Below are positions 1 through 64,000 of a DNA stretch of 64,000 nt, in pieces. How positions within the stretch are numbered: the stretch's first letter is position 1; the number at the start of each line of letters is the position of its first letter. Source of the DNA: Allostella sp. ATCC 35155. GTDB taxonomy: Bacteria > Pseudomonadota > Alphaproteobacteria > ATCC43930 > Allostellaceae. The DNA is taken from assembly GCA_006738865.1 (NCBI GenBank), contig AP019701.1, positions 4,274,001-4,338,000 of the forward strand, written 5' to 3'. The position numbers and the translations under genes are program-made. Under the pieces are notes generated by a model that made no database searches, was not told the origin of the DNA, and saw only the letters and a program-made list of their open reading frames with translations.

Positions 1-106
1 AGGCAGTCTCGATCGCCGCGACATGGTCGCACTGTGCGTCGAGGGCCACCACCACCCGGCGGACGGCGAATGCGGGTCGGACGCTTTCAACGGTCGTCGC
101 GGCCAT
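1..106 (-). CDS. Start of a universal-stress-protein-like CDS (partial)
   Basis: Only the first 35 codons are inside the window; the gene runs off the left edge. The ATG (complement of 104-106) has a strong GGAGGGG-type ribosome binding site just upstream. The visible N-terminus ends in a hydrophobic strand, RRVVVALDAQ, which resembles the first beta strand and nucleotide loop of UspA-like proteins; that family call is a guess from very little sequence. The start lies inside the last codons of the Lon-like protease gene (20-base overlap, same strand), so the two are probably cotranscribed. Confidence 0.55.
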   Translation of the reverse strand, partial: MAATTVESVRPAFAVRRVVVALDAQCDHVAAIETA

Positions 107-2531
107 GGCGTCCCCTCCGGTTGGGCCGGCCGTTCAGGCCCTGCGCCTCCGCCCGCTCGGCGAGCTTGGCCAGGCGGCGGGCGACCGCGTGGTTGACCGA
201 GCCCGGCGGCCAGTTGCCGCCGGCATCGGGCTCGCCGGCCGGCAATCCGGTCAGGATCGCGATGCCTTCGTCGACCGTCGAGACGGCCCAGACATGAAAG
301 CGGCCCTCGGCCACCGCCGCGGCGACGTCCGGACGGACCATCAGGTTCTTCACGTTGGTCGCCGGGATCATCACCCCCTGCTCGCCCGTCAGGCCGCGCG
401 CGGCGCAGACGTCGAAGAACCCTTCGACCTTCTCGTTGACCCCGCCGATCGGCTGCACCTGCCCGCGCTGGTCGACCGAGCCCGTCACGGCGATCGACTG
501 CTTCAACGGGATCTCGCCGATCGCCGACAGCAGGGCATAGAGTTCCGTCGAAGACGCGCTGTCGCCGTCGACGCCGCCATAGGACTGCTCGAACACCAGC
601 GTCGCCGACAGCGCCAGCCGGCGCGTCGCGCCGAAGCGGCTGCCGAGGAAGCCCGTCAGGATCATCACGCCCTTGGAATGGAGCGGCCCGCCCAGTTCCG
701 CCTGGCGCTCGATGTCGAGCACCTCGCCGGCGCCCAGCCGGACGCGCGCGGTGATGCGGCTGGGCAGGCCGAAGGCGAAGCCGCCGACGCTCTGCACCGC
801 CAGGCCGTTGATCTGGCCGACCGCGGTTCCCTCGGTCTCGACGAGGAAGGTGCGGCGCCGCATCTCCTCCAGCGCGCGGGTGTAGATGCGGTCGGAGCGT
901 CGGCGCTGGGAATCGATCGCCCGCTGCACCGCCTCGGCATCGACGGTGGACGATCCCGCCCGGCAGGCATGCCAGTCGGCCTCCTGCAACAGGTCTTCCA
1001 GCATGCGGACGCGCAGGGACAGCCGCTCGGAATCGCCGGTCATGCGGGCCGAATGGTCGATGAGCCGGGCCAGGCCGCCGCGATCGACGGGGCGGACGCC
1101 CACCCTGGCCGCGCTCGCCGCGAGCAGGCGGGCATAGAGCGCGGTGTTGCCGCCGTCGCGCTCCATCCGGTCGTCGAAATCAGCCGCGACCTTGAAGAGC
1201 CTGCCGAAATCGGGATCGGCCGCGGCCAGCAGGTAGTAGAGGTTCGGCGGCCCGATCAGCACGACCTTGACGTCGAGCGGGATCGGCTCGGGCTCGAGCA
1301 GCACGGTCGAGGTCATGCTCAGCATCGCTTCCAGCGATTCGAGCTTGACCCGGCGCGCCGCCAGCGCCCGCTTCAGGCTCTCCCAGGCAAAGCCGTTGGC
1401 GAGCACACGGTAGGCGTCGAGCACCAGATAGCCGCCGTTGGCGGCGTGCAGCGCCCCCGGCTTCATCAGGTTGAAGTCGGTGATCAGCGCCCCGAAGCGG
1501 GCCTGATGCTCGATGCGGCCGACCAGCCCCTGATGGGTCGGATGGTCCTCGTAGACGACGGGGGCGCCAGTCGCGCCGGTATGGTCGACGAAGACGTTGA
1601 CCTGATAGCGCCGGCCGCTCGCCGGGTCGCCGTTGGCCCCGCCGCCGGCCGCCAGCATGCCCATCATCGCCTCCGGCCCCTGCTGGGGTTGGGGCAGGAA
1701 GTCGCGCGCATTCTCCATGACGTCGCGCTCGACCGCGTCGAGGAACTCCTGCACCACGGTCAGGTCGAGATAGCCCTTGCGCACCTCTTCGATCAGGTGC
1801 GCCACGGCGAAGCGGGTGACGTCGCGGTTGAGCTGGGTCACCAGTTCGCGATGCGCGCGCTCCCATTCCGGCAGCTTGCGGACGATCGCCTCCAGCTCCG
1901 CCTGATAGCGCTCGATCGCGCCCTTGAGGCGGTCCTGCTCCTCCTGGGGCAGGGCCTTGAAGACGTCCGGCGCCATGACCTCGCCGTCGCGCGCCGGCGC
2001 CAGCGCCAGCCCGTTCGGGGTCCGGACGAGGGCCACATCCTCCTTCTGGGCGCGCTCGGAGAGGTCCATGAAGGCCTGCTCCTGGCGTTGCTTGAACTGC
2101 TCGTCGACGACCTCCCGCCGCTGGCGATAGTCGTCGCCCTCGAAGGCGGCCGGCAGGGTGGCGCGCAGTTCCTGGACCAGCTTGCGCATCGCCCCGGCCA
2201 GGGGTGCTGCCCGCCCGGGCGGCAGGCGCATCGCCCGCGGCTGTCCGGGATTGGCGAAGTTGTGGACATAGGCCCAGTCCGACGGGACCGGATCGGCCGC
2301 CGCCTGGTCGGTCAGGAGATGCTGGATCAGCGTGTGCTTGCCGGTTCCGGCCGGCCCGAAGACGAAGAGGTTGTACCCTTCCTGCCGCATGCCGATGGCG
2401 AACTCGATCGCCTCGACGGCCCGCCCCTGCCCGACCAGCCCGGTCAGCGGCTCGGCCTCGGCCGAGGTGGCGAAGGGGATCGCGGCAGGGTCGGTGCGGC
2501 GATAGAGCTGTTCGGCGGTGAGCTTGGCCAT
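87..2531 (-). CDS. Lon-like ATP-dependent protease (AAA+ with Lon proteolytic domain)
   Basis: An 814-residue AAA+ serine protease of the LonB/YcbZ-like branch, expected to unfold and degrade cytosolic proteins. The Walker A loop GPAGTGKHT is at residues 59-67, followed by a long coiled insert (about 100-260) and the ATPase core. The C-terminal Lon domain has the Ser-Lys dyad: Ser658 in GDSAS and Lys701 in NEKVEG, 43 residues apart as in E. coli Lon (S679/K722). It lacks the large N-terminal substrate domain of classical Lon, as is usual for this subfamily. It lies 28 bases downstream of the dehydrogenase gene on the same strand and overlaps the stress-protein-like gene. Confidence 0.93.
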   Translation of the reverse strand: MAKLTAEQLYRRTDPAAIPFATSAEAEPLTGLVGQGRAVEAIEFAIGMRQEGYNLFVFGPAGTGKHTLIQHLLTDQAAADPVPSDWAYVHNFANPGQPRAMRLPPGRAAPLAGAMRKLVQELRATLPAAFEGDDYRQRREVVDEQFKQRQEQAFMDLSERAQKEDVALVRTPNGLALAPARDGEVMAPDVFKALPQEEQDRLKGAIERYQAELEAIVRKLPEWERAHRELVTQLNRDVTRFAVAHLIEEVRKGYLDLTVVQEFLDAVERDVMENARDFLPQPQQGPEAMMGMLAAGGGANGDPASGRRYQVNVFVDHTGATGAPVVYEDHPTHQGLVGRIEHQARFGALITDFNLMKPGALHAANGGYLVLDAYRVLANGFAWESLKRALAARRVKLESLEAMLSMTSTVLLEPEPIPLDVKVVLIGPPNLYYLLAAADPDFGRLFKVAADFDDRMERDGGNTALYARLLAASAARVGVRPVDRGGLARLIDHSARMTGDSERLSLRVRMLEDLLQEADWHACRAGSSTVDAEAVQRAIDSQRRRSDRIYTRALEEMRRRTFLVETEGTAVGQINGLAVQSVGGFAFGLPSRITARVRLGAGEVLDIERQAELGGPLHSKGVMILTGFLGSRFGATRRLALSATLVFEQSYGGVDGDSASSTELYALLSAIGEIPLKQSIAVTGSVDQRGQVQPIGGVNEKVEGFFDVCAARGLTGEQGVMIPATNVKNLMVRPDVAAAVAEGRFHVWAVSTVDEGIAILTGLPAGEPDAGGNWPPGSVNHAVARRLAKLAERAEAQGLNGRPNRRGRHGRDDR

Positions 2532-2559
2532 GATCCTCGGTTCCGAATGGCGGCGGACG

Positions 2560-3639
2560 TCAGGCGATCCGGTCCATGACCGCCCGGGTCACGTCCTCGG
2601 TTCCATGGGAACCGCCGATCTCGACCGGAAAGGCCGCGCCATCGGCGAAGGCCCGCTCGACCGCGGCGTCGAGCGCGTCGGCCGCCTCGACCAGCCGTTC
2701 CTGTCCGTGGCGATGGCCGAGCCATTCCAGCATCATCGCCGTCGACAGCAGCATCGCGGTCGGGTTGGCGATGCCGCGACCGGCGATGTCGGGCGCGCTG
2801 CCATGGGCCGGCTGGAAGAGCGCGTGCTCCAGCCCGATCTCAGCCGAGGGCGCCAGCCCCATGCCGCCGACGATGCCGCCGCCGACGTCCGACAGGATGT
2901 CGGCGAACATGTTCTCCATCACCATGACGTCGAAATCCCAGGGCCGCTTGACGAGGTCGAGGGCAGCCGCATCGACATAATGGTGACGCGCCGCGATGTC
3001 GGGGTGGTTGGCCGCGCGCTCGTCGAAGACCTTGCGGAAGAAGGCCATCGAGACGAAGACGTTCGCCTTGTCGACGCAGGTCACCAGCCCCTTGCCCCCC
3101 TTCGCCTTGCGGCGGCGGGCGAGGTCGAAGGCGAAGTCGAACAGCTTCTCCGATGTCGCGCGGGTGATGACCAGCGTGTCGCGCGCCTCGCGGTCGTCGA
3201 TCACCACCCCCTTCCCGCGCGAGGCGAAGAGGCCCTCGGTCAGCTCGCGGATGATCACGAGGTCGATGTCCGCGGCCTTCGGGCTGGCCAGCACCGCGGG
3301 CGTGTTCGGCAGCCGGCGGACCGGCCGCACGCCGGCATAGAGCTGGAAGTCGACCCGCATCTGCAGGTGCGGCGCGATCTCGGTCCCGTCCGGCCAGCGC
3401 ACGTCGGGCAGGCCCATGGCGCCGAAGAGGATGGCGTCGGCCGATCGCGCCGCCTCCCAGGCGCCCTGCGGCATCTCGCGCCCGGTCTCGCGCCAGTAGG
3501 CGGCGCCGCCGGGGTGCTCCTCGGCGGCGAGTCGGAACCCGAACCGCGCCTGCAGCCGGTCGAGCACCGCGCCCGCCGCCGCCGCAACCTCGACCCCGAT
3601 GCCGTCACCCGGCAGCACGCATATCCTGAGATCGCTCAT
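2560..3639 (-). CDS. Isocitrate/isopropylmalate dehydrogenase family protein
   Basis: A 359-residue NAD(P)-dependent beta-decarboxylating dehydrogenase. The N-terminal LPGDGIGVEV strand and loop, the substrate-binding stretch LYAGVRPVRRLPN (about 104-116), the metal-binding ENMFADILSDVGG segment and the C-terminal nucleotide loop HGSAPDIAGRGIANP are all family hallmarks. Substrate could be 3-isopropylmalate, tartrate or another 2-hydroxyacid. The substrate loop reads MRVDFQLYAGVRP rather than the usual LeuB form and no leuC or leuD gene is nearby, so I do not assign leuB. It is probably the first gene of the minus-strand unit that continues into the Lon-like protease. Confidence 0.88.
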   Translation of the reverse strand: MSDLRICVLPGDGIGVEVAAAAGAVLDRLQARFGFRLAAEEHPGGAAYWRETGREMPQGAWEAARSADAILFGAMGLPDVRWPDGTEIAPHLQMRVDFQLYAGVRPVRRLPNTPAVLASPKAADIDLVIIRELTEGLFASRGKGVVIDDREARDTLVITRATSEKLFDFAFDLARRRKAKGGKGLVTCVDKANVFVSMAFFRKVFDERAANHPDIAARHHYVDAAALDLVKRPWDFDVMVMENMFADILSDVGGGIVGGMGLAPSAEIGLEHALFQPAHGSAPDIAGRGIANPTAMLLSTAMMLEWLGHRHGQERLVEAADALDAAVERAFADGAAFPVEIGGSHGTEDVTRAVMDRIA

Positions 3640-3840
3640 GACGTTCCCGCCCCCGCTGATCCGCCCGTTCCGCGCGCGATACCGCCGCCAATATGCCGGC
3701 CGGGACGCCGCGAAGCGACTCGTCGCCCCGGCGGAATCGTGTTAAATCTTTGTATGGCTTCGGGCTTTCGGTCGTCGTGGACGTCCGGGCTCGCGGCCAC
3801 CTGCCGAGGATAGCTCGGATCTTCCTGCCGACGAGGACCC

Positions 3841-4653
3841 GTGAACCGTTCCTGCCGTAGCCTGATCTGCGCCTCCGCCATCCTCGTCGGACTTCTGGGC
3901 TGCGCGACGCCGCCCCAGGATCCGGAAGACCGGGCCCAGTGGGAGGAAGAGAACGATCCCCTGGAGCCGCTGAACCGGGAGATCTTCGCAGTCAATCGCG
4001 TCATCGACGGCCTGCTGATCAAGCCGGCGGCGATGATCTATCGCGGCGTCGTGCCCGAAGAGGGGCGCGATGCGATCCGCAACGTGCTGGGCAACCTGAA
4101 GGAGCCCGTCTACGCCGCCAACCATCTGCTGCAGGGCGACCTCGGCGGGGCGGGCGACGCGGTGGCGCGCTTTGCGGTCAACACCACGGTCGGAGTCGCC
4201 GGCATCATGCAGCCGTCGGCCGACATGGGGCTGCCGCGACAGCCCAACGATTTCGGCAAGACCCTGCACATCTGGGGCACCGGCGAGGGCCCCTACCTGG
4301 TCCTGCCGCTGCTCGGGCCGTCCAACCCGCGCGACACGGCCGGGCTGGTGGCCGACGCCCTGATGGACCCCTTCATGTGGGCCGCCAGCGCCAACGACAT
4401 GAACTGGATCACCTACACCCGCACCGGCCTCGACATCCTCGACCGGCGCGCCCAGGTGATCGACACCCTCGACGATATCGAGCGCAACTCGCTCGACTTC
4501 TATGCCCAGATCCGCACCCTGACGAAGCAGCGCCGGACCGAGGAATTGCGCCGTGCCGCCGAACGGGCGGCGGCCTCGGCCGACATCGAGCGGGCGCCGA
4601 CGGCCCGGATCGATCCGGGCGGTGCGCAGCTGGCGGCGATCGAGCGGCGTTAG
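3841..4653 (+). CDS. mlaA: MlaA (VacJ) family outer-membrane lipoprotein
   Basis: A 270-residue lipoprotein of the phospholipid-transport (Mla) system. MlaA sits in the outer membrane and removes misplaced phospholipids from the outer leaflet for retrograde transport. A GTG start gives a signal peptide ending in the lipobox LLGC (residues 18-21). The MlaA core follows: [12 protein letters not shown], then [25 protein letters not shown] and [14 protein letters not shown], all characteristic. A GAGGAC ribosome binding site precedes the start. Other mla genes are not in the window. ispH follows 31 bases downstream of the stop, so they may share a transcript. Confidence 0.93.
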
Positions 4654-4684
4654 CGCGGGCCTTCCCCGTGCTATGGTGGCGGGC

Positions 4685-5665
4685 ATGAACCCCGCCACCG
4701 CAACGGCCGCCGCGCCGCTGGAGATCGTGATGGCCGAGCCGCGCGGCTTCTGCGCCGGCGTCGACCGCGCCATCGACATCGTCGAGCGGGCGCTCGCCAA
4801 GTACGGCGCGCCCGTCTATGTCCGGCACGAGATCGTCCACAATCGCCACGTCGTCCAGTCGTTGAAGGCGAAGGGCGCGGTCTTCGTCGCCGAGCTCGAC
4901 GAGGTGCCGGCCGGCGCCGTCACCATCTTCAGCGCCCACGGCGTCGCCCGCTCCGTCGTCGACGAGGCGGGCCGGCGCGAACTGCACGTCATCGACGCCA
5001 CCTGCCCGCTCGTCACCCGCGTCCATCTCGGCGGCCAGCGCTATGTCCGCCAGGGCCGCGAAGTGGTGCTGATCGGCCATGCCGGCCATCCCGAGGTCGT
5101 CGGCACCATGGGCCAGATCCCCGGCCGGGTGCATCTGGTCGAGACGGTCGAGGACGTTGCGCGCATGGAGGTCGGCGATCCGGAGCAGCTCGCCTTCGTG
5201 ACCCAGACGACGCTCGCCGTCGACGACACCCGTGACATCATCGCCGCGCTCCAGGCCCGCTTCCCCGCCATCGTCGGGCCCGGCACCCGGGACATCTGCT
5301 ACGCGACCCAGAACCGGCAGGAAGCGGTGCGGCTGCTGGCGGCCGAGACCGACCTCGTGCTCGTCGTCGGCTCGCCCAACAGCTCGAACTCGAACCGCCT
5401 GCGCGAGCTGGCGGCCGAGGCCGGCCGGCCGGCCTACCTCATCGACGATGCCGAGGGGCTGGACCCGGCATGGCTGGACGGCCGGCGATCGGTCGGCATC
5501 ACCGCCGGCGCCTCGGCGCCCGAGCATCTGGTGCAGGGCGTGGTCGAGGCCCTCGGCCGGATCCGCCCGACCCGCCTGCGCCGGCTGGCGGGCGCGGTCG
5601 AGGATCTGCATTTCCGGCTGCCGTCGGAACTGATCGACGTCGAGACCGCTGGACACATGAACTGA
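4685..5665 (+). CDS. ispH: 4-hydroxy-3-methylbut-2-enyl diphosphate reductase
   Basis: IspH catalyses the last step of the non-mevalonate isoprenoid pathway, reducing HMBPP to isopentenyl and dimethylallyl diphosphate with a [4Fe-4S] cluster. The three cluster cysteines are visible: C23 (GFCAGVDRA), C107 ([10 protein letters not shown]) and C205 (ICYATQNRQ). The SAHGV and [14 protein letters not shown] motifs are also present. The length of 326 residues is normal. I use the ATG at 4685; an in-frame ATG at 4673 would add four residues. It is cytosolic and follows mlaA on the same strand. Confidence 0.96.
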
Positions 5666-5676
5666 CGCCCGGTCAG

Positions 5677-5706
5677 GCGGACGGCGAATCAGCGGACAGC
5701 GAATCA
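5677..5706 (+). repeat. Tandem 15-bp imperfect direct repeat
   Basis: Two adjacent copies, GCGGACGGCGAATCA at 5677-5691 and GCGGACAGCGAATCA at 5692-5706, differ at one base. The second copy ends in the TCA that is the stop codon of the minus-strand MFS gene. The first copy therefore places a second in-frame stop 15 bases beyond. It looks like a short local duplication in the gap between the convergent ispH and MFS genes. Confidence 0.8.
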
Positions 5707-6870
5707 GGCCGGCGGCGGCTCCAGCGCGGCCGTCATCGCCCGCCGCCGCCGCCAGGCCCAGACCCAGGCGACCATGCCGGCCGTGGCGCCGATCCCCATG
5801 GCGAGCTGCAGGCCGATGATGTCCGAGAACGTGCCGACGACGAGCGCGCCCGCCGCCGGGCCGCCGCGGAAGATGATGCCGTAGAGGCTGAGGACGCGGC
5901 CGCGCATGCGCGGATCGACGGCCGTCTGGACCAGGGTCTGGGTGGTGACGCCGCTCGCGACCAGCCCCATGCCGGAGATCGCGAGGCAGGCGAGGCCGAG
6001 CGGGAACCAGCCGCTGGCGACGAAGCAGAGCGTCGAGACCGAGAGCAGGATGGTGCTGCCCAGCGTGATCCGAGTCAGGCCGCGCAGGCCCTCGCGCCGC
6101 GCGAGCCAGATGCCGGCGACGATCGCCCCGCCGCCGATGACCGAGGTCATCATGGCGAGCCCGTCCGCGCCGCGGTGGAAGACGTCGGCGGCGAAGCCCG
6201 GCAGCAGCTCGACGAAAGGGCGCACGGTCATCGAGTTGATCGTCAGCAGCAGCAGCAGCGGCCCGACGCCGGGATGGCGGGCGGTGTAGCGGATGCCGTC
6301 GGCGACGTCCCCCAGCAGCGAGCGGCGCAGCTCGGGCGCCGCCGGCGCGATCCGTGGCAGGCGGATGCGCGTCAGGGCCAGCAGGAAGGCGAGGAACGTC
6401 AGCGCATTGGCACCGAACACCGCCGCCGTGCCGCCCGAGACGATGAGGGCGCCGGCCAGCGCCGGCCCGACGAAGCGCGCGAGGTTGAAAACGATCGAGT
6501 TGATGGCGACCGCCGTCGACAGGTCCTGCTGCGGCACGAGGCTGGAGATGATGGCGAGGCGCGATGGCTGGTTGAAGCCGATGACGATGCCGTTGAACAT
6601 GACCAGGGCGAAGAGGAGCGGCATGTCGATATTGCCGGTCCAGGTCAGCAGGAACAGCGTCGCCGCCTGGCACATCGCCAGCGTCTGCGAGGCGCGGATG
6701 ATGCGCAGCCGGTCGAAGCGGTCGGCGATGGCGCCGCCGAGCGGCCCGAAGAAGACCGAGGGGAAGAGGTCGGCGAAGGCGACCAGCCCCAGCCAGGCGT
6801 GCGAGTGCGTCAGCTCCCAGGTCAGCCAGCCGACGCCGATGCGCTGCATCCAGGTACCGACCAGCGACAC
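5704..6870 (-). CDS. MFS transporter (MFS_3 / EntS-like exporter)
   Basis: At least 388 residues with about 12 hydrophobic segments. The N-terminal VSLVGTWMQRIGVGWLTWEL and the loop FADLFPSVFFGPLGGAIADR are typical of the MFS_3 family of small-molecule exporters; substrate unknown. The start is a problem: no ATG exists on this strand between 6849 and 7117. The GTG at 6870 would cut into the first membrane helix. The frame stays open to 7005 and encodes a family-like extension (RALRNPNYAVYVAGNS), so translation may begin at a CTG upstream, for example at 6912 or 6960. The gene is convergent with ispH and divergent from the kinase gene at 7105. Confidence 0.85.
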   Translation of the reverse strand: MSLVGTWMQRIGVGWLTWELTHSHAWLGLVAFADLFPSVFFGPLGGAIADRFDRLRIIRASQTLAMCQAATLFLLTWTGNIDMPLLFALVMFNGIVIGFNQPSRLAIISSLVPQQDLSTAVAINSIVFNLARFVGPALAGALIVSGGTAAVFGANALTFLAFLLALTRIRLPRIAPAAPELRRSLLGDVADGIRYTARHPGVGPLLLLLTINSMTVRPFVELLPGFAADVFHRGADGLAMMTSVIGGGAIVAGIWLARREGLRGLTRITLGSTILLSVSTLCFVASGWFPLGLACLAISGMGLVASGVTTQTLVQTAVDPRMRGRVLSLYGIIFRGGPAAGALVVGTFSDIIGLQLAMGIGATAGMVAWVWAWRRRRAMTAALEPPPA

Positions 6871-7104
6871 CGAGTTGCCCGCGACGTAGACGGCGTAGTT
6901 CGGGTTCCGCAGGGCGCGGAGGATGAGGCCGATGCTGCTGATGGCGAGGGTTCCCGGCAGGCCCCGAGGCAGGGCGCCTGCGGGATGTTCGGATGGCGGC
7001 CGAGTCTACGGCGATCGGCGGCCGGCGAAAAGTAGCCTCGCACGGGCGGCTGTGGTCGACTAGGCTTCCGGCCGCCCCACCCCAGAGGCCGGCGACGCGC
7101 GGAC

Positions 7105-8133
7105 GTGAACGACCCCACCCCATCCACCGACGACCTCGTGCCGGTCCTCGTCCGACTCGGGCTCGTGCCGGACGGGACGGCACCGCGCCTGGAGCCGCTG
7201 ACCGGCGGCGTCTCCTCCGACATCTGGAAGGTCACGGCCGGTGGCCGCGTCTTCTGCGTCAAGCGGGCGCTGGCCAAGCTGAAGGTCGCGCAGGACTGGC
7301 GGGCGCCGGTCGGCCGCAACGCCAACGAGGCGGCCTGGATCGAGACCGCCCGGCGCATCGTGCCCGGCTCGGCCCCGCGCATCCTGGCGCACGACCCGGA
7401 GGCCGGGCTCTTCGCCATGGAGTTCCTCGATGCGGAGCGCCACCCGCTGTGGAAGGCCGAGCTGCGCGACGGGCGGGTCGACCCCGAGGACGCCGCCCGG
7501 GTGGGGTCGGCCCTGGCGCGCATCCATGCCGCCACGGCCGGCGATGCCGAAGTCGCCCGGCGTTTCGCGACCGACGCCATCTTCCACGCCATCCGCCTCG
7601 AGCCCTACCTGCTGGCGACGGCGCGTGCGCATCCCGACCTGGCGCCGGTGCTGGAAGGGCTGGTGGCGCGCACCGCCGCCACCCGCCTCGCCCTCGTCCA
7701 TGGCGACGTCAGCCCGAAGAACATCCTGCTGGGGCCGGACGGTCCCGTCTTCCTCGACGCCGAATGCGCCTGGTACGGCGACCCGGTGTTCGACGTCGCC
7801 TTCTGCCTCAACCACCTGCTGCTGAAGTGCCTGTGGAACCCGGCCGCGACGCCGCAGCTGCTCGCGGCCTTCGACCGGCTGGCCGGCGCCTGGCTCGACG
7901 GCGTCGCGTGGGAGCCGCGGGCGACGGCCGAGGCGCGGGCGGCGAGCCTGCTGCCCGGCCTCTTCCTCGCCCGCGTCGACGGCAAGTCGCCGGTCGAGTA
8001 CCTGACGGCGGAGGCCGACCGCGACCGCGTGCGCCGCACCGCCCGCCGCCTCCTGACCCATCCCGTCCCCCGTCTCGCCGCCGTGCGCGAGATATGGCGG
8101 ACCGAACTCGCCGAGAGCCGAACCCAAGCATGA
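7105..8133 (+). CDS. APH-type phosphotransferase (small-molecule kinase)
   Basis: A 342-residue protein of the aminoglycoside phosphotransferase/choline kinase fold, transferring phosphate from ATP to a small hydroxylated compound. The catalytic loop HGDVSPKN (residues 199-206, base D201, metal ligand N206) and the metal motif FLDAE (D218, E220) followed by GDPVFDVA are intact. The N-terminal nucleotide lobe includes FCVKRAL, whose lysine should bind ATP. The start is a GTG. The stop overlaps the ATG of the enolase homologue (ATGA at 8130-8133), implying translational coupling. No resistance gene is nearby, so a metabolic kinase is more likely than an antibiotic-modifying enzyme. Confidence 0.88.
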   Translation: MNDPTPSTDDLVPVLVRLGLVPDGTAPRLEPLTGGVSSDIWKVTAGGRVFCVKRALAKLKVAQDWRAPVGRNANEAAWIETARRIVPGSAPRILAHDPEAGLFAMEFLDAERHPLWKAELRDGRVDPEDAARVGSALARIHAATAGDAEVARRFATDAIFHAIRLEPYLLATARAHPDLAPVLEGLVARTAATRLALVHGDVSPKNILLGPDGPVFLDAECAWYGDPVFDVAFCLNHLLLKCLWNPAATPQLLAAFDRLAGAWLDGVAWEPRATAEARAASLLPGLFLARVDGKSPVEYLTAEADRDRVRRTARRLLTHPVPRLAAVREIWRTELAESRTQA

Positions 8134-9428
8134 CCGACACCACGATCCGCCGCATCCATGCCCGCCGCGTCTGGGATTCCCGCGGCCGGCCCACGGTCGA
8201 GGCCGAGGTGACGACCGCCCGCGGCGCCGTCGGACGGGCGATCGCGCCCGCCGGCGCGTCGACCGGGTCGGGCGAGGCGGTCGACCGCCGCGACGGCGGC
8301 AAGGCCTTCGGCGGCCTCGACGTGCAGCACGCGCTGGGCGCCATCCGCACCGAGATCGCGCCGGCGCTGGCCGGCATGGACGCGGCCGACCAGGCGGCCG
8401 TGGACCGCCGGCTGATCGCGCTCGACGGCACCGGCAACAAGAGCCGGCTCGGCGGCAACGCCACCATCGCCGTCTCGATGGCGGTCGCCCATGCCGCCGC
8501 CGCCGCGCACGACATGCCGCTGTGGCGCTGGCTGGCGGGCTCGGCCGCGGACGGCCCGATCGTGATGCCGGTGCCGGAGATCCAGATCTTCGGCGGCGGC
8601 GCCCATGCCGACGCGCGGGTCGACCTGCAGGACTTCATGGTCGTCTGCCCGGCCGCCACCACCTTCGCCCAGGCGCTCGACTGGACGGCCGAGGTCTATC
8701 GCACGGCGGGCGCCATCATGGCCGAGGGCGGCCGCCGCCAGGGCGTCGCCGACGAGGGCGGCTGGTGGCCGGCCTTCGCCGACAACGAGGAGGCGATGGC
8801 GACCCTGACGCAGGCGATCGAGCGCGCCGGCTTCCGCGCGGGCGAGGAGGTGGCGATCGCGCTCGACGTCGCCGCCACCCAGTTCGGCCGCGACGGCGCC
8901 TATCGCCTGCGCCTCGACGAGCGCAGTTACGACCGCGGCGAATGGGCGGCCCGGGTCGCCGAATGGGTCGGCCGCTACCCGATCGTCTCGGTCGAGGATC
9001 CGATGGCCGAGGACGATCCCGAGGGCATGGCGGCCGTCACCGCGGCCATCGCCGACCGGGCGCTGGTGGTGGGCGACGACTTCCTCGTCACCAACGCCGG
9101 CCGCATCCAGGCCGCCGCCGCCGCCAAGGCCTGCACCGCCGCCCTCATCAAGCCGAACCAGGCGGGCACCCTGACCGAGACCAAGGCCGCGCTCGACGCC
9201 GCCCGCGCGGCCGGCATGCGCACCATCGTCTCGGCCCGCTCGGGCGAGACCGAGGACGTGACGGTGGCCCATCTCGCGGTCGGCTGGCAGGCGGACCAGC
9301 TCAAGGTCGGCTCCTTCGCGCGCTCCGAGCGCATGGCCAAGTGGAACGAGGCCCTGCGCATCGAGGAAGCGCTGGGCGAGCGCGCCCGCTTCCGCGCCGC
9401 CCGCGTCTTCCCGGGCGGGCGGGCATGA
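8130..9428 (+). CDS. Divergent enolase-family protein
   Basis: A 432-residue full-length enolase homologue. Conserved residues: the ASTG loop (43-46), the His of GGAHAD (156-161), catalytic E209 (DEGG), metal ligands D246, E289 and D316, acid-base K341 (LIKPNQAGTLTET) and K392. Departures from canonical enolase: the SHRSGETED segment reads SARSGETED, so the active-site His (373 in yeast) is A369; the IQEFM Glu is D168; the NGG segment before GGAHAD is FGG. It sits between a kinase (ATGA overlap) and a UbiD decarboxylase rather than next to the usual housekeeping neighbours. Either a specialised enolase-like enzyme acting on another phosphorylated acid, or a diverged phosphopyruvate hydratase. 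Confidence 0.88.
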   Translation: MTDTTIRRIHARRVWDSRGRPTVEAEVTTARGAVGRAIAPAGASTGSGEAVDRRDGGKAFGGLDVQHALGAIRTEIAPALAGMDAADQAAVDRRLIALDGTGNKSRLGGNATIAVSMAVAHAAAAAHDMPLWRWLAGSAADGPIVMPVPEIQIFGGGAHADARVDLQDFMVVCPAATTFAQALDWTAEVYRTAGAIMAEGGRRQGVADEGGWWPAFADNEEAMATLTQAIERAGFRAGEEVAIALDVAATQFGRDGAYRLRLDERSYDRGEWAARVAEWVGRYPIVSVEDPMAEDDPEGMAAVTAAIADRALVVGDDFLVTNAGRIQAAAAAKACTAALIKPNQAGTLTETKAALDAARAAGMRTIVSARSGETEDVTVAHLAVGWQADQLKVGSFARSERMAKWNEALRIEEALGERARFRAARVFPGGRA

Positions 9429-9447
9429 GGCGCATGCAGCCGTTCGC

Positions 9448-9541
9448 GCGTCCCTCGACTTCGCTCGGGATGAGGCTCGTTCTTCAAGCGAAGACGATCC
9501 CTCATCCCGAGCGCGCAGCGCAGCGAGCAGTCGAGGGACGC
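9448..9541. repeat. Intergenic nested palindromic element
   Basis: Outer 13-bp arms GCGTCCCTCGACT (9448-9460) and AGTCGAGGGACGC (9529-9541) are perfect inverted repeats. Inner 14-bp arms CGCTCGGGATGAGG (9462-9475) and CCTCATCCCGAGCG (9500-9513) are also perfect. A transcript would fold into one long bulged hairpin. It fills most of the gap between the enolase-like and UbiD genes. The arm sequence is shared with the element at 22041-22226 and resembles the abundant intergenic palindromes of alphaproteobacterial genomes. Confidence 0.9.
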
Positions 9542-9591
9542 ACCGCCGGCCGAGACCACGCCACAGTCGTCGTACCCGAAGGATCGAACCC

Positions 9592-11031
9592 ATGACCGCG
9601 AACGGCCTGCACGACCTCGGCCGGATCATCGAGACGCTCGACCGGCAGGGCCGCCTCGTGCGCGTGCGCTCGGAGGTCGACCCGGTGCACGAGCTGGCGG
9701 GGCTGGCCGCGCGCTTCGAGGGCGGCCCGCGCGCCGTGCTGTTCGAGCGGGTGAAGGGCCATCGCTGGCCGGTGCTGACCGGCCTCTACTGGTCGCGCGA
9801 CCTCCTGGCCGACCTGCTGGACAGGCCCGACCGGGCGCTGCCGCAGCATGTCTCGGACTGCATCCGCCAATGGCAGCAGCGCCCGGTCGACCCGGTGGTG
9901 GTGCCGACCGGTCCGGTGCTGGAGGTGACGGAGGAGACGGTCGACCTCGCCCGCCTGCCGATCCCGACCCATGCCGAGTTGGACGGCGGCGCCTATTTCG
10001 ACGCCGGCGTGGTGATCGCCCGCGACCCGGAGACGGGCGTGCGCAACGCCTCGATCCAGCGCTTCCTCGTCACTGGCGCCGACACGATGACGATCAACAT
10101 CGATGCCGGCCGCCATCTCGAACTCTATCTGGAGAAGGCCCGCGCGAAGGGTCGATCGCTGTTCTTCACGCTGAACTGCGGCGTCGGCCCGGGCCTCCAT
10201 TTCGCCGCCGCGACCCCGGCCGAGGCCGCCCCCGCCGACACCGACGAGCTCGGCATCGCCAGCGCGTTCCACGGCAGCGCCCTGGAGCTGGTGGCCGGCA
10301 CCGTCTCTCCGGTCGAGATGGTGGCCCACGCCATGATCGCACTCGAATGCGAGATGATCCCGGGCGAACTCGCCGACGAGGGGCCGTTCGCGGAGGTGAC
10401 CGGCTATTACGCCAGGCGCGCGCCGCGCCCCGTCGTCCATGTCCGCCGCATCCACCGCAGGCATGCGCCGGTGTTCCAGACCATCCTGTCGGGCAAGGAG
10501 GTGTGGAACTCGGTCGGCCTGCTGGGGGAGGCCAACGTGCTGGCGCTGCTGCAGCGCCAGGTGCCGGGCGTCCAGGACGTCTATTTCACCCATGGCGGCT
10601 GCGGCTTCTATCACGCGGTGGTGGCGCTGCGGCAGAAGCGCGCCGGCTGGGGCAAGCAGGCGATCATGGCCGCCTTCGCCGCCTTCCCGCCCCTGAAGAT
10701 GGTGACGGTGGTCGACGACGACGTCGACATCCGCAACGCCGGCGACGTCGAATGGGCGATGGCGACCCGGATGGACCCGGCCTCCGGCATCCTCGTCATC
10801 GACCGGGTGTTCGGCCACGGCCTCAACCCCGGCTTCCCCGACTATATCGGCAGCAAGGTCGGCTTCGACGCCTGCCGCCCCTTCCCCTTCCGCTACGAGC
10901 ACGACCGCGCCTTCTTCGTGCCGGCCGACCCCGCGGCGCACGACATCCTCGTGCCGCCGCTCGCCGGAGCAGCCGCGGGGGAGGCCGACGCGGCCGCGCC
11001 CGAGGCCGGGGCCGGCGGCGCGGCCATGTGA
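9592..11031 (+). CDS. UbiD family decarboxylase
   Basis: A 479-residue prenylated-FMN-dependent (de)carboxylase of the UbiD/Fdc family, acting on aromatic or unsaturated acids. The catalytic triad can be placed: R157 (RNASIQRF), E254 and E259 (ECEMIPGEL), with the 5-residue Glu spacing of A. niger Fdc1 E277/E282; the family EGPFxExTGYY motif follows at 263-273. The ATG at 9592 has GAAGGA 8 bases upstream. No ubiX gene for the cofactor is in the window. The alanine- and glycine-rich C-terminal tail is probably disordered. The stop overlaps a GTG start of the next ligase (GTGA at 11028-11031). Confidence 0.92.
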   Translation: MTANGLHDLGRIIETLDRQGRLVRVRSEVDPVHELAGLAARFEGGPRAVLFERVKGHRWPVLTGLYWSRDLLADLLDRPDRALPQHVSDCIRQWQQRPVDPVVVPTGPVLEVTEETVDLARLPIPTHAELDGGAYFDAGVVIARDPETGVRNASIQRFLVTGADTMTINIDAGRHLELYLEKARAKGRSLFFTLNCGVGPGLHFAAATPAEAAPADTDELGIASAFHGSALELVAGTVSPVEMVAHAMIALECEMIPGELADEGPFAEVTGYYARRAPRPVVHVRRIHRRHAPVFQTILSGKEVWNSVGLLGEANVLALLQRQVPGVQDVYFTHGGCGFYHAVVALRQKRAGWGKQAIMAAFAAFPPLKMVTVVDDDVDIRNAGDVEWAMATRMDPASGILVIDRVFGHGLNPGFPDYIGSKVGFDACRPFPFRYEHDRAFFVPADPAAHDILVPPLAGAAAGEADAAAPEAGAGGAAM

Positions 11032-12563
11032 GCACGGGGACGGCCATGGCGGGAGAGACGGAGGAGGGCTGGCTCGGCTGCCGGGTGCCGGAATATGCCC
11101 GGCGCAAACCGGACGCGCCCGCCATCCTCGCCGCGGACGAGACCGTGAGCTGGGGCGACTTCGCCCGGCGCGTGCTGGGCGCGGCCGCCGACTTCCATGC
11201 GCAGGGGGTCGTGCCGGGGACGACGGCCGCCATCCTGCTGCGCGACCGGCCGCAGGATCTGGTCGCCCTCTTCGCGCTGCAGCGCCTGGGGGCGGCGACG
11301 CTCTGCCTCGACCCAGACGAGCCGCCGGCACTGAGCGCCGCGCTGGCCGAGCGCGCCGGCGCCCGCTTCCTCGTCGCCGACCGCGACGACCCGGTGCCGC
11401 CCGGCCTCGCCGCCGTCGCCATGGCCGATACCCGGCCACAGGACGATCCGCCGCTGCCGCCGCCGCCCGGCCTCGACATGGTCAGCTTCGTCAGCCGCTC
11501 GTCCGGCACCACCGGCGGCATTCCCAAGCTGTCGACGGCCACCTTCCGGCTGGCGCTGCTGCGCGGCCGCGGCCTGCTGGAACGCTTCCGGCGCGGCGAG
11601 GATGACCGCTACCTGAAGCTGGTGCGCATCGCCTTCTCCTTCGGGCGCAACGCCGCCACCCGCGCGCTGGAGAATGGCGGCACCATCCTGCTGCCGCCGC
11701 CCTTCCGCGACGCTGGCGGCCTGACCGCCTATGCCGCCCGCACCGGCGCCACCTGGACGGCGCTGACCCCGGTGCATCTGCGCGACCTCGCCGCGGCCGA
11801 CGCGCCGGCGCCGATCCTGCCCGGCGTGCGCATCCTGTGCAGCACCGCCGCCCTGTCGCCGACCGAGATCCGCCGGATCCGCGAGCGCGTGTCCGCCGGC
11901 CTCCATGTCGGCTATGGCACCAACGAGGTCGGCGGCCTGACCCTGGCCTTGCCCGGCGACCTCGACGAGCGGCCGGAATCGGTCGGGCGGGTGCTGGCCG
12001 GCGTCACCGTCGAAGTGGTCGACGCCGACGGGGCGCCGCTGCCGGCGGGGCGGGTGGGCGAGCTGCGCTTCCGCCGGCCGGAATTCCCGACCGGCTATGT
12101 CGACCCCGCCCCCGGCTCATCCAGCCGCTTCGCCGGCGGCTGGTACTATCCGGGCGACGTCGGGATGCTCGACGCCGACGGCTATGTCTTCCTCAAGGGC
12201 CGGCTCGACGACGTCATCAATGTCGGCGGCCGCAAGCTCTATCCCGCCGACATCGAGGCGCAGCTGGCCCGGCACCCGGCGGTCGCCGAGGCGGCGGCCG
12301 TCGGCGTGGCGACGGCGCGCGAAGGGATGATCGCCGTCGCAGTCGCCGTGCTGCGCCGACCCTGCCCGCCGGAGGAGCTGCTGCGCCATTGCCGGGCGGG
12401 GCTGGGGCCGGCCCACAGCCCGCACGCGGTCGTCGTGGCGGACGCCCTGCCGCGCACCCCGCTCGGCAAGATCGACCGGGTCGCCATCGCCGGCGCGATC
12501 AAGCTGGAGCCGCCTCGCCCCGCCGGCCGGGGCAGGCGCCCCGCCGGACAGGCCACACCATGA
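11028..12563 (+). CDS. AMP-dependent acyl-adenylating enzyme, copy 1
   Basis: About 511 residues of the ANL superfamily (acyl-CoA synthetase-like), activating a carboxylic acid as acyl-AMP. Core motifs: P-loop SSGTTGGIPKL, A5 GYGTNEVGG, A7/A8 YYPGDVGMLDADGY and LKGRLDDVINVGGRKLYPADIE, and the C-terminal catalytic lysine in PLGKIDR. I chose the GTG at 11028 because it overlaps the UbiD stop; an ATG at 11046 is the alternative. The acceptor (CoA or a carrier protein) is unknown; no carrier protein gene is adjacent. It is clearly paralogous to the next gene, sharing RDRPQDL and the order of all motifs. Confidence 0.9.
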   Translation: MSTGTAMAGETEEGWLGCRVPEYARRKPDAPAILAADETVSWGDFARRVLGAAADFHAQGVVPGTTAAILLRDRPQDLVALFALQRLGAATLCLDPDEPPALSAALAERAGARFLVADRDDPVPPGLAAVAMADTRPQDDPPLPPPPGLDMVSFVSRSSGTTGGIPKLSTATFRLALLRGRGLLERFRRGEDDRYLKLVRIAFSFGRNAATRALENGGTILLPPPFRDAGGLTAYAARTGATWTALTPVHLRDLAAADAPAPILPGVRILCSTAALSPTEIRRIRERVSAGLHVGYGTNEVGGLTLALPGDLDERPESVGRVLAGVTVEVVDADGAPLPAGRVGELRFRRPEFPTGYVDPAPGSSSRFAGGWYYPGDVGMLDADGYVFLKGRLDDVINVGGRKLYPADIEAQLARHPAVAEAAAVGVATAREGMIAVAVAVLRRPCPPEELLRHCRAGLGPAHSPHAVVVADALPRTPLGKIDRVAIAGAIKLEPPRPAGRGRRPAGQATP

Positions 12564-14077
12564 CGACGACGCCCGGCGAGCCCGGCTGGATCGGCGCCGA
12601 GCTGGCCGACCACGCCGCCGCCCGCCCCGGCGCCGACGCCATCGTCGCAGCCGACGGCGCGATCCTCTCCTGGGCCGACTTCCACCGCATGGTGCTGGCG
12701 ACGGCGGGGTATCTCCATGCCCGCGGGCTGGAGCCCGGCATGACCGCGGCCCTGGTGATCCGCGACCGGCCGCAGGACCTCGCCGCCATCTTCGCCCTGC
12801 TGCGGCTCGGCGTCGCGCTGCTGGGGCTCGACCCGGCCGAGCCGGCGGAGATGAATGCAGAGCTGGTCGGCCGGTCGGGCGCGCGCTTCCTCATCGGTGA
12901 AGCCGGCGACGCGGTGCCGGCCGTGGGGACGGCGGGCGGGGTCGCATGGGCCGCGCTCGCCGATGTCGCCGCCGCGCCGCCGCTGGAACGGCCCTTGCCG
13001 CCGCCGCCCGACCCCGATGCCGTCGCCTTCGTCGCCCGGTCGTCCGGCACGACCGGCGGCGTTGCGAAGCTGACGCCGGCGAGCCACCGGCTGCTGCTGC
13101 GCCGCGGCCGGGGCATGCTGGCGGCCTTCCCGCGCGGGCCTGGCGACCGCTATCTCTCGCTGGTGCGCCTCGCCTTCGCCTTCGGCCGCAACGGGGCGCT
13201 GCGCGCGCTGCAGTGCGGCGGCGCCGTCATCCTGCCGCCGCCGCTGCAGCGGCCGGACGATCTGGCCGCGCTCGCCCGGGCGCGCGGCGCCACCTGGACC
13301 GCGATGACCCCGGCCCACCTGCGCGAGCTGGCGCGGGCGGAGACGGCGGAGCCGCTGCTCGGCGCCATGCGCATCCTCGCCAGCACCGCCGCGCTCTCCG
13401 TCGCGGAACGGCGGCTGGTGCGGGCGCGGGTCTCGCCCAACCTCATCGTCGGCTATGGCAGCAACGAGGTCGGCACACTCACCATGGCGATGGGCGAGGA
13501 TCACGAGGCGCGGCCGGGCACGGTCGGCCGCCTGCTGCCGGGCGTCGCGGGCGAGGCCGTCGGCGAGGACGGGCGCCCCCTCCCGCCGGGGGAGACGGGC
13601 GAGCTGCGCTTCCGCAGCCCGGACTTCCCGGCGGCCTATTTCGACGCGGTGCCGGGCCAGGCGAGCCGCTTCGCCGACGGCTGGTACTATCCGGGCGACG
13701 TCGGCGCGATCGATGCCGAGGGCTATTTCTTCCTGCGCGGCCGGTCCGACGACGTCATCAACGTCGGCGGCGTCAAGGTCTACCCGGCCGACATCGAGGC
13801 GGCGCTGGCCGCCCATCCCGCCGTCGCCGAGGCGGCCGTCGTCGCACTGCCGGCGGGCCGCAGCGGCGCCGCCCCCGCGGCGGCCGTGGTGCTGACGGCG
13901 CCGGCCAGCGCGGCCGACCTGCACCGCCACGTCGTCGAGCGCCTCGGCGCGGGACGGGCGCCGCGGCGCATCCTCGTCCTGCCGGCCCTGCCGCGGACCG
14001 CGCTCGACAAGGTCGACCGGGCGGCGCTGGTCCGCCTGCTCGCCGCGGGCGACCCCGGGGGCCGGGCGCCGGGCTAG
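12560..14077 (+). CDS. AMP-dependent acyl-adenylating enzyme, copy 2
   Basis: A 505-residue ANL-superfamily enzyme, tandem paralogue of the preceding gene with which it shares an ATGA overlap (12560-12563). Motifs: P-loop SSGTTGGVAKL (Ala replaces the usual Pro before the Lys), A5 GYGSNEVGT, A7 YYPGDVGAIDAEGY, A8 LRGRSDDVINVGGVKVYPADIE, and a terminal region ending ALDKVDR carrying the probable catalytic lysine. Two differing substrate pockets suggest two distinct acids are activated, or a split role of activation and transfer. Its stop shares the CTAG at 14074-14077 with the convergent LysE gene. Confidence 0.9.
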   Translation: MTTTPGEPGWIGAELADHAAARPGADAIVAADGAILSWADFHRMVLATAGYLHARGLEPGMTAALVIRDRPQDLAAIFALLRLGVALLGLDPAEPAEMNAELVGRSGARFLIGEAGDAVPAVGTAGGVAWAALADVAAAPPLERPLPPPPDPDAVAFVARSSGTTGGVAKLTPASHRLLLRRGRGMLAAFPRGPGDRYLSLVRLAFAFGRNGALRALQCGGAVILPPPLQRPDDLAALARARGATWTAMTPAHLRELARAETAEPLLGAMRILASTAALSVAERRLVRARVSPNLIVGYGSNEVGTLTMAMGEDHEARPGTVGRLLPGVAGEAVGEDGRPLPPGETGELRFRSPDFPAAYFDAVPGQASRFADGWYYPGDVGAIDAEGYFFLRGRSDDVINVGGVKVYPADIEAALAAHPAVAEAAVVALPAGRSGAAPAAAVVLTAPASAADLHRHVVERLGAGRAPRRILVLPALPRTALDKVDRAALVRLLAAGDPGGRAPG

Positions 14078-14715
14078 AGGCTGCCGGCAAGACCGGCCAG
14101 GGCCGCCGCGACCAGCGCCGCCGCCATGACGCGCTGCACCGCGCGTGCCGTCCGCGGCCGGGCGAGGCGCCCGGCGACCAGCACCGCCGCCGCCAGCCAG
14201 GCGAGGTGGACCAGCACCACCAGCGCGGCCAGGATCGCGAGCCGCGCCGCCAACTCGGCCGCGGGCGGGGCGATCGCCAGCCGGTGGCCGGCGACGACGG
14301 CGCCCAGCGCCAGCCACGCCTTGGGGTTGGCGAGCGCCAGCAGCACCCCGCCCGCGGGCGAGGGCGCGGCGGCGCCGGCGGCCGGGGGCGGTGCGGTCCA
14401 GATCTTCCAGGCGAGCCACAGCAGGTAGAGGGTGGCGGCCGCCGTCAGCGTCGGCGCCAGCCCCGGCCGTGCGTGCAGCAGCGCCCCGATGCCGCCCGCC
14501 AGCGCCAGCAGCACCAGGATCGTGCCGGCGGAGACGCCCGCCAGATAGGGCAGCGCCCGGCGGAAGCCGAAGGCGGTGCCGACCGCCACCACGCTCATGG
14601 TCGTCGGCCCCGGGCTGCCCATCACGGCGAGGGCCGCCGCCAGCAGGCCCGCCGCCGATGCCGCCAGTTCCGCCCCCTGCCCCATGCCGCCCTCCGCCGC
14701 TATGCTGTCCGCCAT
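14074..14715 (-). CDS. LysE family amino-acid/metabolite exporter
   Basis: About 213 residues with the LysE/RhtB pattern: an N-terminal helix with GSPGPTTMSVVAVGTAFGFRRALPYLAGVSAG, the mid-protein ANPKAWLALGAVVAG motif and roughly six membrane segments. The family exports amino acids or related small molecules. The ATG at 14715 sits in CCATGG and overlaps the divergent AraC gene start; the ATG at 14685 (MGQGAEL) is the likelier functional start because the intervening residues are not hydrophobic. It is convergent with the second ligase gene. It may export the product of the upstream cluster, but its direct partner is the AraC gene. Confidence 0.9.
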   Translation of the reverse strand: MADSIAAEGGMGQGAELAASAAGLLAAALAVMGSPGPTTMSVVAVGTAFGFRRALPYLAGVSAGTILVLLALAGGIGALLHARPGLAPTLTAAATLYLLWLAWKIWTAPPPAAGAAAPSPAGGVLLALANPKAWLALGAVVAGHRLAIAPPAAELAARLAILAALVVLVHLAWLAAAVLVAGRLARPRTARAVQRVMAAALVAAALAGLAGSL

Positions 14716-15571
14716 GGGACGGAGCATGGGACGCGGCGGCGGCGGCGGTCTTGAAGGGCTGTGCCCGGCATCCGGCGGGCCGGGCGGCACGGCCGCGATC
14801 CGCGCCGGCCTCGGCGGCCCCGGCATCGAGCGCACCGCGGTGCGCCTCGTCGGCCGCGGCTTTGCCCCGCACCGGCACGACACCTATGGCATCGGCTGGA
14901 CGGTCGCGGGCGTGCAGGCCTTCCGCTATCGCGGCGAGGGGCGCATCTGCCTGCCCGGCCAGTACCATGTGCTGCACCCGGACGAGCTGCATGACGGGCG
15001 GCCCGGCACGCCTGCGGGCTTTGCCTATCGCATCGCGCATATCGACCCCGCGCTGATCCAGGCGGCGCTGGGCGGGCGGCCCCTGCCCTTCGTGCCGGGC
15101 GGCGTGCTGGACGGGCGCGCGGCGCGCCTGCCGGCCGCCCTCTGGCGCCTGGAGGAGCCGATCGCCGGCATGGCCGGCGTCGAGGCGGTGGCCGCCGTCG
15201 CCGACACGCTGCTCGCCGCCGCCGGCGCCCCGCCCGCGCCGGCCCGGCCGCTGCCGCTGGCGGCACTCGCCCGCGCCCGCCAGGCGATCGCCGACGACCC
15301 GGCCCGCGCCCTCGCCGCCGCCCAGCTCGAACGGATCGCCGGCCTCGACCGCTGGACGCTGGCCCGCCGCTTCCGCGACGCCTACGGCACCAGCCCCACC
15401 CGCTTTCGCACGCTGCGCCAGCTCGACCACGCCCGCGCCGCCATCCGCGCCGGACTGCCGCTGGCCGAAGCCGCCGGCGCCGCCGGCTTCGCCGACCAGA
15501 GCCACCTGACCCGGCAGTTCAAGCGGGCGTATGGGATGACGCCGGGGGTGTGGGCGGGGGCGTTGGCGTGA
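14714..15571 (+). CDS. AraC family transcriptional regulator
   Basis: About 285 residues: an N-terminal cupin-like sensor (around 30-110, with PHRHDTYGIGWTVAG and GQYHVLHPDELHDGR) and a C-terminal double HTH (about 180-285) ending QSHLTRQFKRAYGMTPG, the AraC signature. The ATG at 14714 overlaps the LysE start on the other strand; a second ATG at 14726 follows. This AraC type is commonly found divergent from LysE or EamA exporters and controls them. An effector amino acid or analogue is likely but cannot be named from the sequence. Confidence 0.9.
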   Translation: MGRSMGRGGGGGLEGLCPASGGPGGTAAIRAGLGGPGIERTAVRLVGRGFAPHRHDTYGIGWTVAGVQAFRYRGEGRICLPGQYHVLHPDELHDGRPGTPAGFAYRIAHIDPALIQAALGGRPLPFVPGGVLDGRAARLPAALWRLEEPIAGMAGVEAVAAVADTLLAAAGAPPAPARPLPLAALARARQAIADDPARALAAAQLERIAGLDRWTLARRFRDAYGTSPTRFRTLRQLDHARAAIRAGLPLAEAAGAAGFADQSHLTRQFKRAYGMTPGVWAGALA

Positions 15572-15604
15572 GGTGGGGCGGCTGGATGCGCAATCCCGGA
15601 GCGA

Positions 15605-16093
15605 TCAGTCAGGCGACCGCGCTGGGGGTTCGGCCCCCGCGCTCTCGGCGACCGGAGCGCCCCGGGCAATCGGCTGGTTCGGATCGTGGCGGCCCGTCGA
15701 AATCGCGAAATCGCCGGCTCGGTACTCCTCACCGGCCATCTTCCATCGCACGACGTACCAGCCCTCCTTCTCGAAGGTGACGGGGCCGATCGTGAACGAG
15801 AAGCTGAACGGCTCCCCGGGCCTCAATGTCGGCGAAGCGGGGAATTCCCCATCGATCTTGATGATCTGCTTGCGGTCGGGACCAAAGACGAGAACCTCCG
15901 TCGGCCCTGACATATCCCCTGCCTTGATTTGCGCCTCGATGCGGAAGCCCATCCGTGGGAGCTTCAAAGGCAGCTTCGGCGCGGCAATGATGCCGGAGAA
16001 TACGCCGAGCAACAGCTCCTTCCCGTTATCCTCGCGCCGAATGTCCTCACAGACGATCAGGGACCGGACCTTGATCCGGGACGGCGCCCTCAT
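15605..16093 (-). CDS. DUF6941-like protein
   Basis: A 162-residue soluble protein with no signal peptide. The N-terminal pattern RSLIVCEDIRREDNGKELLLGVFSGII is the recognisable start of DUF6941 family proteins, beta-rich proteins of unknown function. The C-terminal 30 residues are polar and Pro/Ala-rich, probably disordered. Its ATG overlaps the stop of the HTH gene (ATGA at 16090-16093). Its base composition is lower in G+C than that of its neighbours, as for the two genes before it. Confidence 0.7.
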   Translation of the reverse strand: MRAPSRIKVRSLIVCEDIRREDNGKELLLGVFSGIIAAPKLPLKLPRMGFRIEAQIKAGDMSGPTEVLVFGPDRKQIIKIDGEFPASPTLRPGEPFSFSFTIGPVTFEKEGWYVVRWKMAGEEYRAGDFAISTGRHDPNQPIARGAPVAESAGAEPPARSPD

Positions 16094-16509
16094 GCGGCAT
16101 GCTCCTCCCGCCGAAGGGTGCCCACGGAGGAGCCGCCGGGCACTTCCGCATCGCCGTTGCCGTGGCCGAGCGTGAATACCATCCCGGAACCGCGCTCGGG
16201 TGCCGACACGGTGGGGGGACGATTGCCAGGCTCGGTGTCGTACGGTCGCAGCATGAGGACCGGATAGTGGTTCATGGCGCCGGCCAGGGCGCCAACAGAC
16301 CCGGCCGTGATGTTGCCGTTCTCGCCCGAGAGCATGCGCGCCACCACGCTCCGATGCACGCCCAGGAGCCGGGCGAGTTCCGCCTTGCTAAGGCCGCGCG
16401 CAGACTCGCGCTCGTAGACGCGACGCAACTCGTCGACCAGCTCGACGTAGAAGCGGGCTGCCGTGGCGCGAACCTTCGGATCGCCGCTGGCCCTGCGCTT
16501 CTTGCCCAT
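16090..16509 (-). CDS. XRE-like helix-turn-helix protein
   Basis: A 139-residue protein. Residues about 35-75 contain an HTH motif: GLSKAELARLLGVHRSVVARMLSGE, in which helices 2 and 3 of a Cro/CI-type domain can be read. It follows a basic N-terminus (MGKKRRASGDPKVRATAAR). The C-terminal third is polar and unfamiliar. It lies two bases after the upstream gene's stop and overlaps the DUF6941 start, so the three form one operon. It is plausibly the autoregulator of the cassette, or an antitoxin-like partner of the 147-residue upstream protein; neither role is proven. Confidence 0.8.
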   Translation of the reverse strand: MGKKRRASGDPKVRATAARFYVELVDELRRVYERESARGLSKAELARLLGVHRSVVARMLSGENGNITAGSVGALAGAMNHYPVLMLRPYDTEPGNRPPTVSAPERGSGMVFTLGHGNGDAEVPGGSSVGTLRREEHAA

Positions 16510-16511
16510 CC

Positions 16512-16955
16512 CTAGGCTCCCTTGTAGTACGCGCCCAGACCGAGCTCGGCACGTTCGCGAAATATGCGATCCTTGATCGCGCCATAGCCGCCCAGCTTCG
16601 TCGCCACATCGTCGCGGTGATAGCCGAAGCAGGCGACGATCACATGCTCCGACTGCCGCCAGCCCGCCAGTCGAAGCTTCCGCTCCGCGAACTTGCCGAT
16701 GCCCTCCTTGCGCCCGCCAAGAGGCAGGAAGTACCGCGCGCCCCGCCCCAGAACGAAATGCGCCACCTGCGCGCGGAGCACGTCGATGCTCGCCAGATAG
16801 TGACCGTTCGGCATGCCGTCCGGCTCCCGGAGAAGAAAATCCCACGCTGGAGCCGTACACAGCACCTGGGCCTCGAAGGCATCGCCCGGGCGCCACACCG
16901 GAGGGTGATAGGGCCGCAAGAGCCCAGCATCGATCAGGTCCGCGATTGTTGCCAT
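16512..16955 (-). CDS. Unknown protein, first gene of the HTH/DUF6941 cassette
   Basis: A 147-residue soluble protein I do not recognise. Visible features are an aromatic-rich N-terminus (LLRPYHPPVWRPGDAF), the motifs HYLASIDVLRAQVAHFVLGRGARYFLPL and HVIVACFGYHRDDVATKLGGYG, and no membrane segment or signal peptide. The alternation of charged and aromatic residues suggests a folded alpha/beta domain. The partner HTH gene begins two bases after its stop, the arrangement seen in some toxin-antitoxin and regulator-sensor pairs. Confidence 0.65.
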   Translation of the reverse strand: MATIADLIDAGLLRPYHPPVWRPGDAFEAQVLCTAPAWDFLLREPDGMPNGHYLASIDVLRAQVAHFVLGRGARYFLPLGGRKEGIGKFAERKLRLAGWRQSEHVIVACFGYHRDDVATKLGGYGAIKDRIFRERAELGLGAYYKGA

Positions 16956-17064
16956 ATAAGGCTACACTGTGCCGCAATCAACCTCAACGGGGCTGCCGCA
17001 TTTCGTTCGATCCAGCGCCGCTGGTTTCTCGCGCACGGCGAACGACACTTGCAATTTTAAACAA

Positions 17065-17093
17065 TTTATCCGCGAAACCTAATTGGCGAGCAA
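17065..17093 (-). promoter_or_regulatory. Putative promoter of the 147-aa/HTH/DUF6941 cassette
   Basis: Within the AT-rich gap upstream of the cassette, the minus strand reads TTGCTC (complement of 17088-17093), a 17-base spacer, then GATAAA (complement of 17065-17070). It would give a leader of roughly 100 bases before the ATG at 16955. A TTCCCGA/TCGGGAA dyad at 17100-17115 lies directly upstream and could be an operator. This is a pattern match only. Confidence 0.35.
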
Positions 17094-17133
17094 GCGAAGT
17101 TCCCGATCTCGGGAATGCCCCGTCGGGTGTCGA

Positions 17134-18417
17134 TCAGACCACGGAACTCCGTCCATCCGCCGGGGCAGGCGTCACCTTGCCCACCGCCTCCCGCAAACAC
17201 CCCTCCCGATCCGCCGCATAGTCCCCCTCCATCCACCAGGCCTCCACCGCCGCCAGCACCCGCCCGACCTCCGGGCCGCGGACGCCGCCCATGGCCAGCA
17301 GGTCCCGTCCCTTGAGCGGGAAGACTGGCCGCGCTGTCACCGCGGCGGCGGCAACCACGTCGCGGGCTACGCCGCCCTCGTCCATCCCCTCCGCCGCCGC
17401 CAGCAGGGCGCGGTCGCGCAGGCGGGTCTCGTCGGCGGCGTGGAGGCGGTCGCGGATGGCGCGGGGGGTGGCGGGGAGGTCGGTCGCGGTCCAGGGGCCG
17501 GCCAGCGCCTCCAGCCGGGCCGTCTCCTGGCGCGAGAGGCGGAGGCGGGTCGCGACCTCGCGCGCGGTGTCGCGGCCGCCGTCGAGGAGGGCGGCGAGGC
17601 GGCGGAGCCAGTCGGGAGCGGGTTCCAGCAGGACGAGGCGGGCGGCGCGGTCGAAGGCGGACAGCATGGGCAGGATGGGGACGAGGATGCGGTCCTGGTC
17701 CAGCATCGCCAGCACGGGGCGCGGGTCGGGCACGGCGAGGATGCGTTCGAGCTCACCCCGCACCCGCTCGCCCGAGAGGCCGGGCAGGCGGCCGGCATGG
17801 CGGCGGCAGGCGGCGCGCGAGGGCTCGTCGATGCCGTGCAGGCCGAGGCGCGCCAGCATCCGGTAGTAGCGCAGGAGGCGCAGCACATCCTCGTCGATGC
17901 GGCGGTCCGGCTCGCCGACGAAGCGCACCCGGCGTTGCACCAGGTCGTCGAGGCCGCCGGTCGGGTCGTAGAAGGTGCCGTCGCCGTCGGCGAAGAGGGC
18001 GTTGATCGTGAAGTCGCGCCGGCGCGCATCCTCGGCCCAGTCGTCGGTATAGGCGATGCGGGCATGGCGGCCGTCCGTCTCGACGTCGCGGCGCAGGGTG
18101 GTGATCTCGAAATGGCGGCCGTCGACGACGGCGGTCACGGTGCCGTGGGCCAGGCCGGTCGGCACGACGCGAATGCCGGCGGCGGCCAGCCGCGCCATCA
18201 CCCGGTCGGGCGAAAGGTCGGTCGCGAGGTCGATGTCGGAGATCGGCCGGCCGAGCAGCGCGTCGCGCACCATGCCGCCGACGAAGCGGGCGCAGGCGCC
18301 GCCCTCGCCCGTGCCGCCCTCACCCGTTCCGCCCGGGGCCTCGATCGCGCGCAGCACGCGGCGGGTGGCCGCGGACGTCATCCAGGGCTGCGGCAGGAGG
18401 CAGCCGCGCGGGTCCAT
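17134..18417 (-). CDS. cca: CCA tRNA nucleotidyltransferase
   Basis: A 427-residue class II nucleotidyltransferase that adds or repairs the 3' CCA end of tRNAs. The head domain has RFVGGMVRDALLGRPISDIDLATD, where the two Asp of DID bind metal, then RRDFTINALF and DPTGGLDDL; the neck has FVGEPDRRIDEDVLRLLRYYR with the expected basic and acidic residues. The alternative start MTSAATRR is 11 codons in. It is the last gene of the minus-strand unit DUF1285, Nudix, DUF6111, cca, a conserved alphaproteobacterial arrangement. Confidence 0.94.
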   Translation of the reverse strand: MDPRGCLLPQPWMTSAATRRVLRAIEAPGGTGEGGTGEGGACARFVGGMVRDALLGRPISDIDLATDLSPDRVMARLAAAGIRVVPTGLAHGTVTAVVDGRHFEITTLRRDVETDGRHARIAYTDDWAEDARRRDFTINALFADGDGTFYDPTGGLDDLVQRRVRFVGEPDRRIDEDVLRLLRYYRMLARLGLHGIDEPSRAACRRHAGRLPGLSGERVRGELERILAVPDPRPVLAMLDQDRILVPILPMLSAFDRAARLVLLEPAPDWLRRLAALLDGGRDTAREVATRLRLSRQETARLEALAGPWTATDLPATPRAIRDRLHAADETRLRDRALLAAAEGMDEGGVARDVVAAAAVTARPVFPLKGRDLLAMGGVRGPEVGRVLAAVEAWWMEGDYAADREGCLREAVGKVTPAPADGRSSVV

Positions 18418-18439
18418 CTCTGGCCCGTCCTCCGGCCCG

Positions 18440-18718
18440 TCAGCCCGAGCCGCCGGGCACCACGGTGCCGTCGCGCAAGGCGGGCGGCCGGTGGTCGCCC
18501 CACGGCGCCTCGCCGCCCATCACCGCCATCCAGACGAGGCTGGCCGCGGCGAGCGCGGCCCCGGAGAGGAAGAGTGCCATCCACGGCATGCGGACGCCCG
18601 GCGCATCGGGGTCGGCCGCGCGGGCGGCGGCCTGGCGCCGCGCCAGCAGGAACCAGACGCCGTAGAGGATGGCCGGCGCCAGCAGCGGCAGGACGATGGT
18701 GAGGAGGATGCGGGTCAC
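18440..18718 (-). CDS. DUF6111-like small membrane protein
   Basis: A 92-residue protein with two membrane segments (about 3-22, ILLTIVLPLLAPAILYGVWF, and 52-70, MALFLSGAALAAASLVWMAV) separated by a basic cytoplasmic loop. The GTG start at 18718 overlaps the Nudix stop (GTGA), which fixes the start and implies coupling. Function unknown. Its constant position between the Nudix and cca genes in related genomes is the main clue. Confidence 0.8.
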   Translation of the reverse strand: MTRILLTIVLPLLAPAILYGVWFLLARRQAAARAADPDAPGVRMPWMALFLSGAALAAASLVWMAVMGGEAPWGDHRPPALRDGTVVPGGSG

Positions 18719-19392
18719 GGCGCCCGCAGCACCTCGGCCAGGTTCACCAGCATCCCGGCCGTGGCGCCCCAGATGTAGCGGTTCTCGTAGGGCAGGACGT
18801 AGAAGTGCCGCTCCTCGCCGCGGCGCACATGCTTCTCCCGCCGGTGGTTGGCGGGGTCGAGCACGAAGGAGAGCGGCACCTCGAAGACGTCGGCCACCTC
18901 GAACGGGTCGGGCCGGATGTCGAAGGGTGGGCGCACGAAGCCCACGACCGGCACCACCTCGAACCCGGTGCCGGTGACATAGCGGTCGAGCCGGCCGACG
19001 AGGTCGACGACGCCGGGGTCGAGGCCGACCTCCTCCGCCGCCTCGCGCAGCGCGCAGGATTCGGGGTCGGTGTCGCAGGGGTCGACGCGGCCGCCGGGAA
19101 AGCTGATCTGGCCGGCATGGTCGTGCAGGTGGGCGGTGCGCTGCGTCAGGAGGATGGTGAAGCCCTGCGGCCGCTCGACCAGGGGGACGAGGACGGCCGC
19201 CGGCGTCAGCCGGTCCGGCAGGGGCGAGCCGGGGTTGAGGTCGTGGTCGCCGCGATGGGTGGCGAAGGCCCAGCCGCGGCGGGCCGGCGGCACCGGCTCG
19301 GCCGCGCCGAGGACGGGAAAGCGGGTCGCGACGAACTGCCGGTCGACCACCGGTCGGGACACCGGCATCGGTGACGGCGCCGGCGCCGTCAC
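18715..19392 (-). CDS. Nudix hydrolase, CoA pyrophosphatase type
   Basis: A 225-residue Nudix hydrolase related to CoA diphosphatases (NudL/YeaB type), which cleave CoA or acyl-CoA to phosphopantetheine and 3',5'-ADP. The Nudix box reads GGRVDPCDTDPESCALREAA followed by EEVG, with the preceding AHLHDHAGQISFPGG typical of the CoA subfamily. I place the start at the GTG at 19392 because it overlaps the DUF1285 stop exactly (GTGA). An in-frame ATG at 19434 would overlap that gene by 46 bases and is less likely. Confidence 0.9.
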   Translation of the reverse strand: MTAPAPSPMPVSRPVVDRQFVATRFPVLGAAEPVPPARRGWAFATHRGDHDLNPGSPLPDRLTPAAVLVPLVERPQGFTILLTQRTAHLHDHAGQISFPGGRVDPCDTDPESCALREAAEEVGLDPGVVDLVGRLDRYVTGTGFEVVPVVGFVRPPFDIRPDPFEVADVFEVPLSFVLDPANHRREKHVRRGEERHFYVLPYENRYIWGATAGMLVNLAEVLRAP

Positions 19393-20027
19393 GACTCCGT
19401 CCGCCCCAGCGTGAAGAAGGTCCCGCCGCTCCATACCCCCAGCTCCCGCTCTCCGGCCGTCGTTTCCCGCTCCTCCGCCAGTTCCACCAGATCGTAGAAG
19501 ACGGGGCGCGCGATGAGGGCCTCGAGGCCCGCACGCACCAAGACATAGGGGCTGGGCTCGCCCGTGTCAGGATCGATCGCAACCCGGATGGGGTGGTCCG
19601 GCCCGGCGGTCACATTTTCGTCGAGATTGGTGGTGAAAGTGAGCGTGCGGCCCGGGCCCGATCCCGCGGCCGCCATGGCGACGGCGACGAAGGGGGCGTC
19701 GTCGACGACGATCCGGCCGCGCTCGACCGGGGTGACCAGCCAGAAGTCCCCCGCCTCGTCGCGGCGCAGAACGGTGGAGAAGAGCTTGACCAGCGGCTTC
19801 CGCCCGATGGGCGACCCCCGGTAGTACCAGGTGCCGTCGCGCGCGATCCGCATTTCGAAGTCGCCGCAATCCTCCTCGGGGCCGCCGAGGCTCTGCCCCG
19901 CGGATGCGCCCCGCTTGCCGGAGCCCTGGCCGCCGATCACGCCGAATTGTCGTGCCGGCGTCTCGGCATCCTTATTGCTCGTGATAGATTCGTTACCGGA
20001 CTTCCGTCCGCCCATGTTCTGCTCCAT
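19389..20027 (-). CDS. DUF1285 family protein
   Basis: About 212 residues. The DUF1285 domain occupies roughly residues 55-205: FEMRIARDGTWYYRGSPIGRKPLVKLFSTVLRRDE, then FWLVTPVERGRIVVDDAPFVAV and DPDTGEPSPYVLVRAGLEALIARPVFYDLVELA are recognisable family blocks. The first 50 residues are polar and glycine-rich, probably disordered. ATG candidates lie at 20027 and 20015. It is soluble with unknown biochemical function. It heads the Nudix-DUF6111-cca operon and is divergent from the MoxR gene, whose start is only 48 bases away, so both promoters share this gap or lie inside the coding ends. Confidence 0.85.
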   Translation of the reverse strand: MEQNMGGRKSGNESITSNKDAETPARQFGVIGGQGSGKRGASAGQSLGGPEEDCGDFEMRIARDGTWYYRGSPIGRKPLVKLFSTVLRRDEAGDFWLVTPVERGRIVVDDAPFVAVAMAAAGSGPGRTLTFTTNLDENVTAGPDHPIRVAIDPDTGEPSPYVLVRAGLEALIARPVFYDLVELAEERETTAGERELGVWSGGTFFTLGRTES

Positions 20028-20075
20028 GGCGGCCGGCCCACAGGGACCGACCCCGTTTCGAGGAGACGACGACCC

Positions 20076-21086
20076 GTGACCGTCACCACCGTCCTCGCGG
20101 AAACCGACGCGCCGGGGCTCGTCGCGGAGGTCGATGCCCTCGGGCAGCGACTCGCGACCGTGCGCGAGCGCATCCATCGCATCATTTTCGGGCAGCAGGA
20201 GGTGGTGGATCAAGCGCTGATCACCCTCCTGTCCGGCGGCCACTGCCTGCTGATCGGCGTGCCCGGCCTCGCCAAGACCCGGCTGGTCGAGACGCTGGGC
20301 ACCGTGCTGGGCCTGGAGGACAAGCGCGTGCAGTGCACGCCCGACCTGATGCCCGCCGACATCATCGGCTCGGAGGTGCTGGAGGAGGGCGAGGGCGGCC
20401 GGCGCAGCTTCCGCTTCATCGAGGGGCCGATCTTCGCCCAGGTGCTGATGGCGGACGAGATCAACCGTGCCAGCCCGCGCACCCAGTCGGCCCTGCTGCA
20501 GGCGATGCAGGAGGGCCGGGTCTCGGTCGCCGGGCGCTATCACCCGCTGCCGCGGCCCTTCCATGTGCTGGCGACGCAGAACCCGCTGGAGCAGGAGGGG
20601 ACCTATCCCCTGCCCGAGGCGCAGCTCGACCGCTTCCTCCTGCAGATCGACGTCACCTATCCCGAGCTCGAGGCCGAGCGGCGGATGCTGCTCGCCACCA
20701 CCGGGGCCGAGCAGGAGACGGCGTCGGGCGTCCTCAACCCGGCCGAACTGATGGCCGCCCAGCGCCTCGTCCGCCGCATCCCGGTCGGCGAGAGCGTGGT
20801 CGAGGCGATCCTGGCGCTGGTCCGCTCGGGCCGGCCCGAGCATTCGGAGATCGAGGAGGTGCGCCGGCACGTCGCCTGGGGCCCCGGCCCGCGCGCCAGC
20901 CAGGCGCTGATGCTGGCGGCCCGCGCCCGCGCCGTGCTCGACGGCCGCCTCAGCCCGTCGATCGACGACGTGGTCGCGCTGGCCCACCCGATCCTGCGCC
21001 ACCGCATGGCCCTCAGCTTCGCCGCGCGCGCCGACGGCGTCACCATCGGCGGCGTCATCGACCGCCTGACCGAACCGCTGCGGTAG
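20076..21086 (+). CDS. MoxR family AAA+ ATPase
   Basis: A 336-residue AAA+ chaperone-like ATPase. Walker A is in LIGVPGLAKTRLVETLG, Walker B in VLMADEINRASPRTQSALLQAM, and the sensor region is FHVLATQNPLEQEGTYPLPEAQLDRFLL, all diagnostic for MoxR. The GTG at 20076 is chosen because AGGAG (20061-20065) lies 10 bases upstream and no ATG is near. MoxR proteins work with VWA or DUF58 proteins in activating or assembling targets; the DUF58 gene follows directly. Confidence 0.94.
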   Translation: MTVTTVLAETDAPGLVAEVDALGQRLATVRERIHRIIFGQQEVVDQALITLLSGGHCLLIGVPGLAKTRLVETLGTVLGLEDKRVQCTPDLMPADIIGSEVLEEGEGGRRSFRFIEGPIFAQVLMADEINRASPRTQSALLQAMQEGRVSVAGRYHPLPRPFHVLATQNPLEQEGTYPLPEAQLDRFLLQIDVTYPELEAERRMLLATTGAEQETASGVLNPAELMAAQRLVRRIPVGESVVEAILALVRSGRPEHSEIEEVRRHVAWGPGPRASQALMLAARARAVLDGRLSPSIDDVVALAHPILRHRMALSFAARADGVTIGGVIDRLTEPLR

Positions 21087-21102
21087 GGCCGGCCCCGGAG
21101 CT

Positions 21103-21999
21103 ATGGCCGCCCCGATGGCCGACGCCGCCACCCTTCGCCTGCGCCACCGTGCCGAGCAGGCGGCGGCGCGCCTGCCGCCCCTGCAGGTCGCGGCCGAGCG
21201 GGTGGCGGCGACCGTCGTCCAGGGCGTCCACGGGCGCCGCCGCGTCGGCCAGGGCGACGCCTTCTGGCAGTATCGCAACTACGAGTTCGGCGACGCCGCG
21301 GCCGCCGTCGACTGGCGCCAGTCGGCCCGCAGTCAGCGCCTCTTCGTGCGCCAGAACGAGTGGGAGGCGGCCCAGAGCGTCTGGCTGTGGCGCGACGCCT
21401 CGCCCTCGATGCAGTGGGGCAGCGATGCCGGCCTGCCGACCAAGCTCGACCGGGCCGAGTTGCTGCTGGTCGCGCTCACCGCGCTGCTCGCCCGCGCGGG
21501 CGAGCGGGTGGCGCTGCTCGGCGGCGGCCACCGCCCCGTCGCTGGCCGCTTCGCGGTCGAGCGCATGACCCAGCAGGTCGGCGAGCGCCGCCAGCAGCTC
21601 ACCGGCCTGCCCGTCATCGAGCCGCTGCCGCGGCATGCCCGCACCGTCCTCTTCGGCGACTTCCTGGCGCCGCTCGACACGGTCGACCCGATCGTGCGGC
21701 GGCTGGCCGGGGCCGGCCTCAAGGGCCACATCGTCCAGATCGTCGACCCGGCCGAGGCCAGCCTGCCCTTCACCGGCCGCGTCCGCTTCGAGGGGCTGGA
21801 GGCGGAGGGCAACCTGCTGCTCGCCCGCGTCGAGACGGTGCGCGAGGAGTATGTCGAGCGCATGCGCCGGCACACCGCCGGCCTCGGCGACATCGCGCGC
21901 GCGGCCGGCTGGACCCACATCCTCCACCACACCGACCAGCCGCCCCAATCGGCCCTCCTCGCCCTCTTCCACACCCTGACGCAGCGGGTGGGGCCGTGA
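21103..21999 (+). CDS. DUF58 domain protein
   Basis: A 298-residue soluble protein. The DUF58 signature GDAFWQYRNYEFGDAAAAVDWRQSARSQRLFVRQNE is at about residues 48-84, and the VWA-like core follows with WLWRDASPSMQW (a degenerate MIDAS). It is the usual partner of MoxR ATPases. It starts 16 bases after the MoxR stop with two ATGs close together (21103 and 21115). The next gene of the operon is separated by an unusually long gap containing a palindromic element. Confidence 0.92.
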   Translation: MAAPMADAATLRLRHRAEQAAARLPPLQVAAERVAATVVQGVHGRRRVGQGDAFWQYRNYEFGDAAAAVDWRQSARSQRLFVRQNEWEAAQSVWLWRDASPSMQWGSDAGLPTKLDRAELLLVALTALLARAGERVALLGGGHRPVAGRFAVERMTQQVGERRQQLTGLPVIEPLPRHARTVLFGDFLAPLDTVDPIVRRLAGAGLKGHIVQIVDPAEASLPFTGRVRFEGLEAEGNLLLARVETVREEYVERMRRHTAGLGDIARAAGWTHILHHTDQPPQSALLALFHTLTQRVGP

Positions 22000-22040
22000 T
22001 GGTGCGACTCGGATCGGCCCCGACCGCCGCGGCGAGGGTC

Positions 22041-22226
22041 CGTGCGTCCTTCGACCGCTCGCTCGCGCTCGCGCTCAGGACAAGGACTCTCCATCGCTCG
22101 GGAGCGTCGAGGGGCCGGCACTGCGCCGCTTCGCTACGCGCTCAGGACGAACAGGTTCAGGGTCCGAGAGCGACGGTAGGCCCTCGTCCCGACCGCGAGC
22201 GTCCGCGAGCAGTCGAAGGACGCACG
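22041..22226. repeat. Intergenic palindromic element inside the MoxR operon
   Basis: Perfect 15-bp inverted arms CGTGCGTCCTTCGAC (22041-22055) and GTCGAAGGACGCACG (22212-22226) bound a 186-bp block. Inside, two copies of a GCTCAGGAC-type segment occur in the same orientation (about 22073 and 22140) and a CCGCGAGCGTCCGCGAGC stretch mirrors the CGCTCGCGCTCGCG next to the left arm. The arm sequence matches the element at 9448-9541. The block occupies most of the 274-base gap 22000-22273; nothing else is visible there. Confidence 0.85.
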
Positions 22227-22273
22227 GGCGCCCGCACCCCTTCACCCCACCGCCGCCCGCAGATCGCCGCATC

Positions 22274-25009
22274 ATGCTGAGCCTCGGCACCCTCGCCTTC
22301 GCCGCGCCCTGGGCGCTGGTCGGCCTCGCCTCGCTGCCGGTCCTGTGGTGGCTCTTGCGGGTGACGCCGCCGGCGCCGCGCCGGGTCGCCTTCCCGCCGA
22401 TCCGGCTGCTGCTCGACCTCCGCCCGAAGGAGGAGACGCCGGCCAAGACGCCGCTGTGGCTGATCCTGCTGCGGATGCTGCTGGCGGCGCTGGCGATCCT
22501 GGCGCTGGCACAGCCGCTGATCAACCCGCAGGCCGGGCTGACCGGCAGCGGGCCGCTGGTCCTCGTCGTCGACGACGGCTGGGCCGCCGCCCGCCAGTGG
22601 CGCGAGCGCCAGGCCGCCATGGTCGAGGCGATCGACCGCGCCGCGCGCGACGGCCGCCGGGTGCTGCTGGTGACGACCGCCCCCCTGCCCGGCGGCGAGC
22701 CGGCGCGCCCGCCCGAGCCGATGCGCGCGGCCGACGCCCGGCTGGCGGCGCAGGCGCTGGTGCCGCGGCCCTGGCCGGTCGACCGCGCCGCGACGGCCGA
22801 GCGCATCGCCGCCCTGCGCCTCGAAGGGTCGGCCAACGTCGTCTGGCTGGCCGACGGCATCGACGGCCCGGCCGCGGCCACCCTCGGCGAGCAGTTGCAG
22901 CGGCTGGGCGGGCTGCAGGTCTTCCTCGACGAGCCGGGCGGCCTCTCCCGCATCGTGCTGCCGCCGCGCACCGAGGCGGGAGAGCTGACGGTGCCCGTCC
23001 GCCGCGCCGCCGATGCCGGCGAGGAGCGCCTCTTCGTCCGCGCCACCGCCGAGGACGGGCGCCTGCTGGCGCGCGAGGCGGCGACGCTGGCGCCGGGGCA
23101 GCGCGCGGCCGAGGTGCGGCTGGAATTGCCGGTCGAGCTGCGCAACCGCATCCACCGCGTCGAGATCGAGGGCGAGAACAGCGTCGGCGGCACCGTCCTG
23201 GTCGACGAGCGCTGGCGCCGCCGGCCGGTCGGCATCGCCTATGCCGGCACGCTCGACGCCAGCCAGCCGCTGCTCAGCGACCTCCACTATCTCCAGCGCG
23301 CGCTGCAGCCCTTCGCCGAGGTCCGGATCGGCCCGGTCGCCGAGCTGCTGCGCCGCGAGCTGGCGGTGATCGCGCTGCCCGACGGCGCGCCGCCGACGCC
23401 GCAGGACCTGCAGCGGCTGGAGCGCTGGATCGAGGAGGGCGGCATCCTGTTGCGCTTCGCCGGCCCCAACCTCTCCCAGAACCCCGACCCGCTGGTGCCG
23501 GTGACGCTGCGCCGCGGCGACCGCCAACTCGGCGGCGCCCTCTCCTGGTCGAGGCCGGCTCCGCTGGCGGCCTTCGAGCCGTCCAGCCCCTTCGCCGGCA
23601 TCGCCGTGCCGCGCGAGGTGACGGTCGAGCGCCAGGTGCTGGCCGAGCCCGCCCTCGACCTCAACGAGAAGAGCTGGGCCAAGCTGGTGGATGGAACACC
23701 CATCGTCACCGGCGAGCGGCGCGGCCGCGGCTGGCTGGCGCTGGTTCACACGACCGCCAACACCGAATGGTCGAACCTCGCCATCTCCGGTCTCTTCGTC
23801 GAAATGCTGCAGCGGGTGGTGGCGATGAGCGAGGGCGTGGCCTCGACCGCGGCGGACGGCGTCCTGCCGCCGCTGGAACTGCTCGACGGCTTCGGCCGGC
23901 CGCATTCGGCCTCGGCCTCGGCGACCGCGATCCCGGCCGGCGCCTTCGCCCAGACCGCCGTCGGCCCGCGCCACCCGCCCGGCTTCTACGGCACCCCGCA
24001 GGCGCGCCGCGCCCTCAACCTGACGCAGACGGTGACCGAGATCGCGCCGCTCGCCGCCCTGCCGGCCGGTGCCCAGATCGTCCGCTACGGCGGGGCGAGC
24101 GAGCTGGCGCTGCGCCCCTGGCTGCTGGTCGCGGCCTTCCTGCTGGCGCTCGTCGACCTCGTCATCGGCTATGCCCTGCGCGGCCTGCTGCGGCCGCGGC
24201 GCCTCCGGCCGGCGGCGGTCGCCGGCGCGCTGGCGGGGCTGCTGCTCGTCGCCGGCGCCGACGACGGCATGGCGCAGCGCCTGTCGGGCGACGAGTTCGC
24301 CATCCGCGCCACCACCGAGACACGCCTCGCCTCGGTGCGTACCGGCAACCCGGTGGTCGACGCGACCAGCCGGGCGGGCCTCGCCGGCCTCAGCTCGCTG
24401 CTCGCGCGGCGGACCTCGGTCGAGGCGGCCGAGCCGATGGAGGTCGACCTGGAGCGCGACGAACTCGCCTTCTTCCCGCTCCTCTACTGGCCCGTCACCA
24501 CCGAGCAGCCGACCCTGTCGCAGCCGGCGGTGGCCAAACTCAACACCTTCCTGCGCAACGGCGGCACCATCCTCTTCGACACCCGCGACCAGGGCATGGG
24601 CGCGGCCTCGGCCATCACCGGCGGCGGCATGCGGCGCCTGCGCCAGCTGGCCCAGGGGCTGCAGATCGGCGCGCTGGCCCCGGTGCCGCCCGACCATGTG
24701 CTGACCAAGGCCTTCTACCTGATGCAGGACTTTCCCGGCCGGTTCGCCGGCGGGCAGGTCTGGGTCGAGCAGATCGACGACCGGGTCAATGACGGGGTCG
24801 CCTCGGTCGTGATCGGCAGCAACGACTGGGCCGGCGCCTGGGCGGTCGACCCACAGGGTCGCGGCAGCCACGCCGTCGTACCCGGCGGCGAACGCCAGCG
24901 CGAGATGGCCTACCGCTTCGGCATCAACCTCGTGATGTACGCCCTGACCGGCAACTACAAGGCCGACCAGGTGCATGTCCCGGCCATCCTGGAGCGGCTC
25001 GGCCAATGA
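22274..25009 (+). CDS. BatA/DUF4159 membrane protein
   Basis: A 911-residue membrane protein. The N-terminus is an aerotolerance-regulator (BatA-like) domain: a helix at about 8-26 (APWALVGLASLPVLWWLLR), the PPIRLLLDL box, and a second helix at 58-77. A large periplasm-facing VWA-like region follows, then two helices near 612-665 and a C-terminal DUF4159 domain (about 670-911; VDLERDELAFFPLLYWPVT, GGTILFDTRD), which has a glutamine-amidotransferase-like fold. It belongs to the MoxR-DUF58 system, of unknown precise role in envelope function. It overlaps the next gene by ATGA (25006-25009). Confidence 0.92.
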   Translation: MLSLGTLAFAAPWALVGLASLPVLWWLLRVTPPAPRRVAFPPIRLLLDLRPKEETPAKTPLWLILLRMLLAALAILALAQPLINPQAGLTGSGPLVLVVDDGWAAARQWRERQAAMVEAIDRAARDGRRVLLVTTAPLPGGEPARPPEPMRAADARLAAQALVPRPWPVDRAATAERIAALRLEGSANVVWLADGIDGPAAATLGEQLQRLGGLQVFLDEPGGLSRIVLPPRTEAGELTVPVRRAADAGEERLFVRATAEDGRLLAREAATLAPGQRAAEVRLELPVELRNRIHRVEIEGENSVGGTVLVDERWRRRPVGIAYAGTLDASQPLLSDLHYLQRALQPFAEVRIGPVAELLRRELAVIALPDGAPPTPQDLQRLERWIEEGGILLRFAGPNLSQNPDPLVPVTLRRGDRQLGGALSWSRPAPLAAFEPSSPFAGIAVPREVTVERQVLAEPALDLNEKSWAKLVDGTPIVTGERRGRGWLALVHTTANTEWSNLAISGLFVEMLQRVVAMSEGVASTAADGVLPPLELLDGFGRPHSASASATAIPAGAFAQTAVGPRHPPGFYGTPQARRALNLTQTVTEIAPLAALPAGAQIVRYGGASELALRPWLLVAAFLLALVDLVIGYALRGLLRPRRLRPAAVAGALAGLLLVAGADDGMAQRLSGDEFAIRATTETRLASVRTGNPVVDATSRAGLAGLSSLLARRTSVEAAEPMEVDLERDELAFFPLLYWPVTTEQPTLSQPAVAKLNTFLRNGGTILFDTRDQGMGAASAITGGGMRRLRQLAQGLQIGALAPVPPDHVLTKAFYLMQDFPGRFAGGQVWVEQIDDRVNDGVASVVIGSNDWAGAWAVDPQGRGSHAVVPGGERQREMAYRFGINLVMYALTGNYKADQVHVPAILERLGQ

Positions 25010-27084
25010 GCCAGTGGACCCTCGCATTCACGCCGCTGGTGCCCTGGTGGGTGCTGGGCACCCTCTGCGCACTGGCGCTGCCGCTGATCCTCTTCGGCCT
25101 CGTCCGCCGCGCCCGCGGCGTCGGCTGGCGCTTCGCGGCGATGGCGGTGCTGGCGGGCGCGCTCGCCAACCCGGCGCTGGTCGAGGAGGACCGCGAGCCG
25201 CAGCGCGACGTCGCCGTCATGGTGATCGACGAATCGCCGAGCCAGCAGATCGGCGACCGCATGCGGCGCACCGAGGCGGCCCAGCAGGCGATCGCCGAGC
25301 GCGCCCGCGCCATCCCCAACCTCGACCTGCGCATCGTCCGCACCGGCGCCCCGGCCGACGACGCCGACCCCGCCGCCGACGAGGGCACGCGCCTCTTCGG
25401 CGCCCTCGCCCAGGCCGTCTCGGACGTGCCGCGGCAGCGGCTGGCGGGCGCGGTGCTGATCACCGACGGCCAGGTCCACGACGTGCCGGAGGACGCCGAC
25501 CATCCGCTCTTCGGCATGCCGGTCCACACCGTGCTGACCGGCGAGCGCGAGGAGGGCGACCGCCGTCTCGTCGTCGAGCAGACGCCGAGCTTCGGCCTCG
25601 TCGGCAAGACCGTCCGCGTCGTCCTCAAGGTCGAGGATCTGCCGGGCGCCGCCGGCGGCCAGGGCCGCGTCGTCATCCGCAAGGACGGCGGCCAGCCCCA
25701 GGCGCACCTCGTGCCGCTCGGCACCGCGCACGCCATCGACCTCACGCTCGACCATGGCGGCCCGACCGTCTTCGAGATCGTGGCCGACCCCGGCCCGCGC
25801 GAGCTGACGCTCGACAACAACCGCACCGCCTTCGTCGTCAACGGCGTGCGCGACCGGCTGCGCGTCCTCCTCGTCTCGGGCGAGCCGCATCCGGGCGAGC
25901 GCACCTGGCGCAACATCCTGAAGTCGGACCCCTCGGTCGACCTCGTCCACTTCACCATCCTGCGCCCGCCCGAGAAGCAGGACGGCACGCCGGTGCGCGA
26001 GCTGTCGCTGATCGCCTTTCCCATCCGCGAGCTCTTCGACATCAAGGTCAACGAGTTCGACCTCATCATCTTCGACCGCTACCGGCGGCGGGGGATCCTG
26101 CCGCAGCTCTATCTCGAGAACATCGCCAACTATGTCCGCCGCGGCGGCGGCCTGCTCGAGGCGGGCGGCGTCGTCAACAACTCCGCCCTCAGCCTCAACC
26201 GCACGCCGCTCGGCCAGGTGCTGCCCGGCGAGCCGACCGGCATCGTCCATGAACTCGGCTACAAGCCGCGGGTGACGCCGATGGGCGAGCGCCATCCCGT
26301 CACCGCCGAGCTGCCCGGCAGCGAGGGCAGCGAGCCGCGCTGGGGCCGCTGGTTCCGCCAGGCCTCGATGCAGGCGCGCGGCGGCGCGGTGCTGATGAAC
26401 GGCGTCGGCACCGACCCGCTGCTGATCCTCGACCGCGTCGGCGAGGGCCGCGTCGCCCAGGTGTCGAGCGACCATATCTGGCTGTGGGCGCGCGGCTTCG
26501 AGGGCGGCGGCCCGCAGGCCGAGCTGCTGCGGCGCCTCGCCTACTGGCTGATGAAGGAGCCGGACCTCGAGGAGCAGGACCTGCGCGCGCGCGTCGACGG
26601 CCGCCGCCTCGTGATCGAACGCCGCGCGCTCGACCCGCGCGACACGCCGGTCCAGATCTCGCCGCCGAACGGCCCCGTCCGCACCGTGCGGCTGGAGGAT
26701 GTCGGCGGCGGGCGCCAGACCGTCAGCGTGCCGATCCGCGAGAGCGGGCTCTACACCATCACCGACGGCGAGCGCACCGCCCTGGCGGCCGCCGGCGCCC
26801 TCAACCCGCGCGAGCTGACCGACGTGCGCAGCCTGCCCGACCTGCTGCGGCCGGTGGCCGACGCGACCGGCGGCGGCATCTTCCACATCGCCCGCGACGG
26901 CATCCCCGAGCCGCGCCGCATCCGCTCCGGCCGCACCTTCGCCGGCAGCGACTGGTTCGGCTTCCGCGCCAATGCCGACTATGTCGTCACCGGCATCCGC
27001 GACGCAGCATTGCTGCCGGCCATCGTCGTGATGCTGCTGGCGCTCGGCGCGCTGATGCTCGCCTGGCGGCGGGAGGGTCGGTAG
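25006..27084 (+). CDS. Large membrane protein of the MoxR operon (GATase1-like)
   Basis: A 692-residue protein with N-terminal helices at about 11-31 and 42-58 and a C-terminal helix at 662-683. The first extracytoplasmic part (about 66-200) is VWA-like: VAVMVIDESPSQQ stands where a MIDAS would be and AGAVLITDGQVHD marks a second strand. The central part (280-400; LRVLLVSGEPHPGERTWRNIL, FDLIIFDRY, YVRRGGGLLEAGG) resembles a class I glutamine amidotransferase fold without an obvious catalytic Cys. It is usually found after DUF4159 genes. It is probably a structural or scaffolding partner in the same complex. Confidence 0.82.
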   Translation: MSQWTLAFTPLVPWWVLGTLCALALPLILFGLVRRARGVGWRFAAMAVLAGALANPALVEEDREPQRDVAVMVIDESPSQQIGDRMRRTEAAQQAIAERARAIPNLDLRIVRTGAPADDADPAADEGTRLFGALAQAVSDVPRQRLAGAVLITDGQVHDVPEDADHPLFGMPVHTVLTGEREEGDRRLVVEQTPSFGLVGKTVRVVLKVEDLPGAAGGQGRVVIRKDGGQPQAHLVPLGTAHAIDLTLDHGGPTVFEIVADPGPRELTLDNNRTAFVVNGVRDRLRVLLVSGEPHPGERTWRNILKSDPSVDLVHFTILRPPEKQDGTPVRELSLIAFPIRELFDIKVNEFDLIIFDRYRRRGILPQLYLENIANYVRRGGGLLEAGGVVNNSALSLNRTPLGQVLPGEPTGIVHELGYKPRVTPMGERHPVTAELPGSEGSEPRWGRWFRQASMQARGGAVLMNGVGTDPLLILDRVGEGRVAQVSSDHIWLWARGFEGGGPQAELLRRLAYWLMKEPDLEEQDLRARVDGRRLVIERRALDPRDTPVQISPPNGPVRTVRLEDVGGGRQTVSVPIRESGLYTITDGERTALAAAGALNPRELTDVRSLPDLLRPVADATGGGIFHIARDGIPEPRRIRSGRTFAGSDWFGFRANADYVVTGIRDAALLPAIVVMLLALGALMLAWRREGR

Positions 27085-27208
27085 GGCCCCATCCGCCATT
27101 CCGTTCGGGAGACGAAGTACGGCGGAGGATCAGGAGGATCAGTCCGCCTGATCCCGCCCGTCGGAGCGGCACTGTCGCCCATTTCGCTCGAGGGGAAGCG
27201 AGTCAGTC

Positions 27209-27910
27209 ATGAGCCGTAGGCGCCGACACGTCGAACGCCATGCGGTCGAACGGATCGGTTGGCTGCGAGCGGCCGTGCTCGGCGCCAATGACGGCATCCT
27301 ATCCACCGCCAGCCTGATCGTCGGCGTAGCCGCCGCCGACGCCGCGCGCGGCAGCATCCTCATCGCCGGGATGGCCGGGCTTGTCGCCGGGGCCATGTCG
27401 ATGGCCGCGGGCGAGTACGTCTCGGTCAGCTCGCAGTCCGACACCGAAAAGGCCGACATCGCCCGCGAGGCCGGCGAGCTGCGTGACAACCCGGAAGCGG
27501 AGCTTGACGAATTGACCGACATCTACGTCAAGCGCGGGCTGACACCTGACCTCGCCCGGCTGGTCGCCGTGCAGTTGACCGCGAACGGCGGGCTGGATGC
27601 CCATGTGCGCGACGAGCTGAATCTCTCGGAAATGACGGCAGCGCAGCCGGTGCAAGCCGCATTGACTTCGGCCGCGACCTTTGCCGCCGGCGCCGCGCTG
27701 CCGATGCTGACCCTGGCGATCGTGCCGGATCGGATCATCGCCGTCGCCGTCACTGTCTCAGCGCTCGTCTTCCTTGCGCTTCTGGGCGCCATCGGCGCGG
27801 CAGCGGGCGGTGCCGGTGTGACCAAGGCGGTGGTGCGGGTGACGTTCTGGGGCGCGATCGCGATGGCGATCACAGCTGGCATCGGCAAGCTGTTCGGCAC
27901 GATGGCATGA
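27209..27910 (+). CDS. VIT1/CCC1 family transporter
   Basis: A 233-residue membrane protein of the vacuolar iron transporter family, moving Fe2+ or Mn2+. The N-terminal block GWLRAAVLGANDGILSTASLIVGVAAA and MSMAAGEYVSVSSQSDTEKADI is the family signature (helices 1 and 2 with metal-path Asp, Met and Glu); a cytoplasmic metal-binding helical domain follows (about 70-150) and three more helices close the protein. It has a 124-base leader after the MoxR operon. Codon use here is somewhat less G+C-biased than in the flanking operons. Confidence 0.93.
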   Translation: MSRRRRHVERHAVERIGWLRAAVLGANDGILSTASLIVGVAAADAARGSILIAGMAGLVAGAMSMAAGEYVSVSSQSDTEKADIAREAGELRDNPEAELDELTDIYVKRGLTPDLARLVAVQLTANGGLDAHVRDELNLSEMTAAQPVQAALTSAATFAAGAALPMLTLAIVPDRIIAVAVTVSALVFLALLGAIGAAAGGAGVTKAVVRVTFWGAIAMAITAGIGKLFGTMA

Positions 27911-27938
27911 GCGCACGCAACCGGACGGGGTACAGGCC

Positions 27939-28391
27939 ATGAATCGCTGGGTTTCGCTGACCGGCTTTCTCGCCCTTACGGTGGGTGGTGGACTTGTCCT
28001 CGGTCTGCTCACCGCTCCGGGCGCATGGTACGCCGGCCTTGCCAAGCCTGCGTTCAACCCGCCGGCCTGGGTGTTCGGCCCGGTCTGGACAGCGCTCTAT
28101 GTGATGATTGCCGTCGCCGGCTGGCGCACCTTTGAGCGTGATCGCACCGGATGGCCGATGACGCTCTGGTGGGCGCAACTCGGGCTGAACTTCCTGTGGA
28201 CACCGGTGTTCTTCGCGGCCCATCGGATCGGACTGGCGCTCGTCGTCATCATGCTGATGCTGGCGACGCTCCTCGGCTTCATCGCCGCTGCATGGCGACG
28301 GGACCGCGCAGCGGCCTGGCTCTTCGTACCCTATGCCGCCTGGGTCGCTTTCGCCTCGGCGTTGAACGCGTCGCTATACTTGCTCAACTGA
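27939..28391 (+). CDS. tspO: TspO/MBR family protein
   Basis: A 150-residue five-helix membrane protein. PAFNPPAWVFGPVWTALYVMIAVAGWR and WWAQLGLNFLWTPVFF are the conserved tryptophan-rich signatures of the tryptophan-rich sensory protein/mitochondrial benzodiazepine receptor family, which binds porphyrins and is linked to oxidative and light stress responses. It lies 28 bases after the VIT gene and 74 bases before the eRF1-like gene, all on the same strand; the three may be one unit. Confidence 0.94.
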   Translation: MNRWVSLTGFLALTVGGGLVLGLLTAPGAWYAGLAKPAFNPPAWVFGPVWTALYVMIAVAGWRTFERDRTGWPMTLWWAQLGLNFLWTPVFFAAHRIGLALVVIMLMLATLLGFIAAAWRRDRAAAWLFVPYAAWVAFASALNASLYLLN

Positions 28392-28465
28392 GCGCACCTT
28401 CCCGCGTGGCACATCCGTGAATCGCGGCGTCGGGGATCCCGAAGTCAGGATATGGAGTTCGTCGC

Positions 28466-29587
28466 ATGCTTTATGTCGATATTCCCACGTTTCCCGAGAT
28501 TCGGGCGCTGCATGCCACCCGCGCGGATGCCTGCGTGTCGATCTATCTGGGAACAACGCCACAAACGCAGGATACGAAGGCGAGCCGCATCGCCTTGGGC
28601 AACCATGCCAAGGCGGCATTGGCGCAACTGGATGCCGCCGGCTTCGACAAGCGTCGCCGGGCGTTGCTGGAAGCGGAACTCGCCGCTCTCGGCGAGGACG
28701 ATGCGTTCTGGCGGCTGCAGGCTCACAGCCTTGCCGTACTCGCGACGCCTGACAGCGTACGCACCTTCCGCTTGGCCACCGCCATCGGCGACTCGGTCGA
28801 GGTTTCCGACCGCTTCCACCTCAAGCCGCTGCTCCGCGCCATCGCTTTTCCGCAACACGCCTTCGTGCTCGCCTTGTCGGAGAACGCGGTTCGCCTCGTG
28901 GAGGTGTTTGCAGACCTGCCGGCCGCTCACGTCCGCGTTCCCGATCTCCCGAAGAGCGCTGCCGATGCGGTCGGCCGGGCGTCGGTCAACAACCTCACGC
29001 AAGGAACGCGCATGGCCAACGCCCAGGGCCAGACGGTCCTGCTGCGTCAGTATGCGCGGCAGGTCGATGCTTGCTTGCGTCCGGTCCTCGCCGGCCGCGA
29101 AACGCCGCTGATACTGGCTGCCACCGATCCGCTCGGCCCGATCTTCCGCGCGGTCAACAGCTATCCCGCTCTTACGCCCGAAGGAATCGAGACCAGCCCC
29201 GACCGGCTCAGCGACCATGAACTGGCTGGCGCGGCGCGCGCTATCCTCGATCGCGTCTATGCCAGCGAGGTCGATGCGGCCAAGCGCCTGTTTCAGACGA
29301 GACTCGGCCAACGGCGCGCGACCACCGACATCGGCGAGGCCGCAAGCGCGGCGACGAACGGGGCGGTGGAATTGCTGCTGGTCGACATCGACGGGGTCAT
29401 TCCGGGTACGGTGAGCGAGATTGACGGCGTCGTTTCGCTCGCAGCGGCGCCCAGTCCGGCGAGCTATGACGTGATCGACGAGATCGCTGGCCGCGCGATC
29501 GTGGCGGGCGCGCGGTTTCTCGGCGTGCGCCGCGCAGACATTCCCGGCGAGGCGCCGCTCGCCGCGATCCTGCGCTACCCGATCTGA
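28466..29587 (+). CDS. Bacterial eRF1-like (baeRF) protein
   Basis: A 373-residue protein that looks like a bacterial archaeo-eukaryotic release factor homologue. The N-terminal ACVSIYLGTTPQTQDTKASRIALGNHAK stretch, the middle domain ending PLILAATDPLGPIFRAVN and the C-terminal L7Ae-like part (NGAVELLLVDIDGVIPG) match the pattern of that family. Such proteins are proposed, largely from comparative genomics, to act on ribosomes or tRNA under stress. I see no GGQ motif. The gene starts 74 bases after tspO. Base composition and codon use match the VIT and tspO genes rather than the rest of the window. Confidence 0.75.
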   Translation: MLYVDIPTFPEIRALHATRADACVSIYLGTTPQTQDTKASRIALGNHAKAALAQLDAAGFDKRRRALLEAELAALGEDDAFWRLQAHSLAVLATPDSVRTFRLATAIGDSVEVSDRFHLKPLLRAIAFPQHAFVLALSENAVRLVEVFADLPAAHVRVPDLPKSAADAVGRASVNNLTQGTRMANAQGQTVLLRQYARQVDACLRPVLAGRETPLILAATDPLGPIFRAVNSYPALTPEGIETSPDRLSDHELAGAARAILDRVYASEVDAAKRLFQTRLGQRRATTDIGEAASAATNGAVELLLVDIDGVIPGTVSEIDGVVSLAAAPSPASYDVIDEIAGRAIVAGARFLGVRRADIPGEAPLAAILRYPI

Positions 29588-29608
29588 GCGCCCGACGGAT
29601 ACCCCGCC

Positions 29609-30154
29609 TTACCGCCGCCGCCAGATCGGCGGATAGTCCATGACGATGCCGTCGGCGTCGGCGGTGATCGCCGCTTCGAAGCCGGTGTCGAGCGAGCGGT
29701 AGCGGAAGCTGCCGGGACCGAGGCGGGTGTATTCCTGCTCCGCCGGCCGGACGGCGAGGCCCGGCATGTCGAAGTAGACGACGCCGATGCGCTCCGGCGC
29801 GCCCGGCCGCAGCGCTAGCCGGCGCAGCGGCATGGCGTTGGTGAAGGGCGTGCCCGCGATGTCGATGTCGAACGCCCCGGCGAGGTCCGGCCGCGGCGCG
29901 CCGTCGACCGACCAGTCCTCGGCGTCCCGCGCGACCCGCACCTCCTCGGCCGCGCCGCCACGGTCGAGCCGGAGGCGGACGGCGCGGGTGCGCCAGTCCG
30001 GCCCCAGCTCGATGGCGTAGCGCACGCGCACGACATCGCCCGAGAAATCCATGACCAGGAGGCCGTCGGCCCGGATGCCGGTATCGCCGGCATCCAGGAT
30101 CAGGTGCTCCAGCCCCATCGGGCCGGTGCGCTCCCAGACGATGTCGCGGCGCAT
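29609..30154 (-). CDS. Putative glycolipid-binding protein (DUF1089)
   Basis: A 181-residue soluble protein. LEHLILDAGDTGIRADGLLV at the N-terminus and the central PFTNAMPLRRLALRPGAPERIGVVYFDMPGLAV followed by QEYTRLGPGSFRYRSLDTGFEAAI are characteristic of the DUF1089/glycolipid-binding fold, a beta-barrel related to LolA-like proteins. The ATG at 30154 lies 5 bases after the VOC gene stop, so the two are cotranscribed. Ligand unknown. Confidence 0.85.
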   Translation of the reverse strand: MRRDIVWERTGPMGLEHLILDAGDTGIRADGLLVMDFSGDVVRVRYAIELGPDWRTRAVRLRLDRGGAAEEVRVARDAEDWSVDGAPRPDLAGAFDIDIAGTPFTNAMPLRRLALRPGAPERIGVVYFDMPGLAVRPAEQEYTRLGPGSFRYRSLDTGFEAAITADADGIVMDYPPIWRRR

Positions 30155-30159
30155 CGGCC

Positions 30160-30531
30160 TCACCCGCCGCAGTAGGCTTCGACCCGGTAGCCGTCCGGAT
30201 CGATGGCGAAGGCGGCGTAGTAGTCGGCGGAATAGTCGGCCCGGATGCCGGGCTTGCCGTTGTCCGTGCCCCCCGCCGCCAGGGCGGCGCCATGGAAGCG
30301 GTCGACGGCGGCGCGGTCCGGGGCCGAGAAGCAGAAATGCAGGCCGGAGCGCGGGTCGGCCGGCACCGGATGGTCGGTCTGCGAGATCCACAGCACGACC
30401 CGGTCGGCGCCATAGCCGAGCGAATCCGCCCCCTCCGACAGGCAGCGATAGCCGAGCGGCGTCAGAGCCGCGTCGTAGAAGGCCTTGGTGCGGGCGACGT
30501 CGCGGACGCCGATCGAGAAGTGGTCGAGCAT
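30160..30531 (-). CDS. VOC family (glyoxalase/dioxygenase-fold) protein
   Basis: A 123-residue single-copy VOC protein: LDHFSIGVRDVARTKAFYDAALTPLGY at the N-terminus, HFCFSAPDRAAVDRFHGAALAAGG in the middle and the C-terminal FAIDPDGYRVEAYC supply the metal-ligand scaffold (H4, H85 region, E at 120). The substrate cannot be told; this short type is often annotated as glyoxalase. It is divergent from a WYL-type regulator with a palindrome between them, so regulation by that protein is likely. Confidence 0.9.
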   Translation of the reverse strand: MLDHFSIGVRDVARTKAFYDAALTPLGYRCLSEGADSLGYGADRVVLWISQTDHPVPADPRSGLHFCFSAPDRAAVDRFHGAALAAGGTDNGKPGIRADYSADYYAAFAIDPDGYRVEAYCGG

Positions 30532-30577
30532 CGGGCTCTCCTTCGGTTGGAACGCCCGGGACGATAGGGGGTGCCAA

Positions 30578-30595
30578 CTGACAGCCCCATGTCAG
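30578..30595. promoter_or_regulatory. Operator-like palindrome for the WYL regulator
   Basis: CTGACAGCCCCATGTCAG is a perfect 6-bp inverted repeat (CTGACA/TGTCAG) with a 6-base spacer, placed in the 127-base gap between the divergent VOC gene and the WYL regulator. A further TGTCAG half-site lies at 30644-30649, ten bases before the regulator ATG. TGTCA-type dyads are common targets of YafY-like WYL regulators; binding here is inferred. Confidence 0.6.
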
Positions 30596-30658
30596 GTATC
30601 GCCGAGAGATTCTTCAGCGCCGTTGCATAGCGCTGCCGGCCGCTGTCAGCTTTGGGCC

Positions 30659-31684
30659 ATGACCCGGATCGAGCGCGCCTTCGCGATCCTGCTGCTGCTG
30701 AGCGGCGGCGGCACCGTGACCGCGACCAGCCTCGCCCGCCGCTTCGAGGTCTCGGTCCGCACCATCTATCGCGACGTCGACATGCTGGCGGCGACCGGCG
30801 TGCCGCTCTATGCCGAGCGGGGTGCGGCCGGCGGCTATCGCCTGCTGGACGGCTATTTCCTGCCGCCGGTCGCCTTCACGCGCGAGGAGGCGGTGGCGAG
30901 CCTGCTGGCGCTGGCGCTCGCCCGCGGCCTCAAGGTGCCGCCCTTCCCCGCCGCCCTCGACGCCGCCGAGCGCAAGCTGGCGGCCGCACTGCCGGCGCGC
31001 CTCCGGACGCTGGCGGCGGAGACGCGGCGGCTGGTCGGGTTCGAGCGCGCGGCCGCCGACGTCTTCCATCCCGAGCCCGACCAGGACCAGGAGCCGGGCG
31101 AGACCGCGGCGCGCGCCGTCGAGATCTTCGTCGCCGCCATCCTCGACCGGACGCGCGTGCGGCTCGAGTATCGCCAGCCCTATCGCGGCACCGTCTCGGC
31201 CGAGATCGCGGCCGAGCCGGAAGGGGTGATCTGGGATCGCGACCGGTGGTACCTGATCGGCCGGCGCGAGGACGGCCGCCGCCGCTTCTGGCGCGCCGAC
31301 CGGGTGGCACGGATCGCGGCCAGCACCTTCCGCTACCGTGGCGACCCCAGCTTCGACGTGCGTCGCCATCTCGGCCGCGCCTGGCTGGGCGAGGCGATGG
31401 CGCAATGGGCGCGGTCGAGCCCGGTCGCCATCGCCATGACCGCGGCCCAGGCCGCCCGCCTCCAGGCCGACTGGCTCTACCGCTTCGCCCGCTTCGAGCC
31501 GGAACGGGACGGACGGGTCGTCATGACCTATGGCGAGAACGACCCGGCGCTGGTCTCCGAACTCGTCCGCTGGCTGGGCCCCGGCGCCGAGCTGCTGCGC
31601 CCGGCCGAGTGGCGGCCGATGCTGGCGGCGGAGCTGACGGCGCTCGCCGCCAGCCACGCCGCGCCGGACGTCAGGGCACCGTGA
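30659..31684 (+). CDS. YafY-type HTH/WYL transcriptional regulator
   Basis: A 341-residue regulator. The winged HTH is at residues 3-60 (ERAFAILLLLSGGGTVTATSLARRFEVSVRTIYRDVDML), followed by the GVPLYAERGAAGGYRLLDGY linker typical of the family and the ligand-binding WYL domain (about 135-220; VRLEYRQPYRG, PEGVIWDRDRWYLIG), then a C-terminal WCX-like domain. It probably represses the divergent VOC/DUF1089 pair and itself. It overlaps the convergent VWA gene by 14 bases at its 3' end. Confidence 0.92.
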   Translation: MTRIERAFAILLLLSGGGTVTATSLARRFEVSVRTIYRDVDMLAATGVPLYAERGAAGGYRLLDGYFLPPVAFTREEAVASLLALALARGLKVPPFPAALDAAERKLAAALPARLRTLAAETRRLVGFERAAADVFHPEPDQDQEPGETAARAVEIFVAAILDRTRVRLEYRQPYRGTVSAEIAAEPEGVIWDRDRWYLIGRREDGRRRFWRADRVARIAASTFRYRGDPSFDVRRHLGRAWLGEAMAQWARSSPVAIAMTAAQAARLQADWLYRFARFEPERDGRVVMTYGENDPALVSELVRWLGPGAELLRPAEWRPMLAAELTALAASHAAPDVRAP

Positions 31685-33029
31685 TCGCGACCGGCGTCAC
31701 CACCCCGCCGCGCACCTCCACCGGCGTCGTACCGACCAGCGCGCCGTCGATGCGGACCCCGGCGGTGTAGCTGCCGGCGAAGAGGGTGAAGCGGGCGGGA
31801 TTGTCGGACAGCGCCGCCGCGAAGCGGCCGTCCTTCTGCAGCTCGACATAGGGGAAGGGGTTGCGGCCGGCGGCGAAGCGGCCGCCGACCGCGACCTCGA
31901 TGGTGCCGATCTCGGCCGTCAGGCGGCGCTCCACCGTCTCGCCGCCGCGGATTTCGACGGGGTGGTCCTGGAACGCCCCGGTCGTGAGCTGGACGCGCAC
32001 GGTGTAGCGGCCGGGTGGCGCCTGGAAACGTGCCCGCTCCTCGTTGAGGGCGCCGATCAGCCGGTCACCGTCGCGCAGCTGCACCTGCGGCCCGCGCGGG
32101 ATCGGCCGACCGTCGGCGGCAGCCAGGGTCACGACGAGCGTGCCGCTGCCGACATCGATGGTGCGGCGGACGAGTTCGCCCTTCGCCAGCTGGATCTCGA
32201 CCGGCGCCGATGCCGGCCCGTTCGCCACCTGGGCCGTCACCCGGTAGCTGCCGGGCGCGAGCTGGTAGCGCACCGGATTGCCCGTCAGGGCCAGCCCGGC
32301 ATGGGTGCCGCCGGCGATGGTGACCCGTGCGGCCTCGGTCGGCCGGCGGCCGGATTCGGTGACCGTCACCTCCAGCGTCGCGAGGTCGGGGCCGGCGGTG
32401 GCGCGGCCGAGCGCGGCGGCCAGCCCGTCGCGGTCGGCGGCATCGAAGAAGCGGCCGCCGGTGCGCTCGGTTACGCATTGCAGCGACGCCTTCTCTTCCG
32501 GGCGGAGGTCGAAGCCGACGATGTCGACGGTGAGCTCGATGCCCGCCCGCGCCAGCTCGGCCGCGGCGGCGCAGACATCGCCGCCGCATTCCTCCTTGCC
32601 GTCGGTGACGAGGATGATGCGGCCCTTGCGCCCGGCGAAGGCGGGAATGGCGGCCGTCAACGAGCGCGCGATCGGCGTCTCGCCGCGTGCGACGAGGCGC
32701 GACACCATCCCCCGCATGCGCTCCGACTCGCCCGCGCCGAGCGGTGCGATCGCGCGGACCTGCTCGATGTCGCTGCAGTCGCGCGGGCGGCGATGGCCGT
32801 AGAGGGTCATGCCGACGGACCGGCCGGCCGGCCAGCCCGCCAGCAGGTCACGAACTACCGCCTTGGCGACGGCGATCTTCGGCGCCGCCCCGACCGGCCG
32901 GTTCATCGAGCCGGATACGTCGAGGATCAGCATCACCGGCTGGCCGTCCGCCGGCGCCGGCTGCGCCGACAGGGTACAGGACGCCATGGCCACGCTCAGC
33001 ATCGCGGCCGCACCCAGGAAACGCAGCAT
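31671..33029 (-). CDS. Secreted VWA-domain protein
   Basis: A 452-residue exported protein with a signal peptide (about 1-20, MLRFLGAAAMLSVAMASC); the Cys18 context is a weak lipobox, so lipidation is possible. The VWA domain (about 30-210) has a complete MIDAS start DVSGSMN (37-43) and later ILVTDGKEECGGD. The C-terminal half consists of about three repeated beta-sandwich units, each with a PGxYxV-type strand (LAPGSYRVTAQV, PPGRYTVRVQL, FAGSYTAGVRI). It is likely periplasmic or surface-bound and binds protein ligands with Mg2+. It is monocistronic and convergent with the WYL gene. Confidence 0.88.
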   Translation of the reverse strand: MLRFLGAAAMLSVAMASCTLSAQPAPADGQPVMLILDVSGSMNRPVGAAPKIAVAKAVVRDLLAGWPAGRSVGMTLYGHRRPRDCSDIEQVRAIAPLGAGESERMRGMVSRLVARGETPIARSLTAAIPAFAGRKGRIILVTDGKEECGGDVCAAAAELARAGIELTVDIVGFDLRPEEKASLQCVTERTGGRFFDAADRDGLAAALGRATAGPDLATLEVTVTESGRRPTEAARVTIAGGTHAGLALTGNPVRYQLAPGSYRVTAQVANGPASAPVEIQLAKGELVRRTIDVGSGTLVVTLAAADGRPIPRGPQVQLRDGDRLIGALNEERARFQAPPGRYTVRVQLTTGAFQDHPVEIRGGETVERRLTAEIGTIEVAVGGRFAAGRNPFPYVELQKDGRFAAALSDNPARFTLFAGSYTAGVRIDGALVGTTPVEVRGGVVTPVAITVP

Positions 33030-33211
33030 GCTCCCCTCCCATTGTCGCTCCGTTCCGTTCGACGCAGACGACGATCCGGCGGTTCAATCGTTTATTGTTT
33101 CTTTGCAAGAGACAAAAAGATGCTGGCCCGCCGGATTATGGTCCGCGACGATCCAGGCCATATTCGCCCCATACCGATGGCTGATCCATCGCACCCAAGG
33201 AGGACCATTCC

Positions 33212-33910
33212 ATGATCGAACGCCGCCCCTTCGCCTCGCTCGGGCGCTTCCGCAACGAGTGGCTCAACGCCCGGCACCATTTCTCCTTCGGCGAGTATCA
33301 CGACCGGTCGCGCATGAATGTCGGTGCGCTGCGGGTGTGGAACGACGACGAGATCCAGCCCGGCACCGGCTTCCCGCCGCATCCCCACCGGGACATGGAG
33401 ATCATCACCTATGTCCGCTCGGGCGCCATCACCCACGAGGACAGCCTGGGCAACCGCGGCCGCACCGAGGCCGGCGACGTCCAGGTGATGTCGGCCGGCA
33501 CCGGCATCCGCCATGCGGAGTTCAATGTCGAGGACGTGCCGACGACGCTGTTCCAGATCTGGATCGTGCCGAACCAGCAGGGTGCCACCCCGCGCTGGGA
33601 CGCCAAGCCCTTCCCCAAGGGCGACCGCGCCGGTCGCTGGGTGACGCTCGCCTCGGGCCGGGCCGGGGATGAGGACGCGCTGCAGATCAACCAGGACGCC
33701 GCGGTCCTGGGGGCGACGGTGCTGGCCGGCCAGACGCTCGACTACGCCGTCGAGGCCGGTCGCCATGCCTACCTCGTCGCCCCGGTCGGACGGTTCACGA
33801 TCGACGGCGAGGAGATCGAGCCGCGGGACGGCGTCGTCCTCGGCGGCGGCGAGACCCATCGCATCGCCGCCGCCGAGGACACCGAGCTGGTGCTCGTCGA
33901 CGTTCCGTGA
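33212..33910 (+). CDS. Pirin family protein (YhhW-like bicupin)
   Basis: A 232-residue bicupin. The metal-binding motif FPPHPHRDMEIITYVRSGAI with a downstream His at SAGTGIRHAEFN and Glu in the same cupin is conserved. YhhW-type pirins can act as quercetin 2,3-dioxygenases in vitro; the physiological role is unclear. It starts 183 bases from the divergent VWA gene; the gap has an AT-rich stretch (about 33088-33120) that probably holds the promoter. A pair of strong hairpins follows its stop. Confidence 0.92.
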   Translation: MIERRPFASLGRFRNEWLNARHHFSFGEYHDRSRMNVGALRVWNDDEIQPGTGFPPHPHRDMEIITYVRSGAITHEDSLGNRGRTEAGDVQVMSAGTGIRHAEFNVEDVPTTLFQIWIVPNQQGATPRWDAKPFPKGDRAGRWVTLASGRAGDEDALQINQDAAVLGATVLAGQTLDYAVEAGRHAYLVAPVGRFTIDGEEIEPRDGVVLGGGETHRIAAAEDTELVLVDVP

Positions 33911-33911
33911 A

Positions 33912-33967
33912 CTGGTGGGGCGACCCAATCGGATGGTTCCATCCGATTGGACAAGTTGCCCCACCAG
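33912..33967. terminator. Nested perfect hairpin after the pirin gene
   Basis: Outer 10-bp arms CTGGTGGGGC (33912-33921) and GCCCCACCAG (33958-33967) enclose inner 12-bp arms CCAATCGGATGG (33925-33936) and CCATCCGATTGG (33939-33950). It lies between the convergent pirin and AsmA genes, so a transcription-stopping role in either direction is plausible, but there is no T tract. It may instead be a small palindromic repeat element. Confidence 0.7.
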
Positions 33968-33992
33968 ATCAATCGGTTGGTGGGCCGATTCG

Positions 33993-34019
33993 GCAGACGG
34001 AAGGTTCCCTTCCGTCTGC
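33993..34019. terminator. Second hairpin between pirin and AsmA
   Basis: Perfect 12-bp arms GCAGACGGAAGG (33993-34004) and CCTTCCGTCTGC (34008-34019) around a TTC loop, 9 bases from the stop codon of the minus-strand AsmA gene. Like the hairpin at 33912-33967 it lacks a T run. The two could work as a bidirectional stop for the convergent genes. Confidence 0.7.
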
Positions 34020-34028
34020 ATCGGACCA

Positions 34029-37000
34029 CTAGCGACGCAGCAGCGGCGATAGCTGCTCCAGCAGGTTGCGCGGCTGCTGCTGCGGCTGCTGGGCCGGCTG
34101 ACCCGGCTTCTGGGGCTGCTGCTGCGGCTGGCCCTGCGGGATGATCCCCGGCAGGAGCTGCTTCAGGCCGCCACCGCCGACCCGCTGGGCGAGATAGGAC
34201 TGGAGGGCGTTGGTGTCGAAGATCTTGCGCGGATCGTCGATCGGGCCCTCCAGCCGCACGCCCACGGGCACCGGCTGCGGCTTGGTCGCGATCTGCGCCT
34301 CGACGCGGGTGTCCGTCGTCCAGGCCGGCAGGCTGGTCACGGTCGTACCCGCGGCGGTGAAGCCCACGGCCGCGAGCTTCATGTCGTCGCTGCGCAGGAT
34401 GCCCCTCTCGATGCGATAGGTGGCGGTGAGCGAGGAGAAGGGCGTGTCGCCGTCCTTGCCCAGTTCCTGCACGAGGCCGAGGATGTTCGGCAGCTTCGTC
34501 AGGTCCGAGCTCTGCAAGGAGTTGGCGACCGCCGAGAGGTTGAGGCCCCGCAGCGTGCCGTCGCGCACGTCGAGGTCGCCGCGCCCGGCCAGCGCCGACA
34601 CCATCTCCCACTGGCTGCGGCCGGCGGTCTCGACGGCGAGGTTCGCCTGCATCCGCCCGCCGATCAGCCGGATCGTCCGCCCGGTATCGATCGCCTGGCC
34701 GAGATTGACGTTCTGCGCCTTGATCTCCAGGCGGGCGTTCGGCGTGCCACGGGCGACCAGCCGCCCGGTGATCTCGGCTGTGCCGCCATAGAGCGCGCCC
34801 GTGAAGCGGGCCAGCGTCAGCGTGCCGTCGGCGAGCGTCATGGCGATGTCCGGCTTCGTCACCAGCCAGCGGCCCTGGCGGAAGCTGGCGGCGCGCAGCT
34901 TGACGTCGGCGTCGCTCATGGTCAGCGCGGAGAGGTCGAGCGGCGCCCGCGACCAGCGCTCACCGGCCGCCGATCGCTGGGCCGGTTGCTGGGCCGGGCG
35001 CTGGGCCGGGCGTGCCTGGGCCAGCATCACGCCGGGGCGAAGCCGGGGCGGGCCGGCGTCGGCGCGCTTCTCGACCGGCAGGAACGCGTCGACCGACAGC
35101 TCCCCGCCGGTCAGGTCGGCGACCAGCTTGGGCCGCGGTCCGGCGGTTTCGATCCGCACCGGTCCTTCGAGCCGGGCCGGGCCGGCGGCCAGCGAGAAAC
35201 CGTCGAGGAAGAGCGTGCCGCCCTCCGCCCGGGTCTTCGCGGTCAATCGGAACGGCCCGATGTCGCCGCCCTGCGGCCGGTAGCCGGGTGCCAGCTGCGA
35301 CAAGAGGCGCCCGGTCGCGGGATGGGCGGCATCGACCGTGAGCGCGATGCCGGTCATGCCGCGCGGCGGCTCGACCGTGCCCGCGATCTTCGCCTGCCCC
35401 TCGCCGACGCGCGCGGCGAGGTCGAGGGTCAGCTTGGCCGCCGTGCCGGCGACCTTGCCGCCGATGCTGAACGGCTGCTGCGCCTGCGCCGGGGCCGCAA
35501 CCCCGCCCTGGCTGAGGGCACGGCCCAGATCCTTGCCGCCGGCCTCCAGGGTCAGGTCGAAGGCGGCCTGCGGTCCGAGATCGCGGACCGTCCCCGACAG
35601 CTTGGCCGAGGCGCCACCATAGTCGCCGACGCTCGCCTGCCGCAGGGTCAGCGTGCCGGCCTGGAGCGCCGCGACGACGACCACGTCGCGCGCCTGGCGG
35701 CCGGACATGGCGAGCTGTCCCACCCGCAGGTCGACATCGAAGTCGAGGCCGGGATCGACCGGAGCGGCGGCCGATCCGGCGGCCGGGGCGGCACTGGCGG
35801 GGGCCGGGGCCGCCGGCTTGCCCGGTGCCGCCTTCAGCCAGGGGTCGAGATCGAGGCGGTCCACGGCCACGCGCGCACCGATGCCGAGGCGGGCGCCCTG
35901 CGCGGGCAGCCGCACGGTCGCCGCACCGCTCGCCTTGGTGCCGTCCAGCGTGGCGGCAAGGTTCGCCACCTCCACGACCTGCGGCGTCGCCTTGATCTGC
36001 GCCTGCACCGTGGCCCGGCCCAGGCGGTCGGCCGGAAGCCCGGCCGGCAGCGTACCGCCGGCTGTGAGCAGCGTGCGCAGGCTGCGTGAATCGACCTGCA
36101 GGCGGCCGTCGAACTGCGGTCGGCCCTGGACGGCGGCGAGCGTGCCGCTGACCGCGACCGTGGTCGGCCCGGCGAGTTCCGCACCGGCGCGCTCCACCGT
36201 CACCTTGCCGTCGGCAAGGCGGGCGACCAGCTTCGCCTGGCGGATCGTCTGGCCCTGCACCAGCACCGTGTCTGCCGCGATGTCGAGACGCGCGTCGATC
36301 CCGGCCGGCAACGCGAAGCCCGCGCCGGCCGGGGGGCCGCCGGTCGCCGGCGCGTTCGACGCCGGCTTGGCGCCGGGCGCGGCGATCGCCGTCCGCCACT
36401 TGTCGAGGTCGAGCCGCGGCGTCGACAGGGCCGCCCGGATCGCGGTGCGCCCATTTGCGTCCGGTCCGGTCTCGATCCCGCCGGAGAACTGCGTGTCGTC
36501 GATCCGCAGGGTCAGCGGATCGGCCTTGAAGCGGTCGCCCTCGAGCTGGAACGCAATCTCGGCCGCGAAGGGGCGGGCCGGTCCCGCCGCGGTTCCGGTC
36601 AGCGCCGCCGTGACGGCCGCCACGCTTTCCGCCTCGATGCTCAGGGTGCCGTCGACGCGGCGAGCGGGGGCTTCCGGCCCCAGCGCCGCCGTCACCACGA
36701 CCCCTGCCTTGACGTCCTTCAGGGCGAGCGCGACCCGCACCGGCGTCTTGGCCGTCGGATCGAGACGCCCGACATCGGCGTCGAGCGTCGCGGTCCGGCC
36801 GCGCACCTGCATCTCCCCCGATGCCCGGAACGGCCCCTGCAGGCTTTCGGCGGCGGCCTGCACCTGGATGCCCTCGATGCGCTCCACTCCGCCGGCGGCG
36901 TCGCGCCAGACGACCGTGCCGTTCTCGATCGAGACGTTGGCGAGACGAATCTGCAGCCCGTCGCCCGGCGCCGACCCGGCCGCGCCGGACGCAGAGGGAG

Positions 37001-37418
37001 CGGAGGCGGCCGGCGCGCCCGCCGGGGCCGCGGGCTTCATCGCCCAGTTGCCGGAACCGTCCGGCAGCGCCTGCAGCTCGATCACCGGCTCGACCAGGGT
37101 CACCCGGGTGGTGTCGACGCGGCCCGAGAGCAGCGGCCAGAAGGCGACGTCGACCTCGAGCGCCTTGAGGCTGACCATGTCGGGCACCGCCGCCCCCGGC
37201 GCATTGGCGAAGCGCACGTCGCGGACCCGGAGCTGCGGGAAGGGCAGCACCCGCAGCCCGACATCGCCGGCGATGGTCAGGCGCCGCCCGGTCGCCGCCT
37301 CGGCCTCGGCCGCGATGCGGTCCTTGTACCGGTTCCAGTCCAGGAAGGACGGCACCACGAGCGCCGCCGCGACGAGCAGCACGATGACGGCAGCGACGCC
37401 GATCAGGATCTTGCGCAT
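34029..37418 (-). CDS. AsmA family protein
   Basis: A 1129-residue inner-membrane-anchored protein. One N-terminal helix (about 3-23, ILIGVAAVIVLLVAAALVVP) precedes the AsmA signature FLDWNRYKDRIAAEAEAATGRRLTIAGDVGLRVLPFPQLRVRDVRFANA. The rest is a long periplasmic beta-rich region, the bridge-like architecture proposed for lipid transport between membranes. A conserved C-terminal DUF3971-like/AsmA_2 block (KLPNILGLVQELGKDGDTPFSSLTATYRIERGIL) is present, and the tail is Gln/Pro-rich. The ATG at 37418 is chosen because the signature follows immediately; an ATG at 37430 is possible. Confidence 0.92.
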   Translation of the reverse strand: MRKILIGVAAVIVLLVAAALVVPSFLDWNRYKDRIAAEAEAATGRRLTIAGDVGLRVLPFPQLRVRDVRFANAPGAAVPDMVSLKALEVDVAFWPLLSGRVDTTRVTLVEPVIELQALPDGSGNWAMKPAAPAGAPAASAPSASGAAGSAPGDGLQIRLANVSIENGTVVWRDAAGGVERIEGIQVQAAAESLQGPFRASGEMQVRGRTATLDADVGRLDPTAKTPVRVALALKDVKAGVVVTAALGPEAPARRVDGTLSIEAESVAAVTAALTGTAAGPARPFAAEIAFQLEGDRFKADPLTLRIDDTQFSGGIETGPDANGRTAIRAALSTPRLDLDKWRTAIAAPGAKPASNAPATGGPPAGAGFALPAGIDARLDIAADTVLVQGQTIRQAKLVARLADGKVTVERAGAELAGPTTVAVSGTLAAVQGRPQFDGRLQVDSRSLRTLLTAGGTLPAGLPADRLGRATVQAQIKATPQVVEVANLAATLDGTKASGAATVRLPAQGARLGIGARVAVDRLDLDPWLKAAPGKPAAPAPASAAPAAGSAAAPVDPGLDFDVDLRVGQLAMSGRQARDVVVVAALQAGTLTLRQASVGDYGGASAKLSGTVRDLGPQAAFDLTLEAGGKDLGRALSQGGVAAPAQAQQPFSIGGKVAGTAAKLTLDLAARVGEGQAKIAGTVEPPRGMTGIALTVDAAHPATGRLLSQLAPGYRPQGGDIGPFRLTAKTRAEGGTLFLDGFSLAAGPARLEGPVRIETAGPRPKLVADLTGGELSVDAFLPVEKRADAGPPRLRPGVMLAQARPAQRPAQQPAQRSAAGERWSRAPLDLSALTMSDADVKLRAASFRQGRWLVTKPDIAMTLADGTLTLARFTGALYGGTAEITGRLVARGTPNARLEIKAQNVNLGQAIDTGRTIRLIGGRMQANLAVETAGRSQWEMVSALAGRGDLDVRDGTLRGLNLSAVANSLQSSDLTKLPNILGLVQELGKDGDTPFSSLTATYRIERGILRSDDMKLAAVGFTAAGTTVTSLPAWTTDTRVEAQIATKPQPVPVGVRLEGPIDDPRKIFDTNALQSYLAQRVGGGGLKQLLPGIIPQGQPQQQPQKPGQPAQQPQQQPRNLLEQLSPLLRR

Positions 37419-37557
37419 CCCTTCCTCCATCCCGCTATGCCGGATTCCGTGCGCGGGGAATCCCGGACCCGGCTCGCAAGCCGTGCCGACGCGGCGTAAT
37501 GTGGTTCCCAAACTCGCCCGGAGCCAGCCCCGGGCGCATCAGCCATGGAGACCCGCG

Positions 37558-37752
37558 ATGGGCGAGGTCGTCAACCTCAACCGCTTCCGCAAGCAGGCCG
37601 CCCGCCGCGCGGCCGAGGCCAAGGCCACGGAGAACCGGGCCAAGTTCGGGCGCACCGGCGTGGAAAAGACGAAGGATCAGGCCGAGCGCGAACGGAGCGA
37701 GCGCCAGCTCGACGGCTCCCGGGTGGAGACGGACGAGCGGCCCGAGGATTGA
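37558..37752 (+). CDS. DUF4169 family small protein
   Basis: A 64-residue, highly charged, probably helical protein: MGEVVNLNRFRKQAARRAAE, then AENRAKFGRTGVEKTKDQAE-type sequence, the pattern of the alphaproteobacterial DUF4169 family. Function unknown. The gene is divergent from AsmA (139-base gap) and convergent with the cupin gene, whose stop is 6 bases from its own. Confidence 0.85.
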   Translation: MGEVVNLNRFRKQAARRAAEAKATENRAKFGRTGVEKTKDQAERERSERQLDGSRVETDERPED

Positions 37753-37758
37753 GGCGGT

Positions 37759-38160
37759 CTACCCGGCCGCGGCCGGCTCGGCCTCCGGTGCCGGCACCGA
37801 TTCGGTGGCGAACTCGGCCGGCATGGTGATCTCGATCAGTTCGAGGTCGTCGGAATGCTCGACTTCGACATGGCGGATGCCGGGCGGCTGGTGGACGCAG
37901 GTGCCGGCCTTGAGCGTCACCTCGCCCTGCCCCTCGTAGCGGAACTTGACCCAGCCCTTCAGGACATAGACGAGCTGGAAGCCGAGGTCGTGGCGGTGCC
38001 AGCCGCCGGCCGCGTGGTGCCCGGGCTTGGCGCGGATGACATGCGCCAGGAACCGCCCGTCCGTCGCCTCGGCGATCCCGAGGTCCCGGTACTCGAAGAA
38101 CGGCCGGAGCCCGTCGCTCTCGAACCGGCTCTCGTCCGCGTGGCTGACCGAGAAGCGCAT
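37759..38160 (-). CDS. Cupin domain protein
   Basis: A 133-residue single-domain cupin. The metal-binding motif is at about residues 54-74 (HHAAGGWHRHDLGFQLVYVLKG) with the second half PPGIRHVEVEHSDDLELIEI. Substrate unknown; it could be a small dioxygenase or a ligand sensor. It lies 30 bases downstream of the FAD oxidase gene on the same strand and is probably cotranscribed with it. The last residues are Pro/Ala/Glu-rich. Confidence 0.85.
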   Translation of the reverse strand: MRFSVSHADESRFESDGLRPFFEYRDLGIAEATDGRFLAHVIRAKPGHHAAGGWHRHDLGFQLVYVLKGWVKFRYEGQGEVTLKAGTCVHQPPGIRHVEVEHSDDLELIEITMPAEFATESVPAPEAEPAAAG

Positions 38161-38190
38161 CCTCTGCCTCCCTCTCCCGGCGCGATCGGC

Positions 38191-39591
38191 TCAGATCGAG
38201 ACGATCTTGCCCGGGTTCATGATGTTGTCGGGGTCGAGCGCCTTCTTCAGCATCCGCATGACGCTGACCGCCTCGCCATGCTCGGCCGTCAGGAAGTTCA
38301 TCTTGCCGTAGCCGATGCCGTGCTCGCCGGTGCAGGTGCCGCCCATCGCCAGCGCCCGGTGCACCATCCGATCGTTCAGCGCCTGGGCGCGGGCGATCTC
38401 GTCCGGGTCGTTGGGATCGATGATGAAGGCGAGATGGAAGTTGCCGTCGCCGACATGGCCGACGATCGGCGCCAGCAGCCGGCTCTCCACCACGTCCTTC
38501 TTCGTCTCCAGGATGCACTCGGCCAGCCGCGAGATCGGCACGCAGACATCGGTCGCCCAGCCCTTGGCGCCCGGCCGCATCGCGATCGCCGCATAATAGG
38601 CGGTGTGCCGGGCGGCCCACAGGCGCGAGCGATCCTCCGGCTTGGTCGCCCACTGGAAGTCGGCCGCGCCATGCTCGGCGGCGATCGCCTTGACCATCTC
38701 CGACTGCTCGGCGACGCCGGCCTCGGTGCCGTGGAACTCGCAGAACAGCGTCGGCTGCAGCGGATATTCCAGCTTGGAGTAGCGGTTGATCGCGTCCATC
38801 TGCACCTCGTCGAGGAGCTCGATGCGGGCGATCGGGACGCCGGACTGGATGGTCAGGATGACGGTGTCGACGGCGCCCTGCAGCGTCGGGAAGGAACAGA
38901 CGGCCGCCGCCATCGCCTCCGGCACGCCGTAGAGGCGCAGCGTCACCTCGGTGATGATGCCGAGCGTCCCTTCCGAACCGACGAAGAGCCGGGTGAGGTC
39001 ATAGCCGGCCGCCGATTTCCGCGCCCGCCCGCCGGTGCGGATGATGCGGCCGTCGGCCAGGACGACGGTCAGGCCGAGCACGTTCTCGCGCATCGTGCCG
39101 TAGCGCACGGCGTTGGTGCCGGACGCCCGCGTCGCCGCCATGCCGCCGATCGAGGCGTCGGCACCGGGGTCGATCGGGAAGAAGAGGCCGGTGTCGCGCA
39201 GATGCTCGTTGAGCTGCTTGCGGGTGACGCCCGCCTGCACCGTGCAGTCGAGGTCGGCCGTGGAGACGCGCAGCACCTCCTTCATCTGGCTGACGTCGAT
39301 CGAGATGCCGCCATGCAGGGCCGCGACGTGGCCTTCGAGCGAGGTGCCGGTGCCGAACGCGATGACGGGCACGCCGGCGGCCGCGCAGGCCTTCACGATC
39401 AGGCTCACCTCCTCGGTCGAGCGGGCGAAGGCGACCGCGTCCGGCGGGGCGGTGACGTGATAGGATTCGTCGCGGCCGTGCTGCTCGCGCACTGCCTGGG
39501 CGGTCGACAGGCGGTCGCCGAGGAGCTGGCGCAGATGGTCGAGCAGCGCCTCGCTGGGCGGGGTGCGGCGCTGGGCGACGGCGGCGGACAT
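38191..39591 (-). CDS. FAD-linked oxidase (GlcD/D-lactate dehydrogenase type)
   Basis: A 466-residue flavoprotein of the VAO/PCMH family oxidising a 2-hydroxyacid, with D-lactate or glycolate the most likely substrates. The FAD-binding half contains PVIAFGTGTSLEGHVAAL, IDPGADASIGGMAATRASGTNAVRYGTMRENVLGL and GYDLTRLFVGSEGTLGIITEVTLRLY; the C-terminal cap has the metal-site motif VGHVGDGNFHLAF and GTCTGEHGIGYGKM. The start is set at the ATG at 39591 (MSAAVAQRR); an earlier in-frame ATG would add an unlikely Arg/Pro-rich leader. No GlcE or GlcF subunit is next to it, so the single-subunit D-lactate dehydrogenase type is favoured. Confidence 0.93.
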   Translation of the reverse strand: MSAAVAQRRTPPSEALLDHLRQLLGDRLSTAQAVREQHGRDESYHVTAPPDAVAFARSTEEVSLIVKACAAAGVPVIAFGTGTSLEGHVAALHGGISIDVSQMKEVLRVSTADLDCTVQAGVTRKQLNEHLRDTGLFFPIDPGADASIGGMAATRASGTNAVRYGTMRENVLGLTVVLADGRIIRTGGRARKSAAGYDLTRLFVGSEGTLGIITEVTLRLYGVPEAMAAAVCSFPTLQGAVDTVILTIQSGVPIARIELLDEVQMDAINRYSKLEYPLQPTLFCEFHGTEAGVAEQSEMVKAIAAEHGAADFQWATKPEDRSRLWAARHTAYYAAIAMRPGAKGWATDVCVPISRLAECILETKKDVVESRLLAPIVGHVGDGNFHLAFIIDPNDPDEIARAQALNDRMVHRALAMGGTCTGEHGIGYGKMNFLTAEHGEAVSVMRMLKKALDPDNIMNPGKIVSI

Positions 39592-39673
39592 GGGCGGCAC
39601 TTTCCGGCTGCGGGGATCGGGTCGACGGAAGGTAGGCCCCCGCCGATCCTGCCGCAAGCCGGCCGCCGGGCGT

Positions 39674-40234
39674 TCAGACCGCTGCGGCCTGCCAGTCCGA
39701 CCGGTCGATCGCGTAGTAGACGACCGGGAAGCCCTTGTGCGTCGCCTCGCGGCGATAGGTCATGCCGAGCCGCTCCATCACGCCGCGCGAGGCCAGGTTG
39801 TCGTGCAGCGTGATCGCCATGATCCGGTCGAGGCCGAGGCGGTCGAAGCCGTAGGCGAGCGCCGCGCGGCCGGCCTCGACGCCGATGCCTTGCCGGCGCA
39901 CCCGCTCGGTCAGGGTGTAGAGGACCTCGGTCTCGCCGTCGAAATCGGGCATGTGGCGCAGCCCGTGATGGCCGACGAGTTCGCCGCTGCGGCGGTCGAT
40001 CACGGCCCAGGGGCCGTAGCCGCGCGTCCGCCACTCGTCCATGAAGTGGCGCAGCGAGCGCTCCGCGATGACGGCGGCCGGCTCGTCGGGCGAGCGCAGC
40101 CAGTCCCGCACGGACGCCTCGTCGCGGATGCGGACATAGGCCGGCAGGTCGTCGAGCGTGAAGGGGCGCAGCAGCAGGCGCTCGGTCGTGACGCTGCCAT
40201 CCGGCAGGTCGGTCGCGGTCGTCATCAGGCTCAC
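39674..40234 (-). CDS. GNAT acetyltransferase (RimJ/RimL-like)
   Basis: A 186-residue N-acetyltransferase, of the type that acetylates protein N-termini or small amines with acetyl-CoA. [15 protein letters not shown] at the N-terminus, the acetyl-CoA loop [18 protein letters not shown] and the C-terminal [20 protein letters not shown] are the usual signatures. The GTG at 40234 overlaps the YcgN stop (GTGA) and would be translationally coupled; the ATG at 40225 is three codons in and equally possible. Confidence 0.88.
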
Positions 40235-40677
40235 TCCGATGGCCAGGCGACGATCCGCTCCTCCGTCTCGTCCTCCGTCACCGTCTCCTCGGAGACGACG
40301 CGGCCGCGCGCGGAGATGCCGGCCGCGTGCACCGTTTCCGGATCGCCCGAGACCAGCGGATGCCACCAGTAGAGATCGCGCCCCTCCGCCACCAGGCGGT
40401 AGGCGCAGGTCGGCGGCACCCAGCGCAGCCGGCGGATGTTCCGCGGCGTGAGCTTGACGCAGTCGGTCACGATCGATCGGCGGTCGGCATAGCTGGAACA
40501 GCGGCAGGAATCCAGATCGAGAAGCCGGCAGGCGACGTCGGTGAAGTGATACCGGCCCTCGTCCGGCTCGTAGAACTTGAGCAGGCAGCAGCGCCCACAG
40601 CCGTCGCACAGCGATTCCCACTCGGCCGTGGTCATCTGCCCGAGGCGCTTGGTCTTCCAGAAGGGTTCGGCGGTCAT
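40231..40677 (-). CDS. YcgN family cysteine-cluster protein (UPF0260)
   Basis: A 148-residue protein with the conserved [14 protein letters not shown] cluster at about 24-37 and further cysteines at [14 protein letters not shown] and DCVKLTPRN, the UPF0260 pattern. It probably binds zinc or an Fe-S cluster; the biological role is not known. It is coupled to the GNAT gene by a GTGA overlap and lies 69 bases downstream of the isomerase-like gene. Confidence 0.92.
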
Positions 40678-40746
40678 TGCGCGGCACCGTTCGCGCCGCG
40701 GCGGGCGCCTGTCAACCGCGCTGTCGCCGGCCGGACGTCGACGGGG

Positions 40747-41349
40747 TCAGCCGGCGACCCCGAGACGCCGTGCCAGGAAGTCGAGCCGGTCCTGGCCCCA
40801 GAAGATCTCGCCGTCGACGACATAGGACGGCGCGCCGAACACGCCGGCCTCCATCGCGCGCAGGGTGTCGGCATCATAGAGCGCGGCGACCTCGGGATCC
40901 GCGCTCCGCCGGCCCAGTTCCGCGCCGTCGAAGCCGAGGCTGCTTGCGACGCCTTCCAGCGCGGACGGGTCGTTGACGTCGGCATCGTCGGCCCAGAGGG
41001 CGGCCATGAAGCCGTGCGCGAGTCGCAGGGCGGCGGCATCGCCTTCCGCCTCGCGCAGCGCCAGGACCATGCCGACCCGCGGCCCCTCGGGGGACGGGAA
41101 CGCCTTGGGATGCAGGGTCAGCGGCACGCCCAGATGATCGCGCCATCGCGCCAATTCGACGAGCCGGTAGGCCTGGCGCTGCGGCGCGCGCTTGGGCAGG
41201 GGCAGCCCGCCCGATTGCGGGAAGATGCGGCCATAATCGACCGGCCGGACCCGCACCTCGGCCCCGGCGCGCCGGGCGATCTCGGCGAACCGTGCCGACC
41301 CGAGATAGGCCCACGGCGAGTTGTGCGACATGTAGTAGTCGATGACCAT
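40747..41349 (-). CDS. 2-hydroxychromene-2-carboxylate isomerase-like protein
   Basis: A 200-residue DsbA-fold protein of the HCCA isomerase/kappa GST family. The N-terminal MSHNSPWAYLGSARF contains the glutathione-contacting Ser in SPWAYLG, and the cis-Pro loop is GVFGAPSYVVDGEIFWGQDRLDFL, both diagnostic. These enzymes use glutathione to isomerise naphthalene-pathway intermediates, but most genomic members have unknown substrates. No aromatic catabolic operon surrounds it here. Confidence 0.92.
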   Translation of the reverse strand: MVIDYYMSHNSPWAYLGSARFAEIARRAGAEVRVRPVDYGRIFPQSGGLPLPKRAPQRQAYRLVELARWRDHLGVPLTLHPKAFPSPEGPRVGMVLALREAEGDAAALRLAHGFMAALWADDADVNDPSALEGVASSLGFDGAELGRRSADPEVAALYDADTLRAMEAGVFGAPSYVVDGEIFWGQDRLDFLARRLGVAG

Positions 41350-41461
41350 GGCGACGTCTCCCTACCCGGGCGCGCCGGCGGGCGCGGACCGCGCACCATA
41401 GGTTTCGGCTGCGGCCCGCGTCGATGCTAGAGTTTGAGTCCGCCCGCGGGACGGAGCCCCC

Positions 41462-42580
41462 ATGGATCTGACGACGCTCGGCTATGCGCTGCTCTTCGGG
41501 CTTTCGGTGTTCACCGCCGACAGCGTGATCTATGCCGACTCCTACACGCTGCGGGCCGAGGTGCACGAGGATGTGCGGCGCGCCGGCTATACTCGGCAGT
41601 ATGTCGAGAATTATTTCGCCTACGAGATGCGGCGGATGTTCAGCCACGAATCCGCCGTCAAGCCGGTCTCCGTGCGCGCCAGCGGCGAATCGACGGTCAC
41701 CGCCGCCCTCACCGATCCGCTCGGCGCCGACCGGCTGCGCGCGGCGCTGCAGAACCTCTTCCAGGTCGATCCGCTCAACCTCGAGATCTACCTCCTGCCG
41801 GCCGGCGACGACATCCGCGCCGTCGGCTTCGGCAGCCGCCCGAGCGGGGCGTTCTTCGAGTTCACGACCCGCGCCGAAGGTCGGGCGCCCCCGGCCTTCC
41901 TGTCCGATGTGGCGACGCAGGCCGCGCTCGTCATCGACAGCTACCATGCGCGCCTCGCCCAGGCGCGTCGGACGACCGAGCATCCGGGCGGCCCGGCCGA
42001 GGCGCAGCGCCGCCTCGCGACGGAGCTGGGCGGCCGGCCACGGGACACCGATGCCCCGCGACCGCGCGACGAGGCCGCGCTGACGCATCTCGAGGGCGTG
42101 CTCGCCTTCCGTGCCGGCGAACTCGATCAGGCGGAGATCCTCTTCAAGCGCGCGATCGCGCAGGAGCCGGGCATGGTCGCGGCCCAGGCCAACCTGTCCC
42201 TGGTCAATCTCGCGCGCGGGCGGCATCTGCCGTCGCTGGCGCTCGCGCGGGAGGCCGAGAGCGCGCTGCCGACGCGGACCGAGCTGCGCCCGAAGGCGAT
42301 GCGGCACCTGCGCGGCGCCATCTACGCCGTCGCCGCCTACAATGCCGACGCGGTCCGCCAGGCCAACCTCGCCCAGACCCTTTGGCAGCGGGCCTGCGCC
42401 GACCTGCCCGCGCTCGGGCCGCTGCTGGTCGAGCGCGGCACGCCCTGGACGCCGCCCCGGAGCGTCGCGCCGTGCTGGAAGCCACTCGATCGCGAAAGCC
42501 AGGCCGGCTACGACGCCTATGCCTGGGAACTGGCGGCTCTGGGGCCCTATCCGCGCAGCGCCGTCCGCAACGGCCGCTGA
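41462..42580 (+). CDS. Unknown membrane-anchored protein with TPR-like region
   Basis: A 372-residue protein I cannot name. A hydrophobic N-terminus (about 5-25, TLGYALLFGLSVFTADSVIY) is a signal anchor or uncleaved signal. The N-terminal half (about 30-150) is a mixed alpha/beta domain; the region about 200-270 (LTHLEGVLAFRAGELDQAEILFKRAIAQEPGMVAAQANLSLVNLARG) reads as two tetratricopeptide-like helical hairpins. It lies 112 bases from the divergent isomerase-like gene and is convergent with the next gene. Confidence 0.75.
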   Translation: MDLTTLGYALLFGLSVFTADSVIYADSYTLRAEVHEDVRRAGYTRQYVENYFAYEMRRMFSHESAVKPVSVRASGESTVTAALTDPLGADRLRAALQNLFQVDPLNLEIYLLPAGDDIRAVGFGSRPSGAFFEFTTRAEGRAPPAFLSDVATQAALVIDSYHARLAQARRTTEHPGGPAEAQRRLATELGGRPRDTDAPRPRDEAALTHLEGVLAFRAGELDQAEILFKRAIAQEPGMVAAQANLSLVNLARGRHLPSLALAREAESALPTRTELRPKAMRHLRGAIYAVAAYNADAVRQANLAQTLWQRACADLPALGPLLVERGTPWTPPRSVAPCWKPLDRESQAGYDAYAWELAALGPYPRSAVRNGR

Positions 42581-42586
42581 TCGCCC

Positions 42587-43156
42587 TCAGCCTTGGGGAA
42601 TCGTGCTGTCCGGCAGCGGCAGGCCGCGGCGCAGCGCGTTCGCCGCCTCGATGAGGCGGTAGAAGCCGCGATTGTCGAGCAGGTTCATCATCACGGCATT
42701 GTCGGCGAAGGCCGAGGCCCAGTAGCCGCCATGGGTGGCATGGGAGCCCGGATCGCCGGCATAGGCGAAGCGCACGAACTCGATCATCGTCAGCGGGCGG
42801 ACCACCTCGATCGCGGTGATCGTGTCGAGGAAGATCGAGGAGTCGACCCGCGGGATGTGGAGCGGCAGCACGTCCATGAGGACGTGGAGGAAGCCGACCC
42901 GCCGGATTTCGACGCGGTCGGCATAGAGCGCGATCAGCCCGCCCCAGCCATGCGCCTCCATGATCGGCGGCTGGCCATGGTGGGAGTGGCCGTGACCGTT
43001 GCCGTTGGCCCGCCGCCACCGCCGCCGCGGCGCCCGGACCGGGGCTGCGGCCTCCGAGTCGGTGCCCGCCTCCGGCCGTGGCCAGCGCGACCGGCGCCGC
43101 GGGTTGCCTTCCTCGACGATCATCGGACGGACGATACCACGGCGGACGGTCGACAT
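42587..43156 (-). CDS. Unknown protein with PH-like domain and His/Gly linker
   Basis: A 189-residue protein I do not recognise. After a basic N-terminus and a low-complexity NGNGHGHSHHGQPP stretch (about 51-64), the rest (about 65-175) has strands such as GGLIALYADRVEIRRVGFL and ITAIEVVRPLTMIEFVRFAYAG that look like a bacterial pleckstrin-homology domain; that fold call is inference. ATG starts at 43156 and 43120 are both possible. The gene is divergent from the 150-residue unknown gene at 43266. Confidence 0.7.
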   Translation of the reverse strand: MSTVRRGIVRPMIVEEGNPRRRSRWPRPEAGTDSEAAAPVRAPRRRWRRANGNGHGHSHHGQPPIMEAHGWGGLIALYADRVEIRRVGFLHVLMDVLPLHIPRVDSSIFLDTITAIEVVRPLTMIEFVRFAYAGDPGSHATHGGYWASAFADNAVMMNLLDNRGFYRLIEAANALRRGLPLPDSTIPQG

Positions 43157-43265
43157 GGGGACGGTGCGTGGTATAGGTTTCGCATCTGGCAGCAGGGCCG
43201 GAAGTTGCCGATCCGCCGGACCCCCATCCGGCGCCGGGTCGGCCCGCGGAATGACGGGTGGAACG

Positions 43266-43718
43266 ATGGACGGTAGCGTGGCCACGGTATCGGACACCGG
43301 CAAGAAGCGCTTCGCCGATCTCGTTCGGCTGCACGCGCAGAAGGCCAAGTTCATCACGCGCGAGCAGGAGATCAAGCTGCTCGAAGAGGGGCTCAACCGC
43401 TACGACATGAGTCTGGCCGACAGCCGCAACATCGTGCGCGGCGTGGCCGACGAGATGTCGGTGACCCTGGAGCGCGACGTCGACGCGGCCGCGACCGCGA
43501 TCCTGCGCGGCTTTGCGGGCAAGCATCGGAACAAGATCCGCAAGGGCGAGTTCGAGCAGGCCGTCGCCTTCTATCGCCTGCAGGCGGAAAACTCGTTGAG
43601 CGATACGGAAATCCGCCGCCGCCTCAAGGTCATCATGGAGAATAACGAGTGGCGGCCGCGCCGCGCCGGCGTGTTCGTGCGTTCGCGCCGCTGGTACCGC
43701 TCGATCCGGACCGACTGA
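43266..43718 (+). CDS. Unknown 150-residue helical protein
   Basis: No family recognised. The sequence is helical and basic, with KRFADLVRLHAQKAKFITREQEIKLLEEG, then LERDVDAAATAILRGFAGKHRNKIRKGEFEQAVAFYR, and ends in a conserved-looking Arg/Trp-rich tail (NNEWRPRRAGVFVRSRRWYRSI). The tail pattern suggests binding to nucleic acid or membrane. The ATG at 43266 is preceded by a plausible GGGTGGAAC site. It is convergent with the membrane protein at 43744, whose stop is 25 bases away. Confidence 0.75.
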   Translation: MDGSVATVSDTGKKRFADLVRLHAQKAKFITREQEIKLLEEGLNRYDMSLADSRNIVRGVADEMSVTLERDVDAAATAILRGFAGKHRNKIRKGEFEQAVAFYRLQAENSLSDTEIRRRLKVIMENNEWRPRRAGVFVRSRRWYRSIRTD

Positions 43719-43743
43719 CCGGCCGTCGGGTTCGTTCGCCGCC

Positions 43744-44397
43744 TCAGTGGCCGCGCGCGCGGTGTTCGCGGTGCAGACGGAAGCGCTGGAACAGCAGGCC
43801 GACCGCCGCGACCAGCCAGAAGCTGAACTGGTGCAGCAGCCAGTAGCCGGCATTGACGATATAGAGGGCGAGCAGGGACGCCGTGCAGGCGATCAGCGCG
43901 CCGCAGAAGGTTGCCCGCAACGCCTCGCGAAATGGCCAGAAGCGGAACGGCAGGAGCAGCGCGACCAGCAGCAGCAGTCCGTGCAGCGCAATGGCGATCC
44001 GCACCAGGAGCGGCGCATCGTAGGACCGCAGATACACGGCCGGAAGCGCGTGCAGATAGGGTACCAGCCGCTCGGACAGCATTTCCGGGAAGCCGATGTC
44101 CCAGGGCCCATCGACCTGGAAGATGCGATCGGGCGCCCAGATCTCGGCGCCGGGGCCTTCCCACAATGCGGCGAGGGGCAACAGCAGCCCGGCCAGCAGC
44201 GCCGAACGCCGCAGCACGGGCAGCGTGTGGTACCAGCGCGGCTTGCAGGCATCGACGAACTCCGCCACCACCGTTACCGCCGCCACCGGGATCGCCAGCG
44301 CGACGATGCAGGCGAGGACGTCGTAGACGGCCCCGGTCACCACGGCCTGCGCCGTGCTAGGATTCGGCGGCCCGTGACGGCCGTCGTCGGTGGACAC
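43744..44397 (-). CDS. Unknown multi-pass membrane protein
   Basis: A 217-residue protein with about five hydrophobic helices (around 18-48, 63-80, 130-152, 161-178 and 183-205) and a large loop containing DRIFQVDGPWDIGFPEMLSERLVPYLHALPAVYLRSYD between helices 2 and 3. No family recognised. It ends in a basic RFRLHREHRARGH tail, probably cytoplasmic. It is divergent from the secreted-protein gene at 44421, 23 bases away, so the two promoters overlap coding sequence. Confidence 0.75.
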   Translation of the reverse strand: MSTDDGRHGPPNPSTAQAVVTGAVYDVLACIVALAIPVAAVTVVAEFVDACKPRWYHTLPVLRRSALLAGLLLPLAALWEGPGAEIWAPDRIFQVDGPWDIGFPEMLSERLVPYLHALPAVYLRSYDAPLLVRIAIALHGLLLLVALLLPFRFWPFREALRATFCGALIACTASLLALYIVNAGYWLLHQFSFWLVAAVGLLFQRFRLHREHRARGH

Positions 44398-44420
44398 ATG
44401 GTGGAACGATCATAGGGGCG

Positions 44421-45500
44421 ATGGCGCGGAATCGCGAATGGGCGAACGGAATGCGGAGGATCGCGGCAGCGATCGTCGTCTTGCTGCTCGCCGTCATGCC
44501 GGCGGCGCCGGCCGCGGCGGGGACGGCGCCGTGCCGGCCGCCGCCGGAGGCGCTGGCCGAGTTCGTGCGCACCGAATCGGGCCGCATCGCCGCCGACCGC
44601 GCGCATGTCGAACAGACCGTCCGGCGTCTGCTCGGCACGGGCGTGTCCCTGGCCTTCGGCGAGGCCCGCGAGCGCGTGCCGGCCTATGGCGACTGGGCCT
44701 ATGGCTGGGTCGAGAGCTACGTCACCTCCTACGAGCTGCTGCTGCGCAGTCTCTTCGCCGGGGTCCAGGCGGGGGTCGTGCCCTGGGATCCCGCGGTGCG
44801 CGACGCGGTCGTCACCGAGGCGCAGCGCTTCGTCTTCGGGCGGTTCGACCAGATCGTCATCCGCCCGGCGCAACTGCCGGACCGGCTGCAGTCGGAGTGG
44901 GAAGCCGCCACCCAGCTGGCCGAGACGGAGTGGCAGCGCGCGCGCCGCCGCGTCCGTGCCGCCGCCGACCGCTTCCTGGCCGCGCACTGCGGTGGATCGG
45001 ATGCGAGGCGGCCAGCCATGGCCGACCGCGCCGCCCCCGATTCCGCCGACGATCCCGCCGCGCCGGTCCTGCATGCCGCCGATGGCTCCCCGGTCGCGGC
45101 CATCGGCCCGATCGGCGCGATCTATCGCCTCGACCATGCCGGCAGCGCGGAAACCATCTTCCTGCGGTCGACGCGTCCCTTCGGAGCCCGCCTCGCCATC
45201 ATGGCCGCCCGGCTGACGGAGGCCGGCTCCGCGCTTGCGGCCGGCAGCATCTTCGGCATCGGCGGGCTGTCGGGCCCCATCACCGGATTCGTCGGAGCGA
45301 TCGCGACGGTCTGGACCATCGACTGGGCGATCAATCGGGGGGACGAGCTGCTGAACCGGGCGGGGATGGAGGAGGAACTGCGGGGCCTGATCGGCGAGAT
45401 CGAGCGCGAGATGTTGGACGGGATGTCCAGCGAACTGGCCGGGGCGCTGGAACGGGCGGCCGAAGAGGACATGCAGATGCTCGCCCGCCTCGGAGGTTGA
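44421..45500 (+). CDS. Unknown secreted/membrane protein
   Basis: A 359-residue protein with an N-terminal signal (MRRIAAAIVVLLLAVMPAAPAAAG after a short polar leader; the ATG at 44451 may be the true start). The mature part is helical (about 45-200); a glycine-rich hydrophobic segment, IFGIGGLSGPITGFVGAIATVWTIDWAI (about 278-305), could insert in a membrane, and the C-terminus is acidic (EEELRGLIGEIEREML). No family recognised. It ends 93 bases before the mitofilin-like gene. Confidence 0.75.
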   Translation: MARNREWANGMRRIAAAIVVLLLAVMPAAPAAAGTAPCRPPPEALAEFVRTESGRIAADRAHVEQTVRRLLGTGVSLAFGEARERVPAYGDWAYGWVESYVTSYELLLRSLFAGVQAGVVPWDPAVRDAVVTEAQRFVFGRFDQIVIRPAQLPDRLQSEWEAATQLAETEWQRARRRVRAAADRFLAAHCGGSDARRPAMADRAAPDSADDPAAPVLHAADGSPVAAIGPIGAIYRLDHAGSAETIFLRSTRPFGARLAIMAARLTEAGSALAAGSIFGIGGLSGPITGFVGAIATVWTIDWAINRGDELLNRAGMEEELRGLIGEIEREMLDGMSSELAGALERAAEEDMQMLARLGG

Positions 45501-45593
45501 CGGTCCCGCACTGCTTCAGGTGATGCTACACTAGCCTTGCATTGGGGAAGCAAGCCGTTCCGGGGGGAGCGGCAGCGACGGGGGAGGCGAGCG

Positions 45594-46508
45594 ATGACGG
45601 CCAAGACGACCGGACTGCAACCGTCCCAGAATCCCGACGCGCCCGGCGCGCCGCCACAAGATGCCTCACGGCTGGCGGGCTGGGCCCTCGGCATGGCGAT
45701 CGTGGCGCTGGTGCTGGCCGTCGCTTCGCCGGTGTGGGTGCCGATGATCCGGCCCTCCGCCAACGCGTCGGTCGATGCGAGCCTGACGGCGGCGGTCGGC
45801 GCGGCGACCCGCACCGCAGAATCCGCCCGCACGGCCGCCGACCAGGCGAGCCGCGCCGCACAGGACATCGCCGGCAAGGCCGCCCCCCTCTCCGCTCGCC
45901 TCGACTCGCTCGAAACGGCCGTCCGGGCGCTGGCAGCGGCGAACGCCACGGCCGCCGGGTCGCCCGATATCCGCCGCCTCGCGCTCGCCGGCGCGATCGC
46001 GCAGCTGCGGCCGGCGGTCGCCCGGCCGTCGTCCTTCGCGGTCGAATTTGCCGTCGTCCAGGGCTTGGCGCATGGCGAGGACCGCTACCGCGATGCCCTG
46101 CGCCGGCTGGCACCGCATGCCGCGACCGGGGTTCCGACCCTGCGCCAGCTGCGCCAGCGCTTTCCGGCCGTGGCGGATGCGGCCCTGATGGCGGAGGCCG
46201 GAGCGGACGCGGTTCCCCTCGCCACCCAGTTCGTCACCTGGGTCGCCGCGACGGCGCCGTTCGGCAGCGGCCAGTTCATCCATGAACTGACGATGCCGGC
46301 GACGGCTCCGGCGCTGGCGCGGGCACGCGCGCGGCTCGAGATGAAGGATCTCGCCGGGGCGATCATGGCCGCAGAAGGCGTCGCCGGGCCGGCTGCGGTC
46401 GCACTGCAGCCGTGGCTCGCCGAGGCCCGGGCCCGGCTCGGCATCGCGGTCGCGATGGACGGGCTCGTGCGCGTCGCCCTGGCCGATCTGCCGGCCACGG
46501 TCCGCTGA
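45594..46508 (+). CDS. Mitofilin-like membrane protein (COG4223-type)
   Basis: A 304-residue protein: cytoplasmic N-tail, one helix (about 27-50, LAGWALGMAIVALVLAVASPVWVP), a coiled-coil stretch (60-115) and a C-terminal alpha-helical domain with the VPTLRQLRQRFPAVADAAL motif of the bacterial mitofilin/Mic60-like group. In other alphaproteobacteria these proteins shape the cytoplasmic membrane and contact outer-membrane partners; here the usual heme-biosynthesis neighbours are absent, so the assignment rests on architecture. The ATG has GGGGGAGG upstream. Confidence 0.68.
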   Translation: MTAKTTGLQPSQNPDAPGAPPQDASRLAGWALGMAIVALVLAVASPVWVPMIRPSANASVDASLTAAVGAATRTAESARTAADQASRAAQDIAGKAAPLSARLDSLETAVRALAAANATAAGSPDIRRLALAGAIAQLRPAVARPSSFAVEFAVVQGLAHGEDRYRDALRRLAPHAATGVPTLRQLRQRFPAVADAALMAEAGADAVPLATQFVTWVAATAPFGSGQFIHELTMPATAPALARARARLEMKDLAGAIMAAEGVAGPAAVALQPWLAEARARLGIAVAMDGLVRVALADLPATVR

Positions 46509-46550
46509 GGCGGGCAGCCGCATCCAGGCCACGACGGGAGGCGATGCACG

Positions 46551-46964
46551 ATGGCGATGGGCGGCGGACGCTTCGACTATACGAGCGTCGTCATCCGCTT
46601 CCTCTTCAGCCTGTTCTTCGTCCTGGCGACCTACAATCCCAGCGGCGTCTCGTACTTCCATTGGGTGCTGTCCGCCAGCGACCTGCCGCTCAAGCTGCTC
46701 GTCGGCCTGATCCTGGTCGGCGTCTACGCCATCCTGATCATCTCCACCTGGCGCATGATCGGGTGGTTCGGCGTGTCCCTGGTGGCGACGACCTGCGCCA
46801 CCGCCGGCTGGGTGTTGTGGGAGTTGGGCGTGGTCGATCTCGGCAGCCTCAGCGCCTTCTCGACATCCGTGCTGGTCATGCTGGCGGTCGTCTTCACCGC
46901 CGGCATTTCCTATTCCGGGGCGCACACGCGGCTGACCGGCATCCTGCACATCGAGAACAAGTAG
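46551..46964 (+). CDS. DUF6524 family membrane protein
   Basis: A 137-residue protein with four membrane helices (about 13-29, 48-66, 70-95 and 102-121). The N-terminal RFLFSLFFVLATYNPSGVSYFHW block is the recognisable DUF6524 signature. Function unknown. It lies 42 bases after the mitofilin-like gene on the same strand and ends 3 bases before the stop of the convergent coiled-coil gene. Confidence 0.85.
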   Translation: MAMGGGRFDYTSVVIRFLFSLFFVLATYNPSGVSYFHWVLSASDLPLKLLVGLILVGVYAILIISTWRMIGWFGVSLVATTCATAGWVLWELGVVDLGSLSAFSTSVLVMLAVVFTAGISYSGAHTRLTGILHIENK

Positions 46965-46967
46965 GCG

Positions 46968-48566
46968 TCAGCGCGTCAGCGCCTGGGCCATCACCCGATT
47001 GACCAGTTCCGTCGCCGCCTGATCGATCGCGATGCGCGAACGGGCATGGATGATCCAGGTCGCCGCCTGGCTGAGCGCGGCCGCATCGAGCGGGGCCAGC
47101 GCCCCCACCGCCTGGGCCAACTGGCCGCGGGCGAGATGCATCTCTGCATTGTGGACTGCTATCCGGGCGGCGGTCGGTTGGGGCGGATCGAGCACCCCGA
47201 ACTTCGAACCGGCTTCCGTCGCCCAGCGCTTGGCGGTTCCCGCCCAGCCGTCCTCGGGACCGGATGCCCGGGCGACGATCACCGGGGCGAGCGCCTCGAA
47301 CGACTGGCGGAGGTCGGCGACGGTCGGGGCGCCGCGGCTGGCATGGACCAGCAGCTCGTTGATGGCCCCCTCGATGCCGCGGACGCCTTCGCCGATCTGC
47401 CGGACATAGGCGAGTTCGCGTGCGAACGGCCGCGCCGTCTGGGCAATCGCCGACAGGTGCACGGCCGCGCCGAGCAGGCGCTCCAGCCGCGCATCGGCCA
47501 TTGCCGGGTGCGTCACCTCCCCCTGCTGTTCGACCCGCGCGAGCCGCTCGGCAAGGTCGGTCGAGACCCGCGCAAGGGACTGGCGCAGTTCCGCCGCCGC
47601 CTGTTCCATGGCCTGCGCGCGCTCGGCTGCCGCCTGATCCAGGCCGTCGATCCGTGCACCGAGGCCGGAACGGGCCTGCTCGACCAGCGTCCGCACCTCA
47701 TGCGCCGTCGCCGCCATCTGCCGCGACCGTTCGGCCTCGGCCTGATCCAGCCGGGCGACCCGCCGGGTCATTGCGTCGAGCGATTTCTGATGCTCGTGGA
47801 TGCGCTCGGCCAACTGCGGATCCTGGCTGCCGGCGAGGGCTGCCAGCTCGTCGCGCATCCCCGAGATCATCTGGCGGGTTTCCGCGACCGCGGCGTCCAA
47901 CGCCTGACCGCGCGCGCCATCCTCCCGCTCGATGCGGTCGAGCGCGCCGCGCAGGTCGGCGACCTGTTCGGCCTGGACCCGGAAGCGCTCGAGGGTCTCG
48001 CGCTCCAGCCGCTCGAAGCGTTCGTCGAAGACGATCCGGCTCTGTTCGAGCCGGGCGCCCAGTTCCGTAACCGCCGCCGTCTGCTCGACGGCCCGGGCCG
48101 CGCCCTCGCCGTCGATGCGTGCGACCAGCTGCCCGATCTCGTTCAGCCCGGCGAGATCCTTCTCGAACTGGCCGAGGCGCTGCGACAGCTGATCGATGGC
48201 CGCCCGGACCCCGGCCTCCGAGGCGGCCGAGGCGGCCGCCAGACGCTGGTCGCCGGCCGCACTCAGTTCCTCGACCCGCTCGGTCCGACGGATCGATTCG
48301 GCCACCCAGTCCCGCAGCGACTGCTCCGTCGCCTGCCGCCGGGCCGTCGCGACGGCGTCGTCCTGGCGCGCGGTCTCCAGCTGGCGCCCGACGCCTTCGA
48401 GATGCTCGCGGAGCGTCTTGATCTCGCCCGACAGGTCGCGCACCTGCTGCCGCAGGGTCTGCGCCTGCGCATGCGCCTGGGGCGCCGGCCCCATGGCCAC
48501 CGCCAGCGCCAGGACCGAGGCCCCGGCCCAGCCGGTCCGTGCACGCAGCGACCCTGCCATCGTCAC
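46968..48566 (-). CDS. Exported coiled-coil protein with mitofilin-like C-terminus
   Basis: A 532-residue exported protein. A signal peptide (about 1-33, ending PQAHAQA) is followed by about 320 residues of nearly continuous coiled coil (heptads in LRQQVRDLSGEIKTLREHLEG through the AAAELRQSLARV region). The C-terminal 150 residues (ARPFARELAYVRQI, GAPTVADLRQSFEALAPVIVARA) resemble the C-terminal domain of the mitofilin-like protein at 45594. It is probably periplasmic. The convergent partner DUF6524 is 3 bases away. Function not established. Confidence 0.75.
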   Translation of the reverse strand: MTMAGSLRARTGWAGASVLALAVAMGPAPQAHAQAQTLRQQVRDLSGEIKTLREHLEGVGRQLETARQDDAVATARRQATEQSLRDWVAESIRRTERVEELSAAGDQRLAAASAASEAGVRAAIDQLSQRLGQFEKDLAGLNEIGQLVARIDGEGAARAVEQTAAVTELGARLEQSRIVFDERFERLERETLERFRVQAEQVADLRGALDRIEREDGARGQALDAAVAETRQMISGMRDELAALAGSQDPQLAERIHEHQKSLDAMTRRVARLDQAEAERSRQMAATAHEVRTLVEQARSGLGARIDGLDQAAAERAQAMEQAAAELRQSLARVSTDLAERLARVEQQGEVTHPAMADARLERLLGAAVHLSAIAQTARPFARELAYVRQIGEGVRGIEGAINELLVHASRGAPTVADLRQSFEALAPVIVARASGPEDGWAGTAKRWATEAGSKFGVLDPPQPTAARIAVHNAEMHLARGQLAQAVGALAPLDAAALSQAATWIIHARSRIAIDQAATELVNRVMAQALTR

Positions 48567-48626
48567 CTCCCTGCGCTGGACGGGCCAGCGTCCGTCAGAG
48601 CCAGCGTCCGTCAGAACCAGCCTCCG

Positions 48627-48905
48627 TCAGAGGTCGTCGATTTCCGGAGCGTACTCGTCGTAGACCCACAGGCCCGCGATGCCGCCGGCGGCCGCACCAA
48701 TCCAGGTTCCGACCGCATTGCCGATGATCCACTGGCCAGCCAGCGCGCCGGCGGCAACGGCTGCGACGACGACGGCCGCCTGCTTCAGGGTGATGCCGTC
48801 GTTCGTCTCGATCGTCGGCGGCGTGATGGTGACGGACGGCGCCGACTGCGCGAACGACAGCGTCGGCACCAGGCACAGCATCATGATCATCAGCAGTCGG
48901 CGCAT
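48627..48905 (-). CDS. Small exported protein with glycine-zipper segment
   Basis: A 92-residue protein: signal peptide MRRLLMIMMLCLVPTLSFAQ, a short linker and a hydrophobic, Ala/Gly-rich stretch (about 42-80, AAVVVAAVAAGALAGQWIIGNAVGTWIGAAAGGIAG) in a glycine-zipper pattern that could insert in a membrane, with an acidic C-terminus (YDEYAPEIDDL). Function unknown. It is the next gene downstream of ettA on this strand, separated by a terminator, so it probably has its own promoter in 48906-49068. Confidence 0.75.
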   Translation of the reverse strand: MRRLLMIMMLCLVPTLSFAQSAPSVTITPPTIETNDGITLKQAAVVVAAVAAGALAGQWIIGNAVGTWIGAAAGGIAGLWVYDEYAPEIDDL

Positions 48906-49068
48906 GTTCCCCCTCCATCGGCGAGCGACGCCGCGGGTGTCCGACCTTCGATGCTGCCGGCACCGATGCCGGATCCCACGCGCGTCCGTGGTCGCAATCA
49001 CAATACTAACCCGGCGATCATGACACCAAAGCGCGAGCCGGGCCAAGCGGCGCCTATCAGAATGGAGC

Positions 49069-49100
49069 AAAAAATGCGCCGCCCCGATGGAACGGCGCAT
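49069..49100 (-). terminator. Rho-independent terminator of ettA
   Basis: On the minus strand, 8-bp arms ATGCGCCG and CGGCGCAT (49093-49100 and 49074-49081) around an 11-base loop are followed by a T run (complement of 49069-49073). It lies 8 bases past the ettA stop codon. Confidence 0.88.
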
Positions 49101-49108
49101 GCTCCGGA

Positions 49109-50788
<1,680 letters not shown>

Positions 50789-50883
50789 GCGTCCTCGCCG
50801 GGCAAACGCTTCGGGGTCGGGATAGGGAGACGACGAGGCTTCTAGCCCATCGGGCCGCCGCCGCGCAATCCGGGCGCCGCCGT

Positions 50884-52326
50884 TCAGCGGGAAAGGCCGG
50901 CGGTCACCAGCTCGGGCACCGCCCGGATGTCGCGCAGCGCCGCCCGCAGGGCCGAGCGCGCGGCGGCATCCATGCGCCGCGGCTCGACCGCGCTTCCCGG
51001 GGGACGCCCGTCGGCAACGTCGCGGATCTGCTGGTCGAGCATCGCCCCGACGATGATCTCGAGCGCGCTTGCCAGCATCGCCCGGTCGGCATCGGTCAGG
51101 CGGCCCCGGGCGACCGCCGCCGCCAGGCGCTCATGGGTGGCGACCGCCGGCGCGCCGGCCGCCAGCGCCAGCGTGCGGGCCGCCGCCACGATCGGCATGG
51201 TGCCGCCCTTCTTCAGGTCGATGCGGCCGTCGCGCGTGGCGAAGCGGCCGAAGAAGCCGAGCGGCGGCCGCAGGTCGGCGACGTGCAGGGCCAGCATGCG
51301 CAGGAACAGCGGCGCGGCCGCAGCGGCGGCGACCGCATCGCTGCGCAAAGCATCCGCGAGGTCGCCTGCCCCGGCCACCGGGTAGAAGTCGAAGAAGATG
51401 TCGACGTCGAGCAGGGCCGCGCCGTCCTTGGCGGCGAGCCAGCCCGCCACCTGCTCGCGCCAGCCCGCCCGGTCGTAGCGCCAGCGGGCCTCGCGGGCCA
51501 TGACCCCGCCGGTGCAGTAGGGCACGCCGGCGGCATCGAGGATGTCGGCGATGCGCCGCCCGAACTCGGCGAACCAGGCGTCGTCGGCCGCGGCGCCGTC
51601 GTGGATCAGGGCATTGTCCTGGTCGGGGACGAGCAGGCTCTCGCCGCGCCCGCCGGAGCCGAGGACGAGCAGGCACCAGCGGGCCGGCGCCGGGCCCCAG
51701 GCGCCGCGCATCTCCTCCGTCGCCAGCGCCGCCGCCCGCGCCGTCGCGTCGCGCAGGGTCGTGGCGATGGCGGATGCGACATCGAGCGCCGAAGCGCCGT
51801 CGCGGCGCAGCGCTGCCGCCAGCCCCGGCACCGCGGCCCGCACGCGGCCGATCGCGGCGGCATCCGCAGCGGCTGCGATGCCGTCCCCGATCGCCAGCGC
51901 ATCGCGTGCGCGGAGCCGCAGGAGCGCCCGCGCCGAAACCATGCCGACGGGACAATCTGCGGAGTCCACGACGACGAGATGGCGGATGCCGAGCCGCTCC
52001 ATCCGGCCGAGCGCGCTCGCCACCAGGGCGTCCGAACGGATCGTCACCAGCGGCGCCGACATCACCGCCGCGAGTGGCCGGATCAGGGCGTCGCCGCCGC
52101 CGTCGGCGACCAGCCGCATCAGGTCGCGCTCGGTGACGATCCCGGCTGGCGCCCCATCGGCGACGACGACGGCGCTGATCGCCTCGTCCGTCATGCGCCG
52201 GGCGGCGGCGGCCAGCGTCGTGTCGGGCGGCATCGTGACCAGCGGCCCGCGCATGACCGCCTCGACGCGGGTGCGGTAGGCGAAGCCGTCCGCCCGCACC
52301 AACCCGCCCGGCTCGATCGCGGTCAC
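50884..52326 (-). CDS. CBS-pair/DUF294 nucleotidyltransferase-like protein
   Basis: A 480-residue cytosolic signalling protein. Two CBS domains (about 20-140) are followed by a DUF294 nucleotidyltransferase-like domain with [22 protein letters not shown], containing the G-S-G-G-R-x-E and DxD motifs, and a C-terminal helical substrate-binding domain. The cyclic-nucleotide-binding domain often found at the N-terminus of this family is absent. The GTG at 52326 is fixed by its GTGA overlap with the exonuclease stop. This family recurs beside DUF4212/SSS symporters, as here, and may regulate uptake or the linked exonuclease. Confidence 0.9.
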
Positions 52327-53651
52327 CACCCGGCCTCCGCCTGCATGCGCGTCGCGCGCCGCGAGCGCGCCGCGAAGCGTTCGAGCGCGGCCCAGTCGGC
52401 GATCCCGAGATCCGCCAACCGCGGCAGCATCGCCTGATAGATGCCGGCAGCCAGGAGCGCATCGCCGAGCGCGGTGTGCCGCCCGGTCGCCGGAATCCCG
52501 AAGCGGGCCGCAAGGCCATCCAGGTCGAGGTCGGTGCGGCCGGGGTCGAGGGCATCGGCGAGGCGGAAGAGACAGAGCGACGGTGGGCGCGGCCAGGAGG
52601 CGCCCGCCCGCGCGCACTCCGCATCGATCACCGCCAGGTCGAAACCGACATTGTGCCCGAGGACGACAGCGGCACCGATGAACTCCGTGAGCTCCGGCAG
52701 GACGGCCGCGAAGGGTGGCGCCGCGGCGACCATCGCATCGTCGATGCCGTGCACGGCGGTTGCGGCGGGCGGGATCGCCACGCCGGGCCGCACCAGCCGG
52801 TCCAGGGCGGCACCGCGGAAGATGCGGTCGCCATGCAGGCGCACCGCCGCGACGGACACGATCCGGTCGGTCGCCGGTGCCAGCCCGGTCGTCTCGGTAT
52901 CCAGCGACACCAGCGGCAATTCGGCGAGCGCGGTCGTGGCCGAGACCGTCATGGCCGGCGGCGGCCGATCGTGCAGGTCGAGCGCATGGTCGAGCGCGCG
53001 GTCCCAGGATTCCCCGGCCGGGAACGTCAGCACGACCCCCTCGCCGGCAGCGAGCGCGGTCACCTCCACCGCGACCGGCGCGCCGTCGAGCGTGGCGATC
53101 GATGCCGTCACCGGCCGGCCGCCCGCCCGCGCCGCCGCCATCGCCCGGCCGACATCCTCGCGGTCCAGCGCGTCGAAGACGCTGGTGCCGGGCATCAGCG
53201 TCCGCTCGCCGAAGCGCCGGCGCGCGGCACCGTTGGCGAGGCTGACGAGTCCGCTGTCGGTGAGCACGAGGACGCCCTGCGGCAGGCTCGCCAGGATCTG
53301 GCCCATGCGGCCGGCGACCCCGGCGGCCATGTGCGCACGGCGATCGGCCGCCCGCGCCGCGTGCAGCCGCAGCCCGGCGGCGCGCACGTCCGCCACCGCA
53401 GCGCCCTCGCCGGCCTCGGGCCTGGGCGGTACGCGGCCGGGATCGGCCGCCAGCCCGCCGAAGAGATCGGCCAGGCGGCGCAGCCCGCCGAACAGGGCCT
53501 GCAGTTCGGTCCAGACCGCGACGCAGACGATCGCCGCCGCAGCCGCGAGAAGCAGCGCGACGACCGGGGCGGCGTCGGCCAGCAGGCCGGCTCCGCCGGC
53601 GAGCAGTGCCGCCGCCGGCGCCGCGGTCAGGATAAGAGCGTGTCGCCGCAT
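52323..53651 (-). CDS. Membrane-anchored PAS-DEDDh exonuclease
   Basis: A 442-residue protein. Two N-terminal helices (about 7-25 and 28-47) anchor it; a PAS-like domain follows (about 113-210, GRMGQILASLPQGVLVLTDSGLVSLAN). The C-terminal 200 residues form a DNA polymerase III epsilon-type 3'-5' exonuclease: LVSLDTETTGL (D251, E253), VVLGHNVGFDLAVID and the GRHTALGDALL motif holding the last His and Asp. The ATG at 53651 overlaps the preceding gene by 25 bases. The PAS-exonuclease combination beside a symporter suggests a signalling role rather than proofreading. Confidence 0.9.
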   Translation of the reverse strand: MRRHALILTAAPAAALLAGGAGLLADAAPVVALLLAAAAAIVCVAVWTELQALFGGLRRLADLFGGLAADPGRVPPRPEAGEGAAVADVRAAGLRLHAARAADRRAHMAAGVAGRMGQILASLPQGVLVLTDSGLVSLANGAARRRFGERTLMPGTSVFDALDREDVGRAMAAARAGGRPVTASIATLDGAPVAVEVTALAAGEGVVLTFPAGESWDRALDHALDLHDRPPPAMTVSATTALAELPLVSLDTETTGLAPATDRIVSVAAVRLHGDRIFRGAALDRLVRPGVAIPPAATAVHGIDDAMVAAAPPFAAVLPELTEFIGAAVVLGHNVGFDLAVIDAECARAGASWPRPPSLCLFRLADALDPGRTDLDLDGLAARFGIPATGRHTALGDALLAAGIYQAMLPRLADLGIADWAALERFAARSRRATRMQAEAGW

Positions 53652-54280
53652 CCGGGCCGTTCCGGGCCGCCCGTCCCCCCCGCCAGACTGGCGGCCAGCG
53701 CCGCGCCGTCGAGGCGCCGCCGCAGCTTTCCGGCGACGGCCGCCATCTGGAAGGCGATCGCGCTCGTCACCATCGGGCCGTCCAGACGGCGCATGGCGAT
53801 ATGGATGGGCAACACGTCGAAGACGGCCCGCCCGGTGGCGTCGGCGACCTGCCGGATCGTGAGCGGGGGTGCCGTCTTCGCCGCCGCGAGGTCTTCTGCG
53901 AAGGCGGCGACGCGGTCGGCCCACCCGTTGGGGCGATGCAGCGGCCGCGCCTGGGCGTCCAGGACATCGGCATAGAGCGCGACCAGCCGCCGCTCGTCGA
54001 CCGGGGCCGGGATCAGCATGGCCGCCGTGCGGCAGATACCCGCCGCGACGCGCGCGAAGGATTCCCAGCGGCTGCGCGTCAGATCGTCCAGGAACGTCCG
54101 CTCGGAAGACAACAGGTGCCAGTTCCGGCCCGCCTTCGCCTGGCAATACTCGGTGACCACTTTCTGGGCGACGAACGCAGCCTGGGCCGAAATTACGTCG
54201 CGCAGTTCTTCGGCCGTCACGACCGGACGGCGGTCGCTGCCGATGCGCATACCTTCGAGCCAGGTACCGAGAAATCCCAC
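53627..54280 (-). CDS. Unknown protein of the symporter neighbourhood
   Basis: A 217-residue soluble helical protein I do not recognise. RSRWESFARVAAGICRTAAMLIPAPVDERRLVALYADVLDAQARPLHRPNGWADRVAAFAEDLAA and the C-terminal AVFDVLPIHIAMRRLDGPMVTSAIAFQMAAVAGKLRRRLD segment look like two helical modules. It is the first gene of the minus-strand unit with the exonuclease and DUF294 genes, and is divergent from the DUF4212 gene across a 196-base gap with an AT-rich stretch (about 54335-54352). Confidence 0.75.
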   Translation of the reverse strand: MGFLGTWLEGMRIGSDRRPVVTAEELRDVISAQAAFVAQKVVTEYCQAKAGRNWHLLSSERTFLDDLTRSRWESFARVAAGICRTAAMLIPAPVDERRLVALYADVLDAQARPLHRPNGWADRVAAFAEDLAAAKTAPPLTIRQVADATGRAVFDVLPIHIAMRRLDGPMVTSAIAFQMAAVAGKLRRRLDGAALAASLAGGTGGPERPGCGDTLLS

Positions 54281-54476
54281 CAGCCTGCCGACCTTTCTCT
54301 TGCGAGCACGTCGTTGTGTCGGATTCGCGAGAGTGTTAGTAATAATTCTGAAGGAGTCGGCCGTCCACCTCTTCCCGCCCGGGCGCTCGTTCCGGCGTCG
54401 AGGTGGCCGTTACGCTCCCAACAAAGCAGCAGGAATCGAGAATCGATCCGCGACTTTCCCAAGGGGGGAGAACAGC

Positions 54477-54746
54477 ATGGCAAGTCCCAAGCTGACGCCG
54501 GCACAAGCCGAGGCGCATTGGCGCAAGACATCCCGACTGATGTGGACCATCCTATTCATCTGGTTCCTGGCGGGCTTCGGCGTCCACTTCTTCGCAGTCC
54601 AGCTCAACCAGATCGTGATCTTCGGGTTTCCTCTCGGCTTCTACATGGCCGCGCAGGGCTCGTTGATCGTCTTCGTCATCCTCTGCGCCTGGAGTTCCTC
54701 GGCGCAGAACCGGATCGACGAGGAATTCGGCGTCGCCGAAGACTGA
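54477..54746 (+). CDS. DUF4212 small membrane subunit of a symporter
   Basis: An 89-residue protein with two membrane helices (about 22-42, LMWTILFIWFLAGFGVHFFAV, and 50-74) and the family's HWRKTSRLMW and NRIDEEFGV ends. It is the conserved companion of VC_2705-type sodium:solute symporters, equivalent to DUF485 for ActP. The ATG at 54477 has AAGGGGGGAG 6 bases upstream, a very strong site. The symporter starts 17 bases after its stop. Confidence 0.92.
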   Translation: MASPKLTPAQAEAHWRKTSRLMWTILFIWFLAGFGVHFFAVQLNQIVIFGFPLGFYMAAQGSLIVFVILCAWSSSAQNRIDEEFGVAED

Positions 54747-54762
54747 AGCGGGAGGGCGGACC

Positions 54763-56589
54763 ATGGCAGTCTCGACCGGATCGGCAAGCTTCCTCGCCAA
54801 TCTCGGCAAGGTCTACGGCACATACACCGGGGCCTTTCTCGTCTTCACCGTCGTGCTCGCGGTTCTCGAGCAGATGGGGCTACCCAACAGGTGGATCGGC
54901 TACGCCTTCGTCTTCCTGACGATCTTCGTCTATGCCTATATCGGCTACCTGTCCCGGACGATGGAAATCTCCGAGTACTACGTAGCCGGGCGAACGGTGC
55001 CAGCCTTCTACAACGGCATGGCGACGGGCGCCGACTGGATGAGCGCGGCGTCGTTCATCTCCATGGCAGGCGGCCTCTTCATTTCCGGCTACAACGGCAT
55101 GGGCTTCGTGCTGGGCTGGACCGGCGGCTACGTCCTGGTGGCGATCCTGCTTGCGCCCTATCTGCGCAAGTTCGGACAGTTCACGGTCCCGGACTTCCTC
55201 GGCACCCGCTATGAGGGCAACGTCGCGCGCATCTGCGGCGTCGTGGTGCTGTTCTGCGCGTCCTTCACCTACATCGTCGCCCAGGCCTTCGGCATCGGCA
55301 TCATCACCTCGCGCTTCCTCGGCATTCCGTTCGAGTTCGCGATCTTCGCCGGACTGGTCGGCATCCTCGTCTGCTCGATGCTGGGCGGCATGCGGGCCGT
55401 CACCTGGACCCAGGTGGCGCAGTACATCATCCTCATCATCGCCTATCTCGTGCCCGTCGTCTGGCTGTCGACGACCAAGTACGGCATCCCGATCCCGGAG
55501 CTGACCTACGGGCAGGCGCTGAGCGAGATCACCGCGCTCGAAGACAAGCTGAACATCGTCCGCCGCCACGTCGAGCCGTTCGTCAATGCGGCCGGCCAGT
55601 TCAGCTGGACCGAGTTCCACAACTTCTGGGCGCTGGTGCTCTGTCTGATGGTCGGCACGGCATCGCTGCCGCACATCCTGATGCGCTACTTCACGACGCC
55701 GAACGTGCGCGAAGCCCGCCAGTCGGTGGCATGGAGCATCTTCTTCATCTTCCTGCTCTACTTCACCGCGCCGGCCTACGCCGCCTTCGCCAAGCTCGAG
55801 GTCTACCAGAACGTCATCGGCGCCCAGATCTCCACGCTCCCGGCATGGGTGCAGAGCTGGTCGCAGGTCGGCGGCCTGCTGACGATCAACGACGTCAACG
55901 GCAACGGCATCCTCGACGTCACCAAGTACGCGGTGGCGGGGCCGTTCCTCGACCTCGGCGAGTTGCGCATCAACCAGGACATCATCGTCCTCTCGATGCC
56001 GGAGGTGGCCGGCCTGCCCTACGTCATCTCGGGCCTGGTCGCGGCCGGCGGACTGGCGGCGGCCCTGTCGACCGCCGACGGACTGCTGCTCGCCATCGCC
56101 AACGCCCTGTCGCACGATGTCTACTACAAGATGATCGATCCGACGGCGTCGACGAAGCGGCGGCTGACGGTCGCGCGCACGCTGCTCATCCTCGTCGCGA
56201 TCCTGGCGGCGGTGGTGGCGGGCACCCGGCCCTCCGGCATCATCCAGATGGTGGCCTGGGCCTTCTCCCTGGCCGCGGCCGGCCTGTTCGCGCCGCTTGT
56301 CATGGGGATCTGGTGGAAACGCACCACGACGGTGGGCGCCATCACCGGCATGATCGCCGGCTTCGGCGTCTGCATGTACTATCTGATCTCCACCCACTAT
56401 TTCGGGGCACCACTGTGGTTCGGCATCCGGAACATCTCGAGCGCGATATTCGGGCTGCCGGTCGCCTTCATCGTGACCTGGCTGGTCAGCCTGGTGACGA
56501 CGCCACCGTCACCCGAAATGCAGGACTTCGTGGACTCGATCCGCGTGCCGCGCGGCGACGTGCGCGGCATCGCGGCCGCCCACGAATAG
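54763..56589 (+). CDS. Sodium:solute symporter, VC_2705 (acetate-type) family
   Basis: A 608-residue SSS-family transporter with about 13 helices. SRTMEISEYYVAGRTVPAFYNGMATGADWMSAASFISMAGGLFISG is the family start; GLPYVISGLVAAGGLAAALSTADGLLLAIANALSHD is the Na+ site region, and LPHILMRYFTTPNVREARQSV the conserved cytoplasmic loop. The likely substrate is acetate or another short monocarboxylate with Na+. It is paired with DUF4212 upstream and ends at a strong terminator (56609-56649). It is divergent from the DUF294/exonuclease regulators. Confidence 0.94.
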   Translation: MAVSTGSASFLANLGKVYGTYTGAFLVFTVVLAVLEQMGLPNRWIGYAFVFLTIFVYAYIGYLSRTMEISEYYVAGRTVPAFYNGMATGADWMSAASFISMAGGLFISGYNGMGFVLGWTGGYVLVAILLAPYLRKFGQFTVPDFLGTRYEGNVARICGVVVLFCASFTYIVAQAFGIGIITSRFLGIPFEFAIFAGLVGILVCSMLGGMRAVTWTQVAQYIILIIAYLVPVVWLSTTKYGIPIPELTYGQALSEITALEDKLNIVRRHVEPFVNAAGQFSWTEFHNFWALVLCLMVGTASLPHILMRYFTTPNVREARQSVAWSIFFIFLLYFTAPAYAAFAKLEVYQNVIGAQISTLPAWVQSWSQVGGLLTINDVNGNGILDVTKYAVAGPFLDLGELRINQDIIVLSMPEVAGLPYVISGLVAAGGLAAALSTADGLLLAIANALSHDVYYKMIDPTASTKRRLTVARTLLILVAILAAVVAGTRPSGIIQMVAWAFSLAAAGLFAPLVMGIWWKRTTTVGAITGMIAGFGVCMYYLISTHYFGAPLWFGIRNISSAIFGLPVAFIVTWLVSLVTTPPSPEMQDFVDSIRVPRGDVRGIAAAHE

Positions 56590-56608
56590 CCTGAGCCATC
56601 CGCTACCG

Positions 56609-56649
56609 GAGCGGCGGCATCCCCGACGGGTGCCGCCGCTCCCCTTTTT
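56609..56649 (+). terminator. Rho-independent terminator of the symporter operon
   Basis: Perfect 11-bp arms GAGCGGCGGCA (56609-56619) and TGCCGCCGCTC (56631-56641) with an 11-base loop, then CCC and five T (to 56649). It begins 20 bases past the symporter stop. Confidence 0.93.
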
Positions 56650-56665
56650 CGACCGGGGTTTCCGA

Positions 56666-56986
56666 TTGGCCGGCCCATCCGACATCTGGTGGTCGTATCT
56701 CTATTTCCACCTGCCGAACTATGCCCTGTCGGTGTTGTTCTACACCCTGTTCGGGCGCTTCCTGCTGGGCATCGTCGTACCGCCCGGCAGCCACAACTAC
56801 ATCCTGCGCTGGTTCTGCCGCCTGACCGACTGGCTGATCGGCCCGGTCGACCGCATCACGCCGCGCATGATCCCGCGCGTCCTGCTGCCGCCGGTCGCCG
56901 CCTTCTGGGTGATCGTCGCCCGCGTGCTGTTCTTCATGGCGATGTTCCAGGCCGGCCTGACGCCGCGCATGGCCCCCGCCGGCTGA
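56666..56986 (+). CDS. YggT-like small membrane protein
   Basis: About 106 residues with two clear helices (around 12-35, NYALSVLFYTLFGRFLLGIVV, and 70-90, PVAAFWVIVARVLFFMAMF) separated by HNYILRWFCRLTDWLIGPVDRITPRMIP, a loop that resembles the YggT family. I use the TTG at 56666, with GGGG 7 bases upstream. A GTG at 56630 is also in frame but lies inside the terminator hairpin of the symporter operon and is rejected. Function unknown; YggT proteins are linked to cell division or osmotic stress in other bacteria. Confidence 0.6.
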   Translation: MAGPSDIWWSYLYFHLPNYALSVLFYTLFGRFLLGIVVPPGSHNYILRWFCRLTDWLIGPVDRITPRMIPRVLLPPVAAFWVIVARVLFFMAMFQAGLTPRMAPAG

Positions 56987-57003
56987 GGAGGCGGCCCCCC
57001 GCG

Positions 57004-57321
57004 ATGATCTTCGATCGCCACATGCTCTTCACGCTCGTCGTCGGCATCGCCGTGGTGAACGGCATCTTCTCGCCCTACCTCAACGTCGCGGTCCCGATCA
57101 CCGCCGTGCTGATGCCCGAGGTCTTCCCGCGCAACCCGCACTGGGTCCTGTTCTTCAGCTCGATCCTGGTCGCGAGCGCGACCCTGCTGTTCGCCGGCGT
57201 GCCGGCGGCGATCCACGAGCGCATGCAGGCCGACGCGCCCGATTCGACCGGGCCGATGTGGACCTGGCTGACCGTCGCCACCCTCCTGACCTTGCCGGCG
57301 CTGCCCAACATCGCCCCCTGA
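57004..57321 (+). CDS. Unknown small membrane protein
   Basis: A 105-residue protein with three hydrophobic segments (about 7-26, LFTLVVGIAVVNGIFSPYLN; 47-65, WVLFFSSILVASATLLFAG; 84-102). No family recognised. It follows the YggT-like gene by 17 bases and is probably cotranscribed with it. The ATG at 57004 follows a GGAGG site at 56987-56991. Confidence 0.75.
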   Translation: MIFDRHMLFTLVVGIAVVNGIFSPYLNVAVPITAVLMPEVFPRNPHWVLFFSSILVASATLLFAGVPAAIHERMQADAPDSTGPMWTWLTVATLLTLPALPNIAP

Positions 57322-57406
57322 AGCCGCCGCCGCTGGTGCCGAGCCGGGGCGAACGCTTAGGCTGGCGCGCCCGCATCGCCCCTGCCGCCACGGGAGGACC
57401 GTCCGC

Positions 57407-59044
57407 TTGTTCACGATCTATCCGGCTCGCCGCATCCTGACCATGAACCCGGCCCGGCCGGAGGCGACCCATGTGGCCGTCCGCGACGGGCGCGTGCTCG
57501 GCGTCGGCGACCTCGCGGAGCTGCAGGTCTGGGGCGCGCACCGCATCGACGACCGCTTCGCCGACCTCATGCTCCTGCCGGGGCTGGTCGAAGGGCACAG
57601 CCACATCTCCGAGGGGGTGTTCTGGCAGTCGGTCTATTGCGGGTTCTTCGACCGGATGGACCCCGACGGCAAGGTCTGGGCGGGCCTGCCGACCATCGAC
57701 GCCATCCTCGCCCGGCTGGCGGAGGCGGAGACCGCGCTCGCCGACCCGGCACTTCCCCTTTCGGGATGGTCCCTCGATCCGATCTACTACGGCGACCGGC
57801 GCATCGGCCGGGCCGAGCTCGACCGTGTGTCGACCGACCGACCGATCGGCATCATGCATGCCAGCGGCCATATCCTCAGCGTCAACACCCGGGCGCTGGA
57901 GCTGGCCGGGCTACTGCGGCCCGGACTGAACCATCCCGGCATACCGCTCGGCGCGGACGGGCTGCCGACGGGCGAACTCAAGGGGCCGGAGGCGATGATG
58001 CCGGCCGGCCGCCATTGCGGCTTCGACCGCGAGAAGCAGGCCGGGGACGAGCGCGGCCTGCGCCAGTTCGCGCGGCTGTGCGTGCGCCGCGGCGTCACGA
58101 CGGCGACCGACCTCGCCAACCTGCTGCCGGACGATGCGGTCGACATGATGCTGCGGGTGACCGGCGAGGCCGCCTTTCCGGCGCGCATCGTCTCCTTCCG
58201 CCGCAACTACGGCCTGTCGATGGCCGATCTCGTCGCGCGCGCAGCGGCGCTCCGGGCGCGCAGCAGCGACCGCCTTCGCCTCGGCGGAGTGAAGCTGTTC
58301 GCCGACGGCTCGATCCAGGGCTTCTCGGCCCGCCTGCGCTGGCCGGGCTATCTCGGCGGGCAGCCGAACGGGCTCTGGTACATCGCACCCGAACAGCTGA
58401 CCGAGGCCTACGAGCGGGCGCTGGCAGCGGGCATCCTCGTCCACACCCACACCAACGGCGACGAGGCGACGGACCTCGCCTTGGACTGCCTCGAAGCCGC
58501 GCTGCGGCGACAGGCCGGTCCCGACCACCGCTTCACCCTGCAGCATTGCCAGTTGGGCGACCCGGCGCAGTTCCGGCGGATGAAGGCGCTCGGCATGTGC
58601 GTCAACCTCTTCCCCAATCACCATTTCTACTGGGGCGATCAGCATTACGAGACGACGCTGGGGCCGGAGCGCGCCGAACGGATGAACGCCTGCGCCTCGG
58701 CGCTGGCGGCGGGCGTGCCGATGGCCATGCATTCCGATGCGCCGGTGACGCCGCTCGGCCCGCTCTTCACCGCCTGGTGCGCGGTCAACCGCCGGACCGC
58801 CAGCGGCCGCATCCTCGGCGCGGCCGAGCGGATCGGCGTCGCCGACGCGCTGCGGGCCATCACGCTCGGCGCGGCCTACACGCTGCACCTCGATGGCGAG
58901 CTGGGGTCGATCGCCTGCGGCAAGCGCGCCGACTTCGCGGTGCTGGAGGACGATCCGACGACGATCGCGCCCGAAAACCTGAAGGACGTGCGCGTCTGGG
59001 GCACGGTGCAGGGCGGACGCGTCTTCGCCGCCGCCGACATCTGA
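57407..59044 (+). CDS. Amidohydrolase (YtcJ-like)
   Basis: A 545-residue metal-dependent hydrolase of the YtcJ/amidohydrolase_3 group. The N-terminal metal motif is LPGLVEGHSHI (H-x-H near 63-65), the central carbamylated-Lys region is around LRLGGVKLFADGSIQG, followed by VHTHTNGDEATDLALD, HRFTLQHCQLGD and the last metal Asp in MAMHSDAPVTPLGP. The start is a TTG at 57407; the family's usual position supports it. The substrate is unknown; the group includes N-substituted formamide and amide hydrolases. It is followed 7 bases later by the CobW-family gene. Confidence 0.9.
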   Translation: MFTIYPARRILTMNPARPEATHVAVRDGRVLGVGDLAELQVWGAHRIDDRFADLMLLPGLVEGHSHISEGVFWQSVYCGFFDRMDPDGKVWAGLPTIDAILARLAEAETALADPALPLSGWSLDPIYYGDRRIGRAELDRVSTDRPIGIMHASGHILSVNTRALELAGLLRPGLNHPGIPLGADGLPTGELKGPEAMMPAGRHCGFDREKQAGDERGLRQFARLCVRRGVTTATDLANLLPDDAVDMMLRVTGEAAFPARIVSFRRNYGLSMADLVARAAALRARSSDRLRLGGVKLFADGSIQGFSARLRWPGYLGGQPNGLWYIAPEQLTEAYERALAAGILVHTHTNGDEATDLALDCLEAALRRQAGPDHRFTLQHCQLGDPAQFRRMKALGMCVNLFPNHHFYWGDQHYETTLGPERAERMNACASALAAGVPMAMHSDAPVTPLGPLFTAWCAVNRRTASGRILGAAERIGVADALRAITLGAAYTLHLDGELGSIACGKRADFAVLEDDPTTIAPENLKDVRVWGTVQGGRVFAAADI

Positions 59045-59051
59045 CGACGCC

Positions 59052-59975
59052 ATGGCGGCCGCCCCTGCCCTGCCGGTCACGGTGATCGGCGGCTATCTCG
59101 GCGCCGGCAAGACCACCCTCGTCAACCACCTGCTGCGCCATGCCGGCGGCCGGCGGCTGGCCGTCCTCGTCAATGATTTCGGCGCGCTGCCGATCGACGC
59201 CGACCTGATCGAAGGGGCCGATGGGGCGGTGCTGGCGATCGCCGGCGGCTGCGTCTGCTGCGCCTATGGCAGCGACCTCATCGAGGGGCTGGAGGCGATG
59301 GCCGCGCGGCGGCCGCGTCCCGACCATGTGATCGTCGAGACCAGCGGCGTCGCCCTGCCGGATGCGGTCGCCCAGTCGGTCCAGCTCCTCGCCAGCTATC
59401 GCCGCGACGCGATCATCGTGGTCGCCGACATCGAGACCACGGCCCGGCAGGCCGACGACCGCTACATGGGCGATACGATCCGGCGCCAGCTCGCCGCCGC
59501 CGACATCGTGGTCGCCAGCAAGGCGGATCTGGCGGGCGAGGACACCCTGGCGGCGGCGCAGGAATGGCTGGCGGGCGCCGCGCCGCATGCCGCGGTGCTG
59601 CCGGCCGTCCGCGGGGCGCTGCCGCCGGAGGCGCTGCTCGGTCCGCCGGCGACCGGCCGCCTGCTGCTGTCGCGGCAGGCGCCGCACGATGCCGCCTGGA
59701 GCAGCCAGGCCTTCGCCATAGACCGGCCGGTCGATGCCGAGCGGCTGGCCGCCCGGCTGGCCGAGCCCGCCATGGGCCTGGTCCGCGCCAAGGGCGTCCT
59801 CGCCGGCCGCGCCGGCCCGGTCGCACTGCAGGTCGTCGGCCGGCGCTGGGAGGTGACGCCGGCCGCAGACACGCCCGCAGCCGGGGGCGGCCTGGTCGCC
59901 ATCGCCGTCGGCGCGCCGCTGCGGAGCGACGCCATCCACGCCGCCATCGCCGAGGCGACGCTCGCCGAGGCGTGA
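59052..59975 (+). CDS. CobW/G3E family GTP-binding protein
   Basis: A 307-residue P-loop GTPase and metallochaperone. Walker A is GGYLGAGKTTLVNHLL (13-28), the metal-binding CxCC motif is GGCVCC (C67, C69, C70), and the conserved VIVETSGVALPD follows. The GTPase base-recognition motif is ASKAD. The C-terminal CobW_C domain is present. The next-door amidohydrolase is a plausible zinc client, inferred only from adjacency. Confidence 0.92.
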   Translation: MAAAPALPVTVIGGYLGAGKTTLVNHLLRHAGGRRLAVLVNDFGALPIDADLIEGADGAVLAIAGGCVCCAYGSDLIEGLEAMAARRPRPDHVIVETSGVALPDAVAQSVQLLASYRRDAIIVVADIETTARQADDRYMGDTIRRQLAAADIVVASKADLAGEDTLAAAQEWLAGAAPHAAVLPAVRGALPPEALLGPPATGRLLLSRQAPHDAAWSSQAFAIDRPVDAERLAARLAEPAMGLVRAKGVLAGRAGPVALQVVGRRWEVTPAADTPAAGGGLVAIAVGAPLRSDAIHAAIAEATLAEA

Positions 59976-60014
59976 TTTGCCGGGTTGCCGCCACAGGCCG
60001 TAGCCTCGTCGGCC

Positions 60015-60380
60015 GTGACGGCGCGAATCCTCCAGGCTGCCGACCTCTCGATCCGACGCGGTTGCGGGTTCGGCCTGATCGCGGTCGCCACCACCATGGT
60101 CGGGCTCGCCAGCGACATGGCGCTCGCGACCTCGGGCGCGGCGATCATGCTGGCCCTGATGGGGGCCATCCTCGCCCTCAAGGGCTTCCGGGCGCCGCAC
60201 CGCAGCTATCGCACGACCGAGCTGTGGCTGCTGATCGACCGTCGCCACGAACTGCCGGAGGACGCGGCGCAGGCGGTCATCGGCGGGATCCTGCGCGATC
60301 GCTATTTCTGGCACGCTGGCTGGGCCGCCGTGATCGCGGCGGGCATGTGGCTGCTGAGCGTCGTGCTGCGCCTGCTGTAG
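60015..60380 (+). CDS. Unknown small membrane protein
   Basis: About 121 residues with two N-terminal helices (around 17-35 and 38-55, GLIAVATTMVGLASDMALATSGAAIMLALMGAILAL) and one C-terminal helix (about 100-118, AGWAAVIAAGMWLLSVVLRLL), with a charged loop containing YRTTELWLLIDRRHELPEDAAQAV between. The GTG at 60015 is preferred; a TTG at 59985 is possible. No family recognised. It is convergent with the serine hydrolase gene, 16 bases away. Confidence 0.7.
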   Translation: MTARILQAADLSIRRGCGFGLIAVATTMVGLASDMALATSGAAIMLALMGAILALKGFRAPHRSYRTTELWLLIDRRHELPEDAAQAVIGGILRDRYFWHAGWAAVIAAGMWLLSVVLRLL

Positions 60381-60396
60381 ACGAGCCCGGTCGGCG

Positions 60397-61536
60397 CTAC
60401 CGCAGCGCCCGCGCCACCGCGGCGAAGAAGGCGTCGTCGTCGATCTCGAGGCGCATCTTCATGCTCGGCTTGGACCGCGCGCTCAGCACCACCACGACGA
60501 GTTCCTCGCGCGGATTGAGGTGGAGGAACTGGCCGTAGATGCCCTCCGCCTGGAAGCTGTCTTCGAGGTCGGGATCGGGCAGCACGGGAATCCACCACAT
60601 GTACCCGTAGGGGACGCGCTGCCCATCGGCCATGTAGGGCGCCCCCGCCTCCGCGAACCAGCCGGGCGGCAGGGTCGGCCGGCCGTCGACGATGCCGCCC
60701 TCCAGCACGAAGCGGCCGAAGCGGGCATAGTCGCGCAAGGTTGCCGTCATGCCGCTGCCGGAGACGGTCATGCCGCCGGGGCTCTCCTCCCACCAGGTGG
60801 CGTCGTGTTCCATGCCGATGCGCGACCAGATGCGGTCGCCGAGATAGTCGGCGAGGTTCATCCCGGTCGCGCCCTCGACCACGGCGCCGAGGAGATAGGA
60901 TTCGCCCGTGTTGTAGGCCCAGGCGGTGCCCGGCGGCGACCGGCGCGGCAGGCGGCCCATATGATCCAGGATGGCGCCCGCCTGCCATTCGAGCTGCCGG
61001 TCAAGCAGCTGCCGGCGGTCGGAGGCCGGGTCGACATAGGTCTCGTCCCAGGCGACGCCCGACGCCATGCGCAGGAGCTGGCGCACCGAGACCTCGGCAT
61101 AGGCGCCGCCGACGGCGGCATAGCGCGTGACCGGGTCGTCGAGGCTGCGGATGTATCCTTCCGCGAGCGCCATGCCGGCGAGCGTCGATGCGAAGGACTT
61201 GGCGAGCGAGCAGGACCACCATTGCGTCTCGGGTCCGATGCCGAGCTCGTAGGTCTCCAGCACCACCCGGCCGCGCTTCATCACCAGGAGGCCGGCGACA
61301 CGGTTGACCGAGAGATAGTCGACGAGGTCCCAGCTGCGCCCGGCATGGCGGATGGCGAGTGGCGGCAGCCTCTCCTCCGCGGCGGGCAGCGGCCGTGTCG
61401 CCGGGCCGCGGGCGATGCGGCGCCAGGGCATGGCGCGACCCGGGTCCGACATCATCGACACCAGCTCGCCCGGCCGCAGCGTCCCGTCATAGAAGCGCAG
61501 CAGCGCGGCGCGCGCCGCGGCATCCGGCCTGGTCAT
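60397..61536 (-). CDS. Serine hydrolase, beta-lactamase/class C-like
   Basis: A 379-residue protein of the beta-lactamase/penicillin-binding-protein-like serine hydrolase family. The SxxK motif is SLAK (S110-K113), the second motif is YNT (208-210) in WAYNTGESYLLG, and the C-terminal HLNPREELVVVVLS strand completes the fold. No signal peptide is visible, so it is probably cytosolic, arguing for an esterase or amidase rather than a cell-wall enzyme. Its ATG overlaps the LysR stop (ATGA, 61533-61536). Confidence 0.88.
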   Translation of the reverse strand: MTRPDAAARAALLRFYDGTLRPGELVSMMSDPGRAMPWRRIARGPATRPLPAAEERLPPLAIRHAGRSWDLVDYLSVNRVAGLLVMKRGRVVLETYELGIGPETQWWSCSLAKSFASTLAGMALAEGYIRSLDDPVTRYAAVGGAYAEVSVRQLLRMASGVAWDETYVDPASDRRQLLDRQLEWQAGAILDHMGRLPRRSPPGTAWAYNTGESYLLGAVVEGATGMNLADYLGDRIWSRIGMEHDATWWEESPGGMTVSGSGMTATLRDYARFGRFVLEGGIVDGRPTLPPGWFAEAGAPYMADGQRVPYGYMWWIPVLPDPDLEDSFQAEGIYGQFLHLNPREELVVVVLSARSKPSMKMRLEIDDDAFFAAVARALR

Positions 61537-62447
61537 GGATGTTCCCTTCCGTCCCGGTGCCGGGCGACGATGGCGCGCGCGGCCGCAATCTCCCGCAGGA
61601 GCCATTCCTCGAAGAGTCGGACCTGGCGCCGGGCGCGACCGGGCGGGCGGACGAGCCAGTAGGAGATGCCGGTCGCCACCGCCGGCGCGACCGCGACGAG
61701 GCGTCCGGCCGCGACCGCCGGCTCGGCCAGCACGACGTCGGTCATGGCGACCCCCAGCCCCGCCTCGGCCGCGCTCAGCGCCATGTCGAGCGCGTCGAAG
61801 TCGAGCCCACCGGACATGTCCAGCGCCCGGTCCGGCGGCTGGCCGGCCGCCTCGGCCCAGATTCGCCAGTCGCGCCGGTCGGGCATGGGATGCAGCAGGG
61901 TCGCCCCGGCAAGATCGCCGCCCTGCGCCGCGCGGCAGGCGGGGGCGCAGACCGGGTGGATCCATTCCGGATAGAGCTCGACGGCGCAGTCCGCCGGCCA
62001 GTCGCCGAGGCCGTAGCGGATGCCGAGGTCGGCGTCGCCGTCGCCGGGCGCCATGTCCTCGAGCCGGGTCTGCACCGCGATCCGGACCAGGGGGTGCTGC
62101 GCCTGGAAACCGTGCAGGCGCGGCAGCAGCCAGCGCAGCGCGAAGGTGGGCAGCACCTTGACCCGGACGGCGTCGCGATCGCCCTGGAAGGGTTCGACCG
62201 CGGCGGCGATGCGATCGAAGGCCGCCCGCGTCTCGGCCGCGAGGCGCCGGCCGGGCTCGGTGATCGCGAGCCCGGCGGGGGTGCGCACGAAGAGCGCGGC
62301 GCCGAGCTGATCCTCGAGGATGCGGACCTGCCGGCTGACCGCGCTCTCGCTGACATGAAGGATGGCCGCCGCCTTGCGGATGCTGAGCTGGGCCGCCACC
62401 ACCTCGAAGCAGCGCAGCGCGTTGAGCGAAGGCAGTCGGCGATTCAT
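61533..62447 (-). CDS. LysR family regulator (GcvA-like)
   Basis: A 304-residue LysR-type transcriptional regulator. The N-terminal winged HTH (1-60) starts MNRRLPSLNALRCFEVVAAQLSIRKAAAILHVSESAVSRQVRILE, the GcvA-type signature, and the effector domain follows (90-300). It is embedded between the FAD oxidoreductase and serine hydrolase genes with ATGA overlaps on both sides (62444-62447 and 61533-61536), so it is cotranscribed with genes it probably controls. The ligand may be an amino acid or derivative, by analogy to GcvA. Confidence 0.93.
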   Translation of the reverse strand: MNRRLPSLNALRCFEVVAAQLSIRKAAAILHVSESAVSRQVRILEDQLGAALFVRTPAGLAITEPGRRLAAETRAAFDRIAAAVEPFQGDRDAVRVKVLPTFALRWLLPRLHGFQAQHPLVRIAVQTRLEDMAPGDGDADLGIRYGLGDWPADCAVELYPEWIHPVCAPACRAAQGGDLAGATLLHPMPDRRDWRIWAEAAGQPPDRALDMSGGLDFDALDMALSAAEAGLGVAMTDVVLAEPAVAAGRLVAVAPAVATGISYWLVRPPGRARRQVRLFEEWLLREIAAARAIVARHRDGREHP

Positions 62448-63601
62448 TGCTCCGGCGCGACCGGCCGGCCGCGCCCGGCCAATCCCGGGCGCAGCGGCGA
62501 CAGGTCGGCGGCGGCAACGCCGAGGCGCTGCTGCTCGTCCGGCAGCGGGCGCCCGTCTATGATGGCCGCGATCGCCTGGCCCATGGCGGGCGAGGTCAGG
62601 ATGCCGCAGCCGCCCTGCCCGGCCAGCCAGTAGAAGCCGGGGGCATCGGGGCGGGTGCCGGCCACCGGCTCGCGGTCGGCGGCGAAGCTGCGCAGACCGG
62701 CCCAGCGGGCGATCGGCCGGCCGATGCGCAGCATCGTGTCCTGCTCGATGTTGTGGATCGCCTGCGCCACGTCCTCGTCCTCGGGGAAAGCGTCGCCCGG
62801 CTCGGCCGGGGTCGCATCCGACAGGCTGCCCATGAAGCAGCCGCGCTCCGGCTGAACGTACCAGCCATAGTCGACATTGCCGACATGGGTCCAGGAGGCG
62901 GCCGCAGGGTCGGGCGGGCTCGCGAAGGTGAAGGCGGTGCGGCGATGGGGCCGGATGCCGATCGGGGAGAGGCCGGCCATCCGCGTCACCGCGTCAACCC
63001 AGGCGCCGGCCGCATTCACCACCACCGCGGCCCGCAGTTCGCCCTGGGGGATCGTCGCGACCCAGCCGCCGCTCTCCCGGCGCAGCGCCGCAAGGGGTCG
63101 GCCGGACAGCAGCAGGGCGCCGTTGGCCCGTGCGGTGCGCAGGTAGCCCTGCAGCATCGCATGGACGTCCATGTCCATGGCGCCCGGCTCGTAGAGACCG
63201 GCATCGACCTTGTCGGCGACGAGGGCCGGGAAGAGCGCCAGCGAAGCGGCGCGGTCCAGCCGCTCCGCCGCCGCGCCGACCGATTCGAGCGTCGCGGCGA
63301 GGCGATCGAGCTTCGCCTCCTGGCCCGCGCGGCAGACGGTCAGGCAGCCGCGCGGCGTCAGCAGGGGGTGCTCGGCGAATCCGGCGGGCGGCGCCTCCAG
63401 GAAGGGCCGGCTCGCCTGGGCCATGCGGCGCATGGTCGGCGCCGAGATGCCGACAGTGAACTGCCCGGCGCTGCGCCCGGAGCTGTGGTAGCCGAAATGC
63501 TCCTCCTGCTCGACGAGCGCGACCTTGGCGAAAGCCGACAGGAAGCAGGCGGCCGACGCGCCGGCGATCCCGCCGCCGATGATGACGATGTCGACCTGCA
63601 T
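62444..63601 (-). CDS. FAD-dependent oxidoreductase (DAO family)
   Basis: A 385-residue D-amino-acid-oxidase-fold enzyme. The N-terminus MQVDIVIIGGGIAGASAACFL is the FAD-binding Rossmann loop, EEHFGYHSSGRSAGQF contacts the flavin, and the C-terminal GFYWLAGQGGCGILTSPAMGQAIA is the second FAD motif. The substrate is likely an amino acid or secondary amine. The ATG at 63601 is chosen because the Rossmann motif begins at residue 4. It heads an operon with the LysR and serine hydrolase genes and is divergent from a second DAO-fold gene. Confidence 0.92.
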   Translation of the reverse strand: MQVDIVIIGGGIAGASAACFLSAFAKVALVEQEEHFGYHSSGRSAGQFTVGISAPTMRRMAQASRPFLEAPPAGFAEHPLLTPRGCLTVCRAGQEAKLDRLAATLESVGAAAERLDRAASLALFPALVADKVDAGLYEPGAMDMDVHAMLQGYLRTARANGALLLSGRPLAALRRESGGWVATIPQGELRAAVVVNAAGAWVDAVTRMAGLSPIGIRPHRRTAFTFASPPDPAAASWTHVGNVDYGWYVQPERGCFMGSLSDATPAEPGDAFPEDEDVAQAIHNIEQDTMLRIGRPIARWAGLRSFAADREPVAGTRPDAPGFYWLAGQGGCGILTSPAMGQAIAAIIDGRPLPDEQQRLGVAAADLSPLRPGLAGRGRPVAPEQ

Positions 63602-63741
63602 GCCTGGCTCCCACGTTTCCTTTGCCGCGGCAGAGGATGCCGCCGCTGGCCGCTTGTCGACGAGAATCGACCGGCCGGGCGATCGAAAAAGCTGGGGTGC
63701 CCCCCGAAGAATTGTCCTCGACAGCGGGCGGCACACGCCGG

Positions 63742-64000
63742 ATGCCTGAAGCGATGCCGCCCGCCCCCGCCACCCCGCCATTCCCGGCCGCAACCGACAT
63801 CGTGGTGATCGGCGGCGGCATCGTCGGCGCCGCCGCGGCGCTGGCGCTGGCCCGGCGCCGGTTGCGGGTGGTGCTGGTCGAGAAGGACCGCATCGCCGGC
63901 CAGCAGTCCGGCCGCAACTGGGGCTTCGTGCGCAGCCAGTATCGCGACCCGGCCGAGCTGCCGCTCGCCGTCGAGGCGCTCACCCTCTGGTCCGACTTCG
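63742..64000 (+). CDS. FAD-dependent oxidoreductase (partial, runs off the window)
   Basis: 86 codons of a second DAO-family oxidoreductase. After an Ala/Pro-rich leader, TDIVVIGGGIVGAAAALALARRRLRVVLVEKDRIAGQQSGRNWGFVRSQYRDPAELPLAV shows the FAD Rossmann loop and the QSGRNWGFVR flavin-contact motif. A second ATG at 63754 is possible. The gene starts 140 bases from the divergent DAO gene; that gap holds the shared promoter region and is a likely target of the neighbouring LysR protein. Confidence 0.85.
   Translation, partial: MPEAMPPAPATPPFPAATDIVVIGGGIVGAAAALALARRRLRVVLVEKDRIAGQQSGRNWGFVRSQYRDPAELPLAVEALTLWSDF

What the first reader, a model, noticed from the sequence alone, without database searches (positions are those of the whole stretch)
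15605..16955. Three-gene HTH cassette with unknown partner proteins
A 147-residue unknown protein, a small HTH protein and a DUF6941 protein form a compact operon (2-base gap, then ATGA overlap) with lower G+C and an AT-rich promoter region, set between conserved genes. Architecture and size resemble toxin-antitoxin, anti-phage or other accessory modules. No such function is shown by the sequence itself.
Basis: partly seen in the sequence, partly recalled or inferred. Interest (0 to 1): 0.52.

Follow-up and report, generated by a model that had tools for sequence, protein, structure and literature searches.

The report
Three-part toxin–antitoxin module with DUF6941
The three small genes look like a mobile self-poisoning switch of bacteria: a divergent RelE-like toxin, a DNA-binding antidote with a loose tail, and a third protein of so far unknown function that probably guards the antidote, much as chaperones do in known phage-sensing systems.

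Summary
In detail: toxin-like gene 16512-16955, HTH gene 16090-16509 and DUF6941 gene 15605-16093 form a minus-strand operon (2-base gap, ATGA overlap). G+C is 66% against 72% for the window. The first and third genes were not found in the three congeners held; one of these has a HTH and a HipA-type gene at the same site. The 147-residue protein matches no library searched, but belongs to an undescribed family (hhalign 95%). Its AlphaFold model is a RelE/HigB-type fold; the best solved matches include HigB1, toxin of the M. tuberculosis toxin-antitoxin-chaperone (TAC) system. The order toxin-like gene, HTH, DUF6941 recurs on viral contigs, in a Synechococcus phage, on Rhizobium and Bosea plasmids and in other Alphaproteobacteria: 18 of 18 viral loci found with the toxin family alone have it. 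DUF6941 is predicted as an all-beta sandwich. The antitoxins carry long variable tails; in one natural pair tail and DUF6941 diverge as one block beside near-identical toxin and HTH core, though other pairs are mixed. Best reading: a tripartite type II toxin-antitoxin module working like a TAC, with DUF6941 in the chaperone's place. Toxicity, neutralisation and DUF6941's role are inferred, not shown.

The parts
16512..16955 (-). putative toxin, 147 aa, divergent member of an undescribed RelE/HigB-fold family; Arg95 is the one column invariant in all 21 rows of alignment A5
16090..16509 (-). Xre/HTH_3 protein, 139 aa, putative antitoxin and autoregulator; HTH at residues 33-80
16093..16248 (-). 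C-terminal tail of the HTH protein (residues 88-139, 52 aa, counted by hand), putative DUF6941-binding extension
   Evidence: inferred by comparison, whose tables do not include the window's own antitoxin
15605..16093 (-). DUF6941 protein, 162 aa, all-beta model; putative third component guarding the antitoxin
16956..17133 (.). low-G+C intergenic stretch upstream of the operon, likely promoter/operator; no clear palindrome found

Best explanation
A mobile tripartite type II toxin-antitoxin module. Gene 1 makes a RelE/HigB-fold protein that probably cleaves mRNA (fold predicted; activity inferred). Gene 2 makes an Xre-type antitoxin that binds the toxin and represses the operon (inferred from HTH and gene order) and ends in a variable, probably disordered tail. 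Gene 3, DUF6941, is an all-beta sandwich that probably binds the antitoxin, perhaps through this tail, and keeps it stable. Loss of DUF6941 from the antitoxin, for example by capture of a phage product, would free the toxin (inferred from analogy with TAC systems).
For: Fold: P0001 model pLDDT 82.5, pTM 0.79; residues 30-138 run strand, helix, helix, short strand, three strands, helix. The first 32 Foldseek rows are toxins or toxin-antitoxin complexes by title, except Cami1 (rank 17) and HP0894 (rank 25), which I recall as RelE-type. VIA-align: 6af4_G Z 10.6, rmsd 2.9, 106 residues; 6af3_C Z 10.1, 2.8, 104; 7awk (M. tuberculosis HigB1) Z 9.0, 3.9, 105. Homology to the family: hhalign 95.3%, E 2.2e-8, 138 columns; an HMM of 28 others finds it at E 3e-5. 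Gene order: a toxin-family search of viral contigs gave 18 loci, 18 with HTH and DUF6941 downstream; 9 of them are contigs the DUF6941 search had not found. Plasmids: 9 records matched, 7 fetched, 7 of 7 with all three genes. DUF6941 also follows a second type of toxin-like gene at 26 of 47 viral DUF6941 loci; of seven such proteins sent to Pfam one passes a cut-off (Gp49, E 2.4e-8) and three have sub-threshold ParE_toxin matches. Tail: 34 distinct DUF6941-linked antitoxins have tails of 38-80 residues. L115/L116: toxin 97%, HTH core 100%, tail 50%, DUF6941 66% identical; in DNA the drop comes at the tail start, as it does in L102/L123 and L072/L112. Papers: the TAC chaperone binds a C-terminal antitoxin extension, and the pair is transferable (PMC5105189, abstract and passages); CmdC senses capsid protein (PMC11618068, passages); HigBAC is triggered by the lambda major tail protein (PMC11980606, passage).
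Against: No activity was tested. P0001 is very divergent (12-21% identity to its family); best Foldseek E is 1.7e-3. Profiles of the family and of the second toxin-like type barely match (hhalign 3.5%, score 20.9 against 18.1 for the best of 100 shuffles), and six of seven second-type proteins pass no Pfam cut-off. DUF6941 is not strictly tied to the pair: of 13 non-window genomes with the toxin family 7 have it, 3 are cut by contig ends, 3 have something else; L052 has toxin and HTH without it; L142 has toxin and DUF6941 without a recognised HTH. In 3 of 7 genome-contig loci DUF6941 had neither toxin type. Two copies have a stop inside the toxin frame (G216/L132 and G106/L143). Tail: long tails also occur without DUF6941 (L134 70, L140 60 residues, with other third genes); L144/L146 dip in the tail only, DUF6941 staying 84% identical; L072/L087 share DUF6941 (81%) but not tail, toxin or HTH. 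With the others controlled, tail-DUF6941 correlation is 0.098 (18 of 2000 permutations reach it), below toxin-DUF6941 0.157 (5 of 2000). No shared tail motif was established.
Confidence: 0.64

Rival explanations
1. An ordinary two-protein RelE/HigB-Xre toxin-antitoxin pair, with DUF6941 a loosely linked passenger that has no part in toxin control.
For: Toxin and HTH core co-vary strongly (Mantel r 0.80), DUF6941 less (0.34 and 0.31). Some pairs lack DUF6941.
Against: Order is kept in 18 of 18 viral loci found without using DUF6941 and 7 of 7 plasmid loci fetched; DUF6941 follows two toxin-like types.
Confidence: 0.18
2. DUF6941 is itself the toxin-neutralising antitoxin and the HTH protein is only the operon repressor, as in three-part ParE-PaaA-PaaR modules (that comparison is recalled).
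For: L142 has toxin and DUF6941 without a recognised HTH; toxin-DUF6941 partial correlation 0.157 (5 of 2000 permutations).
Against: Toxin and HTH core co-vary most (r 0.80); L052 has toxin and HTH without DUF6941.
Confidence: 0.1
3. A phage-derived regulatory or superinfection-control cassette in which the RelE-fold protein has lost toxicity.
For: Two annotated phage copies of DUF6941 modules lie near a cI or S24-type repressor gene; P0001 is very divergent.
Against: Arg95, invariant in the alignment, is kept, and P0001 also has Lys88, His113 and Arg114; large plasmids and chromosomes carry the module too.
Confidence: 0.08

Closest known systems
TAC (toxin-antitoxin-chaperone) modules, e.g. 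M. tuberculosis HigB1-HigA1-SecB-like, HigBAC, CmdTAC
   Same: three proteins; toxin of RelE/HigB fold (in HigB1 and HigBAC), antitoxin with an extension, a third protein gene
   Different: third protein is DUF6941, predicted as all-beta, with no SecB family match in Pfam; toxin family matches nothing in Pfam, NCBIfam, PHROGs or PADLOC as searched
RelE/ParE superfamily (BECR-fold toxins: HigB, Gp49, RelE, ParE, YoeB)
   Same: predicted fold and strand order; best structural matches; HTH partner
   Different: no sequence match to a listed family; about 27 residues before the matched RelE core
DUF6941 (PF22091; 18 of 23 members of A6 match phrog_31406, function not given)
   Same: third gene is a Pfam member (41.2 bits, cut-off 27)
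   Different: no function assigned in the libraries; here tied to toxin-antitoxin-like pairs
HigBA / Gp49-HTH two-gene modules
   Same: toxin first (order T/A as tabled for gp49 in PMC11980606, passage), Xre-type partner second
   Different: third gene and long antitoxin tail

Membership tests
RelE/ParE superfamily | RelE (BECR) fold | tested here: met
   AlphaFold model with Foldseek and VIA-align, Z up to 10.6; prediction only
RelE/ParE superfamily | match to a known family by sequence | tested here: not met
   P0001: none in Pfam, PHROGs, NCBIfam, PADLOC at E up to 1; 28 relatives: none in NCBIfam (E up to 0.01) or PHROGs (E up to 0.001); 8 relatives: no credible match in Pfam, none in PADLOC
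RelE/ParE superfamily | mRNA cleavage or gyrase poisoning | not testable with these tools
   needs a bench assay
Type II toxin-antitoxin | two small genes overlapping or abutting in one operon | tested here: met
Type II toxin-antitoxin | patchy, mobile distribution | tested here: met
   first and third genes not found in 3 of 3 congeners held; family on viral contigs and plasmids
Type II toxin-antitoxin | antitoxin neutralises toxin | not testable with these tools
   needs a bench assay
TAC module | third gene is SecB-like | tested here: inconclusive
   P0003 matches only DUF6941 in Pfam at E up to 1; the model has no helix of 4 or more residues; no direct comparison with SecB was made
TAC module | antitoxin extension absent from chaperone-independent relatives | tested here: inconclusive
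   tails 38-80 residues with DUF6941 (34 distinct) against 21 in L052, n=1; but 60-70 in L134 and L140, which have other third genes
TAC module | antitoxin depends on the third protein | not testable with these tools
   needs a bench assay
DUF6941 (PF22091) | profile match above cut-off | tested here: met
   41.2 bits against 27

The most novel reading that the evidence does not exclude
DUF6941 is a new, non-SecB class of infection sensor for toxin-antitoxin modules: an immunoglobulin-like sandwich that clamps the antitoxin, probably by its disordered tail, recognises incoming phage or plasmid proteins, and is traded between modules of at least two toxin types.
Probability: 0.3. Interest if true: 0.85.

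Novelty: new variant of a known kind. Interest (0 to 1): 0.62.

Why it matters
It gives a testable role to a family of unknown function (DUF6941) and describes a new RelE-fold toxin family that the protein libraries searched here miss. If DUF6941 guards antitoxins, 'chaperone-addicted' toxin-antitoxin modules arose with an unrelated fold, and natural exchanges of DUF6941 between modules offer a direct way to find out what they sense.

Tried and rejected
P0001 alone found nothing: genome contigs, plasmids, phages and viral contigs gave no relative, and nine non-self hits in 385 class genomes lay between E 0.003 and 0.008 and were not followed. Scans of viral contigs with P0002 and P0003 alone also failed. 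The family was reached through DUF6941 neighbours.

The Pfam DUF6941 model over 398 genomes hit 1, below cut-off, and missed the window's own copy, so its negatives mean little. PDB sequence searches with both alignments gave nothing credible. No operator palindrome was clear. A shared peptide motif in the tails was noted by eye in a few sequences and not established. L039 and L040 have another first protein that looked HigB-like by eye but matched no Pfam family credibly; it is not counted as a toxin.

In the second-type modules (17 non-redundant; L061, L104 and L076 dropped as unlike) the antitoxin extension is N-terminal, away from DUF6941; its partial correlation with DUF6941 was 0.366 (1 of 2000 permutations reach it), but HTH core with DUF6941 gave 0.479 (0 of 2000), so this does not single out the tail. 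The 39-trio comparison left out the window itself, because the script did not pair its HTH, and the second-type loci.

In one search toxin types were assigned with models built from many of the same loci, so 44 of 47 is partly by construction; the reverse search is the more independent check, though its seven seed proteins came from DUF6941 loci and are among the 18. SecB did not appear among the structural rows for DUF6941; that excludes nothing.

Full report
The window holds three minus-strand genes with a 2-base gap and a 4-base ATGA overlap: P0001 (147 aa, 16955..16512), P0002 (139 aa, HTH_3) and P0003 (162 aa, DUF6941). Their G+C is 0.664 against 0.723 for the window; 34 of 627 windows of that length are as low or lower, 3 of them overlapping the cassette.

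The cassette is accessory. P0001 was found only in its own genome among 99; P0003 in 1 of 4 genomes of the genus, its own. P0002 was not searched in the congeners by itself. The neighbouring gene, which I read as cca (not run through a library), is present in 4 of 4, with conserved order on one side. On the cassette side the sequence differs: in G001 and G002 a gene that I read as an acyl-CoA ligase follows within about 100 bases, and in G003 a HTH gene (HTH_3, 24.1 bits, cut-off 23) and a HipA_C gene (E 1.7e-49) lie there.

P0001 had no relative by direct search. DUF6941 relatives in the class (10 of 385 genomes with the own one) led to the family. Of the nine others, six have a P0001-family gene upstream (L041, L043-L047; L046 without a recognised HTH), two have another small protein (L039, L040), and one is cut by a contig end (L042). 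Synechococcus phage MinM1 has the three genes, annotated hypothetical, helix-turn-helix, hypothetical.

On viral contigs the DUF6941 alignment found 47 loci: 18 with a P0001-family gene, 26 with a second type of toxin-like gene, 3 with neither (the models were partly built from these loci, and several contigs are near-duplicates). The second type is RelE/ParE-like by my reading; of seven such proteins sent to Pfam one passes a cut-off (Gp49), three have sub-threshold ParE_toxin matches and three neither. As a more independent check, an alignment of seven toxin-family proteins found 18 viral loci; 18 of 18 have HTH and DUF6941 directly downstream, 9 being contigs not in the first set. On plasmids nine records matched two family members; seven were fetched (not H9 and H11, which look like near-duplicates of H8 and H10), and 7 of 7 carry the three genes, in Rhizobium, Bosea and Niveispirillum. 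The Niveispirillum region (L055; the same coordinates in G216, L132) has a stop inside the toxin frame.

In genomes of the class, 14 of 318 have the toxin family, window included. Of the other 13, 7 have DUF6941 beside it, 3 are cut by contig ends, and 3 have something else: a DUF3467 gene (25.2 bits, cut-off 25), a frame fused to a DUF429-like part just below cut-off, or an unassigned gene. L052 (G387) has toxin and HTH with no DUF6941. So the third gene is usual but replaceable.

Homology of P0001 to the family: hhalign probability 95.3%, E 2.2e-8 over 138 columns; an HMM of 28 others finds it at E 3e-5 among ORFs of the fetched loci. Arg95 is invariant in 21 of 21 rows. That it matches a catalytic arginine of RelE is recalled, not tested.

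Structure: P0001 modelled with 20 relatives gives pLDDT 82.5, pTM 0.79 (the other four models average 69-72). Foldseek's first 32 rows are toxin or toxin-antitoxin entries by title, except Cami1 and HP0894, which I recall as RelE-type; best E 1.7e-3. VIA-align puts S. pneumoniae 6af4_G first (Z 10.6, rmsd 2.9, 106 residues) and M. tuberculosis HigB1 7awk third (Z 9.0, rmsd 3.9, 105 residues). P0003 gives pLDDT 87.9, pTM 0.79, strands only; its matches (UNC119, PDE-delta, Wzt carbohydrate-binding domain, Z up to 9.7) are beta sandwiches of many functions, so they say little about role.

Antitoxin tails: 34 distinct ones with DUF6941 have 38-80 residues; L052, without it, has 21; L134 and L140, with other third genes, have 70 and 60. 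Across 39 non-redundant toxin-family trios (window not among them) toxin and HTH core identities correlate at 0.80, toxin and DUF6941 at 0.34, HTH and DUF6941 at 0.31, tail and DUF6941 at 0.18; no permutation of 2000 reaches any of these. With the other two controlled, tail-DUF6941 is 0.098 (18 of 2000), toxin-DUF6941 0.157 (5 of 2000) and HTH-DUF6941 0.057 (217 of 2000).

L115 and L116 are 97-100% identical in DNA through most of toxin and HTH core (92% in the last 60 bases before the drop), 53-78% from the tail start to the end of DUF6941, 77% in the next block, 98% in one 60-base block after it, then 73-77%. L102/L123 and L072/L112 also drop at the tail start. L144/L146 dip in the tail only, with DUF6941 84% identical; L072 and L087 share DUF6941 at 81% while toxin (24%), HTH (31%) and tail (19%) differ. 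This reads as fast change of the tail and exchange of DUF6941 between modules, sometimes together; adjacency of tail and DUF6941 gene could explain part of it.

Literature: DUF6941 occurs in 0 papers of the library; searches around three-part toxin-antitoxin modules and beta-sandwich or immunoglobulin-like partners listed nothing of this kind by title and abstract start. TAC facts come from the abstract and passages of PMC5105189 and passages of PMC11980606 and PMC11618068. The library lacks most subscription journals and preprints.

Verdict: a tripartite toxin-antitoxin module, a new variant working like TAC, not filed as a TAC because a SecB-like third gene was not shown. Shown: gene order, distribution, homology to the family. 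Predicted: folds. Inferred: toxicity, neutralisation, DUF6941's role, phage sensing.

Noticed in passing
L048:7542-9102 (G003, 3' of the cca-like gene): A congener carries a HTH gene and a HipA_C gene where the window has the cassette: the spot may be a toxin-antitoxin hot spot.
   Followed up: partly
L140:363-1274: A toxin-family gene and HTH followed by a DUF3467 gene instead of DUF6941: a possible alternative third component.
   Followed up: partly
L139:1706-3220: The HTH part runs on in one open frame into a DUF429-like region (Pfam just below cut-off), next to a toxin frame with a stop.
   Followed up: no
L053:3110-4402 (Pseudomonas phage MR13): A second-type toxin-like frame and DUF6941 near the cI repressor gene; the region is annotated as several small hypothetical or HTH genes.
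   Followed up: partly
L106, L108, L109: DUF6941 genes in Desulfobacterales and Omnitrophota bins without either toxin type upstream; an HSDR_N gene and a tRNA_edit gene lie upstream in L106 and L109.
   Followed up: no
window, 1351-base stretches starting at 27101-28401 and 53501-55801: Two further low-G+C regions, the second going lower (0.62) than the cassette.
   Followed up: no
window 12563-15571: A second ligase-like frame, a LysE gene and an AraC-type gene lie between the conserved ligase-like gene and the cassette; in G001 the ligase-like gene directly follows the cca-like gene.
   Followed up: partly
L095:2747-3724: An IS1595-type transposase gene lies about 260 bases upstream of a DUF6941 gene on a viral contig.
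   Followed up: no
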